A stretch of DNA of 36,971 bases from a virus. Positions within the stretch are counted from its first letter, which is position 1. The number at the start of each line of letters is the position of its first letter. The notes below the pieces were generated by a model. That model was not told the origin of the DNA, did no database searches, and saw only the letters and a program-made list of their open reading frames with translations. The position numbers and the translations under genes are program-made. Where the stretch lies: the IMG/VR virus record IMGVR_UViG_3300023176_003181, positions 1 through 36,971 of that record, one strand, 5' to 3'. Shown piece after piece: positions 1-36,971 of the stretch.

Positions 1-1
1 A

Positions 2-271
2 AATCCACTAACTGGTAAACATACAATATACGTACCTGATTTTTTTATTGCATATGCAGATAGAAAAGGCAAACAACGTGTAGAGCTTATAGAAGTAAAG
101 CCAGAAAATCAAACACTTAAAGAAAAACTAGGTAGAAGTAGAGCTAATCAAGCTGCTTGGATAGTTAATCAAGCAAAGTGGGAAGCAGCAAGAGCATATT
201 GTAAACAAAAAGGCATATTTTTTAGAATTATAACTGAACAAGATATTTTTCACAACGGCAAGCGACGATAA
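2..271 (+). CDS. 4: Head completion protein gp4, TnsA-like nuclease fold (5' partial)
   Basis: The frame is open from the window edge and ends at TAA 269-271, so only the C-terminal 89 residues are visible. They contain YVPDFF (Asp at visible residue 13) and LIEVKP (Glu31, Lys33), the D...E-x-K layout of a PD-(D/E)XK nuclease. The tail runs W-x-A-A-x-x-Y-C-x-x-x-G-x-x-F-x-I-x-T-E, the usual end of T4 gp4 and TnsA-N-like proteins. In T4, gp4 acts late in head maturation, before tail joining. Terminase genes follow directly, as expected in a morphogenesis block. The family call rests on motif memory, not an alignment; another PD-(D/E)XK protein is possible. Confidence 0.65.
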   Translation, partial: NPLTGKHTIYVPDFFIAYADRKGKQRVELIEVKPENQTLKEKLGRSRANQAAWIVNQAKWEAARAYCKQKGIFFRIITEQDIFHNGKRR

Positions 272-274
272 ATA
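268..274 (+). promoter_or_regulatory. Candidate T4-type late promoter (ATAAATA) for gp16
   Basis: ATAAATA sits at the stop codon of the gp4-like gene. T4 late promoters place TATAAATA at about -13 to -6, giving a start near 280 and a leader of about 21 nt. That leader carries an AAAGGA ribosome site (294-299 region) before ATG 301. A TATAAT at 284-289 is an alternative -10 element. Confidence 0.4.
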
Positions 275-300
275 ATAGTAGCATATAATGGTAAAGGACT

Positions 301-798
301 ATGACTAAAAAACTAGAAGATTTGCTTAACATGGATGACTCTAAAGAGATTATCAAACAAGCCGAAGCACAAGAAAAGGCCCAGGCTAAACACGAACTCG
401 CACATGAAGAAAGTTTTCGCGATATAGAAGACTTTGATAAAATTTCTAAAGCATTACCGCAAGTAAAAGGCTTAGGTGACAAAGCAGACTCTGAATTAGA
501 AGACATTGCCCAACGTGCTTTAACAGCATATGAAGATTTAATGGACTTAGGCATGAATGTTGAAAGTCGCTATAGTGGTCGTGTTTTTGAAGTTGCTGGT
601 AGTATGCTTAAAACTAGTTTAGATGCCAAAACTGCTAAACTAGATAAAAAACTAAAAATGATTGAGCTACAACTTAAAAAAGAAAAAATGGATAAAGATA
701 GTGGCTCAGACGAAGGTATAATTAGTGGCGAAGGATATGTAGTTACTGATCGCAACAGCCTACTAGAGAGACTTAAAGGGCTCGATAAAGATAAATAA
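301..798 (+). CDS. 16: Probable terminase small subunit (gp16-like)
   Basis: The product is 165 aa, close to T4 gp16 (164 aa). It is mostly helical and highly charged. A central segment (about 70-130) reads as a long helix followed by a coiled coil rich in Lys and Glu, as in the oligomerising core of gp16. Small terminases bind DNA and regulate the large-subunit ATPase during headful packaging. The large terminase lies 1.5 kb downstream on the same strand, with three small genes between them. There is no diagnostic motif, so the call depends on size, architecture and position. The ATG has AAAGGA 3-8 nt upstream. Confidence 0.6.
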   Translation: MTKKLEDLLNMDDSKEIIKQAEAQEKAQAKHELAHEESFRDIEDFDKISKALPQVKGLGDKADSELEDIAQRALTAYEDLMDLGMNVESRYSGRVFEVAGSMLKTSLDAKTAKLDKKLKMIELQLKKEKMDKDSGSDEGIISGEGYVVTDRNSLLERLKGLDKDK

Positions 799-820
799 CA
801 TATAACGGGAAATATGTACA

Positions 821-1333
821 ATGGAAACAAGATTTCAAGAAATATTAAATGAGTCTAAAAAGACTTACAATTTTAAAATAGGTATTGCAGGAGAGCTACC
901 AGAAGGCTGTGAAAAAAGCATTAAAACTTGCTTGGAAAAGTATAGTGTTGCTAGTATGTCTAAAGGTAAAAAGACTCCAATACAAGAACGTCCACTAGAT
1001 TTCCCCCAGCTAGAAAACATGGAAGTTACATATTTTGAAGTCGAGTTAAATTATCCTTCAACACAAACAGTATTACAAGAATATATTGGACAGTGCTGTA
1101 ATATTGATCAAGCATATATCATTGTACGTAATCCAGAAGAAATGCAAGAAAAGTATCAAGAAATGCCAGAAGATACTACTTATGAAACCTTATTAACCAA
1201 AGAAGACATGGCTGGCGAAAGCGCACAAGAAAGTGTTGGCAATAACCGTGTTATGGATCTTCTTAAAGAGTTAGAAAAAGCTCGTAAAGAACGCGAGCAC
1301 GAACCAAGTGCAGCGGCACCGGAGGCAAATTAA
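821..1333 (+). CDS. Conserved-looking phage protein of unknown function
   Basis: I do not recognise this 170-aa protein. The N-terminal 110 residues look like a compact alpha/beta fold (alternating hydrophobic strands such as NFKIGIAGEL and VTYFEVELNY). The last 40 residues are a charged helix ending in an Ala/Pro/Glu tail. A weak GGGAAA ribosome site lies 12 nt upstream of ATG 821. The next gene begins at the base after its stop codon, and a GGAGG inside its own 3' end (about 1320) serves that gene, so the two are probably co-translated. Its place between gp16 and gp17 suggests a role in packaging or heads; this is inference only. Confidence 0.75.
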   Translation: METRFQEILNESKKTYNFKIGIAGELPEGCEKSIKTCLEKYSVASMSKGKKTPIQERPLDFPQLENMEVTYFEVELNYPSTQTVLQEYIGQCCNIDQAYIIVRNPEEMQEKYQEMPEDTTYETLLTKEDMAGESAQESVGNNRVMDLLKELEKARKEREHEPSAAAPEAN

Positions 1334-2014
1334 ATGGAAATGAAAAAAATACTAGAATCTCTAGACGAATGTGGAACAATGGAAGGAATGCCAATGGCAC
1401 CGCAGCCACCGATGCCAGCAACTGAAGGCTCTCCTGTTTCAATGAATGTAAGCATCAATGCAAGTGGTAAAGATCATGTACAAGACTTAATCGATATGAT
1501 GAAGAATGCAGGTCTTAGTGATGCAAAACCTGCAGATGCAGAAATGTTACCAATGCGCAGAGATATGGAAAGACTACGTGATATCGTTGACGGTCCAAAA
1601 GACATGGACGATCTAAAGCCAGGCATGCAAAGTGAACCTTGTCCAAAATGTGGCAAAGTACACATTGGTATGAGCAGTTGCAACGATTCTATTGAAAATG
1701 ACGATGAAGCAGTAGCAGAATACGATAACGAGCCAGATGAGCGTTACGGGTCAATTGATGATATAATTGATTCAGGTGATGATTTACACAAGTCTAAAAA
1801 ATCATATCCTGCAACAGCAGGCGGTGACAATCCAATGGCTTTAGAAGACGACGAAGAAACACTAGAACAACAAATTCTTAAATCACTAAAAGACGAATAC
1901 GCAAACTTTAAAGAAGCTGATGACGAAGCTGATGACGAAGAAGGTGAATGTCCTGAATGCGGCGAGCCAGGCAAGAAAAAATTAATGGCTTGTAGCAGTT
2001 GTGGTTGTAAATAA
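1334..2014 (+). CDS. Acidic protein with two zinc-ribbon-like Cys clusters, function unknown
   Basis: The 226-aa product begins with a Met/Pro-rich stretch, then a helical region (about 50-80), then two Cys clusters: CPKC with a later SSC (about 103-117), and CPEC with CSSCGC at the very C terminus (about 205-226). These look like treble-clef or zinc-ribbon knuckles. The linker between them is strongly acidic (many DDE and EDD runs). The start codon directly follows the upstream stop and has GGAGG at about 1320-1324. Such acidic zinc proteins may act in scaffolding or DNA contact during head assembly, but the sequence does not decide this. Position between small and large terminase is the only context. 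Confidence 0.75.
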   Translation: MEMKKILESLDECGTMEGMPMAPQPPMPATEGSPVSMNVSINASGKDHVQDLIDMMKNAGLSDAKPADAEMLPMRRDMERLRDIVDGPKDMDDLKPGMQSEPCPKCGKVHIGMSSCNDSIENDDEAVAEYDNEPDERYGSIDDIIDSGDDLHKSKKSYPATAGGDNPMALEDDEETLEQQILKSLKDEYANFKEADDEADDEEGECPECGEPGKKKLMACSSCGCK

Positions 2015-2035
2015 AAAGGTATTAGGAGATAAACT

Positions 2036-2302
2036 ATGCAATATTGGGTAACAATAGACTGGGGTCCAGGAGTTGAAGATAAACCTCATGAAGCATTTGT
2101 AACTGTAGATGACAGCGAGACAAATGTTGAGGCATCTATTAAAGCACAACTACAATCAGATCACGGACTAGTACCAGAAAGTATTATGGTAGGTGGTTCT
2201 GCTCTTCCTAACGGTGGCATTCTAGCAGCAGATCCAGAAGAACCTAATAAAAAACCTGTTACAGGTGCAAGTGCTAAAGTAGGCAGTACAACTACTGTAT
2301 AA
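2036..2302 (+). CDS. Small phage protein of unknown function (88 aa)
   Basis: The first half (YWVTIDWGPG... EAFVTVDDSE) reads as beta strands around a helix. The last 35 residues are low-complexity, Gly/Pro/Ser/Thr rich and probably disordered. AGGAG at about 2022-2027 precedes ATG 2036 at a normal distance, so the start is secure. A strong intrinsic terminator follows the stop codon by about 17 nt, making this the last gene of the gp4/gp16 transcription unit. I see no motif that gives a function. Confidence 0.7.
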   Translation: MQYWVTIDWGPGVEDKPHEAFVTVDDSETNVEASIKAQLQSDHGLVPESIMVGGSALPNGGILAADPEEPNKKPVTGASAKVGSTTTV

Positions 2303-2319
2303 TAAATCCATCATAATTC

Positions 2320-2349
2320 AATAGGGCTTTCAAGCCCTATTCTTTTGGT
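2320..2349 (+). terminator. Intrinsic terminator between the gp16 block and gp17
   Basis: AATAGGGCTT (2320-2329) and AAGCCCTATT (2332-2341) are perfect complements around a 2-nt centre (in practice about 9 bp with a 4-nt loop). CTTTTGGTT follows. The hairpin lies in the only real gap between 2302 and 2361. Confidence 0.8.
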
Positions 2350-2355
2350 TAAATA
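2349..2355 (+). promoter_or_regulatory. Candidate late promoter (TTAAATA) for gp17, predicted leaderless start
   Basis: TTAAATAC lies just after the terminator. With the last A at -6, the predicted +1 is 2361, exactly the A of the gp17 ATG. No ribosome binding site is visible, which fits a leaderless message. Confidence 0.5.
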
Positions 2356-2360
2356 CTAGC

Positions 2361-3941
2361 ATGAGTAAGAGTTTAGACGGCGTATTAACCAAAAAAGCCA
2401 ATACTAAAGAAACATATACTGAAGCGCAAATACAGGACCTAGCAAAGTGTATGGATCCTGATGAAGGTTATCTTCACTTTGCACGTAAGTTTGCATATAT
2501 TCAACATCCAGTAAAAGGTAAACTTTTATTTGACCCTTACGAATACCAATTACGGTTAATGCATTCATATCATAGTTATAGATTTAACATTAACATGATG
2601 CCTAGGCAGACAGGTAAAACTACTTGTGCTGCAATTTATTTGGCATGGTATGCTATGTTTAATCCAGATCAGACTATTCTAATTGCTGCACACAAATACA
2701 CAGGTGCACAGGAAATTATGGCACGTATTCGCTATGTATATGAAACATGTCCAGATCATATTAGAGCAGGTGTTACAAGTTATAACAAAGGTAGCATCGA
2801 ATTTGAAAATGGATCACGTATTGTAAGTCAAACAACTACAGGCAACACAGGACGTGGTATGTCTATCTCGCTACTATACTGTGACGAGTTTGCGTTTGTG
2901 CAACCTAACATTGCGGAAGAGTTTTGGACTTCAATATCTCCTACACTAGCAACAGGTGGTCGTGCTATTATTACTAGCACACCTAACTCAGATGAAGATA
3001 CATTTGCTACTATTTGGAAACAAGCAGAACAAAAGTTTGATGAATACGGAAACGAAAGCGAAGTAGGCATAAACGGATTCCATGCATTTAGGGCAAGTTG
3101 GGAAGAACATCCTGATAGAGATGAAAAATGGCGTGATGATGAGATTGGACGTATTGGTGAAGAAAAGTTCCGTCGTGAATACGGATGTGAATTCTTAGTA
3201 TTTGACGAAACACTCATTAACTCAATTAAACTTGCTGCAATGGAAGGTAATAGTCCTATACTTAATATGGGACAAACACGTTGGTATAAAAAACCTACCA
3301 GTCAATATACATATGCAGTAGCACTTGATCCTTCAATGGGTACAGGTGGAGATTATGCTGCAATACAAGTATGGGAATTACCTAGTTACGAACAAGTTGC
3401 TGAATGGCAGCACAATCAAACAGGTATACCTGGGCAGATAAGAATTTTAAGTGATATTTGTAAGTATATAGAACAAGAAATTAAATCAGCAAATAGCATA
3501 TATTGGAGTGTTGAGAATAATGGTATAGGCGAAGCGGCACTAATCGTTATAAACGATTTTGGGGAAGAGAACATTCCGGGGTTGTTCGTTAGTGAACCCA
3601 TAAGAAAGGGTCACGTTAGGAAGTTCCGCAAAGGCTTTAACACCACACATTCAACAAAAATTACTGCTTGTAGTCGCTTAAAGACTATGGTAGAAAATGA
3701 TAAAATGATTATACACAGCAAGCCTTTTATATCAGAACTAAAAGGCTATGTTGCTACAGGATCAAGTTATCAAGCAAAATCAGGAATGACTGACGATTTG
3801 ATAAGTGCAACACTACTTGCTATAAGAATGATGGCAGTATTAAAAGATTGGGATCCAAGAGTGTATAATACGTTTAATCAAGCAGAACATATTGAAGATT
3901 ATGAAATGCCTATGCCAATCTTCATAAGTAGTAACATATGA
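2361..3941 (+). CDS. 17: Terminase large subunit gp17 (packaging ATPase and nuclease)
   Basis: The product is 526 aa (T4 gp17 is 610). The N-terminal ATPase has a Walker A, PRQTGKTT (81-88), and a Walker B, LLYCDEF (171-177), followed by the coupling-type STPNS (206-210). The C-terminal RNase H-like nuclease has ALDPSMGTGGDYAA (Asp323, Asp331), SVENNG (Glu385) and MTDDL (Asp478/479), which together supply the metal-binding acids. In the packaging motor gp17 cuts the concatemer and pumps DNA into the prohead through the portal. The gene starts after a terminator and a late-type promoter with no Shine-Dalgarno, so it is transcribed separately from gp16 and perhaps as a leaderless mRNA. Confidence 0.97.
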   Translation: MSKSLDGVLTKKANTKETYTEAQIQDLAKCMDPDEGYLHFARKFAYIQHPVKGKLLFDPYEYQLRLMHSYHSYRFNINMMPRQTGKTTCAAIYLAWYAMFNPDQTILIAAHKYTGAQEIMARIRYVYETCPDHIRAGVTSYNKGSIEFENGSRIVSQTTTGNTGRGMSISLLYCDEFAFVQPNIAEEFWTSISPTLATGGRAIITSTPNSDEDTFATIWKQAEQKFDEYGNESEVGINGFHAFRASWEEHPDRDEKWRDDEIGRIGEEKFRREYGCEFLVFDETLINSIKLAAMEGNSPILNMGQTRWYKKPTSQYTYAVALDPSMGTGGDYAAIQVWELPSYEQVAEWQHNQTGIPGQIRILSDICKYIEQEIKSANSIYWSVENNGIGEAALIVINDFGEENIPGLFVSEPIRKGHVRKFRKGFNTTHSTKITACSRLKTMVENDKMIIHSKPFISELKGYVATGSSYQAKSGMTDDLISATLLAIRMMAVLKDWDPRVYNTFNQAEHIEDYEMPMPIFISSNI

Positions 3942-3947
3942 TAAATA
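3941..3947 (+). promoter_or_regulatory. Candidate late promoter (ATAAATA) for the 644-aa gene
   Basis: ATAAATAC directly follows the gp17 stop. The predicted +1 is 3953, one base from ATG 3952. No ribosome site is visible. Confidence 0.5.
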
Positions 3948-3951
3948 CAAT

Positions 3952-5886
3952 ATGCAGAACTTAGACTTAATAGCAGACGAACTTTTTAACAAAATACGTG
4001 GACGTTTTCCTAGTGTTACTATTGGTGACGAGGAAGGCAATGTAACCAATGAGCCTAAACTAGCTCGTTATTTTGATTTTAACTTTATGAATGAAGGTCG
4101 CCCTGTTGGTAAAGTTAGTATAAGTTTAGATAATAAAAATATAGCAGTTGTATACGGTGAAGATTTAGTTGCTAACGAAGGCGACATTACTAAAAACAAT
4201 TGGTATAACTTTTTAAAAGAATTGCGTATGTTTGCTAGAAAGCGAGCACTAACATTTGATACTAGAGATATTACAAAGTCAAACTTAAATAGTAGAGATT
4301 ATAAATTTTTAGCAAAAAACCGTGGCGGGGAAGAGAACATGACAGAATCTAAAATGTATGGCACATCAAGAGTAAGTTATCAAGATTTTGATGGAGCACG
4401 TTTGATGATCAAACACACAGAAAGTATTGATCAAGTAGCACCAGGAGGCAGAGCAAAGAAAGTTGGCGGCCTTTATATTGAAAGTTCAGAAGGTGAAAGA
4501 TTCAAATATCCTTACAAGCATCTAACAGGCGCAAGAGCAATGGCACGCCACGTTGCAGAAGGCGGCAATGCTTATGATGATTTTGGTAAGCATATTGTAA
4601 GTATGTCAGAAGAAATGAACAAACTACGCAAGTTTAAAACTTACATGGGACGATCAGCAGTAATGGCAGAAAGCCTAGCAGGTTACATGGATGTTGTCAA
4701 AGAACGTATCGCCACAGTTAAAAAGACACTAGAATCTCTACAAAAGCCAGCATACTACAAAGAAGCATTTGAAGGTTTTGAAACTGCTGTACTAGAAGAA
4801 GTTCCTAGTGATGTTGCTGAAAACTGGATCGATCAATTAACTATTAAACAGTTTAACGAAGAACTAGCAGACGTGTTCCCTTACATTTACAAACTAGTAA
4901 GCGAAGCAACTAAAGCAGAAGAACTAACTGCTGAAGATTTAATGAATGAAAAAGATCCTTGCTGGAAAGGCTACAAGCAAATTGGTATGAAGAAAAAAGG
5001 TGGCAAAGAAGTTCCTAACTGTGTACCAGAAGAACTAGAATTAGAATCAGCATTTGAAAAGTCAATGGGTCAGTTTGCAGAAGGTGCAGGCGAATACAGT
5101 TATAGATTAGAATATAACGGTGAAGAAAATGGTTATACAAAACATAAACTCATTATTACATCTCCAGAAGGGAAAACTAAAGAAGTTGCAGACGACTTTA
5201 CATACTTTGATACTGAAGACCCAGAAGAACTACAAGCAGAATTAGAATCTTGGTTCAATAAAGGACACGGTGTAGGCGATGAAGATATGGACGAAGGGTT
5301 TGACCCAGAAGAGTTTGAAGGCGAATTTGATTATGAAGGTGTAGGTGACGATGGCGAAACTACTCCTTGCGTAGTAAGTTACACAGCTAAGGTTGACGAC
5401 ATGGGAAGACCAGTTGTTGATCCTAAATCAATTAGCATAGATTGTCAACAAGACGGTAACAGCAAATTAGGTTTTGATGCTGACATGGATCTTGAAATGC
5501 AAGACATGAAAGAACTCCTACAAATGGCACAAGAAGATGCGGACGAAATGTGGGATTCACGTGATAACAAATATGCACACGGTGAAGCAGACGATGATAC
5601 AATTGATGTTAAAATGACACCAGACAGCGGCATTGAAAAGGCTGATAAAGAAGAACAAAAGACACCATTAGGCGAATTTATACTAAGTTACTACGACAGA
5701 GAAACAGGCGAGTTTCCAAAAGGCGAAACAGCAGTACTTACTATGGTAGAGAAAGACTACGGTGAAAAATTTATTGAACCTGCTAAACAGTTTATTATGC
5801 GTGTATACGAAGTAACTGAGCAGTACAGAGAACCTGAAGTAAACCCAGAATTCGAAAGAATGAGAGAACTAGCAGGACTTAGATAA
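3952..5886 (+). CDS. Large protein of unknown function, probably virion-related
   Basis: This 644-aa acidic protein shows no enzyme motif. Residues 1-125 look like a separate folded domain (DFNFM...GRPVGKVSISLDN..., ending near LAKNRGG). A second region (about 135-205) has many Lys/Arg. A helical stretch (205-330) follows. At 335-361 lies a Cys-containing segment, DPCWKGY...GMKKK...PNCVP, which looks like a short self-contained motif. The rest is Asp/Glu-rich with beta-strand patterns (e.g. YSYRLEYNGEENGYTKHKL). A late-type promoter and its place after gp17 suggest a structural or assembly role. Size and acidity would also suit an internal or scaffold-like protein. I cannot assign it further. 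Confidence 0.75.
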   Translation: MQNLDLIADELFNKIRGRFPSVTIGDEEGNVTNEPKLARYFDFNFMNEGRPVGKVSISLDNKNIAVVYGEDLVANEGDITKNNWYNFLKELRMFARKRALTFDTRDITKSNLNSRDYKFLAKNRGGEENMTESKMYGTSRVSYQDFDGARLMIKHTESIDQVAPGGRAKKVGGLYIESSEGERFKYPYKHLTGARAMARHVAEGGNAYDDFGKHIVSMSEEMNKLRKFKTYMGRSAVMAESLAGYMDVVKERIATVKKTLESLQKPAYYKEAFEGFETAVLEEVPSDVAENWIDQLTIKQFNEELADVFPYIYKLVSEATKAEELTAEDLMNEKDPCWKGYKQIGMKKKGGKEVPNCVPEELELESAFEKSMGQFAEGAGEYSYRLEYNGEENGYTKHKLIITSPEGKTKEVADDFTYFDTEDPEELQAELESWFNKGHGVGDEDMDEGFDPEEFEGEFDYEGVGDDGETTPCVVSYTAKVDDMGRPVVDPKSISIDCQQDGNSKLGFDADMDLEMQDMKELLQMAQEDADEMWDSRDNKYAHGEADDDTIDVKMTPDSGIEKADKEEQKTPLGEFILSYYDRETGEFPKGETAVLTMVEKDYGEKFIEPAKQFIMRVYEVTEQYREPEVNPEFERMRELAGLR

Positions 5887-5893
5887 ATAAAAT

Positions 5894-5916
5894 TGGATGG
5901 ATAATCCATTGATTTT
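5894..5916 (+). terminator. Weak intrinsic terminator before gp32
   Basis: TGGAT (5894-5898), GGATA loop, ATCCA (5904-5908), then TTGATTTTTT. The stem is only 5 bp, so efficiency is doubtful. A second T run (5924-5930) follows. Confidence 0.45.
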
Positions 5917-5940
5917 TTGCAAGTTTTTTTAAGAAAAGAC

Positions 5941-5969
5941 TTGACATTGTTTGTAGTATAGCATATAAT
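5941..5969 (+). promoter_or_regulatory. Consensus sigma70 promoter for gp32
   Basis: TTGACA (5941-5946), exactly 17 bp, TATAAT (5964-5969). Predicted +1 is about 5976, giving a leader of about 56 nt with AGGAGG at 6019-6024. This is the one perfect sigma70 promoter in the window with a conventional leader. Confidence 0.85.
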
Positions 5970-6031
5970 AAGAACTGTGCTGCAAACAAATAGGCACAAA
6001 GCACATAGGCATAACAATAGGAGGCACAACT

Positions 6032-7027
6032 ATGGCATCATTAGCAGAAATCCGAGCAAAGCTCAAAGAGCAAGAAAACAACGCATCCGGTAACCGCAGT
6101 TCAGGCGGTGGTGATAACAGCATTTACCCATTTTGGAATATTAAAGAAGGCGATAGCGCAACGCTACGTTTCCTTCCTGATGGCAACGCTGATAACACTT
6201 TCTTTTGGCAAGAGCGTTTGGTAATTAAACTACCATTTGCAGGCGTCAAAGGTCAAACTGATTCACGTCCGGTACAAGTACAAATTCCATGTATGGAAAT
6301 GTATGGCGAGACATGTAACATTCTTAATGAAGTACGTGGCTGGTTCAAAGATCCATCACTAGAAGATATGGGTCGTAAGTACTGGAAGAAGCGTTCATAT
6401 ATCTTCCAAGGCTTTGTTGTGGATAATCCACTAGCGGACGATGAAGCACCTGAGAATCCAATCAGACGCTTTATTATTGGTCCACAAATCTTCCAAATTA
6501 TTAAACAGGCTCTAATGGATCCTGATATGGAAGAGTTGCCAACAGATTACACAGCAGGTGTAGACTTCCGTCTTAACAAAACATCTAAAGGCGGGTATGC
6601 AGATTACTCAACATCAAACTGGGCTCGTAGAGATCGTCCACTTAACGATGCTGAAATGCAGGCAGTTAACACACACGGCTTGTTTAATCTAAGTGACTTC
6701 CTACCTAAAAAGCCAGGTGAAGTAGAACTCAAAGTAATGCAAGAAATGTTTGAAGCGTCAGTAGACGGTGAAGCATTTGACATGGACCGTTGGGGTAACT
6801 ACTTCCGTCCAGCAGGTATGGCGGCACGTACAGGCGATCCAGTAGCACCAGCGGCTACTACTCCTGCACCAGCGGCAGCACCTACACCAGCACCAGCGGC
6901 AGCACCTGCTCCAGTAGCAGAGGCAGCACCAGTAGCAACTCCAGCACCAGAGGCTGAAGCAGCTCCTGCAGAAGGTGGCAATGCTCAAGACATTCTAGCA
7001 ATGATTAGAGCACGTCAAGGACAATAA
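6032..7027 (+). CDS. 32: Single-stranded DNA-binding protein gp32
   Basis: The 331-aa protein has a basic N-terminal helix for cooperative binding (SLAEIRAKLKEQ), then the OB-fold core with aromatic strands (IYPFWNIKEGDSATLRFLP, about 31-49, and WKKRSYIFQGFVVDNP near 118-135). It coats ssDNA during replication and recombination and recruits UvsX, UvsY and the helicase. Residues of about 269-315 are an Ala/Pro tandem linker, ending in a short tail GNAQDILAMIRARQ instead of the very acidic T4 tail. Only two Cys (87, 95) occupy the region of T4's zinc site, so that site looks incomplete. It has its own strong promoter, an ideal AGGAGG, and a terminator before uvsX, as suits a highly expressed gene. 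Confidence 0.9.
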   Translation: MASLAEIRAKLKEQENNASGNRSSGGGDNSIYPFWNIKEGDSATLRFLPDGNADNTFFWQERLVIKLPFAGVKGQTDSRPVQVQIPCMEMYGETCNILNEVRGWFKDPSLEDMGRKYWKKRSYIFQGFVVDNPLADDEAPENPIRRFIIGPQIFQIIKQALMDPDMEELPTDYTAGVDFRLNKTSKGGYADYSTSNWARRDRPLNDAEMQAVNTHGLFNLSDFLPKKPGEVELKVMQEMFEASVDGEAFDMDRWGNYFRPAGMAARTGDPVAPAATTPAPAAAPTPAPAAAPAPVAEAAPVATPAPEAEAAPAEGGNAQDILAMIRARQGQ

Positions 7028-7034
7028 GAAACTA

Positions 7035-7068
7035 TATGGGGGCTGTATAGCAGTCCCCATACGCTTTT
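7035..7068 (+). terminator. Intrinsic terminator between gp32 and uvsX
   Basis: TATGGGGGCTG (7035-7045) pairs with CAGTCCCCATA (7051-7061) with one G-U and a TATAG loop, then CGCTTTTTAG. It probably attenuates gp32 transcripts before uvsX. Confidence 0.85.
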
Positions 7069-7083
7069 TAGATAGGAGGCATT

Positions 7084-8172
7084 ATGGCAACTAAGGCGTT
7101 TGATCCTACAAAGTTTAGGACAGCATTAACAAAATCCATTACAGGTATGAGTGCAGGATTTAACGATCCAACTGATTGGGTTAGTACAGGTAACTATGCA
7201 CTCAACTATCTTATTTCAGGAGACTTCCATAGAGGTGTTCCAATGGGTAAGGTAACAGTATTTGCAGGTGAATCTGGTGCAGGTAAAAGTTATATCTGTG
7301 CAGGTAACATTGTAAAATACGCACAAGAACAAGGCATTTTTGTAGTTCTTATTGACTCAGAAAATGCACTTGATGAGGCTTGGCTACATGCATTAGACGT
7401 AGACACAAGCGAAGAAAAACTACTTAAACTTAATATGTCAATGATTGATGACGTTGCTAAAACTATTAGTGTGTTTATGAACGACTATAAAGCAATGCCA
7501 GAAGAAGACCGTCCAAAGGTTCTTTTTGTTATCGATAGTTTGGGTATGTTGCTAACACCTACTGATGTTGATCAGTTTAACAAGGGTGATATGAAAGGTG
7601 ATATGGGTCGTAAGCCTAAGGCATTGACTTCACTTGTTCGTAACACTGTAAACATGATTGGCTCACACAATGTTGGCTTAGTATGTACTAACCATACATA
7701 CGCATCACAAGATATGTTTGATCCAGATGATAAGATTTCAGGTGGACAAGGATTTATCTATGCGTCATCTATTGTAGTTGCAATGAAGAAATTGAAACTA
7801 AAAGAAGATGAAGATGGTAACAAGATCAGTGAAGTACGAGGTATTCGTGCAGGCTGTAAGGTTATGAAGACACGTTATGCAAAACCATTTGAAGGTGTAC
7901 AAGTTAAGATTCCATACGAAACAGGTATGAATCCATATAGTGGACTTGTAGAATTGTTTGAAGCAAAAGGTGTTATTGAAAAGTCTGGTAACCGGTTAAA
8001 GTATGTTACAAGTGAAAATGAAGAACTACTTGAATACCGTAAAAACTGGACAGGCGAACTGCTCGATAAGGTTATGTCAGATTATCTCATTAAAGAAGCT
8101 TCTGTGGTAAATACCTCTGATGAAGAAGTCAACTTAGATGAAGCTGACGAATTGCAACCAATCGAGGAGTAA
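7084..8172 (+). CDS. uvsX: UvsX, RecA-like recombinase
   Basis: The 362-aa product carries the RecA fold with Walker A GESGAGKS (62-69). A Walker B strand lies at VLFVIDSLGML, and the L2-like region contains HTYASQDMFDPDDKISGGQG. UvsX forms filaments on ssDNA and drives strand exchange and recombination-dependent replication in T4-like phages. AGGAGG (7074-7079) fixes ATG 7084. The downstream genes, a 76-aa acidic protein and UvsY, follow with gaps of 4 nt or less in most cases, forming a recombination operon. The tail is acidic, as is common for interaction surfaces. Confidence 0.95.
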   Translation: MATKAFDPTKFRTALTKSITGMSAGFNDPTDWVSTGNYALNYLISGDFHRGVPMGKVTVFAGESGAGKSYICAGNIVKYAQEQGIFVVLIDSENALDEAWLHALDVDTSEEKLLKLNMSMIDDVAKTISVFMNDYKAMPEEDRPKVLFVIDSLGMLLTPTDVDQFNKGDMKGDMGRKPKALTSLVRNTVNMIGSHNVGLVCTNHTYASQDMFDPDDKISGGQGFIYASSIVVAMKKLKLKEDEDGNKISEVRGIRAGCKVMKTRYAKPFEGVQVKIPYETGMNPYSGLVELFEAKGVIEKSGNRLKYVTSENEELLEYRKNWTGELLDKVMSDYLIKEASVVNTSDEEVNLDEADELQPIEE

Positions 8173-8176
8173 TTTT

Positions 8177-8407
8177 ATGGATGAAACACAGATCGTTGAT
8201 ATCTGGACAATGTTCAAAGAGTATCTTGACAAAAAACATGTTGAGATAGCAGCTGAACGTTTTGTAGATTTAATGGCAGATTTTGGTACAGAAGATGACC
8301 GATTTATTGCTGCCTTAGGTCATGATTCAGCATTAGATAATGCAATCAACTACTACTTAGATCTTGACGGAGATGATGTGTTAGAAGAAGAATTAGATTG
8401 GGATTAA
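8177..8407 (+). CDS. Small acidic protein between uvsX and uvsY, unknown function
   Basis: This 76-aa protein is helical and strongly acidic (tail LDLDGDDVLEEELDWD). The start is ATG 8177 because GAGGAG at 8164-8169 sits 7 nt upstream; an earlier in-frame ATG at 8138 lies inside uvsX and lacks a ribosome site. The gap to uvsX is 4 nt and to uvsY 3 nt, so it is certainly co-expressed with the recombinase and its mediator. That suggests a recombination or ssDNA-related accessory role, but no motif supports a specific function. Confidence 0.75.
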   Translation: MDETQIVDIWTMFKEYLDKKHVEIAAERFVDLMADFGTEDDRFIAALGHDSALDNAINYYLDLDGDDVLEEELDWD

Positions 8408-8410
8408 CAT

Positions 8411-8866
8411 ATGGGTTGGTATAGCGAGGTTTCTCGTGATGTAAGTAAAATTCCTGATGCAGTAGCACACTATGAGTTTGAACTTATAGAAGCAAAAAAG
8501 GAAGTTAAACTTGCAGGCAATGTTGAAAAGGCAGCGGCAGCAATGCCTGGCATTGTTGAACACCGATTTAATCAATTACAAGAGATTGAAGCAATCCTAA
8601 ACTATCTAAACATAGAGCTACGTAGACTTCGTAGCTCATATTTCAAAAAATATCTTGAAAACTATCAACGAGCTCTGTCTAGCCGTGACGTTGAAAAATA
8701 CGTTGACGGCGAGGCAGACGTTGTTGACTATGAAAAGATTATCAATGAATTTGCTCTTATGCGAAATAAGTGGCTTGGAGTTCTTAAAGCACTTGATCAA
8801 AAACAGTGGCAAATTACTAACGTAGTTAAACTACGTGTTGCAGGTATGGAAGATGCATCGCTATGA
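8411..8866 (+). CDS. uvsY: UvsY, recombination mediator
   Basis: The 151-aa product is all helical. The hallmark segment is around 75-105: LRRLRSSYFKKYLENY, then LSSRDVEKYVDGEADVVDY, which resembles the conserved core of UvsY (T4 UvsY is 137 aa). UvsY forms hexamers that load UvsX on gp32-covered ssDNA. Linkage to uvsX on one transcript supports the call. Its stop overlaps the next ATG in ATGA (8863-8866), so the glycan cassette begins with translational coupling to uvsY. Confidence 0.85.
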   Translation: MGWYSEVSRDVSKIPDAVAHYEFELIEAKKEVKLAGNVEKAAAAMPGIVEHRFNQLQEIEAILNYLNIELRRLRSSYFKKYLENYQRALSSRDVEKYVDGEADVVDYEKIINEFALMRNKWLGVLKALDQKQWQITNVVKLRVAGMEDASL

Positions 8867-9429
8867 TGGCAACTGAATGGTACTATAATAACATAGGTAA
8901 ACATTTAAAATATGGTTTCTTTATAGAGATAGGTGTGTTTAATGGTAAAACACAAAACACTACATTAGTATTAGAAAACTCAGGTTGGGACGGATTATTA
9001 GTCGAACCTATGCCTGAAAATATTCAAAAAATTAAAAAGAATAATAGGCGAGCAAAATTAATTGAAGGTGCTGTTTGGTCTTCTGACGGAATGGTAGAAA
9101 TGATTGATGTTGGTATTCCTGGACAAACAGGAATCAAACAAACCCATAAATCACCTGAAGAGGCAAAGCGTATTATTAAAGTTGTTAGTTATAAATTTAG
9201 TTCTTTACCTATCCCTAAACACATAGATTACCTTCAAATAGACACAGAAGGATCTGAGTTAGAAATATTAAAAACAATAGATTTAAACGAATATAATATC
9301 AACCATATTTGTATTGAAGATAATAACGGTCATTATTATGATGATCCTACATATCATAACTTTATGTCTAGTATAGGCTATAACTTAGTATATACTAAAC
9401 AGCAAGATAGAGTTTATCAAAAAGTTTAA
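8863..9429 (+). CDS. FkbM-family SAM methyltransferase
   Basis: The 188-aa product has the SAM-binding first strand and loop FIEIGVFNGKT (20-30), an acidic strand-2 end at VEPMPEN, and the family hallmark YLQIDTEGSELEIL (123-136). FkbM enzymes O-methylate sugars or polyketides; many sit in surface polysaccharide clusters. It opens the glycan cassette and is coupled to uvsY by the ATGA overlap (ATG 8866 is an alternative start). It converges with gmd, and the stop codons overlap by 4 nt. A role in methylating a sugar of the glycan made by the cassette is inferred. Confidence 0.85.
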   Translation: MMATEWYYNNIGKHLKYGFFIEIGVFNGKTQNTTLVLENSGWDGLLVEPMPENIQKIKKNNRRAKLIEGAVWSSDGMVEMIDVGIPGQTGIKQTHKSPEEAKRIIKVVSYKFSSLPIPKHIDYLQIDTEGSELEILKTIDLNEYNINHICIEDNNGHYYDDPTYHNFMSSIGYNLVYTKQQDRVYQKV

Positions 9430-10400
9430 GAATATCTTTTAATATCAGCAACAACCATCATTTCAATTAGTTGATCAAATTTTACACTAGGCTCCCAGCC
9501 TAGTTTTTCTTTAGCCTTTGTGCTGTCGCCTTTTAAATGATATAATTCTGCAGGACGCATAAATGCAGGATTTTGAACAACATGTTCTTTCCAATTATTA
9601 ATTCCAGCAGCACTAAATGCTGCTTGACATAGATCTTCAATACTCCAAGTTTCGCCTGTTGAAATTACATAATCGTCTGGTTCTTCTTCTTGCATCATCA
9701 TCCACATTGCTTGTACATAATCACCAGCAAATCCCCAATCACGACGTGGATCTAAATTTCCTAATTCAATAGTATCTTGTAAGCCCGCTTTAATTCTAGC
9801 AACGCCATCAGTAACTTTACGAGTTACAAATTCTTTTCCTCGAATGGGAGATTCGTGATTAAACAATATGCCGCTACATGCAAACATACTATAACTTTCT
9901 CTATAGTTTATAATAGCATTGTGTGCAAATACTTTTGCAAAACCGTAAGGTGATCTTGGACGGAATGCAGTAAGTTCGTTTTGTGTGTAATTCTCTTCAT
10001 AACTGTTTCCAAACATTTCACTAGTACTAGCCTGATATAATTTTGTATCTGGAGAGTGATGTCTAATAGCTTCTAACATATAAAGTGGACCTAACCCATC
10101 AACATTTGCTGTATGAATAGGCTCTTGCCAACTAAGTCCTACAAAACTCATTGCTGCTAAATTATAAACTTCGTGCGGTCTAGAAACTTTAATTGCATGA
10201 TTGACACTGCTTATGTCTGTTATATCGCCGTGTACAAATTTAATTCTACTAGTAATGCCTAAGTAGTCTGTATTTGAATAATCTTGGTTTACACGTCTAC
10301 TTGCAAACCCATAAACTTCATAATCTTTGTCTAATAGCAACTTTGCTAGGTATGCACCATCTTGTCCGGTAATACCTGTAATTAAAGCACGTTTCTTCAT
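9426..10400 (-). CDS. gmd: GDP-mannose 4,6-dehydratase
   Basis: The 324-aa protein is an extended short-chain dehydrogenase. It has the NAD(P) motif TGITGQDG (8-15), the catalytic STSE (125-128) with YGFAK (152-156), and the GMD signature FNHESPIRGKEFVTRK then LGNLDPRRDWGFAGDYV. It converts GDP-D-mannose to GDP-4-keto-6-deoxymannose, the precursor of GDP-fucose, rhamnose or perosamine. No reductase or aminotransferase for the next step is visible in the window, so the host or another phage gene must finish the pathway. CGGAG precedes ATG, and a perfect TATAAATA late promoter lies 24 nt further upstream on the minus strand. Confidence 0.95.
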   Translation of the reverse strand: MKKRALITGITGQDGAYLAKLLLDKDYEVYGFASRRVNQDYSNTDYLGITSRIKFVHGDITDISSVNHAIKVSRPHEVYNLAAMSFVGLSWQEPIHTANVDGLGPLYMLEAIRHHSPDTKLYQASTSEMFGNSYEENYTQNELTAFRPRSPYGFAKVFAHNAIINYRESYSMFACSGILFNHESPIRGKEFVTRKVTDGVARIKAGLQDTIELGNLDPRRDWGFAGDYVQAMWMMMQEEEPDDYVISTGETWSIEDLCQAAFSAAGINNWKEHVVQNPAFMRPAELYHLKGDSTKAKEKLGWEPSVKFDQLIEMMVVADIKRYS

Positions 10401-10429
10401 TGCACACTCCGTAATGTTAAGTACGTAGT

Positions 10430-10437
10430 TATTTATA
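10430..10437 (-). promoter_or_regulatory. Late promoter (perfect TATAAATA) for gmd
   Basis: The minus strand reads TATAAATA from 10437 to 10430. Predicted +1 is 10424, leaving a 24-nt leader with CGGAG before the gmd ATG at 10400. Confidence 0.7.
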
Positions 10438-10439
10438 AA

Positions 10440-10446
10440 CTAAATA
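10440..10446 (+). promoter_or_regulatory. Late-type promoter (CTAAATA) for the first glycosyltransferase
   Basis: CTAAATAT lies back to back with the gmd promoter. Predicted +1 is 10452, giving a 22-nt leader with AAGGA (10464-10468 region) before ATG 10474. The 73-bp gap is thus a divergent late promoter pair. Confidence 0.55.
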
Positions 10447-10473
10447 TACGTAGTTAATTGAATAAGGATCCCC

Positions 10474-11241
10474 ATGAGAACATATCGAGTAATAACAACT
10501 CAGCACGAACCCTATTATAACCAAATTGGTAGAGATTGTATTGCTAGTTTTTTAGAATACTGGCCTGAAAATATTACTATGGAATTATGGGCCGAAGGCT
10601 TTGAACCAGATATTAAAGATGACAGATTAATTATAAAAGACTTTGAAAAAGTTAGACCAGGTTTAAATAAATTTTTAGATTTAATATATCCTTACGTACC
10701 AAACGATCCAAACACTAAAGATATGTTTACAAAGTATAAGCCTTTTTGGCTTAAAGGACATGTAATTGCTAATGCTATGCAAGAGTGTGATGCTGATGTG
10801 TTTATATGGTTAGATAGTGATGTAATTACAAATAAAAAAATACCTTTAGATTTTTTTGAAAATCTATTGCCTGAAGATACGCTGTCTGTTGATATTCCTG
10901 CGGGAGGAAAAGTTAAAGGCAAGGAAGCCGAAACTGGCTTCTTTATGCTAAACATGAAGGATCGTAATGTTCAAACAGTAATTAAACATTACGTAAACTG
11001 CCATAACTCTTTAGAAATCTTAAAAGCAAGTAGAAGGTTAGAAACAGGAGTTTGGTGGCAAGCAGTGCATCTAGCACAAGATCAAGGTTCTAAAGTAAAA
11101 CATTTAGCAACAGCAGTAGATAGCATAGTGCCGTTTATGCATACAGAGCTAAAAGAATACTTGAGACATTGGGTCACTAAAGCCAACAAAAAGAATTATC
11201 ATCGTGGCCGACGTGACACAACAGTAGAGGAGGCAGTATGA
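10474..11241 (+). CDS. Glycosyltransferase, GT-A fold (paralogue family A, copy 1)
   Basis: The 255-aa product starts with a GT-A first strand (YRVITTQHEPYYNQIGRDC) and has a metal-binding D-x-D in FIWLDSDV (about 110-117). It then has ETGFFMLN (about 150-157) and a C-terminal HW..KANKKNYHRGR. Three other proteins here (15507, 17110 and minus-strand 17807) share the same layout: opening strand with Y and C/F-S-F, D-x-D, E-x-G-F, and a basic end. It should move a sugar from a nucleotide donor; donor and acceptor are unknown. Its stop overlaps the next ATG (11238-11241). Confidence 0.75.
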   Translation: MRTYRVITTQHEPYYNQIGRDCIASFLEYWPENITMELWAEGFEPDIKDDRLIIKDFEKVRPGLNKFLDLIYPYVPNDPNTKDMFTKYKPFWLKGHVIANAMQECDADVFIWLDSDVITNKKIPLDFFENLLPEDTLSVDIPAGGKVKGKEAETGFFMLNMKDRNVQTVIKHYVNCHNSLEILKASRRLETGVWWQAVHLAQDQGSKVKHLATAVDSIVPFMHTELKEYLRHWVTKANKKNYHRGRRDTTVEEAV

Positions 11242-12542
11242 AAACTGTTGCATTTGTTCCTGCTAAAGGTAGCAGCGAAAGAATACAAAATAAAAATTTA
11301 CAAATACTCGACGGCGAGTATTTGTTCAAACGTAAACTACGTCAACTATTAGAGTGTGAAGAAATTGACGAAGTTTGGCTAGATAGCGAAAGCGAAGAAA
11401 TACACAATCTTGCGAGCGATTTGCCTATACAGCATCATTACAGAGATCCTGAATTAGCAACTAATGCAACAGACGGACATGGAATGTTTGCAAACGAATC
11501 AAAAGTTACAGAAGCAGATATTGTTGTACAAGTGTTATGTACAGCACCTTTTATAGATAAAAATGTAATTGATCCTGCTTTAAGAAAATTAAAAGAAAGT
11601 GAAGCAACAAGTCTTGTTGCAGTTTCTGAGCAAAAATTATATTTGTGGAAAGACGGATATCCAGAATATGGTGATAGAATTCCAAACAGTATAGATTTGC
11701 CTGTGCATACAATTGAAGCTATGAGTTTTTATGCGGTAAAAACTGATAAAAAGCCCGTAGAAAAACGTTATACAAATAATGCAATTTTGTATCCAGTTAC
11801 TCCATTACAATTAGTAGATATTAACAATCAAGAAGATTTAGAGTTTGCAAAAGATATTTGTGCAGGACAACGTGCAAAGAAAGTACAGCAACTAAAAATG
11901 TTAAGTAAAACTATTAGTAGTTGTTTGCTAAGTGATATTTGTAAAGAAAACGGAATAAAACATTTCTTAAGTTCAGAGATCAAATCTATGAACAATGGTA
12001 CATTTTTAGGATACGCAAAAACTTTAAAACTAAAAGAATTACCAGAAGAAGAAAAAGATCCTTCATTGCCTCATTGGGAAGGAATATTTGACGCACTAGG
12101 AAGTTATCAATTTGTTGCACCAGGTGATGTTATTATTGTATCGACTGATGTAAAAGATAAGGCATACTTTGGAGATCTAAATGCTCACTTTGCATATCGC
12201 AGTGGTGCAGTGGGTGTAGTAGTCGACGGTCCTACTAGAGATGTAGACAGAGTAACACAAATTGGATTACCATTATTTGCACATACTAGAATGCCAGACG
12301 ATATCCGTTATGAAGGCACACTAGAAGAAATGAATATGCCTGTAGTAGTTAATGGAGTTACCGTAAGAAACAATGATATAATTTTTGGTGACCCGGACGG
12401 TGTTGTTTGTATTCCTGCAGAAAAATGGCCACTTGTGTTTGAAGAAGCAAAGAAAGCACTTAAAAAAGAAATGCTTGTTAAGTTTGAAGCAACATTTGGA
12501 TCAGATCCTTTTGACGTACTAAACAATGTTGGACTCTTTTAA
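11238..12542 (+). CDS. Fusion: CMP-sugar synthetase (NeuA-like) + RraA/HMG-aldolase-like domain
   Basis: Residues 1-205 form an acylneuraminate-type cytidylyltransferase: FVPAKGSSERIQNKNL (6-21) is the CTP-binding loop, followed by VQVLCTAPF (97-105). Residues of about 225-434 match the RraA / 4-hydroxy-4-methyl-2-oxoglutarate aldolase family: VAPGDVIIV (293-301) and the D-x20-R-D active site, met exactly by Asp313, Arg334 and Asp335 (DGPTRD). NeuA-type domains attach CMP to 2-keto-3-deoxy sugar acids such as sialic acid or Kdo. RraA-family aldolases cleave or form 4-hydroxy-2-oxo acids using Mg and pyruvate enolate. The fusion may therefore make and activate one ulosonic acid, though RraA-like domains also have non-enzymatic roles. 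AGGAGG fixes the start. Confidence 0.85.
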   Translation: MKTVAFVPAKGSSERIQNKNLQILDGEYLFKRKLRQLLECEEIDEVWLDSESEEIHNLASDLPIQHHYRDPELATNATDGHGMFANESKVTEADIVVQVLCTAPFIDKNVIDPALRKLKESEATSLVAVSEQKLYLWKDGYPEYGDRIPNSIDLPVHTIEAMSFYAVKTDKKPVEKRYTNNAILYPVTPLQLVDINNQEDLEFAKDICAGQRAKKVQQLKMLSKTISSCLLSDICKENGIKHFLSSEIKSMNNGTFLGYAKTLKLKELPEEEKDPSLPHWEGIFDALGSYQFVAPGDVIIVSTDVKDKAYFGDLNAHFAYRSGAVGVVVDGPTRDVDRVTQIGLPLFAHTRMPDDIRYEGTLEEMNMPVVVNGVTVRNNDIIFGDPDGVVCIPAEKWPLVFEEAKKALKKEMLVKFEATFGSDPFDVLNNVGLF

Positions 12543-13290
12543 CATTTACATCATAAACTATAACATGCCTGAAGCAGTGCATAAAATATACACTGCTTTA
12601 GAAAAATCTATTCCTACGAATAAAATACATGTGCTTGATAATGGATCCGATAGCAACCTAATTTACAGTAACACTTCAATTCGTATTCCTGTAAACAAAA
12701 AAGTAAGCGGAGCATATAGGCATATATTCAATAAGGCAATTGAAGAAGATGTTAAGTTTATTGTAACTATTACAACTAGTGCAATTTTATTAGATTTAAA
12801 CTATCTAAAAGGAATTCATAAAACAATAAAATCTAGAAGTAATAGCAAATGGTCTGCAATATATGGAAACATAAACAATATTGACAGTGATATGAAAGAA
12901 AGTATATCAGATCAAATTCAAGTAAAAGATTGGGTAATAAATCCCTTTCATGCACAGCCGTTGTTAACTATTTGGAATGTAGAATACCTAAAAGAAATTA
13001 AACAACTAAAACATGGCTGGTTTGATGAACACTATGTTAACGGACAAGGTGCAACAGAAGATATGCGAATGTATAATTTAACTTCTGGTTGGAACGAATG
13101 GACTACTCCATACATAACAACAGACTGGTGGCGTAACTCAACACATAGATATGGAAGAGCAGGAGTTGAAGCAAAAGAATATTATAAAAACAATAAAAGA
13201 GAATATAACCAAAGATTTAAGTCTAAGTTTAATATGACTAAGGCTCAAGTTGAATCACACTTATTGCGCAACAGTAGAAAGGAAGAGTAA
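12526..13290 (+). CDS. Glycosyltransferase, GT2-like
   Basis: The 254-aa product opens with FNIYIINYNMPEAV (5-18), then HVLDNGSDSN (35-44), the first strand and nucleotide-binding turn of GT2 enzymes. The region after residue 145 contains HGWFDEHYVNG with a probable acceptor-side acidic pair. A clear D-x-D is not obvious, so the donor-metal site is uncertain. The start overlaps the previous gene by 17 nt; a later start would remove the first beta strand. It shares no visible motif with paralogue families A or B. Confidence 0.65.
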   Translation: MLDSFNIYIINYNMPEAVHKIYTALEKSIPTNKIHVLDNGSDSNLIYSNTSIRIPVNKKVSGAYRHIFNKAIEEDVKFIVTITTSAILLDLNYLKGIHKTIKSRSNSKWSAIYGNINNIDSDMKESISDQIQVKDWVINPFHAQPLLTIWNVEYLKEIKQLKHGWFDEHYVNGQGATEDMRMYNLTSGWNEWTTPYITTDWWRNSTHRYGRAGVEAKEYYKNNKREYNQRFKSKFNMTKAQVESHLLRNSRKEE

Positions 13291-13293
13291 ATA
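13287..13293 (+). promoter_or_regulatory. Candidate late promoter (GTAAATA), predicted leaderless start
   Basis: GTAAATA includes the stop codon of the GT2-like gene. The predicted +1 is 13299, exactly the A of the next ATG. No good ribosome site lies in the 8-nt gap. Confidence 0.4.
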
Positions 13294-13298
13294 TCTAT

Positions 13299-14066
13299 AT
13301 GAAGGTCGTATTAGTTACTGGTGGGTTTGATCCACTTCATTCTGGGCATATTGCCTATTTTAAAGCAGCAAAAGAACTCGGTGATCACCTTGTAGTAGGT
13401 GTTAATAGTGATTCGTGGCTTACACGCAAAAAAGGCCGTCCGTTTATGCCTTTTGAAGAACGGGCTGCTATTATTGAAGCATTAGAATGTGTAGATGAAG
13501 TTATTGGATTTAATGACGATGACGACAGCGCCTGTGCTGCAATTTATCAAGTATTAGCAACTAAAGGTAGCCAATGGAAAGTAGTATTTGCCAACGGCGG
13601 CGACAGAACTAACAAGAATACATTAGAATATAAAATGTATAATAATCATCCCGATGTAACATTTGCATTTGGCGTAGGCGGCGAAGATAAGAAAAACAGT
13701 AGCAGCTGGATACTTAAAGAGTGGAGCCAACCCACTGTAGAACGTGCATGGGGTACATATACTATACTTGATAAAGGCGATGGCTGGCAAGTTAAACAAC
13801 TTGCATTTTATCCTAATCGAGCATTAAGTGATCAGAGGCATTTTAAACGGTCAGAACACTGGCATGTTGTTGAAGGTGCTATAAGAATGGAATTAGAGTT
13901 TGCTAACGAATATAAAACTACTAGAACATACTTAGCAGGTGAAAGTATAGACATTCCTAAGAAAACATGGCACAAAGCAACTAATGTAGGAACAGAAACA
14001 GCAAGAGTTATCGAAGTTTGGATGGGAAACGAACTTACTGAAGATGATATAGAAAGAAGAGACTAA
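13299..14066 (+). CDS. Fusion: HldE/TagD-type nucleotidyltransferase + ManC-type cupin
   Basis: Residues 1-142 are a cytidylyltransferase-like fold: GGFDPLHSGHI (8-18) with the H-x-G-H signature, GVNSDSW (34-40) and a late SSS (134-136), closest to the adenylyltransferase half of HldE and to glycerol-3-phosphate cytidylyltransferases. Residues 147-255 match the cupin of type II mannose-6-phosphate isomerases: RAWGTYTILDKGDGWQVKQL, SEHWHVVEG (185-193) and IEVWMGNELTEDDIERRD at the end. In the cupin, two of the usual clustered His before SEHW are Phe and Lys, so metal binding may be altered. The parts together suggest making a nucleotide-activated heptose or polyol and isomerising a sugar phosphate. 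The substrates are inference. Confidence 0.8.
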   Translation: MKVVLVTGGFDPLHSGHIAYFKAAKELGDHLVVGVNSDSWLTRKKGRPFMPFEERAAIIEALECVDEVIGFNDDDDSACAAIYQVLATKGSQWKVVFANGGDRTNKNTLEYKMYNNHPDVTFAFGVGGEDKKNSSSWILKEWSQPTVERAWGTYTILDKGDGWQVKQLAFYPNRALSDQRHFKRSEHWHVVEGAIRMELEFANEYKTTRTYLAGESIDIPKKTWHKATNVGTETARVIEVWMGNELTEDDIERRD

Positions 14067-14737
14067 TGAAAGTATTTGTAGGATATGACACTAGAGAAGA
14101 TATTGCTTATCAAGTGTGTAAGCATAGCATTTTAAAGCATCAACCAGAAGCAGATGTTATTCCACTAAGGCAACAAGAACTAAGAGATTCAGGTTGGTAT
14201 AAAAGACCTATAGATAAATTAGGTTCAACTGAATTTACATTTACACGATTCCTTATCCCCGAACTTACTAACTTTGAAGGTTGGGCAGTGTTTATGGATT
14301 GTGATATGATCCTTACAACAGACATTAAAGAATTATTTGATCAAGCGGACGACAAGTATGCTGTTATGTGTGTACAACATGATTACAAAGTTAAAGAAGG
14401 TTATAAAATGGATGGGCAGAAACAGACAGTCTATCCACGTAAAAATTGGTCAAGTGTTGTTCTTTGGAATTGTGGTCATCCTAGTAATAAAGTTGTTACA
14501 CAGGACTTAGTTAACCATTCTGAAATTAATGGAGCATACTTACATCGCTTTAGCTGGCTAAAAGATGAAGAAGTTGGAAAGTTAAGTCATACTTGGAATT
14601 ATCTTGTTGGTGTATACAATGATATCGAAAAACCAAATCTTATACATTATACCGAAGGCGGACCGTGGTTTGAAAATTATAGAAATTGTGAGTTTGCAGA
14701 CTTGTGGAAAGAAAATCTTTTCGAAATGATGAAATGA
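14066..14737 (+). CDS. Glycosyltransferase, GT8-like
   Basis: The 223-aa product begins MKVFVGYDTREDIAYQVC and carries STEFTFTRFLIPEL, then FMDCDMIL (about 76-83), the D-x-D of GT8 galactosyl/glucosyltransferases. It ends its core with LIHYTEGGPWF, where a conserved His-Tyr near a Gly-Gly-Pro-Trp closes the donor site, as in LgtC-like enzymes. The stop/start pair TAATG couples it to the preceding fusion gene. Its own stop overlaps the following gene in ATGA. It is paired with a GT-B-like gene, as are the GT-A genes at 15507 and 17110/17807. Confidence 0.75.
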   Translation: MKVFVGYDTREDIAYQVCKHSILKHQPEADVIPLRQQELRDSGWYKRPIDKLGSTEFTFTRFLIPELTNFEGWAVFMDCDMILTTDIKELFDQADDKYAVMCVQHDYKVKEGYKMDGQKQTVYPRKNWSSVVLWNCGHPSNKVVTQDLVNHSEINGAYLHRFSWLKDEEVGKLSHTWNYLVGVYNDIEKPNLIHYTEGGPWFENYRNCEFADLWKENLFEMMK

Positions 14738-15510
14738 TATGTTTAAGTAAAAATAAAGTAGACGAATATGTTAATATGTTTGCACAAGGTGCAAACCTTC
14801 CTATATACGACTACGACGAACCATATCCTAGTAAAGGACCATTAGTTATTAGAAGTATGGGTAAAAGAAAGTTAATACATGATTGTTGGGATAACAAAAG
14901 AACTTTCTTTTATATGGACAGCGGATACATTGGTAACTATAAATCAAAAAGCAATCCTTATGGTTGGAAGTTATGGCACCGTATTGTTAAAGATGATGTA
15001 CAGCATAACGAAATAATAAACAGATCTGATGATAGATGGAAACGCTTAAACTATCCTATCGAAAAAAGAAAACAAGGACGACATATCTTACTTGTTACTC
15101 CTAGCGAGAAACCCTGCAAGTTTTATAACATAGACAGAAATCTATGGGTAGAACAAACAATATCATTAATTAAAAAACATACTGATAGGCCTATTGTTGT
15201 AAGAGACAAAGCGCCAAGACAGCAGCGTATAACTAAAACAATTTTTGACGATCTAAAAGACTGTCATGCACTAGTGACTTATCAAAGTATTGCAGCAGTA
15301 GAAAGTGTGTTATATGGCGTCCCAGCGTTTACAGCAGCGCCTACAGCAGCTGATCCTGTATGTGATAAGGATCTTAGTCTAATTGAAAACCCTACGCTAC
15401 AAGACGAAGATAAAATATATAAATGGGCTTGTCATTTAGCATATGGGCAATTTCATAATGACGAATTAAAAAATGGTACAGCATATAGAATTTTGTTAGG
15501 AACAGTATGA
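14734..15510 (+). CDS. GT-B-like glycosyltransferase (paralogue family B, copy 1)
   Basis: The start is taken as ATG 14734, which overlaps the upstream TGA (ATGA), giving 258 aa; an earlier in-frame ATG at 14704 lies inside the GT8-like gene. Family B features are HILLVTPSEKP (about 108-118), KKHTDRPIVVR (about 145-155), then a donor-site half with ALVTYQSIAAVESVLYGVP and DLSLIENP. This resembles the capsule-synthesis (KpsC/KpsS-like) GT-B pattern, where a Ser-rich turn and G-x-P-x-F follow the HP-like motif. In this copy the usual R-A-H-P is R-D-K-A-P, so the catalytic loop differs from copies 2 and 3. Confidence 0.65.
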   Translation: MICLSKNKVDEYVNMFAQGANLPIYDYDEPYPSKGPLVIRSMGKRKLIHDCWDNKRTFFYMDSGYIGNYKSKSNPYGWKLWHRIVKDDVQHNEIINRSDDRWKRLNYPIEKRKQGRHILLVTPSEKPCKFYNIDRNLWVEQTISLIKKHTDRPIVVRDKAPRQQRITKTIFDDLKDCHALVTYQSIAAVESVLYGVPAFTAAPTAADPVCDKDLSLIENPTLQDEDKIYKWACHLAYGQFHNDELKNGTAYRILLGTV

Positions 15511-16205
15511 AATTAAAATTTGTAACAAGTGTGTCAAGAGAATATTGGTACGGTGTTGGAAAACATTGTATTGATAGTTGGGACTTGCCTGGCGAATTAG
15601 TTATCTATATAGATCAAGAAGAAGGCGAAGTAGAATGGTTTAACGATATAAACTATAAAAAATTATTACTTCATGTTCCGCCTTTACAACTTGGTGAAGA
15701 GTTTGATGTTAACACTAAAGTAAGAAAATTTTGGGGAAAGAGTTGCGCTCAAATACATGCAATTAAAAATAGAGATGCAAAAACAGACGAACGTATTATT
15801 TGGTTGGATGCAGATGTTCAACAATTAAAACCTGTTGACGAAAGTCTTTTTAATTTTAAATTTGAAGAAGCAGTAGCAATGATGAAAAGTAACAATCATT
15901 CGGCAGATTGTTACGAGACCGGATTAGTAATCTTTAATAATGACTATATTAAGTTAACTGTATGGGCTAACAAATATGCTGCATATTGGAATAATATAAC
16001 TGCTATAAAAAGTTTGCATAGACCGTATGATGCAATCGTACTAGGAAACTTTGCACGTGGTGAAAAAATTGGAATGTATAATTTGTGTAACAGTGTATGT
16101 AATAACGTTGACGCATTAAAACATACAAGATTTGATCCTTATTTTAAACATTGGATTAATAAAGCAAATAAAGAAAAATTAGTAGATCAGATTTTATCTA
16201 AATGA
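15507..16205 (+). CDS. Glycosyltransferase, GT-A fold (paralogue family A, copy 2)
   Basis: The 232-aa product shares the family A layout: opening strand KLKFVTSVSREYWYGVGKHC, D-x-D in RIIWLDADVQ (about 92-101), YETGLVIFN (about 131-139), and the end FKHWINKANKEKL, nearly the same as copy 1. It is coupled by ATGA overlaps on both sides (15507-15510 and 16202-16205). The matching ends of copies 1 and 2 suggest duplication within the phage lineage. Confidence 0.75.
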   Translation: MKLKFVTSVSREYWYGVGKHCIDSWDLPGELVIYIDQEEGEVEWFNDINYKKLLLHVPPLQLGEEFDVNTKVRKFWGKSCAQIHAIKNRDAKTDERIIWLDADVQQLKPVDESLFNFKFEEAVAMMKSNNHSADCYETGLVIFNNDYIKLTVWANKYAAYWNNITAIKSLHRPYDAIVLGNFARGEKIGMYNLCNSVCNNVDALKHTRFDPYFKHWINKANKEKLVDQILSK

Positions 16206-17113
16206 ATAGTGTAAGAATATATTATGCAGGTATTCCTGCTAAGAATACTAATAAAGAAAAAGAAATGGTGTTAAGAAATTTTCACCTAGGTATTCCTAAT
16301 GGCATCAGTAAAGAAATACGCGAGCCAAGATGGGAACCGAGTGACTTAGCAGTAATACAAGGTTGGGTACATGCAAACAGTGGCCGCACACCGCATTTAA
16401 TGTTTAGACGAGAAATTATACAACAGCAAAAGCGTATTGGTAAACATACACTTGCTATTGATAGTAACTTATTCTTATATAGAGATCCAGGCAATACAAA
16501 AACATATTTGCGTTTTAGTTTAGATGACGTTTTTCCTACAACAGGAAATTATTTTACAGACAATGTTGATCCAAGTAGATGGCAAAAACTTAAAACTACT
16601 ATCGGTTTTGATTTACAACCTTGGACTAACAAAGGTAAGCACATTCTTATATGTTTACAACGTAATGGTGGTTGGAGTATGGCCGGTTTAGATGTAATGG
16701 AATGGTGCAACTTAACTATACAGCGTATTAAACAACATACAGATAGACCTATAGTTGTTAGGGCACATCCTGGAGATAAACGAGCACAACAATATTTAAA
16801 GTTAACTCATCCTAATGTAACAATTAGTAATAAATCATCTATACTCGAAGACTTTCATAAATGTTGGTCTGTAATAACATACAATTCAAGTCCAGGAGTA
16901 GCAGCAGCAATAGAAGGTATACCTGTATTTGTTACTGATCCTACTCCACAAATAAGTCAAGCATATGATGTATGTAATACTGATTTAAAAGATATTGAAA
17001 ACCCTAAACGTCCTGAAAGACAACAATGGATTGAAAAACTTGCAATGAGTCATTTTAGTTTTAGTGACTTACATACTGGTGTTGCGTGGAATATCATTAA
17101 GGATTACATATGA
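16202..17113 (+). CDS. GT-B-like glycosyltransferase (paralogue family B, copy 2)
   Basis: At 303 aa this is the longest family B member. It carries HILICLQRNGGWSM (about 146-159), KQHTDRPIVVRAHPGD (about 178-193), SVITYNSSPGVAAAIEGIP (about 223-241) and DLKDIENP. The R-x-H-P and Ser-Ser-Pro-Gly turn match bacterial capsule and Kdo-type GT-B enzymes, where they contact the nucleotide-sugar phosphates. The N-terminal 130 residues hold an acceptor-like domain with W-x-H and R-rich segments. It is coupled to its neighbours by ATGA overlaps at both ends. Confidence 0.7.
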   Translation: MNSVRIYYAGIPAKNTNKEKEMVLRNFHLGIPNGISKEIREPRWEPSDLAVIQGWVHANSGRTPHLMFRREIIQQQKRIGKHTLAIDSNLFLYRDPGNTKTYLRFSLDDVFPTTGNYFTDNVDPSRWQKLKTTIGFDLQPWTNKGKHILICLQRNGGWSMAGLDVMEWCNLTIQRIKQHTDRPIVVRAHPGDKRAQQYLKLTHPNVTISNKSSILEDFHKCWSVITYNSSPGVAAAIEGIPVFVTDPTPQISQAYDVCNTDLKDIENPKRPERQQWIEKLAMSHFSFSDLHTGVAWNIIKDYI

Positions 17114-17835
17114 AAAAGTATGCTGCAATAACTAGTATGAATAAAGAATACTATGATAGATGTGGGAAAGTTATGTTAGAAACTTTCAAAGATAAATGGG
17201 GACACTTAATGAAGTTGTACGTTTATAATGAAGACAACTTCGATTTAGGTGATAAGTTTTTTAAACCTATGGGTTGGGATTTAGGTAATGAGTATGAAGC
17301 ATTTCAAGAACGTCATAAAAACAATAGGGTAAAAACATTTTCTAAAAAAGGATTCAGTATTATACATGCTATGGATAACATAGACTGTGATAGATTAATA
17401 TGGATAGATGCTGATGTAATTTTTAAAAGTCCTATACCTCCAAACATATTAGATGACATAACTAACGACAAAATACTAAGCACACACTTTATGGTTTGGC
17501 ATCACATAGAGGGTATTGATTATTATAGTTGTGAAACAGGATTCTTTGTACTAAACAAACGTCATAAAGGATTTGAAGTATTTAAAAATACATATAAAGA
17601 CATTTATTATAATGATAAAACAGACGGGTTACGTAGATTTTATGATGGCGAAATATATGGAAAAACTGTAAGAACTTGTTCTGGTTTTAGAATGATGAAT
17701 TTATCTGTAAGAGATAAAATTAAGACTCCGATTAAAAAAAGTATACTAGAGCCTTATTTAGAACACCATAAAGCAGGAATGAAAGAACGTGTTAAAAAGG
17801 CAAAAACTATCGCCAGTACTCCTCTTTTCGAGTAA
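17110..17835 (+). CDS. Glycosyltransferase, GT-A fold (paralogue family A, copy 3)
   Basis: The 241-aa product opens KKYAAITSMNKEYYDRCGK, has RLIWIDADVIF (about 95-105, D-x-D) and YSCETGFFVLNKRHKG (about 139-154), and ends in a Lys-rich tail. It is closest in motif wording to copy 1 (ETGFF). It is the last plus-strand gene of the ATGA-coupled run that begins at 14066. Its 3' end overlaps the 3' end of the minus-strand copy 4 by 29 nt, so the two transcripts converge with no terminator between them. Confidence 0.75.
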   Translation: MKKYAAITSMNKEYYDRCGKVMLETFKDKWGHLMKLYVYNEDNFDLGDKFFKPMGWDLGNEYEAFQERHKNNRVKTFSKKGFSIIHAMDNIDCDRLIWIDADVIFKSPIPPNILDDITNDKILSTHFMVWHHIEGIDYYSCETGFFVLNKRHKGFEVFKNTYKDIYYNDKTDGLRRFYDGEIYGKTVRTCSGFRMMNLSVRDKIKTPIKKSILEPYLEHHKAGMKERVKKAKTIASTPLFE

Positions 17836-18652
17836 CCATTATATCTGAGCGTTTAGACTTACCAGCAGTTTTACGATCACCTTTCATATGGTCCATCCAC
17901 TTACCTAGTACAGTATTAATTAAAGGATGTCCACCGCCTCCAGTACGTGCCTCTCGTAAATACATTTCAGCACTATAATCATGTGCTAAAGGAAATTCTC
18001 TTTTATATTTGTTTAGTATGTGTCCAAATACAAAACTATCGTGCCATTCTTCTAGTTTAAATATTCCGTTGTCAGCATCTTCGTAATAGCGTTCAAATTC
18101 TTTCATAAACTCATGACATACAGGATGATTTTTATTCATTCCGTAAAATCCGCACTCAGGCCAAGTTTGACTTCCTTTACCTCTACCTACATATGTAAGC
18201 CACGAGTTCTCAGGCAATAAATTTTTAAAGTCTTTATGTTTCCAAGGACTATGAATAAACGTATCTGCATCCATCCATACAATCCAACCACTGCTTTTTT
18301 CCCAAGCGTCAAATACAGCATAAACTTTGTTAGCAAAACGCACAGCGTCCCATTTAAATGCTTTATTCCAATCTCTTGGTCTACGTGCTTTAATATCATC
18401 TGGCGGAATGCCATTTGCTTTAGGAACATCTTTCCAACGTTCTTTAAACGCATTTAATTTTGGTAATGCTTCTTTTGCATTTAATACTGTAATGTTTTCA
18501 CACATAGGATCTACTATAGGAGAACAATCTTCTGCATATACTAATAACTTAACTTTTGGATCTACACGTTCTGCAAAACTATCTAAAAATCTTTGCCCAT
18601 AAAGCCGTAATCCTGGCTTATGAAATGTTGTAACCACAGTTATGTTATTCAT
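17807..18652 (-). CDS. Glycosyltransferase, GT-A fold (paralogue family A, copy 4)
   Basis: The 281-aa product begins NNITVVTTFHKPGLRLYGQRF. It has GWIVWMDADTFIH (D-x-D, about 122-134), WPECGFYGMNKNHP (about 163-176, in place of ETGFF) and EEWHDSFVF, and ends basic. It is about 40 residues longer than the other copies because of an insert before the D-x-D. AAGGA lies 9 nt before the ATG, and a TTAAATA late-type promoter is 33 nt upstream on the minus strand. Its orientation splits it from copy 3, to which it is convergent. Confidence 0.75.
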   Translation of the reverse strand: MNNITVVTTFHKPGLRLYGQRFLDSFAERVDPKVKLLVYAEDCSPIVDPMCENITVLNAKEALPKLNAFKERWKDVPKANGIPPDDIKARRPRDWNKAFKWDAVRFANKVYAVFDAWEKSSGWIVWMDADTFIHSPWKHKDFKNLLPENSWLTYVGRGKGSQTWPECGFYGMNKNHPVCHEFMKEFERYYEDADNGIFKLEEWHDSFVFGHILNKYKREFPLAHDYSAEMYLREARTGGGGHPLINTVLGKWMDHMKGDRKTAGKSKRSDIMVTRKEEYWR

Positions 18653-18684
18653 TATGTATCCTTGTATAAGTATGCTTGTAAGAG

Positions 18685-18691
18685 TATTTAA
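18685..18691 (-). promoter_or_regulatory. Candidate late promoter (TTAAATA) for family A copy 4
   Basis: The minus strand reads TTAAATAC from 18691. Predicted +1 is 18679, giving a 27-nt leader with AAGGA before the ATG at 18652. Confidence 0.5.
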
Positions 18692-18693
18692 CT

Positions 18694-19542
18694 ATGAAAT
18701 TTAGTATTTGGAAACAATATGGCGCACTCAATAGTAAACCGGTTTTTGATGCCTTTGCTCACAGTGTTATGGCTGCTGGGCATACTGTTCTTTGGAATAC
18801 TCCTGGCGGCGACATTGATGTTATTTGGAGTGTGCTTTTCAATGGCAGAATGGCTCCGAATAAAAACATCTGGGAAAGAAACATTTCACAATCCAAACCG
18901 ACCATCGTACTTGAGGTCGGTGGCATCAAAAGAGGAACAACATGGAAAGTAGGTTTAAATGGAATCAATAGAGATGCTTTTTTTGGCGATGGCGGTAATG
19001 ATAGCAATAGGGCTCGACGACTCGGACTCGAACTAAAACCCTGGAAAGAAATAGGCGAATATATTCTTATCTGTGGACAACATGATAAAAGTTTGCAGTG
19101 GAAAAATATGCCTAGTATGAGTAAATGGGTAATGCAAACTATAGAAACTATACAACAGTATAGTAAACGTCCTATACTGTTTCGTCCACATCCGAGATGT
19201 CCTTTACCTAATATAGAACACGAATTTAAAAATGTTATACGACAAGAGCCACGTAAAACTCCTGGAAGTTATGACGACTTTGACATACAGTTTGATAACA
19301 TATATGCAACAATAAGTTGGAGCAGTAATCCAGGTATACATTCAATTATTAATGGTGTGCCTGCATTTGTAGGTCCTAGTAGTTTAGCATATGATGTTGC
19401 TAATACAGATTTAGCAAAAATAGAAAATCCTAACATGCCCGATAGAACACAGTGGCTAAACGATTACGCTTGGACAGAATTTACAGTAGAAGAAATTTCT
19501 GCAGGTTTGCCACTTAAATGCTTGACTTCTAAGCTGTTTTAA
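18694..19542 (+). CDS. GT-B-like glycosyltransferase (paralogue family B, copy 3)
   Basis: The 282-aa product shares family B features: EYILICGQHDKSLQW (about 123-137), QQYSKRPILFRPHPRC (about 154-169), ATISWSSNPGIHSIINGVP (about 210-228) and DLAKIENPNMPDRTQWL. The R-P-H-P and Ser-Ser-Asn-Pro-Gly are well preserved, so copies 2 and 3 look functional. It is divergent from family A copy 4 with a 41-nt gap, so the two form a head-to-head version of the GT-A/GT-B pairing. Its last codons contain the -35 box of the next promoter. Confidence 0.7.
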   Translation: MKFSIWKQYGALNSKPVFDAFAHSVMAAGHTVLWNTPGGDIDVIWSVLFNGRMAPNKNIWERNISQSKPTIVLEVGGIKRGTTWKVGLNGINRDAFFGDGGNDSNRARRLGLELKPWKEIGEYILICGQHDKSLQWKNMPSMSKWVMQTIETIQQYSKRPILFRPHPRCPLPNIEHEFKNVIRQEPRKTPGSYDDFDIQFDNIYATISWSSNPGIHSIINGVPAFVGPSSLAYDVANTDLAKIENPNMPDRTQWLNDYAWTEFTVEEISAGLPLKCLTSKLF

Positions 19543-19550
19543 GTTATACT
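19522..19550 (+). promoter_or_regulatory. Sigma70 promoter with predicted leaderless start
   Basis: TTGACT (19522-19527), 17 bp, TATACT (19545-19550). Predicted +1, 7 nt after the -10 box, is 19557, the A of the next ATG. It would drive the 414-aa gene and uvsW. Confidence 0.65.
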
Positions 19551-19556
19551 AATACA

Positions 19557-20801
19557 ATGAAAACAGTAGAAGATTGCATTGAAATTCTTGCCGGTATGCA
19601 AGAGCGTAACGGCGAATTTAAACTAGAGCGTAGTGATTACAATCTAGTAACAAGTCTTGCTCGACAAACATTCAAAGGCATTGGCTACACTGATAGGCAA
19701 CACCAACTAGCTCAAGAAAAAGTTCTCCACTATAGGCAACAATTTGAAGATAACGGATACGATATTGATCTAGCCCTCTGTGAACTAAGAATAGAATTAA
19801 GAAAGATTGATAGAAGTAGATGGGTTAAAATTATTGAATCAGATGCTGCTGTTAGGCCTTTAACACCTACAGATGACGGGCAATGGATTGCTGTAAGATT
19901 TATTTTTCAAAAAAAACTTATTGCCAATATTGACCGTCTTAAAAGAAGCATTGGCGAAGGAACATATGATAAAGAAAACAAAGTTCATTATTTTCCTTTA
20001 AATGAAAAAACAGTTTATGAAATAGTTTCTAACTTCAACGAAGAAAATAACTTTGAGGTTGATGAAGAGCTAAAAAATTATTATGAAAAATTGGTAGATA
20101 TGGAAAACAATAAGAAAAATTATTTGCCGGGTATATACGGATTAAAATTAAGAAACCTACACGAAAAAAGTTTAGACTATGCAGTTAGTAGTATAGGTGA
20201 GCCTGACATTGATAACTTATGTCATTTTTACGATCAAAAAGAAAAGTTTGGGTTGTATCACTTTGATGAAGAAGATTTAGAAATTAGCTTAAATTCTCTT
20301 TCACCAATTGCTAAGAAAGTTGCAATTAGAAAAAAGAAACAAGTACTATTAAGTTCTAAAGAACATAATGTAAACACATTAGCAGAAATTGTGTTAGAAC
20401 TTTATAGATTTCCTTTACTTGTAGTATTAAATGAAAAGAATTGTTATAACGAAATAGTTCAAATACATAAAGCATTTAGCGGTATTATACTAGATGAAAG
20501 TTGTTCAGTTTTATTTAGATTAGATAATAATGAAGAAGGAACAAGTTTTAATCAATATATTAAACGAAATAATTTAAACAATAAGGTTGACAAAGACACT
20601 AAGATAGTGTATATTAGTAGTAATAAAATTCCAAAACCGTTACTTCAAAGTGAATGGTTTCCTAGTGCTGCTATAACAACGTTTAGTGGCAGAAACTATG
20701 GAGGTACTAAGGTAGACGATTATCTAGATGAAGTAGATTTAATAATTCATTACGATGACGAAGTTAGTCCTTGGAAGGCGAAAAATATTGAGAAACTTTA
20801 A
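19557..20801 (+). CDS. UvsW-linked protein of unknown function (414 aa)
   Basis: I do not recognise a family. Residues 1-95 are helical and charged. Around 105-180 is a domain of strand-helix type (QWIAVRFIFQKKL, KVHYFPLNEKTVYEIV) that resembles small domains attached to SF2 helicases. The C-terminal half (about 280-410) reads as a Rossmann-like alpha/beta fold (FPLLVVLNE, KIVYISSNKIPK, EVDLIIHYDDE), like a RecA-type domain without a Walker A. The stop and the uvsW start overlap by one base (TAATG), so it is translated with UvsW. A helicase partner or a degenerate helicase is inferred from this context only. Confidence 0.75.
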   Translation: MKTVEDCIEILAGMQERNGEFKLERSDYNLVTSLARQTFKGIGYTDRQHQLAQEKVLHYRQQFEDNGYDIDLALCELRIELRKIDRSRWVKIIESDAAVRPLTPTDDGQWIAVRFIFQKKLIANIDRLKRSIGEGTYDKENKVHYFPLNEKTVYEIVSNFNEENNFEVDEELKNYYEKLVDMENNKKNYLPGIYGLKLRNLHEKSLDYAVSSIGEPDIDNLCHFYDQKEKFGLYHFDEEDLEISLNSLSPIAKKVAIRKKKQVLLSSKEHNVNTLAEIVLELYRFPLLVVLNEKNCYNEIVQIHKAFSGIILDESCSVLFRLDNNEEGTSFNQYIKRNNLNNKVDKDTKIVYISSNKIPKPLLQSEWFPSAAITTFSGRNYGGTKVDDYLDEVDLIIHYDDEVSPWKAKNIEKL

Positions 20802-22264
20802 TGCCTAGTTGTAAACTAATAATTGAAGATGAAGTAAACATAAAGTTGGAAGGACTTGATGTAGATGTACGACGAAAACTCGCAAATGCTCTTAAGTTTG
20901 AAGTGCCTTATGCTCGATACATGCCCCAGTATAAATTAGGAAGATGGGACGGTAAAGTTGCTTTCTTTGGTATTGGCGGCTCAGGCTACGTTAATCATCT
21001 TGATGTTATTGTTAGTGTACTGGAAAAAAATAATGTCTCTATTGTAGACATTGAAGACAACAGACATCCAGTACAGTTTAACTTTCCTACTATTACAGAA
21101 CGTTACTGGGCAGATCAAAATGTACGTTGGCCTAAAGGACATCCAGCAGAAGGCGAAGAAATCATTTTGCGTGATTACCAAGTTGATGCAATCAACAAGT
21201 ATTTAGAAAACCCACAATGCTTACAAGAAATTGCTACTGGTGCAGGTAAAACAATTACCACCGCTACACTTTCGCATCTATGTGAACCTTACGGACGTAG
21301 TCTAGTTATTGTTCCTAATAAGTCTTTGGTTACACAAACAGAAGAAGATTATATTAACTGTGGTTTAGATGTAGGTGTGTATTTTGGTGACAGAAAAGAG
21401 TTAGGTAAAACTCATACTATCTGCACGTGGCAATCACTAAACATATTAGACAAAAAGCATAAGGATGGCACAGCAGTATTATCACTAGCAGAATTTTTAG
21501 ATGGTGTTAGTGCTGTTATTGTAGACGAAGTACACCAAGCAAAAGCAGAAGTACTTAAGAATCTACTAACAAGGAACTTAAAGAATGCTCCTATTAGATG
21601 GGGTCTTACTGGAACTGTTCCAAAAGAAAAGTTTGAGTTTGAATCCATCCACGCTTCATTAGGCCCCGTCATAGGTGGCATCACAGCAAAAGAACTACAG
21701 GACAAAGGTGTACTATCTAACTGTCACGTTAATGTTGTGCAACTAATGGATACACAAGCATTTACAGATTATCAAAGCGAATTAAAATATCTTGTCACTA
21801 ACGAAGGCAGGATTGAGTATATAGGCAAATTATTAAACAACGTAAAAGAATCAGGCAATACTCTAATACTTGTAGATAGAATCTCAGCAGGCGAGATGTT
21901 ACAAGAACTTATACCCGGATCAGTATTTGTGAAAGGCGATGTTAAATTAAAAGATAGGAAAGAAGCATATGACGAAATTAATGAAGGGACTAACCATGTT
22001 GTTATCGCAACATATGGGGTGGCTGCTGTTGGTATCAATATTCCTAGGATTTTTAATCTCGTCCTTATTGAGCCTGGCAAGTCATTTGTAAGAGTTATCC
22101 AAAGTATAGGTAGAGGCGTAAGAAAGGCAAAAGACAAAGATTTTGTGCAAATTTGGGATATCACTTCAACGTGCAAGTTTGCCAAACGACATTTAACACA
22201 ACGAAAAAAATTCTATAAGGAAGCACAATATCCGTTCACTATAGAAAAAGTTGATTGGAATTAA
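20801..22264 (+). CDS. uvsW: UvsW, SF2 DNA/RNA helicase
   Basis: The 487-aa product has a small N-terminal domain (PSCKLIIEDEVNIKLEG..., PYARYMPQYKLGRWDGK), then Q-motif-like LRDYQVDAI, Walker A ATGAGKT (145-151), DEVH (242-245), motif III GLTGT (about 269), and motif VI QSIGRGVRKAKD near the end. UvsW reverses stalled forks, branch-migrates recombination intermediates and unwinds R-loops, helping the switch to recombination-driven replication in T4. All helicase motifs are intact. Confidence 0.93.
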   Translation: MPSCKLIIEDEVNIKLEGLDVDVRRKLANALKFEVPYARYMPQYKLGRWDGKVAFFGIGGSGYVNHLDVIVSVLEKNNVSIVDIEDNRHPVQFNFPTITERYWADQNVRWPKGHPAEGEEIILRDYQVDAINKYLENPQCLQEIATGAGKTITTATLSHLCEPYGRSLVIVPNKSLVTQTEEDYINCGLDVGVYFGDRKELGKTHTICTWQSLNILDKKHKDGTAVLSLAEFLDGVSAVIVDEVHQAKAEVLKNLLTRNLKNAPIRWGLTGTVPKEKFEFESIHASLGPVIGGITAKELQDKGVLSNCHVNVVQLMDTQAFTDYQSELKYLVTNEGRIEYIGKLLNNVKESGNTLILVDRISAGEMLQELIPGSVFVKGDVKLKDRKEAYDEINEGTNHVVIATYGVAAVGINIPRIFNLVLIEPGKSFVRVIQSIGRGVRKAKDKDFVQIWDITSTCKFAKRHLTQRKKFYKEAQYPFTIEKVDWN

Positions 22265-22265
22265 T

Positions 22266-22772
22266 ATGCAAATACTAACATTAGATAACAAAACATTTCC
22301 GTTAAAACAAATACCAGATGAACTAGAAGAAGAAGTTCGTTTTGCAGTCTTAGATAATAGTGACCCTAAGAATCCTGATTTCTTTTTTGTACCTATGATA
22401 TTTTTAGAATCTTTTAGTGCTCCTGCGATGGTGCTAGAAATAAACGGACACGAAATAATGATGCCTGTAGATTGGCACATTGCTGTTGGAGATAGCTGGT
22501 CAGGCGGAGACTTAGAAGTTCTTCCTTTAACTAGTATAAATGATAGAGGATTTGAAGCATTTCTTTTTAATCCTCTAAGTAGTTACAAGTTTGACTTTGG
22601 TACAATTAATATTACAAATTTTTATAGTGATGTTAAATGGTATTTTCCTAAAGTTAAAAATGGACAACTATTAGGTGTGCCAATTACAAGTGGTGATAAA
22701 CCTTTGTGTGCATACTTTATTAAAGACATTAGCAGACAAAGCGAGACAATTGATTATACAAATTTACTATGA
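22266..22772 (+). CDS. Phage protein of unknown function (168 aa)
   Basis: The start is taken as ATG 22266 (one base after uvsW ends); an in-frame ATG at 22251 lies inside uvsW. The protein is beta-rich: FVPMIFLESF, AMVLEINGHEIMMPVDWHIAVGD, VLPLTSINDRGFEAF and DVKWYFPKVKNGQLLGVP. The pattern of a Pro-x-Asp-Trp-His segment followed by a DRG turn looks conserved, but I cannot link it to a known fold. Its stop overlaps the next ATG (22769-22772). Confidence 0.7.
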   Translation: MQILTLDNKTFPLKQIPDELEEEVRFAVLDNSDPKNPDFFFVPMIFLESFSAPAMVLEINGHEIMMPVDWHIAVGDSWSGGDLEVLPLTSINDRGFEAFLFNPLSSYKFDFGTINITNFYSDVKWYFPKVKNGQLLGVPITSGDKPLCAYFIKDISRQSETIDYTNLL

Positions 22773-22954
22773 TAGTTTGCATTTGCAAAAATATAACATC
22801 TAATACAATAAAGGAAATGTTAAAATATACAGATGTACAAGGCATAATGTCTATAACAAAAGCAGGTACTCAATGTATGACGTGTGTTGATACAATGTAC
22901 CAATTACAAAGAGAGAAAGATAGCGAGAAAGCATATGACTATGAAAGCAGGTAA
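22769..22954 (+). CDS. Bfd-like [2Fe-2S] ferredoxin domain protein
   Basis: The 61-aa product matches the BFD-like [2Fe-2S] domain. MIVCICKNIT opens it with Cys4-x-Cys6; a short helix pair follows, then AGTQCMTC with Cys36-x2-Cys39. E. coli Bfd (64 aa) has C-x-C near residue 4 and C-x2-C near 38-41 in the same setting. Bfd passes electrons to bacterioferritin to release stored iron; related domains occur in nitrite reductase and NifU-type proteins. All four ligands are present. ATGA overlap couples it to the upstream gene, and it overlaps the cupin gene downstream by 20 nt. An iron-release role for the phage is inference. Confidence 0.8.
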   Translation: MIVCICKNITSNTIKEMLKYTDVQGIMSITKAGTQCMTCVDTMYQLQREKDSEKAYDYESR

Positions 22955-23303
22955 AATATGGGGTCAAACAGAATTGATCCACGCCAACGGTGTATTAGAA
23001 TTTCACCGTATTGAATATAAAGCAGGATACAAATGTTCAGAGCATGAACACAAATATAAATGGAACGGATTCTTTGTTGAATCGGGCAAGATGATTGTTC
23101 GTGTTTGGCAAGATGCAGACCAAGAAGGATTAGTTGATGAAACTATTCTTGGTCCAGGCGAATTCACGCAAGTGAAGCCAGGGAAGATTCACCAGTTTGA
23201 AGGAGTTGAGGATGGTGTCGCCTTTGAACTCTACTGGGCTGAATTTAACCACGACGACATTGTTCGTCGAACAGTCGGCACCGCAGTGAAAGGAAAAAAA
23301 TAA
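22935..23303 (+). CDS. Small cupin-domain protein
   Basis: The product of about 122 aa is a single double-stranded beta-helix. CSEHEHKYKWNGFFVESGKM supplies two His and the G-x-M/L turn of cupin motif 1, and GPGEFTQVKPGKIHQFEG supplies motif 2 with its His. Such small cupins bind a metal and can be isomerases, dioxygenases or sensors. Starts at 22935 or 22941 are both possible; GAGAAAG favours 22935. It lies between the Bfd-like gene and the transporter, with its stop directly against the transporter's ATG, so all three are probably co-expressed. Substrate unknown. Confidence 0.7.
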   Translation: MTMKAGKIWGQTELIHANGVLEFHRIEYKAGYKCSEHEHKYKWNGFFVESGKMIVRVWQDADQEGLVDETILGPGEFTQVKPGKIHQFEGVEDGVAFELYWAEFNHDDIVRRTVGTAVKGKK

Positions 23304-23912
23304 ATGTTTAAAGACATTGATAAAGGTATGATGCTAAAACTTGCGCTATTGCATGTTGTAGTGATTACTATTTCAAACGCACTAGTTTCCATTCCAGTAG
23401 AAATTTTAGGCGTTAAATTAACGTGGGCGGCGTTTACATTCCCACTAGTAGTTCTAGCAACAGACTTAACAGTTAGATTGTTAGGAAAAGGAATTGCAAG
23501 AGCAACTATTGCAGCGGCGTATCCACTTGCTATCATTGGCAGTATTGCTGTTGTACTAGCAGAAGGAGCACCAGAAAGCGTAGCACTACGTATTGGATTT
23601 GCGTCAGCAACTGCATATGCTGTAGGTACACTACTTGATGTTTATGTATTTCAGGCAATTCGCGAACGTGCAAAAGCATGGTGGTTAGCACCAGCAGTAT
23701 CAACTATTGCAGCAAACATTATTGATACATATACATTTTTTGCTGTTGCATTCCGCAATTCAGCAGACGAGTATATGGCTGCAAACTGGATGGAAATCGC
23801 AGGCTCACAAACAGTCCTTAAGATTGTTGTAGGCTTAATTGTATTCCTTCCTGCATACGGTGTTCTGTTACGTTACCTTAAAGGTAAAATGGCAGACTCT
23901 GAGCAAGGTTAA
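23304..23912 (+). CDS. yhhQ: Queuosine precursor transporter (YhhQ / DUF165 family)
   Basis: The 202-aa protein is very hydrophobic, with about six membrane segments. It follows E. coli YhhQ closely: TWAAFTFPLVVLATDLTVRL (about 40-59), LDVYVFQAIRERAKAWWLAP, STIAANIIDTYTFF and a C-terminal FLPAYGVLLRYL. YhhQ imports 7-deazaguanine precursors (preQ0/preQ1) across the inner membrane for tRNA queuosine. Some phages use the same compounds to modify DNA against restriction. No que or DNA-transglycosylase gene is visible in this window, so the use here is open. It directly abuts the cupin gene and overlaps the methyltransferase by one base. Confidence 0.9.
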   Translation: MFKDIDKGMMLKLALLHVVVITISNALVSIPVEILGVKLTWAAFTFPLVVLATDLTVRLLGKGIARATIAAAYPLAIIGSIAVVLAEGAPESVALRIGFASATAYAVGTLLDVYVFQAIRERAKAWWLAPAVSTIAANIIDTYTFFAVAFRNSADEYMAANWMEIAGSQTVLKIVVGLIVFLPAYGVLLRYLKGKMADSEQG

Positions 23913-24445
23913 TGTATACTAAAGAGTATATAACTCAACTGCAAGGCCTTCATGCCGATGCTAGTCGTCGGCAAGGTTTTGGCGGTAAGGCGAAGAAGCT
24001 GGGTAAATTCCATAACTTTATGAAAGAGTGGAACCCTAGCTCTTTGCTAGACTATGGCTGCGGCAAAGGACATATCCTAGCAGATTTAAAAGATGCATAT
24101 CCTAAAACAATATGCGAAGGATATGACCCTGCTGTGCCTATGTTTAATAAAAAAGTTTTTAATACATACGAGTGCGTATTTTCAAATGATGTGCTTGAAC
24201 ATATTGAACCAAACTTTTTAGATAGTGTTTTATCACACATAAACGAATTGTCTAGTAAGTATATTTGGTTGCGTATAGACACTATACCTGCACGTAAAAA
24301 ACTTAATGATGGTAGGAACGCACACTTAATTTTAGAATCTCCTGAATGGTGGATGGAAAAGTTTTCAAAGTTTATTGACGGAGAAATAGTGTATAACGAA
24401 TTAACAAATAAAGGAAAGTTTGATGTCGCAATCATCAAGAGGTAA
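23912..24445 (+). CDS. SAM-dependent methyltransferase (class I)
   Basis: The 177-aa product has SAM motif I LLDYGCGKGHIL (about 44-55), an acidic residue after strand 2 (CEGYDPAV) and motif IV-like FSNDVLEHIEP (about 90-100), the UbiE/type 11 pattern. It is short and lacks an obvious extra acceptor domain, as for small-molecule or sugar methyltransferases. DNA-methylase motifs such as DPPY are absent. The neighbours do not define the substrate; the glycan cassette is one possible user. Confidence 0.8.
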   Translation: MYTKEYITQLQGLHADASRRQGFGGKAKKLGKFHNFMKEWNPSSLLDYGCGKGHILADLKDAYPKTICEGYDPAVPMFNKKVFNTYECVFSNDVLEHIEPNFLDSVLSHINELSSKYIWLRIDTIPARKKLNDGRNAHLILESPEWWMEKFSKFIDGEIVYNELTNKGKFDVAIIKR

Positions 24446-24716
24446 CTTAATACCAAACGAACCATTAATATATGAAAGAGCAGACGGTGTTGTATATGCT
24501 CGATATTCAAACAAGCCCGAAATAGATAGATGGATAGTAGGCGGTGATCCTGCAGGTGTTGCAAGGGCACAAGGAGATTTATTAAGTTATGCAGAGTGGC
24601 AAGAACTTTGCGAGATGTCACTTAATTACCCTACATTAAAGAAACTTTTAAATCAGTTAGTCACAACTTATTATACAGTAAAGGATAGTAATTATGGATC
24701 AAACAATTTATCATGA
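24423..24716 (+). CDS. Small phage protein of unknown function (97 aa)
   Basis: ATG 24423 is chosen because AAAGGAAAG (24410-24418) lies at the right distance; an in-frame TTG one codon earlier is less likely. The gene overlaps the methyltransferase end by 23 nt and the next gene by 23 nt. The protein has a beta-rich first half (PLIYERADGVVYARYSNKPE) and a helical second half (YAEWQELCEMSLNYPTLKKLL). I see no known motif. Confidence 0.65.
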   Translation: MSQSSRGNLIPNEPLIYERADGVVYARYSNKPEIDRWIVGGDPAGVARAQGDLLSYAEWQELCEMSLNYPTLKKLLNQLVTTYYTVKDSNYGSNNLS

Positions 24717-25311
24717 ACAAATAGCTGATCAAATTTTTTGCGACAGAATTAAACCATATGCTATTGACATTTCAAACACTGTAGAGAAAGTTTGGGGAGA
24801 CTATTTAGGTGAGCAAAAACCTAATTGGATGAAATTTGCCGACGGAAGTAATAGCACCAAACTATACGAAGCATACAATATATTTTTGTGTCATTACCAA
24901 GAAATGACTATGTTATACGAAAAGATTGTAACTTCTTTTAAAGAAAAGAATCCAGACACTTATAAAAAATATGCAATTTCTGGATGGGTAAACGTATATA
25001 ACTCGGGCGGGTTTTTAGACTGGCATACACACGGTGTTGGAATGGGTAATGCATTTGACGGAAGATGGCATGGGTATTTTTGTGTTAATGGAGAACCTAG
25101 CAAGACGTTATACAGAGATAATGAAACACATAAACTTGTCAAAGCAGTTGAAAATAAAAACGGCTGGCTAACTATGAGTCCGGGAGGTATGGAACACAGA
25201 GTTACTCCTTGGGACAATACAGAAGAGCCAAGAATTACAATAGCATTTGATATCTGTTTTAGACATCAAATTAGTATAAACAATTATAACCATTGGATAC
25301 CAATAATATGA
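24694..25311 (+). CDS. 2OG-Fe(II) oxygenase-like protein (PF13759 type)
   Basis: The 205-aa product resembles the short putative 2OG-Fe(II) oxygenases common in marine phages: SGWVNVYNSGGFLDWHTHG (about 96-114) with His111 and His113, a central beta strand with HGYFCVNG, and MEHRVTPWDNTEEPRITIAFD with His168 and Arg180, the 2-oxoglutarate partner. The usual H-x-D is H-T-H here, as often in this subfamily, so the iron site is less certain. Substrates of such phage enzymes are unknown. It is joined to kdsA by an ATGA overlap. Confidence 0.65.
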   Translation: MDQTIYHEQIADQIFCDRIKPYAIDISNTVEKVWGDYLGEQKPNWMKFADGSNSTKLYEAYNIFLCHYQEMTMLYEKIVTSFKEKNPDTYKKYAISGWVNVYNSGGFLDWHTHGVGMGNAFDGRWHGYFCVNGEPSKTLYRDNETHKLVKAVENKNGWLTMSPGGMEHRVTPWDNTEEPRITIAFDICFRHQISINNYNHWIPII

Positions 25312-26081
25312 GAATTATAGCAGGACCGTGTCAACACGAGACACTAGAACAAAGTTTAGAAATTGCAACAGAATGCAAACGTGTGTGCGACACATACGAT
25401 ATCGAATATTACTTTAAAGCAAGTTTTGACAAAGCTAATCGCACAAGCATTAACGGTAAACGTGGATTAGGTTTAGGTAGTACATTATCAGACTTTCAAC
25501 AGATGAAGAAAGAAATCCGCGGATTAAAAATACTTACCGATGTTCATACTACCAATCAAATTAATGCTATTGAAGGTTATGAGGATTTAATTGATGTATT
25601 ACAGATTCCTGCGTTCCTTTGTAGACAAACAGATTTAATTCGTAGAGCAGTCGAAACGGAAAAGATTGTAAATATTAAAAAAGGTCAATTCTTAGCACCT
25701 TGGGACGTTGAAGGAATACTAAGTAAGACTGACGGTGCTAAAGAAGTATGGATAACAGAAAGGGGTACTAGTTTTGGATATAACACTTTGGTCGTGGATT
25801 TCACTGGGCTACAGTATATGCTTGATCATTATAATGTTCCTATTGTGCTGGATGCAACTCATGCAGTACAAAAGCCGGGCGGACAGGGTTCTAGTAGCGG
25901 TGGTAACCGTGATTACGTCCCTGGGTTGGTTCGCGCTGGGGCTGCTTTGGGGATTAGTTCCTTCTTTATGGAAGTGCATAACGACCCTGACAACGCTCCA
26001 AGCGATGGCCCCAATATGCTTAAACTAAAAAACTTTGAAGAGGTAGTAGATGGCATCGTCCGTTATTCTTATTCCGGCTAG
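25308..26081 (+). CDS. kdsA: KdsA, Kdo-8-phosphate synthase (metal-dependent type)
   Basis: ATG 25308 overlaps the previous stop and gives 257 aa, the usual KdsA size. Clear motifs are IAGPC (4-8), FKASFDKANRTS (36-47), GLGLG (53-57), LTDVH (76-80), QIPAFLCRQTDL (99-110), NIKKGQFLAPWD (122-133), TERGTSFGY (150-158) and LDATHAVQKPGG (181-192). It condenses PEP with arabinose-5-phosphate to Kdo-8-phosphate. Cys8, His185, Glu222 and Asp233 are the metal ligands, so this is the metal-dependent class (E. coli has Asn in place of the Cys). A KdsC phosphatase gene is not visible in the window. Confidence 0.93.
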   Translation: MRIIAGPCQHETLEQSLEIATECKRVCDTYDIEYYFKASFDKANRTSINGKRGLGLGSTLSDFQQMKKEIRGLKILTDVHTTNQINAIEGYEDLIDVLQIPAFLCRQTDLIRRAVETEKIVNIKKGQFLAPWDVEGILSKTDGAKEVWITERGTSFGYNTLVVDFTGLQYMLDHYNVPIVLDATHAVQKPGGQGSSSGGNRDYVPGLVRAGAALGISSFFMEVHNDPDNAPSDGPNMLKLKNFEEVVDGIVRYSYSG

Positions 26082-26748
26082 ATATCATAGTACAAGACTA
26101 CCAGGAAAGCCTTTAGTTAAGTTAGATGGCGTTCCTATGATAAGATGGGTGTTTGAAAGATGCCGCAAAGCTGCACTATCATTAGATGTTGACATTCGTG
26201 TACTAACAGATGATAAACGTATTGCAGAATTGTTTAGTCCTAATGAAGTATGGATTGATAGTAAAGCATATAAAAATGGAACAGAAAGATGTGCAGGATT
26301 TGCCGAAACAGAATGGGGCAAGTTATATGATAGATTTATTAACGTACAAGGCGACATGCCTGATGTAACTGCTGACATTATAAAACACGTATATTATAAT
26401 TTAAATCAATATGAAGTAACAACAGCACACACTGATATGTCTCCTGACAGACGTTTAGATCCTAGTGTAGTTAAACAAATTAATGGTGCAGGAACTGCAC
26501 TTTGGTTTGGTAGAGGATTTACCAAATACGGTGTACACCATTTAGGCATATATGGTTATTCTAGAGAAGCGTTATTAAAATACATAGATCTTCCAGTAAC
26601 AACTGAGGAAGATATTGAAGCACTTGAACAACTTAGGTGGCTCAAAAACGGTTGGCAAATAGGAACACAGAGTGTATACTATAAAGGTATAGAAATTAAC
26701 ACTCCTGAGGATGTAGACAGATGGCATCAAAACAAACGCTCCCTGTAA
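26050..26748 (+). CDS. kdsB: KdsB, CMP-Kdo synthetase
   Basis: The 232-aa product is a complete KdsB. It has VILIPARYHSTRLPGKPL (5-22), then RVLTDDKRIAE, GTERCAGFAE, FINVQGDMPDV (Asp for metal/CTP), KYGVHHLGIYGYSREALL, and TTEEDIEALEQLRWLKNGWQI. It activates Kdo to CMP-Kdo for lipid A or capsule transferases. The start overlaps kdsA by 32 nt in another frame, so the pair is a tight unit. Its end overlaps the clamp-loader-like gene by 28 nt. Confidence 0.93.
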   Translation: MASSVILIPARYHSTRLPGKPLVKLDGVPMIRWVFERCRKAALSLDVDIRVLTDDKRIAELFSPNEVWIDSKAYKNGTERCAGFAETEWGKLYDRFINVQGDMPDVTADIIKHVYYNLNQYEVTTAHTDMSPDRRLDPSVVKQINGAGTALWFGRGFTKYGVHHLGIYGYSREALLKYIDLPVTTEEDIEALEQLRWLKNGWQIGTQSVYYKGIEINTPEDVDRWHQNKRSL

Positions 26749-27176
26749 AAGACATACTAGCAGCTATTGATATAGGTGCAAAGAATGTATGGGATGAATT
26801 AAACGAAGAAGAAAAGAAACAAGTAAACTTTTGGTTGCTTAATAGATATGTATCAAGTGTTAAAGGCAATCGTGATGCGCAAGAACTTGCTGTATTTAAA
26901 ACAAACGAGTATTACAACAAAAACTGGAACGAGCTAGGAACAAGACATCCTAAACTACAGTGGCAGTTGTTATGTCAATCAGGAAACACAGGTAAAATTG
27001 AATATCATCAATGGATAGGTTTTAAAAAGAAGCAGGGTAACAATAATGCACAAAAGTTACTTGAACAAATTTATCCTAATATGAAACAAGACGAGGTAGA
27101 CTTACTTGCTAGATTATCTACAAAAAAAGAACTCAAAGAATTGGCTGAAGAATATGGAATCGATACCAAACTCTGA
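26721..27176 (+). CDS. 62: Probable sliding-clamp loader small subunit (gp62-like)
   Basis: The 151-aa product is helical: NFWLLNRYVSSVKGN (about 36-50), a His/Trp pair in KLQWQLLCQ, then EYHQWIGFKKKQG, and an end STKKELKELAEEYGID. The last segment resembles the gp62 tail pattern (K-x-L-K-x-L-A-x-x-Y/W). With gp44, gp62 opens and loads the gp45 clamp for the replicative polymerase. The protein is shorter than T4 gp62 (187 aa), and no gp44 or gp45 gene is in this window, so this is a family guess. It overlaps kdsB upstream and the zinc-finger gene downstream. Confidence 0.5.
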   Translation: MASKQTLPVKDILAAIDIGAKNVWDELNEEEKKQVNFWLLNRYVSSVKGNRDAQELAVFKTNEYYNKNWNELGTRHPKLQWQLLCQSGNTGKIEYHQWIGFKKKQGNNNAQKLLEQIYPNMKQDEVDLLARLSTKKELKELAEEYGIDTKL

Positions 27177-27855
27177 AAAGCCATATAAATGTGAGTATTG
27201 TGGCAACGGCTACATGAAAGAGAAAACTCTTGCAGCTCATATGTGTGAAAAGAAAAGACGAGCATTACAAAAAGATGAGAAAAGGGTACGTTATGGCTTT
27301 TATGCGTTTCAAAGATTTTATAAACTATCTGCGGGAGCAAAGCGAGATAAAACTTATGATGAGTTTTGCGGATCTCCTTACTATAATGCTTTTGTTCGTT
27401 TTGGAAGTTTCATTAATAATGTTCGTCCTCTTTACCCTGAAAAATATATTGACTATGTTGTAACAAGTGGTGTTAAATTAGATCATTGGGCACGTGATGA
27501 ACTGTATGAAAAATATGCATTAGAATTTATTCTCAAAGAAGATGTTACTACTGCATTAGAGCGTAGTGTAAAAACAATGATGGATTGGGCAGAAGAAAAC
27601 GAACCTGCCGCTTGGAATCATTATTTTAAGTATATCAGTTTAAACAGAGCAGTATGGCACATTAAGGACGGAAAGATATCTCCGTGGCTATTATTAAATT
27701 GTGTTAGCGGTAAAGAGATGTTAGGGAAGTTTAATGACGAACAGTTAGGAATGGTTTATCATGTTATTAATCCAGAACATTGGGCATTACGTTTTAAACG
27801 TAGTCCTAATGATGTGCAACTAGTTAAAGATGTTGCAAGGGAATCTAATCTATGA
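27154..27855 (+). CDS. C2H2-type zinc-finger protein of unknown function
   Basis: ATG 27154 is chosen to start just before the finger; an earlier ATG (27106) would deepen the overlap with the gp62-like gene. The 233-aa product opens with one zinc finger, YKCEYCGNGYMKEKTLAAHMC (Cys-x2-Cys ... His-x-Cys). A basic helix (EKKRRALQKDEKRVR) follows, then an all-helical domain containing FQRFYKL, FCGSPYYNAFVRFGSF and DHWARDELYEKYA. The finger plus the basic helix suggest nucleic-acid binding. I know no name for it. The last bases overlap the next ATG (27852-27855). Confidence 0.7.
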   Translation: MESIPNSEKPYKCEYCGNGYMKEKTLAAHMCEKKRRALQKDEKRVRYGFYAFQRFYKLSAGAKRDKTYDEFCGSPYYNAFVRFGSFINNVRPLYPEKYIDYVVTSGVKLDHWARDELYEKYALEFILKEDVTTALERSVKTMMDWAEENEPAAWNHYFKYISLNRAVWHIKDGKISPWLLLNCVSGKEMLGKFNDEQLGMVYHVINPEHWALRFKRSPNDVQLVKDVARESNL

Positions 27856-28388
27856 TTAATATACAAGATAACTTTTTACCTAAAGCAGTATTTGAATTTG
27901 TTAGTACAGAACTAACTTCTCCAATATTTCCTTGGTATATTACACCTGATGTTGCATACGGTAATAAAAACAATGCACCTTCTGAATTACGTTGCGATCC
28001 TATTTATAATTGGCAACTAATACATAACTTTTATGTAGCACCGTCTACAATTAGTGAAGCTATTAAAATTATGGATCCAATACTAGATGTTATAAGAGCA
28101 AACGTATTATTACGTATTAAAGCAAATCTAACACCTCGGGCAGACAAAATAGTTGAACATGGATACCATATTGATGTACAACCTCCAATTGACAATGCTA
28201 CTACAGGTATATTATACTTAAATACTAATAACGGATATACTGTATTTGAAGATGGAACAAAGGTTGAAAGCATTGCTAATAGATTTGTTAGTTTTCCATC
28301 TACACTAAAGCATACTGGTACTACATGTACAGATCAACAGTATAGAACAATTATTAACTTTAACTACATAAAGGTTAACAATGCCTGA
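27852..28388 (+). CDS. 2OG-Fe(II) oxygenase-like protein (prolyl-hydroxylase type)
   Basis: The 178-aa product has an N-terminal cap with a typical opening (INIQDNFLPKAVFEFV) and a double-stranded beta-helix core: HGYHIDVQPP (His106-x-Asp108), TTGILYLNTNNGYTVFEDG, SFPSTLKHTG (His154) and YRTIINFNY (Arg165). These are the full H-x-D...H iron triad and the 2-oxoglutarate Arg. It differs from the protein at 24694, so the window holds two separate oxygenases. The substrate is unknown. Its ATG overlaps the upstream stop, and its end overlaps the DnaE-like gene by 8 nt. Confidence 0.7.
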   Translation: MINIQDNFLPKAVFEFVSTELTSPIFPWYITPDVAYGNKNNAPSELRCDPIYNWQLIHNFYVAPSTISEAIKIMDPILDVIRANVLLRIKANLTPRADKIVEHGYHIDVQPPIDNATTGILYLNTNNGYTVFEDGTKVESIANRFVSFPSTLKHTGTTCTDQQYRTIINFNYIKVNNA

Positions 28389-28944
28389 TATTGATATAGA
28401 CTTTGCAGATAGAGATATTATTTTGTCGCACATAAAACACCGTGTGGCTAAATTAGATACAGACAAAAAACATAACACAGGTGTATATGTAACAGAAATA
28501 CCTCACAATCCTGTAGATAACTTATCAACAATAGATTATAAAACCGCAGAGGATCGCGGATATTTTAAACTTGATTTTTTAAATGTTAATATCTATAAAG
28601 ATGTTAAAAGCGAAGAGCATCTAAAGCAACTAATGGAGCAAGAACCACAATGGCAACTATTGGAGCACGACGACTTCACGAACTTAGTATTTCACGTCAA
28701 CGGACATGGAGATATATTGCGAACCATGCAGCCAAAGTCAGTGGAGCAGCTGGCAGCAGTACTAGCAATGATACGTCCTGCCAAACGTTATCTGATTGGG
28801 AAAGAATGGACTACGGTGATGAAGGAGATTTGGACGAAACCGGAGAACAATGAATACTACTTTAAGAAAGCTCACGCAATGTCATATGCTATGGCAGTAG
28901 TGGTACATATGAATTTGTTAGTAGAACAAGCCCTTCGACGTTAG
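28381..28944 (+). CDS. Miniature DnaE-like protein (DNA polymerase III alpha fragment)
   Basis: The 187-aa protein looks like pieces of DnaE joined together. It starts MPDIDIDF (Asp3, Asp5, Asp7), the palm catalytic motif of bacterial polymerase III alpha. It then has GYFKLDFLNVNIY, like the DnaE K-x-D-F-L-G-L segment, and AMSYAMAVVVHMNLL near the end, like the DnaE S-H-A-x-x-Y-A region. DnaE itself exceeds 1,100 aa, so the PHP, most of the fingers, the beta-binding and OB parts are missing. Whether it polymerises is unknown; it might bind DNA or nucleotide, or compete with host DnaE. It starts 8 nt inside the upstream gene. Confidence 0.7.
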   Translation: MPDIDIDFADRDIILSHIKHRVAKLDTDKKHNTGVYVTEIPHNPVDNLSTIDYKTAEDRGYFKLDFLNVNIYKDVKSEEHLKQLMEQEPQWQLLEHDDFTNLVFHVNGHGDILRTMQPKSVEQLAAVLAMIRPAKRYLIGKEWTTVMKEIWTKPENNEYYFKKAHAMSYAMAVVVHMNLLVEQALRR

Positions 28945-29258
28945 AATACGTTATCGTCTCTTACTTCGCCCTCAACAACTTTACCTTTTTTGTCTAAGGC
29001 CTTTCCACCAACGAAATCTCTAGGAACATAATAATGTTCAATAGGTGACTGTTCTTTTTTAACTTTTTCAGGCTCTACATATTCGGATAAAGCATCCATA
29101 CCAAGTGCTACAAAAAACACTCCTAGTTTAGGGTCTTTACATTTAGCAGCAGGTGTTCCTAGGTGAGGATGTAATACTATTTTCTCACATATACCTTTAT
29201 AAAACTTACCTTTATCTGCATAGTCACAAGTAAATTCTTGTCCTATATATTTTCCCAT
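28941..29258 (-). CDS. Small protein of unknown function (105 aa)
   Basis: ATG at 29258 (minus) is chosen because AAGGAAAC lies just upstream; a longer start at 29288 would run into the next gene. The protein starts GKYIGQEFTCDYADKGKFYKG and reads as a small beta-barrel-like fold, then a Lys/Glu-rich middle, then a charged tail. I see no motif that assigns it. It converges with the DnaE-like gene, and the stop codons overlap by 4 nt. Confidence 0.6.
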   Translation of the reverse strand: MGKYIGQEFTCDYADKGKFYKGICEKIVLHPHLGTPAAKCKDPKLGVFFVALGMDALSEYVEPEKVKKEQSPIEHYYVPRDFVGGKALDKKGKVVEGEVRDDNVF

Positions 29259-29268
29259 TTTTGTTTCC

Positions 29269-29637
29269 TTACTTAGGTTTCTTAACAAGTTGTACGCTTT
29301 TACGCTTTACTCTTTTAATAGTCAAGTTGTTTAAGTTTACACACGGTCCTATAGTTACTTTAACATCTTTGCTGTTCATAGTTTGTATAGCATATCTAAA
29401 ATGCTCCATCTCTTTACGCAGAAAGATGTTAATAGGAATCATTCGATTTGATTCCCACCACCAAATATCTCCAAGCTCAAGCAGCCGTCTTTTTTCTTTT
29501 TCAGTACTTAAATCTGTATACACATACATACTGGTTACATACTGATCTTGATTGATGACAATGCCGACGTACTCGTTGCCGCCATAATGGACAACGCTAA
29601 TATAAGGGAAGTTAGTTTCGATATCTTTTAGTAACAT
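29269..29637 (-). CDS. Phage protein of unknown function (122 aa)
   Basis: The start is ATG 29637; a longer frame would cover the late promoter and start of the divergent gene. The product has a beta-rich first half (NFPYISVVHYGGNEYVGIVI) and a striking LELGDIWWWESNRMIPINIF (about 56-75), then VNLNNLTIKRVKRKSVQLV and a basic tail. The triple Trp followed by E-S-N-R looks like a fixed motif, but I know no function. It is divergent from the 260-aa virion-like gene and lies 10 nt from the next minus gene. Confidence 0.7.
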   Translation of the reverse strand: MLLKDIETNFPYISVVHYGGNEYVGIVINQDQYVTSMYVYTDLSTEKEKRRLLELGDIWWWESNRMIPINIFLRKEMEHFRYAIQTMNSKDVKVTIGPCVNLNNLTIKRVKRKSVQLVKKPK

Positions 29638-29645
29638 GTTTTCCG

Positions 29646-29652
29646 ATAAATA
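29646..29652 (+). promoter_or_regulatory. Candidate late promoter (ATAAATA), predicted leaderless start
   Basis: GATAAATAC lies in the 19-nt gap between divergent genes. The predicted +1 is 29658, one base from ATG 29657. No Shine-Dalgarno is visible. Confidence 0.5.
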
Positions 29653-29656
29653 CTTT

Positions 29657-30439
29657 ATGCAAACTTTAAGATATTTAGTATCAAATAGAACAACCATCCT
29701 AGCAAATGAAGCAGGATTCGTCACGGAGTATAGACCAGTGTATAATAGACATTTAAACATATATAAAGGCATTGACAATGTGCTTGAATTTAAACTGTTA
29801 AACGCAGATCAAAAACCATTAGATGTAGATAGATATACACCCAAGTTTCAAGCGTTTGATGAAAGTGGCAATCTTATTATTGAACACGATGGTGTAAACT
29901 TGCAAGAAGGTGATAGTACTGCATATACTAAAAAAGGTTTGTTCTCGGTTACTGTTACGGAGAACGATTTGTTAAATGTGAAAGATCAATATCTTTCTTA
30001 TAACATACACTTAGTTGACTATGATGAAACTAAAGTTCTTACGTATGCTAACGAATGGTTTGGCAATGCTGGTGTTATTAAAGTAAACGGCTCAGCATTC
30101 CCTGGACCAAGTGCTACATACTCTATAGATACATTCTTACAAGATAATAGCGTTTGGTATAGCGAATCTATAGATGCACAACCCGGTATTAATGGCAATG
30201 AAGCACTACACACTGCGGCAGTATACACAGATGGTTATGCCGGTGATGTAGTAGTACAAGCAACACTAGAGAATCAAGTTACAGATTTTACTAACTGGGC
30301 AGACGTTGCTACAAAAACACTTAGCGGTAGTGAAACAGAACCTACACCAATTAACTTTAATGGTGTGTTTAGTTTTTTACGTATTAAAGCAACAGCAAAT
30401 CCAGCAAACACAATATCCAAAATACTTGTAAGAAACTAG
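29657..30439 (+). CDS. Probable virion structural protein (260 aa)
   Basis: ATG 29657 is favoured over the upstream in-frame ATG 29636 because the late promoter lies between them. The product opens MQTLRYLVSNRTTILANEAG and then VYNRHLNIYKGIDNVLEFKLLNADQKPLDV, a beta-rich domain like those of phage neck, tail or baseplate decoration proteins. The last 100 residues hold a second beta domain (VVVQATLENQV, FSFLRIKAT). There is no enzyme motif. Late-type control and all-beta content support a structural role, but the exact place in the virion is unknown. Its stop abuts the receptor promoter. Confidence 0.6.
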   Translation: MQTLRYLVSNRTTILANEAGFVTEYRPVYNRHLNIYKGIDNVLEFKLLNADQKPLDVDRYTPKFQAFDESGNLIIEHDGVNLQEGDSTAYTKKGLFSVTVTENDLLNVKDQYLSYNIHLVDYDETKVLTYANEWFGNAGVIKVNGSAFPGPSATYSIDTFLQDNSVWYSESIDAQPGINGNEALHTAAVYTDGYAGDVVVQATLENQVTDFTNWADVATKTLSGSETEPTPINFNGVFSFLRIKATANPANTISKILVRN

Positions 30440-30468
30440 TTGACAATTTAATACTAAAGTGCTATAAT
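30440..30468 (+). promoter_or_regulatory. Perfect sigma70 promoter for the TonB-dependent receptor, predicted leaderless
   Basis: TTGACA (30440-30445), 17 bp, TATAAT (30463-30468). Predicted +1 is 30475, the A of the receptor ATG. There is no leader, so no riboswitch or ribosome site is possible upstream. Confidence 0.85.
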
Positions 30469-30474
30469 AGCACT

Positions 30475-32208
30475 ATGTTTAAAAAATACATCTCTATAGC
30501 AGCGGTTGCTTTCGCTGCTTTTTTTACGACTCCGGCTGAAGCAGAACTAGTAATTTACATATACGCAGAACGAACACCAACAATAGCAGCAGGCAGTACA
30601 TACTCGTATGATATAGTTAACTCTGAAGAAGTACAAGATGCAGCAAGTGTTGATATAGTATCAAGTGGTCCTAAAGGACAAATGAGCTCTTTATATATTA
30701 GAGGAGCGGATAGCGATCAAAGTCTTATTACCTTAAATGGCATTAGCATAAAAGATCATAGTAGTCCAACCGGTACAGATGATTTAGGACAACACAACTT
30801 TATAGGAATTGACACAGTTGAAATATACAAAGGTCCTATGAGTTCATTGTATGGTCCTAATGCTGCCGGTGGAGTTGTTAACTTAGTTTCTGATACATCA
30901 ACAAAGTCGTACATTGGCGGATATTTGGGTTCACACAACCTGCAAGAAAAGCAAGTACAACTATCAGGAGATGTAGAGAATGTATGGTATACTTTTACTT
31001 ACAAAGATGAAAGTACAGATAGTATTAGTGTCGTGCCAAATGGCAGTGAAACAGATCCTTTTGAATCACAAAATTATAATTTAAATTTATTATACAACGG
31101 TGAAAGTGGTAATATAAGATTTAATCATATTAAAGAAACAAATTTTAGTAATTTAGATACAACAGTTGATACATCAGACTATACCGGTAAATGGATATGG
31201 ACTAATAATCAAGTAGACTTTAATAATAAAGTTACAAGACTAGCATTTAACAATTCAACACACGAAAGAACCTATACCAAAGACAATCAGCTAGAAGGAC
31301 AATACAACAGTACTGCTAATACAGTATATGCATCACACCTACTAAAGTTTGATAAAACAGATATACTTATTGGCGGAGAGTACGAACATGTAAATGCAAA
31401 CTTCTTAACTAATATTAGAGGCGCACTCCCTTACACAAGTACTGTTGATAAAACTAGAGATACTAAAGGTGTATTTGTTAAAACAAATATTCTATTAGAT
31501 GATTATGTATTAGCTTCGGGTATACGCTACGATACTATAGACGGGTTTGGCGAAAAAGTTACAGGAAGACTTGGTGTGAACAAAGATAACATAAGAGCAA
31601 GTGTAGCACTAGGATATAGAGTACCAACACTGTACGAAATGTACGGCAAAGACAATTATGGATTTACAGGTAATCCAAATCTAAAAGAAGAAGACACAAT
31701 TAGTTACGAAGTAGGGTATTCAAATAAGTTTTCAGATACTGCACTTTTTATTACACGAGAATCTAACGCAATCGTCTACGACGGAACATATGTAAATGAT
31801 AGTGCTGCTTCTTATACCAAAGGTATAGAAAACAAACTGTTCTTTGAAATAGAAGGTATTAATATTACTAACAACTTTGCACTAATTAGTGCAAAGAAAT
31901 CAAACGGTGAAGATAAACTTCGCAGACCTAACATCACTAACAATACAAAGATTTATAAAATTATTAACAATATACTGTATTCCTTTGATATAAACTACTA
32001 TGGAAAACACAAGGATTTAAACAGTAAGACATGGGAAACAATAACTGTAGATCCTATTGTAACCTATGATGCAGAAATAAAATACGAAAAAAATAATCTA
32101 GAACTGTTTACAGGACTATATAATATAACTAATAAGGAATACGAAAGACCTAACGGTTATAGCCAATTAGGGCGTAATTGGAAAGCAGGGTTTAGAGTAT
32201 ATTTTTAA
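30475..32208 (+). CDS. TonB-dependent outer-membrane receptor, BtuB-like
   Basis: The 577-aa product has a signal peptide (FKKYISIAAVAFAAFF, then TTPAEA, cut near residue 23) and a plug domain (about 25-150) with SSLYIRGADSDQSLITLNG, VEIYKGPMSSLYGPNAAGG and VVNLVSD, the BtuB/TonB plug signature. A beta-barrel of alternating strands follows, ending in ...RNWKAGFRVYF; a terminal aromatic is the outer-membrane insertion signal. A TonB box is weak (ELVIYIYAER after the signal). BtuB (614 aa) imports cobalamin with TonB energy; related receptors take siderophores. The ligand cannot be read from sequence. The strong promoter suggests host-polymerase expression early in infection. Confidence 0.9.
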   Translation: MFKKYISIAAVAFAAFFTTPAEAELVIYIYAERTPTIAAGSTYSYDIVNSEEVQDAASVDIVSSGPKGQMSSLYIRGADSDQSLITLNGISIKDHSSPTGTDDLGQHNFIGIDTVEIYKGPMSSLYGPNAAGGVVNLVSDTSTKSYIGGYLGSHNLQEKQVQLSGDVENVWYTFTYKDESTDSISVVPNGSETDPFESQNYNLNLLYNGESGNIRFNHIKETNFSNLDTTVDTSDYTGKWIWTNNQVDFNNKVTRLAFNNSTHERTYTKDNQLEGQYNSTANTVYASHLLKFDKTDILIGGEYEHVNANFLTNIRGALPYTSTVDKTRDTKGVFVKTNILLDDYVLASGIRYDTIDGFGEKVTGRLGVNKDNIRASVALGYRVPTLYEMYGKDNYGFTGNPNLKEEDTISYEVGYSNKFSDTALFITRESNAIVYDGTYVNDSAASYTKGIENKLFFEIEGINITNNFALISAKKSNGEDKLRRPNITNNTKIYKIINNILYSFDINYYGKHKDLNSKTWETITVDPIVTYDAEIKYEKNNLELFTGLYNITNKEYERPNGYSQLGRNWKAGFRVYF

Positions 32209-32210
32209 GT

Positions 32211-32336
32211 ATGAAACAAATATTAAAACACTCTATGTTTTGGCCAAGTGTGCTAATAGCAAGTCCAGTGCTATACTATCTATTGTACAAAATTGGACTA
32301 GAACTTTGGTGCATAGCATACGGATTAATCTATTAA
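32211..32336 (+). CDS. Small putative membrane protein (41 aa)
   Basis: This short frame fills the gap between the receptor and the primase promoter. It starts 2 nt after the receptor stop and reads MKQILKHSMFWPSVLIASPV, then a hydrophobic Leu/Tyr run to ...AYGLIY. One membrane segment of about 20 residues is likely, with a basic N terminus. There is no clear ribosome site, so it may be translated by re-initiation from the receptor message. Confidence 0.45.
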   Translation: MKQILKHSMFWPSVLIASPVLYYLLYKIGLELWCIAYGLIY

Positions 32337-32341
32337 TCTTC

Positions 32342-32370
32342 TTGACTTTTAACCTACACGAGCATATAAT
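32342..32370 (+). promoter_or_regulatory. Sigma70 promoter for primase, predicted leaderless
   Basis: TTGACT (32342-32347), 17 bp, TATAAT (32365-32370). Predicted +1 is 32377, the A of the primase ATG. Confidence 0.75.
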
Positions 32371-32376
32371 AAGAGT

Positions 32377-33366
32377 ATGAGTGTAGTAAATGAAACAGTT
32401 CTGACATACTTGCCGCCTAAGCGTAAAACAACGCCTAGTGGCTGGCTATCATTTAATGCACCGTGTTGCCATCACAATGGACACACGGCTGACACTCGCG
32501 GACGTGGTGGCTTAATAAGCAACCCCGATGGAGGCGTTAGTTATCATTGCTTTAACTGCGGCTTCAAAGCATCCTGGCAACCAGGCAGAAACTTCAGCCA
32601 CAAATTGCGCAAGCTCCTGCAATGGATGGGGGCACCTGACGATATAATCAACAAGGTCGCACTTGAGGTTATGCGAGAGAACGAAGGCGTTGAAGCACAA
32701 ACACGCATAGCGGAATTGCCTACGTTTAACACTGTACCGTTGCCAGATGATGCTATTCCTATTTCAAGAGCCGTTGAAGGAAATGAAATAAACGAACACT
32801 TGTATAAGGTACTAGAGTATATGGCTAGTCGTAACCTAAATTTAGATGATACAGACTATCATTGGAGTCCTAGTTTAGGGTATCGTGATAGATTGATAGT
32901 GCCATTCTACTTTGAAGGTAGGGTAGTGGGTTGGACTGGACGTTCAGTAGTACCCGATAAGAAACCCAAGTACCTAACAGAGGTACAACCTGGATACGTC
33001 TATGGTTTAGATGAACAGGGCCATAACAAAGTGTTTGCTATAGTATGCGAGGGTCAGCTTGATGCTATACACGTTGAAGGTTGTGCATTGGGAGGGTCGG
33101 AAATTTCAGACCAACAGGCTATGTTGCTTAATAGATTACAAAAGCAGATCATAGTAGTACCTGACAGAGATAGTGCAGGGTCTAAACTAGTAGAACGAGC
33201 AATTGAACTAGGATGGAGTGTAAGTATGCCTGATTGGTCACCAGAACTAAATGATATAGGAGACGCTGTGCAACGCTATGGTAGATTATACACACTGCAT
33301 AGTATAGCATCACAGGCAAATGACAGTGCGCTCAAGATTAGACTAACAGCAAAGAAATGGTTTTAA
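32377..33366 (+). CDS. 61: DNA primase gp61 (DnaG/TOPRIM type)
   Basis: The 329-aa product has an N-terminal zinc site (APCCHHNGH, about 28-36, with CFNC at 58-61), a basic RNA-polymerase-like part with RDRLIVPFYFEGRVVGWTGR (170-189), and a TOPRIM domain: VCEGQLDAI (223-231, Glu225) and VVPDRDSAG (260-268, Asp263, Asp265). gp61 lays primers on the lagging strand while bound to the gp41 helicase, whose gene follows directly. The start fits the promoter +1 exactly and has no Shine-Dalgarno. Confidence 0.93.
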   Translation: MSVVNETVLTYLPPKRKTTPSGWLSFNAPCCHHNGHTADTRGRGGLISNPDGGVSYHCFNCGFKASWQPGRNFSHKLRKLLQWMGAPDDIINKVALEVMRENEGVEAQTRIAELPTFNTVPLPDDAIPISRAVEGNEINEHLYKVLEYMASRNLNLDDTDYHWSPSLGYRDRLIVPFYFEGRVVGWTGRSVVPDKKPKYLTEVQPGYVYGLDEQGHNKVFAIVCEGQLDAIHVEGCALGGSEISDQQAMLLNRLQKQIIVVPDRDSAGSKLVERAIELGWSVSMPDWSPELNDIGDAVQRYGRLYTLHSIASQANDSALKIRLTAKKWF

Positions 33367-33369
33367 ATA
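33363..33369 (+). promoter_or_regulatory. TTAAATA box before gp41 helicase
   Basis: TTAAATAC begins at the primase stop codon. The predicted +1 is 33375, the A of the helicase ATG. Helicase is normally an early or middle gene, so a late promoter here would be odd; the box may be chance or a second, late start. Confidence 0.3.
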
Positions 33370-33374
33370 CATAG

Positions 33375-34811
33375 ATGACAAGACAGAATACAGATTACGG
33401 ATACGACATACAAAAAGTTTACCTAGAGATGTTTATGACAGATGCTGAGAGCTTTGTGCGCTGTCAGGGTGTGTTTGATCCAAAGACATTTGATCGTAAA
33501 CTACAAGAACCTGCAAAGTTCTTAAAAGACTATGTAGAAGAACATAATGCTATACCTACGTTTGATATGGTTAATGCAGCAACAGACAGTAATCTAAAAC
33601 ACCCAGGGCAACTACAGGAGAATCACTATGACTGGCTACTTCAGGAGTTTGAAACATTTTCCAGACACAAGGCTTTGGAAAAGGCCATCCTTGATAGCGC
33701 AGATCTGTTGGAAAAAGGGGAGTATGGCCCGGTTGAGGATTTGGTTAAGAAAGCAGTACAGATTGGCTTGCAAAAAGATCTAGGTACAGACTACTTTGCA
33801 GATCCAAAAGCAAGACTAGAAGCAATCAAAGACAAGAACGGACAAGTAAGCACAGGTTGGCCCAGCTTGGACAAGAAACTGTTTGGCGGGTTTAACAGAG
33901 GAGAACTAAACATCTTTGCAGGTGGTTCAGGATCTGGTAAGAGTTTGTTTATGGCTAACTTGGGTGTTAACTGGTGTCTAGCAGGTATGAACGTTATGTA
34001 CTTGACGTTTGAGCTTAGTGAAAACCTAGTAGGTATGCGTCTTGATGCTATGGTATCAGAGATTCCGAGCAGAGACATATTCAAATCAATTGATGATGTA
34101 CAGATGAAAGTCAAGATGATTGGCAAGAAGTCGGGCGCATTCCAAGTCAAGTATATGCCCACAGGCAAGAACGCAAACGACATACGAGCATACTTAAAAG
34201 AGTATGAAATCAAAACAGGACGCAAAGTAGACGTACTGTTAATTGACTATCTAGATCTAATGCATCCAATTGGTGCTAAGATAAGTGCAGAAAATCTGTT
34301 TGTTAAAGATAAGTATGTTTCAGAAGAACTGCGTAACTTGGCTATGGAACTAAACTGTATCTTTGTTACAGCATCGCAGTTGAACAGAAGTTCAGTTGAG
34401 GAGATTGAATTTGACCACAGCCACATTAGTGGCGGTATTAGTAAAATTAATACTGCTGACAATCTCATAGGTATCTTTACTAGTAGAGCTATGCGTGAGC
34501 GTGGACGCTATCAGATACAGTTGATGAAAACACGTAGCAGTAGTGGTGTAGGACAGAAAATTGATCTAGGATTTGATGTTGATACACTGAGAATTTTTGA
34601 CATTGGCGAAGATGATGATGGAGCAACTGCTACGGCAGGAGCAACAGGATCAAGTGCTATTGCCAATGCACTTAAACGAACCAACACAGGTGTTGCAAAA
34701 GCGCCAGACGAAGTTCGTGAAGACCCGAGTGAAGGCGGTGCCGCAGGCAAAATCCGTGCAGATGTAGACAGTACCAAACTGCGAGCTTTCCTCAACAACC
34801 TAGAAGATTAA
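33375..34811 (+). CDS. 41: Replicative helicase gp41 (DnaB-like)
   Basis: The 478-aa product has a helical N-terminal domain (1-140), a linker, and a RecA-like motor: STGWPSLDKKLFGGFNRGELNI (159-180), Walker A FAGGSGSGKS (181-190), VLLIDYLDLM (Walker B) and the DnaB-type HISGGISKINTADN. The last 60 residues are Ala/Gly/Asp-rich and probably disordered, ending in a short helix (TKLRAFLNNLE) that may bind a partner such as the loader. gp41 unwinds the fork as a hexamer with gp61. The gene starts 8 nt after primase. Confidence 0.95.
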   Translation: MTRQNTDYGYDIQKVYLEMFMTDAESFVRCQGVFDPKTFDRKLQEPAKFLKDYVEEHNAIPTFDMVNAATDSNLKHPGQLQENHYDWLLQEFETFSRHKALEKAILDSADLLEKGEYGPVEDLVKKAVQIGLQKDLGTDYFADPKARLEAIKDKNGQVSTGWPSLDKKLFGGFNRGELNIFAGGSGSGKSLFMANLGVNWCLAGMNVMYLTFELSENLVGMRLDAMVSEIPSRDIFKSIDDVQMKVKMIGKKSGAFQVKYMPTGKNANDIRAYLKEYEIKTGRKVDVLLIDYLDLMHPIGAKISAENLFVKDKYVSEELRNLAMELNCIFVTASQLNRSSVEEIEFDHSHISGGISKINTADNLIGIFTSRAMRERGRYQIQLMKTRSSSGVGQKIDLGFDVDTLRIFDIGEDDDGATATAGATGSSAIANALKRTNTGVAKAPDEVREDPSEGGAAGKIRADVDSTKLRAFLNNLED

Positions 34812-34824
34812 GAGGTATTAAAAC

Positions 34825-35307
34825 ATGTTATATAAGATCACTGATCCTACACTCTGGCATCTATTCAAAGATGATCCTGTTCGTCCACATCTAAGCGAAC
34901 ACTTTCGAACTTCTTTGGGCAGAGAAGCATTTGTGCTCTACGAGGACAAGTATGCAGAATTCGATGATCCTTCGGATCTGCCTCGAGCAGTGATCTGTGC
35001 TGCCTATACCAATGAAGTTCCCACTAACGAACGTGAACTAGACTACTACAGCCAAGCAGCAGCCGCTGATGACGCTTATCCTGCAGAAATAGCAGTGTTC
35101 TATACTGTATGGAGTTATGATCGAGGTGCTGGACGAGACATAGTACTAGCAGCACGTGACTATGCACGTGACTACAAACACTGTAAACGATACGTTACAC
35201 TAAGTCCTCTAACAGACATGGCCAAGGATTTTCACCTACGCAACGGTGCCCGCCTGATTGCCCACAACCCTAATGAAAGCTATAACTTTGAGTATCCTAA
35301 AAAATAA
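34825..35307 (+). CDS. Possible GNAT-type acetyltransferase, function unknown
   Basis: The 160-aa product resembles GNAT enzymes in outline. A central strand EIAVFYTVWSYDRGAGRDIV could be the strand with the acetyl-CoA loop (R-G-A-G-R), followed by a helix (AARDYARDY) and a late YVTLSPLTDMAKDFHLRNGA, like the GNAT end in which a residue near A-x-x-F-x-x-x-x-G closes the fold. The call is weak because the loop is not the standard Q/R-x-x-G-x-G/A. AGAGG lies at 34811-34815, just downstream of gp41. Confidence 0.5.
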   Translation: MLYKITDPTLWHLFKDDPVRPHLSEHFRTSLGREAFVLYEDKYAEFDDPSDLPRAVICAAYTNEVPTNERELDYYSQAAAADDAYPAEIAVFYTVWSYDRGAGRDIVLAARDYARDYKHCKRYVTLSPLTDMAKDFHLRNGARLIAHNPNESYNFEYPKK

Positions 35308-35449
35308 ACTGTTCAAAGCTGTTTGTGGTTGGTGGCGCTCCCTGGAAAACTGTGAACAAGAATTAGCCAAACAGGGCATATATCCACAACTGGGTTATTT
35401 TGGTCAAACAGTGTATATTCCGCCTAAGAGTCGTTCTGACGTAGATTAG
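35273..35449 (+). CDS. Small protein of unknown function (58 aa)
   Basis: The frame starts inside the previous gene (ATG 35273) and extends past it. The product has a basic amphipathic start (KAITLSILKNKLFKAVCGWW), then ENCEQELAKQGIYPQLGY. It overlaps the minus-strand gene at 35424-35627 by 26 nt at its end. No ribosome site is clear. It could be a real coupled gene or chance. Confidence 0.4.
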   Translation: MKAITLSILKNKLFKAVCGWWRSLENCEQELAKQGIYPQLGYFGQTVYIPPKSRSDVD

Positions 35450-35627
35450 GCACAGTGTAGTGAATGTAGCTCTTGTTGCTCCATTCAGTGGTATCATGAT
35501 CCTGTTCCATCTTTACTCGCCCTCTGTGATTGTGATCAAAGTCTATGGTTACCTTGTAGTTGCCATTTACTCTAGTAGCACTGCGGCTTGATGTGTATTC
35601 AGGTTTTGGTTGGATTCGTCTTGTCAT
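35424..35627 (-). CDS. Small protein of unknown function with late-type leaderless start (67 aa)
   Basis: The start ATG is fixed by a perfect TATAAATA on the minus strand ending 5 nt upstream. The product begins TRRIQPKPEYTSSRSATRVNGNYKV and reads as a small beta-rich basic domain (TIDFDHNHRGRVKM, then SNKSYIHYTVPNL). I recognise no family. A longer frame that starts at 35717 would translate the hairpin repeats and is rejected. Confidence 0.6.
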   Translation of the reverse strand: MTRRIQPKPEYTSSRSATRVNGNYKVTIDFDHNHRGRVKMEQDHDTTEWSNKSYIHYTVPNLRQNDS

Positions 35628-35631
35628 ACTG

Positions 35632-35639
35632 TATTTATA
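35632..35639 (-). promoter_or_regulatory. Perfect late promoter TATAAATA, predicted leaderless
   Basis: The minus strand reads TATAAATAC from 35639. Predicted +1 is 35626, one base from the ATG A at 35627. Confidence 0.65.
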
Positions 35640-35640
35640 A

Positions 35641-35731
35641 GCGCGAAGCGCCTTGCGCCAGCAACAGCCGCTTGCGGTTAAGCACCTAAAGCGCGAAGCG
35701 TTAGCGCAAAAACACAAGCTGCGAAGCAGTT
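35641..35731. repeat. Cluster of GCGAAGC mini-hairpins
   Basis: Three copies of GCGAAGC lie at 35643-35649, 35693-35699 and 35721-35727. Each is the core of a short stem with a GAA loop: GCGC/GCGC at 35641-35651, GC-rich at 35691-35707, and CTGC/GCAG at 35719-35729. A fourth hairpin, CCGC-TT-GCGG, lies at 35668-35677. The stretch is GC-rich in an AT-rich genome and holds no gene. d(GCGAAGC) is known to form an exceptionally stable DNA mini-hairpin, found for example in phage replication origins. Its role here is not shown. Confidence 0.75.
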
Positions 35732-35839
35732 TACGGTAGCGGTAATATCAATATACCAGATACACTATATAAGAACCATTCTGACACAACCATAGCGACA
35801 GACGTCAAACAACGCGGCGGATTACCCCTATAATAACGA

Positions 35840-36082
35840 TTATGAAAAAGATGAGTCTTTTGACACTATACTGGCAGTATAACTATCACTATCACTGAGT
35901 ATTAACAAGCCTAGCAGCATGTCTCGCTCTGACTCAAATGCTATGCGTGTAGCACTCATCTGACTGGTGTATATTCCTCGCAGAAACAGTTCTACAGTAG
36001 CGCAGTGTGTCATTGACTCTTTATATGTTAGTGTTGGTTCAAACTGTTTGTGTTTAGGATAGTGTAGTTTAACTTCGTACAT
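35840..36082 (-). CDS. Small protein of unknown function (80 aa)
   Basis: ATG at 36082 (minus) has GGAG 6 nt upstream, so it is preferred over a TTG further up. The product begins YEVKLHYPKHKQFEPTLTY and has a helical centre (CATVELFLRGIYTSQ, RIAFESERDMLLGLLIL), then a Ser/Asp-rich tail. No family recognised. About 212 nt between 35628 and 35839 hold only the hairpin cluster and no other gene. Confidence 0.5.
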   Translation of the reverse strand: MYEVKLHYPKHKQFEPTLTYKESMTHCATVELFLRGIYTSQMSATRIAFESERDMLLGLLILSDSDSYTASIVSKDSSFS

Positions 36083-36244
36083 CAATGCTCCAAGCACAAG
36101 CACTGTACGATCAGCATGACTGCTATAATAATATAGCGTATATAACGCAAATGCTGACAAGTGTTCAATCAGTGAATGCGTACAGTGCTTGCAATAATAT
36201 TTATGATGTAGACTATCGTCACATCACGGTTAAGAGGTTCTGTA

Positions 36245-36293
36245 GTGTGCTAAAGCACAACACACTCGTAGTAGTACTCGTGTGTGCTAAAAG
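36245..36293. repeat. Imperfect inverted repeat with flanking direct repeats
   Basis: GTGTGCTAAAG (36245-36255) and GTGTGCTAAAAG (36282-36293) are near-identical. AGCACAACACA (36254-36264) can pair with TGTGTGCT (36281-36288) with a small bulge. It lies in a 246-bp gap (36083-36328) with no convincing gene; a CATAAATA on the minus strand near 36205 could be a promoter for the 80-aa gene. Confidence 0.4.
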
Positions 36294-36328
36294 TCGCTGT
36301 ATGACGCTTATACTAGCTCTAAGACGTA

Positions 36329-36541
36329 TTATATCCCTAGTGCGTGATCTGTTTCATGAGCTATGCAGTGTATGTATGAGCTGTAGCGCATGTACACATA
36401 CATGTGATTGGCATCTTCCAAATCTAGCCAAAAGCGTGTGCGATTAATGTGAGGTTCTATAGAGATATCAAAATGATCTAACACAGTGAATAAACCTTGT
36501 GTATGTGAGAAGTCTCTAGTGTATACGCAGTATTGTTGCAT
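36329..36541 (-). CDS. Small protein of unknown function with late-type leaderless start (70 aa)
   Basis: The ATG at 36541 lies 6 nt after the last A of a minus-strand GTAAATA, the same spacing as in other genes here. The product begins QQYCVYTRDFSHTQGLF and contains HFDISIEPHINRTRFWLDL and EDANHMYVYMRYSSYIHC, a compact alpha/beta pattern rich in aromatic and His residues. No family recognised. An upstream in-frame ATG at 36619 is rejected because it lies before the promoter. Confidence 0.5.
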   Translation of the reverse strand: MQQYCVYTRDFSHTQGLFTVLDHFDISIEPHINRTRFWLDLEDANHMYVYMRYSSYIHCIAHETDHALGI

Positions 36542-36546
36542 ACTGA

Positions 36547-36553
36547 TATTTAC
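36547..36553 (-). promoter_or_regulatory. Candidate late promoter (GTAAATA), predicted leaderless
   Basis: The minus strand reads GTAAATA from 36553. Predicted +1 is 36541, exactly the A of the ATG. Confidence 0.45.
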
Positions 36554-36603
36554 CAAATGGGTTCTAAGAGTCGCTTTCCTCTGAAAAGACTCCCTACACC
36601 CAA

Positions 36604-36731
36604 AAAAAATTGTGCGCAAAAAAATTTAGGGAAGTACTTACACAATAAGCATGGTTCCTTTTAGTGTAGTCCGAAATGGGTCCTGTGCCCTAAAAAATTG
36701 CTGTACGAAAAATTATATAGAAGTACTTACA
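36604..36731 (+). repeat. Two copies of a 40-bp direct repeat in a non-coding region
   Basis: Copy 1 (36604-36642) and copy 2 (36692-36731) both read AAAAAATTG, 18-19 nt, then GAAGTACTTACA. AAGTACTT in the end is a perfect 8-bp palindrome. AAATGGGT also occurs upstream of each copy (36555 and 36674). The 397-bp stretch 36542-36938 holds no gene I can support; it contains these repeats and two terminator-like hairpins. Confidence 0.6.
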
Positions 36732-36737
36732 GATTCG

Positions 36738-36767
36738 AGGTGGTGATTCTGCATCACCCCATTTTTT
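36738..36767 (+). terminator. Possible intrinsic terminator (plus strand)
   Basis: GGTGAT (36742-36747), TCTGC loop, ATCACC (36753-36758), then CCATTTTTT. It lies just after the second direct repeat, so a short plus-strand RNA could end here. Confidence 0.45.
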
Positions 36768-36861
36768 AAAATGTGATCATTAAGGCATTGTAAGTTGTTG
36801 ATTTTATTAGTAATAATAAGCCCCGGCCCCCCACTCAGAAAAATTATTTTTTTTCTCTTTT

Positions 36862-36896
36862 CAAAAAGAAAAAAGGAGAACCGTTTCCGATCCTCC
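36862..36896 (-). terminator. Intrinsic terminator with GAAA tetraloop (minus strand)
   Basis: On the minus strand GGAGGATCG (36896-36888), GAAA loop, CGGTTCTCC (36883-36875) form a 9-bp stem with two G-U pairs, then TTTTTTC. It would end a minus-strand gene lying beyond the window edge. Confidence 0.7.
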
Positions 36897-36938
36897 TTCT
36901 GTGACTTGCTGGAGTGTCACGCTCCTTAGTCGCTAGGA

Positions 36939-36971
36939 CTAATCTCTAAAGCCTTCGCCCTTTAGTAGGTG
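36939..36971 (-). CDS. Possible C terminus of a minus-strand gene (3' end only)
   Basis: One minus frame is open from the window edge for 10 codons (HLLKGEGFRD) and stops at 36939-36941. A strong minus-strand terminator follows 43 nt downstream, which supports a gene ending here. The piece is too short to identify. The other two minus frames stop even sooner. Confidence 0.3.
   Translation of the reverse strand, partial: HLLKGEGFRD

Follow-up and report, generated by a model that had tools for sequence, protein, structure and literature searches.

A BtuB-like receptor gene in T4-like jumbo phages and its possible part in cobalamin import

Why would a phage carry the gene for an outer-membrane receptor? 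The question is posed by a virus record of 36,971 bases (the window, meaning the whole stretch analysed), in which a BtuB-like TonB-dependent receptor gene (30475-32208, +) stands among phage genes. The window has a T4-superfamily terminase, closest to those of jumbo phages such as PA5oct, and further encodes UvsX, UvsY, a ssDNA-binding protein, a primase and a helicase. It is a fragment of a T4-like jumbo phage. Amid the replication genes, at 9426-18652, there is also a cluster of nucleotide-sugar dehydratase, cytidylyltransferase, cupin isomerase and glycosyltransferase-like genes, together with several large open reading frames that have no Pfam match.

The receptor gene and its insertion site

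The reading frame is intact from ATG to TAA and specifies 577 amino acids. Matches to the Pfam plug (PF07715, residues 53-134, 30631-30876, +; E 1.7e-14, 54.7 bits against a cut-off of 23.9) and barrel (PF00593, residues 146-577, 30910-32205, +; E 7e-22, 79.3 bits against 27) both exceed the curated cut-offs, and by these predicted domains the product is a member of the TonB-dependent receptor superfamily. Inspection of the translation suggests a signal peptide, MFKKYISIAAVAFAAFFTTPAEA (residues 1-23, 30475-30543, +), followed by a TonB-box-like segment, ELVIYIYAERTP (residues 24-35, 30544-30579, +); on the same basis, most of 31 phage receptors show the pattern L-x-I-x-I-Y-A-x-R-T directly after their signal peptide. 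The last residue is Phe, as it is in 26 of 31 phage relatives. When sequences of solved structures were searched, the top match was BtuB (1nqf, E 1.5e-16). The AlphaFold2 model of the receptor (pLDDT 82.8, pTM 0.84) comprises a plug and 22 barrel strands (residues 146-576, strands counted by hand), and the 12 highest-placed Foldseek matches to it are all E. coli BtuB (best E 9e-33, TM 0.84). The matches include BtuB in complex with colicin E3, and further down the ranking come Cir, FepA and receptors for haem, PQQ and copper. Pfam, the PDB sequence match and Foldseek thus bear out a sequence-only reading of this DNA, which had named a BtuB-like TonB-dependent receptor; the signal peptide and terminal Phe that it had noted are visible in the translation. 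That reading had also named a barrel too degenerate to insert as a ground for rejection; no degeneration is visible in the model. The resemblance has a limit, in that the receptor scores 142 bits against the NCBIfam B12-receptor equivalog TIGR01779, below its cut-off of 599.7. By these scores it is BtuB-like, yet no BtuB equivalog. PHROGs lists the receptor-like group phrog_5687 under unknown function.

The gene lies between a virion structural gene (phrog_14467; 29636-30439, +) and a DNA primase gene with its own promoter (phrog_47; 32342-33366, +). Among 79 relatives holding both flanking genes, the two are directly adjacent in 58, separated by other inserts in 17 and separated by the receptor in four. 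Homologues in the same place, which the sequence-only reading had proposed as a check, exist in a small minority of these relatives, the slot being empty or otherwise occupied in the rest. The gene order on both sides of the receptor is preserved in two sister contigs, where the receptor is 63% identical and the proteins that flank it mostly 70-90%. Of 15 receptor-bearing contigs searched, 7 (sizes up to 204 kb) also hold the T4 major capsid gene gp23; both genes occur on a 115-kb relative, for example. Values of dN/dS for the receptor are 0.08-0.30, and it is under purifying selection. The receptor is an optional accessory (auxiliary) insert between core genes, with its own promoter and under selection. 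At the left of this region, a minus-strand gene (29269-29778, -) overlaps the start of the virion gene; nearly all of about 80 relatives keep it, at 56-90% identity, and both strands therefore seem to be coding.

Transcription signals and the adjoining microprotein

The receptor promoter (30440-30468, +) begins one base past the stop of the preceding virion gene and consists of TTGACA (30440-30445), a 17-nt spacer and TATAAT (30463-30468). Six nucleotides separate the -10 box from the ATG, a spacing from which we infer a leaderless mRNA. Both the TTGACA-17-TATAAT promoter and a leaderless start had been proposed previously: the former is confirmed in the sequence and the latter is what the spacing predicts. 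Exact TTGAC-N(17-19)-TATAAT sites number three in the window against 0.2 expected, and the same promoter geometry is kept ahead of 18 of 18 receptor genes of the window's lineage, which is more than chance. The primase has a promoter of the same type, TTGACT-N17-TATAAT at 32342-32370 with the ATG at 32377, and this type (TTGAC, then a TATAAT-type box only a few bases short of the ATG) stands before the primase in 69 of 79 relatives. Each of the 18 lineage receptor genes has its own copy of the primase-type promoter. The sequence-only reading took the early-type promoter as a sign that the product acts on the host cell more than in the virion, and this argument gains support here, the promoter type being that of the neighbouring primase.

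A perfect inverted repeat, AGTGCTAT-A-ATAGCACT (30458-30474, 8-bp arms), lies over the -10 box and abuts the ATG. It is a possible operator, and it is perfect in one further relative (L026) and imperfect in most others, for which reason it was dropped as evidence. No RNA hairpin above chance level was found at the receptor start.

Two bases past the receptor stop begins a gene for a 41-aa hydrophobic product, MKQILKHSMFWPSVLIASPVLYYLLYKIGLELWCIAYGLIY (32211-32336, +). Its start is coupled to the receptor stop, with a gap of -1 to +2, in 16 of 16 receptor cassettes of the lineage, and its pN is 0.14-0.31 against a pS of 0.36-0.78. Sequence features predict a membrane microprotein coupled to the receptor gene. 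Phage membrane microproteins ending in LELWCIAYGLIY form a family found in 47 IMG/VR stretches (32211-32336 in the window; L372-L413). Members adjoin several unrelated types of TonB-dependent receptor (L382, L389, L409) and, on inspection, also precede IscU-like (L373), LpxH-like (L386), lipoprotein-like (L374) and helicase-like (L381) genes.

The phage receptor clade and its links to cobalamin

Two scans of IMG/VR for relatives of the receptor returned 16 loci and then at least 77 loci on viral contigs, the latter a lower bound from the best 80 of 82 relative-encoding stretches. The sequence-only reading had called such receptors rare in phage genomes. This holds for cultured phages, where tblastn against a cultured-phage collection gave only eight weak matches, none of them convincingly a phage gene, and fails for phages known from metagenomes. 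The two cultured-collection records that were opened resemble host DNA, and the apparent cultured homologues were set aside: AFYI01000005.1 and CAKLQH020000002.1, with bacterial btuB, look like host DNA. One btuB-holding record of the collection also carries 16S rRNA and a cobalamin riboswitch.

The phage receptor clade spans several phage lineages. One is pelagimyophage-like, with a baseplate gene gp6 61% identical to gp6 of Pelagibacter phage Mosig, and has its receptor beyond gp25, in the gp25-gp5 region; in some other lineages the receptor is inside the virion gene block. A phylogenetic tree places all 31 sampled phage receptors on one side of a branch and 36 cellular receptors on the other (SH-aLRT 100), the cellular sampling being Bacteroidota and two gammaproteobacterial receptors only. 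A deep split divides the phage clade from these sampled cellular B12 receptors. Within it, the window lineage is sister (support 99) to a lineage (L036-L044) that bears DUF6580, a family discussed below. Across 84,980 species genomes, a single close relative was present among the matches listed, on an 8.5-kb contig (PACV01000025.1, L019) of the Flavobacteriaceae MAG NAT163. This contig has gene families and a gene order in common with three viral contigs (L071, L075, L076) and is probably, from its gene content, a virus in a MAG bin. NAT163 holds one more receptor-DUF6580 pair, on a separate contig (L130). In a further set of phage loci (L056-L062, L066, L074, L085, L087), a gene for a TctA-type membrane protein (PF01970, E 7e-58 in L058) directly follows the receptor.

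Most lineages other than that of the window have a gene for a DUF6580 membrane protein next to the receptor gene. Of 78 phage receptor loci, 45 hold the pair, with DUF6580 upstream or downstream according to lineage. No DUF6580 gene was found in the window or in the other contigs searched in its lineage, including the 115-kb contig, and plasmids and cultured phages gave no match. DUF6580 is a small helical membrane protein whose profile match to the B12 carrier CbrT is not significant (E 0.63) and whose best fold match is the ECF S-component TmRibU (TM 0.54, in a fold search that gave no significant match). From its gene neighbourhood and this weak fold similarity, it is probably an inner-membrane B12 carrier.

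We ran the phage receptor profile over 297 Bacteroidota genomes and scanned the best 20 cellular receptors with Rfam, leaving out the receptor on the probable viral contig. A cobalamin riboswitch lies directly upstream of 20 of these 20 nearest receptors, all from Bacteroidota. Among cellular loci, likewise sampled from Bacteroidota, the 20 whose DUF6580 most resembles the phage ones include 7 with cobalamin riboswitches: the order riboswitch-receptor-DUF6580 is seen in five cellular loci (L157, L160, L170, L172, L173), separate riboswitches precede receptor and DUF6580 in L163, one precedes DUF6580 itself in L168, and L137 is a further cellular DUF6580 locus with a riboswitch. Many cellular DUF6580 genes stand in other contexts. 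The window and five phage loci gave no cobalamin riboswitch.

Possible users of cobalamin are found on the phage contigs themselves. Proteins with a B12-binding domain are encoded on 11 of 24 receptor-bearing phage contigs (8 of the 11 exceed the curated cut-off) versus 2 of 21 related contigs that lack the receptor; the excess has a Fisher p of 0.009, or 0.08 at the strict cut-off, with kinship uncorrected. By Pfam, most of those examined combine a B12-binding domain with a radical-SAM domain. In the group of L019 and L061, a radical-SAM gene lies directly next to the receptor in tail-to-tail orientation; its B12-binding match is weak in the former and below threshold in the latter. Two receptor-less jumbo relatives carry B12-binding proteins. 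In the window lineage none was found on the contigs searched, the 115-kb contig included, none of these contigs being known to be complete. A class II (B12-dependent) ribonucleotide reductase was rejected as a motive for B12 uptake: the reductases on four phage contigs are class I on inspection, since a small-subunit gene lies beside each.

Proposed function, alternatives and known systems

Our preferred reading, with a probability of about two in three, is that the receptor gene serves a large marine phage as an auxiliary uptake gene, expressed early and supplying the infected cell with cobalamin or another corrinoid. Early in infection, host RNA polymerase would transcribe the gene from its primase-type promoter; the product would be exported to the outer membrane of the infected Gram-negative host, insert there and import cobalamin or another corrinoid, powered by the host TonB complex. 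The gain would be more B12 for B12-dependent reactions in phage replication, including those of host enzymes, and in several related phages their own B12-binding radical-SAM enzymes may also use the imported vitamin. DUF6580 would pair with the receptor as the probable inner-membrane carrier in most other lineages of the clade, and in the window phage its part might be taken by an inner-membrane transporter of the host or by an unlinked gene. Because the window lineage has neither DUF6580 nor a B12-binding enzyme on the contigs searched, the ligand there is proposed from kinship and fold. Membrane insertion, ligand, energy coupling, timing of expression and benefit are thus all put forward conditionally. 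Of the three roles offered by the sequence-only reading, nutrient uptake is the best supported, its ligand now narrowed to cobalamin or a corrinoid by the riboswitches and DUF6580.

The second of those roles, masking of the host receptor, is unlikely in our view and remains a live rival. BtuB-type receptors serve phages and colicins as entry points, and a phage-encoded version might block or titrate phages or bacteriocins that use the host's own. Superinfection exclusion of this kind would suit a lineage that has the receptor without an inner-membrane partner; the primase-type promoter fits an early protective role, and surface-altering glycosyltransferase genes are common in related phages (PMC7029224). 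A decoy, however, needs neither a carrier nor a B12 enzyme, whereas most related lineages have DUF6580 and many have B12-binding enzymes, and the TonB-box-like segment has been retained.

It is also improbable that the receptor takes up another ligand, such as an iron chelate, haem, another metal complex or another vitamin, with the same logic of benefit. Fold does not tell ligand, as the lower-placed matches to receptors for other substrates illustrate, and the phage clade is deeply split from the sampled cellular B12 receptors; against this, BtuB takes all of the top 12 fold matches, every one of the 20 nearest cellular receptors is behind a cobalamin riboswitch, and no iron-uptake partner adjoins the receptor in the loci examined. 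Least credible by far is that the gene is host contamination, a captured non-functional gene or a virion component (among them the metal role in the virion suggested earlier, for which there is no support): cultured-collection matches do resemble host DNA, in records that seem mislabelled or contaminated, and other lineages do have the receptor inside the virion gene block. Against these versions stand the conserved phage flanks, the empty site in relatives, the T4 capsid gene on the same contigs, dN/dS well under 1, the signal peptide and the dedicated promoter; contamination and decay are already contradicted.

Cobalamin import, if that is the function, may be part of a larger arrangement, in which the marine phage clade encodes a full B12 route of receptor, DUF6580 carrier and radical-SAM users and the window lineage keeps a reduced form, with the 41-aa microprotein in place of the carrier gene of its sister lineage. 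We offer this extension tentatively, leaning slightly to the doubtful side. Seawater holds extremely little cobalamin, many marine microbes are limited by its supply, and phage genes that raise the supply of phosphate or carbon are known. If true, cofactor supply would join the resources that phages boost, through a vitamin route spanning both membranes, and infection would be linked to B12 cycling, with phages taking control of marine B12 supply. DUF6580, a family without known function, could then be tested as a B12 carrier, and a function is suggested for the receptor-like group in PHROGs.

TonB-dependent receptors borne by phages are already known, whereas for a phage B12 import cassette we found no report; a literature search of incomplete coverage returned none on a phage-encoded BtuB, a viral B12 receptor or such a cassette. 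The nearest functional model is E. coli BtuB, the outer-membrane cobalamin transporter, with which the phage receptor has in common a plug and 22-stranded barrel (TM 0.84), its best PDB sequence match and near relatives in Bacteroidota behind cobalamin riboswitches. Unlike BtuB, it is less than 25% identical in sequence and below the equivalog cut-off, phage-encoded, and expressed from a primase-type promoter without a riboswitch. The inner-membrane B12 carriers BtuM (PMC6072759) and ECF-CbrT (PMC5997447) offer a parallel for DUF6580, a small helical membrane protein with a weak CbrT profile match and S-component fold similarity (TM 0.54), and the carrier role of BtuM was likewise predicted from co-localisation with btuB; the similarity of DUF6580 to these carriers is, however, not significant, and the protein is missing from the window lineage.

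Among phages, the marine megaphage Mar_Mega_1 encodes a SusC-like TonB-dependent receptor, for which its authors propose raised uptake in infection (PMC9723777). It too is a very large marine phage with such a receptor, but its annotation as SusC implies carbohydrate uptake. The pelagiphage Skadi, another marine phage, has a TonB-dependent receptor protein in which its authors see a clue to the adsorption receptor (PMC10504331); unlike the phages described here it is a small podophage, and no Skadi record was among our tblastn matches. A survey of pelagimyophages leaves TonB unmentioned (PMC7029224). The nutrient genes of pelagimyophages, finally, include a putative phosphate ABC transporter gene that Mosig carries in the same gp25-gp5 region as the pelagimyophage-like receptor; that transporter would serve a different nutrient and a different membrane.
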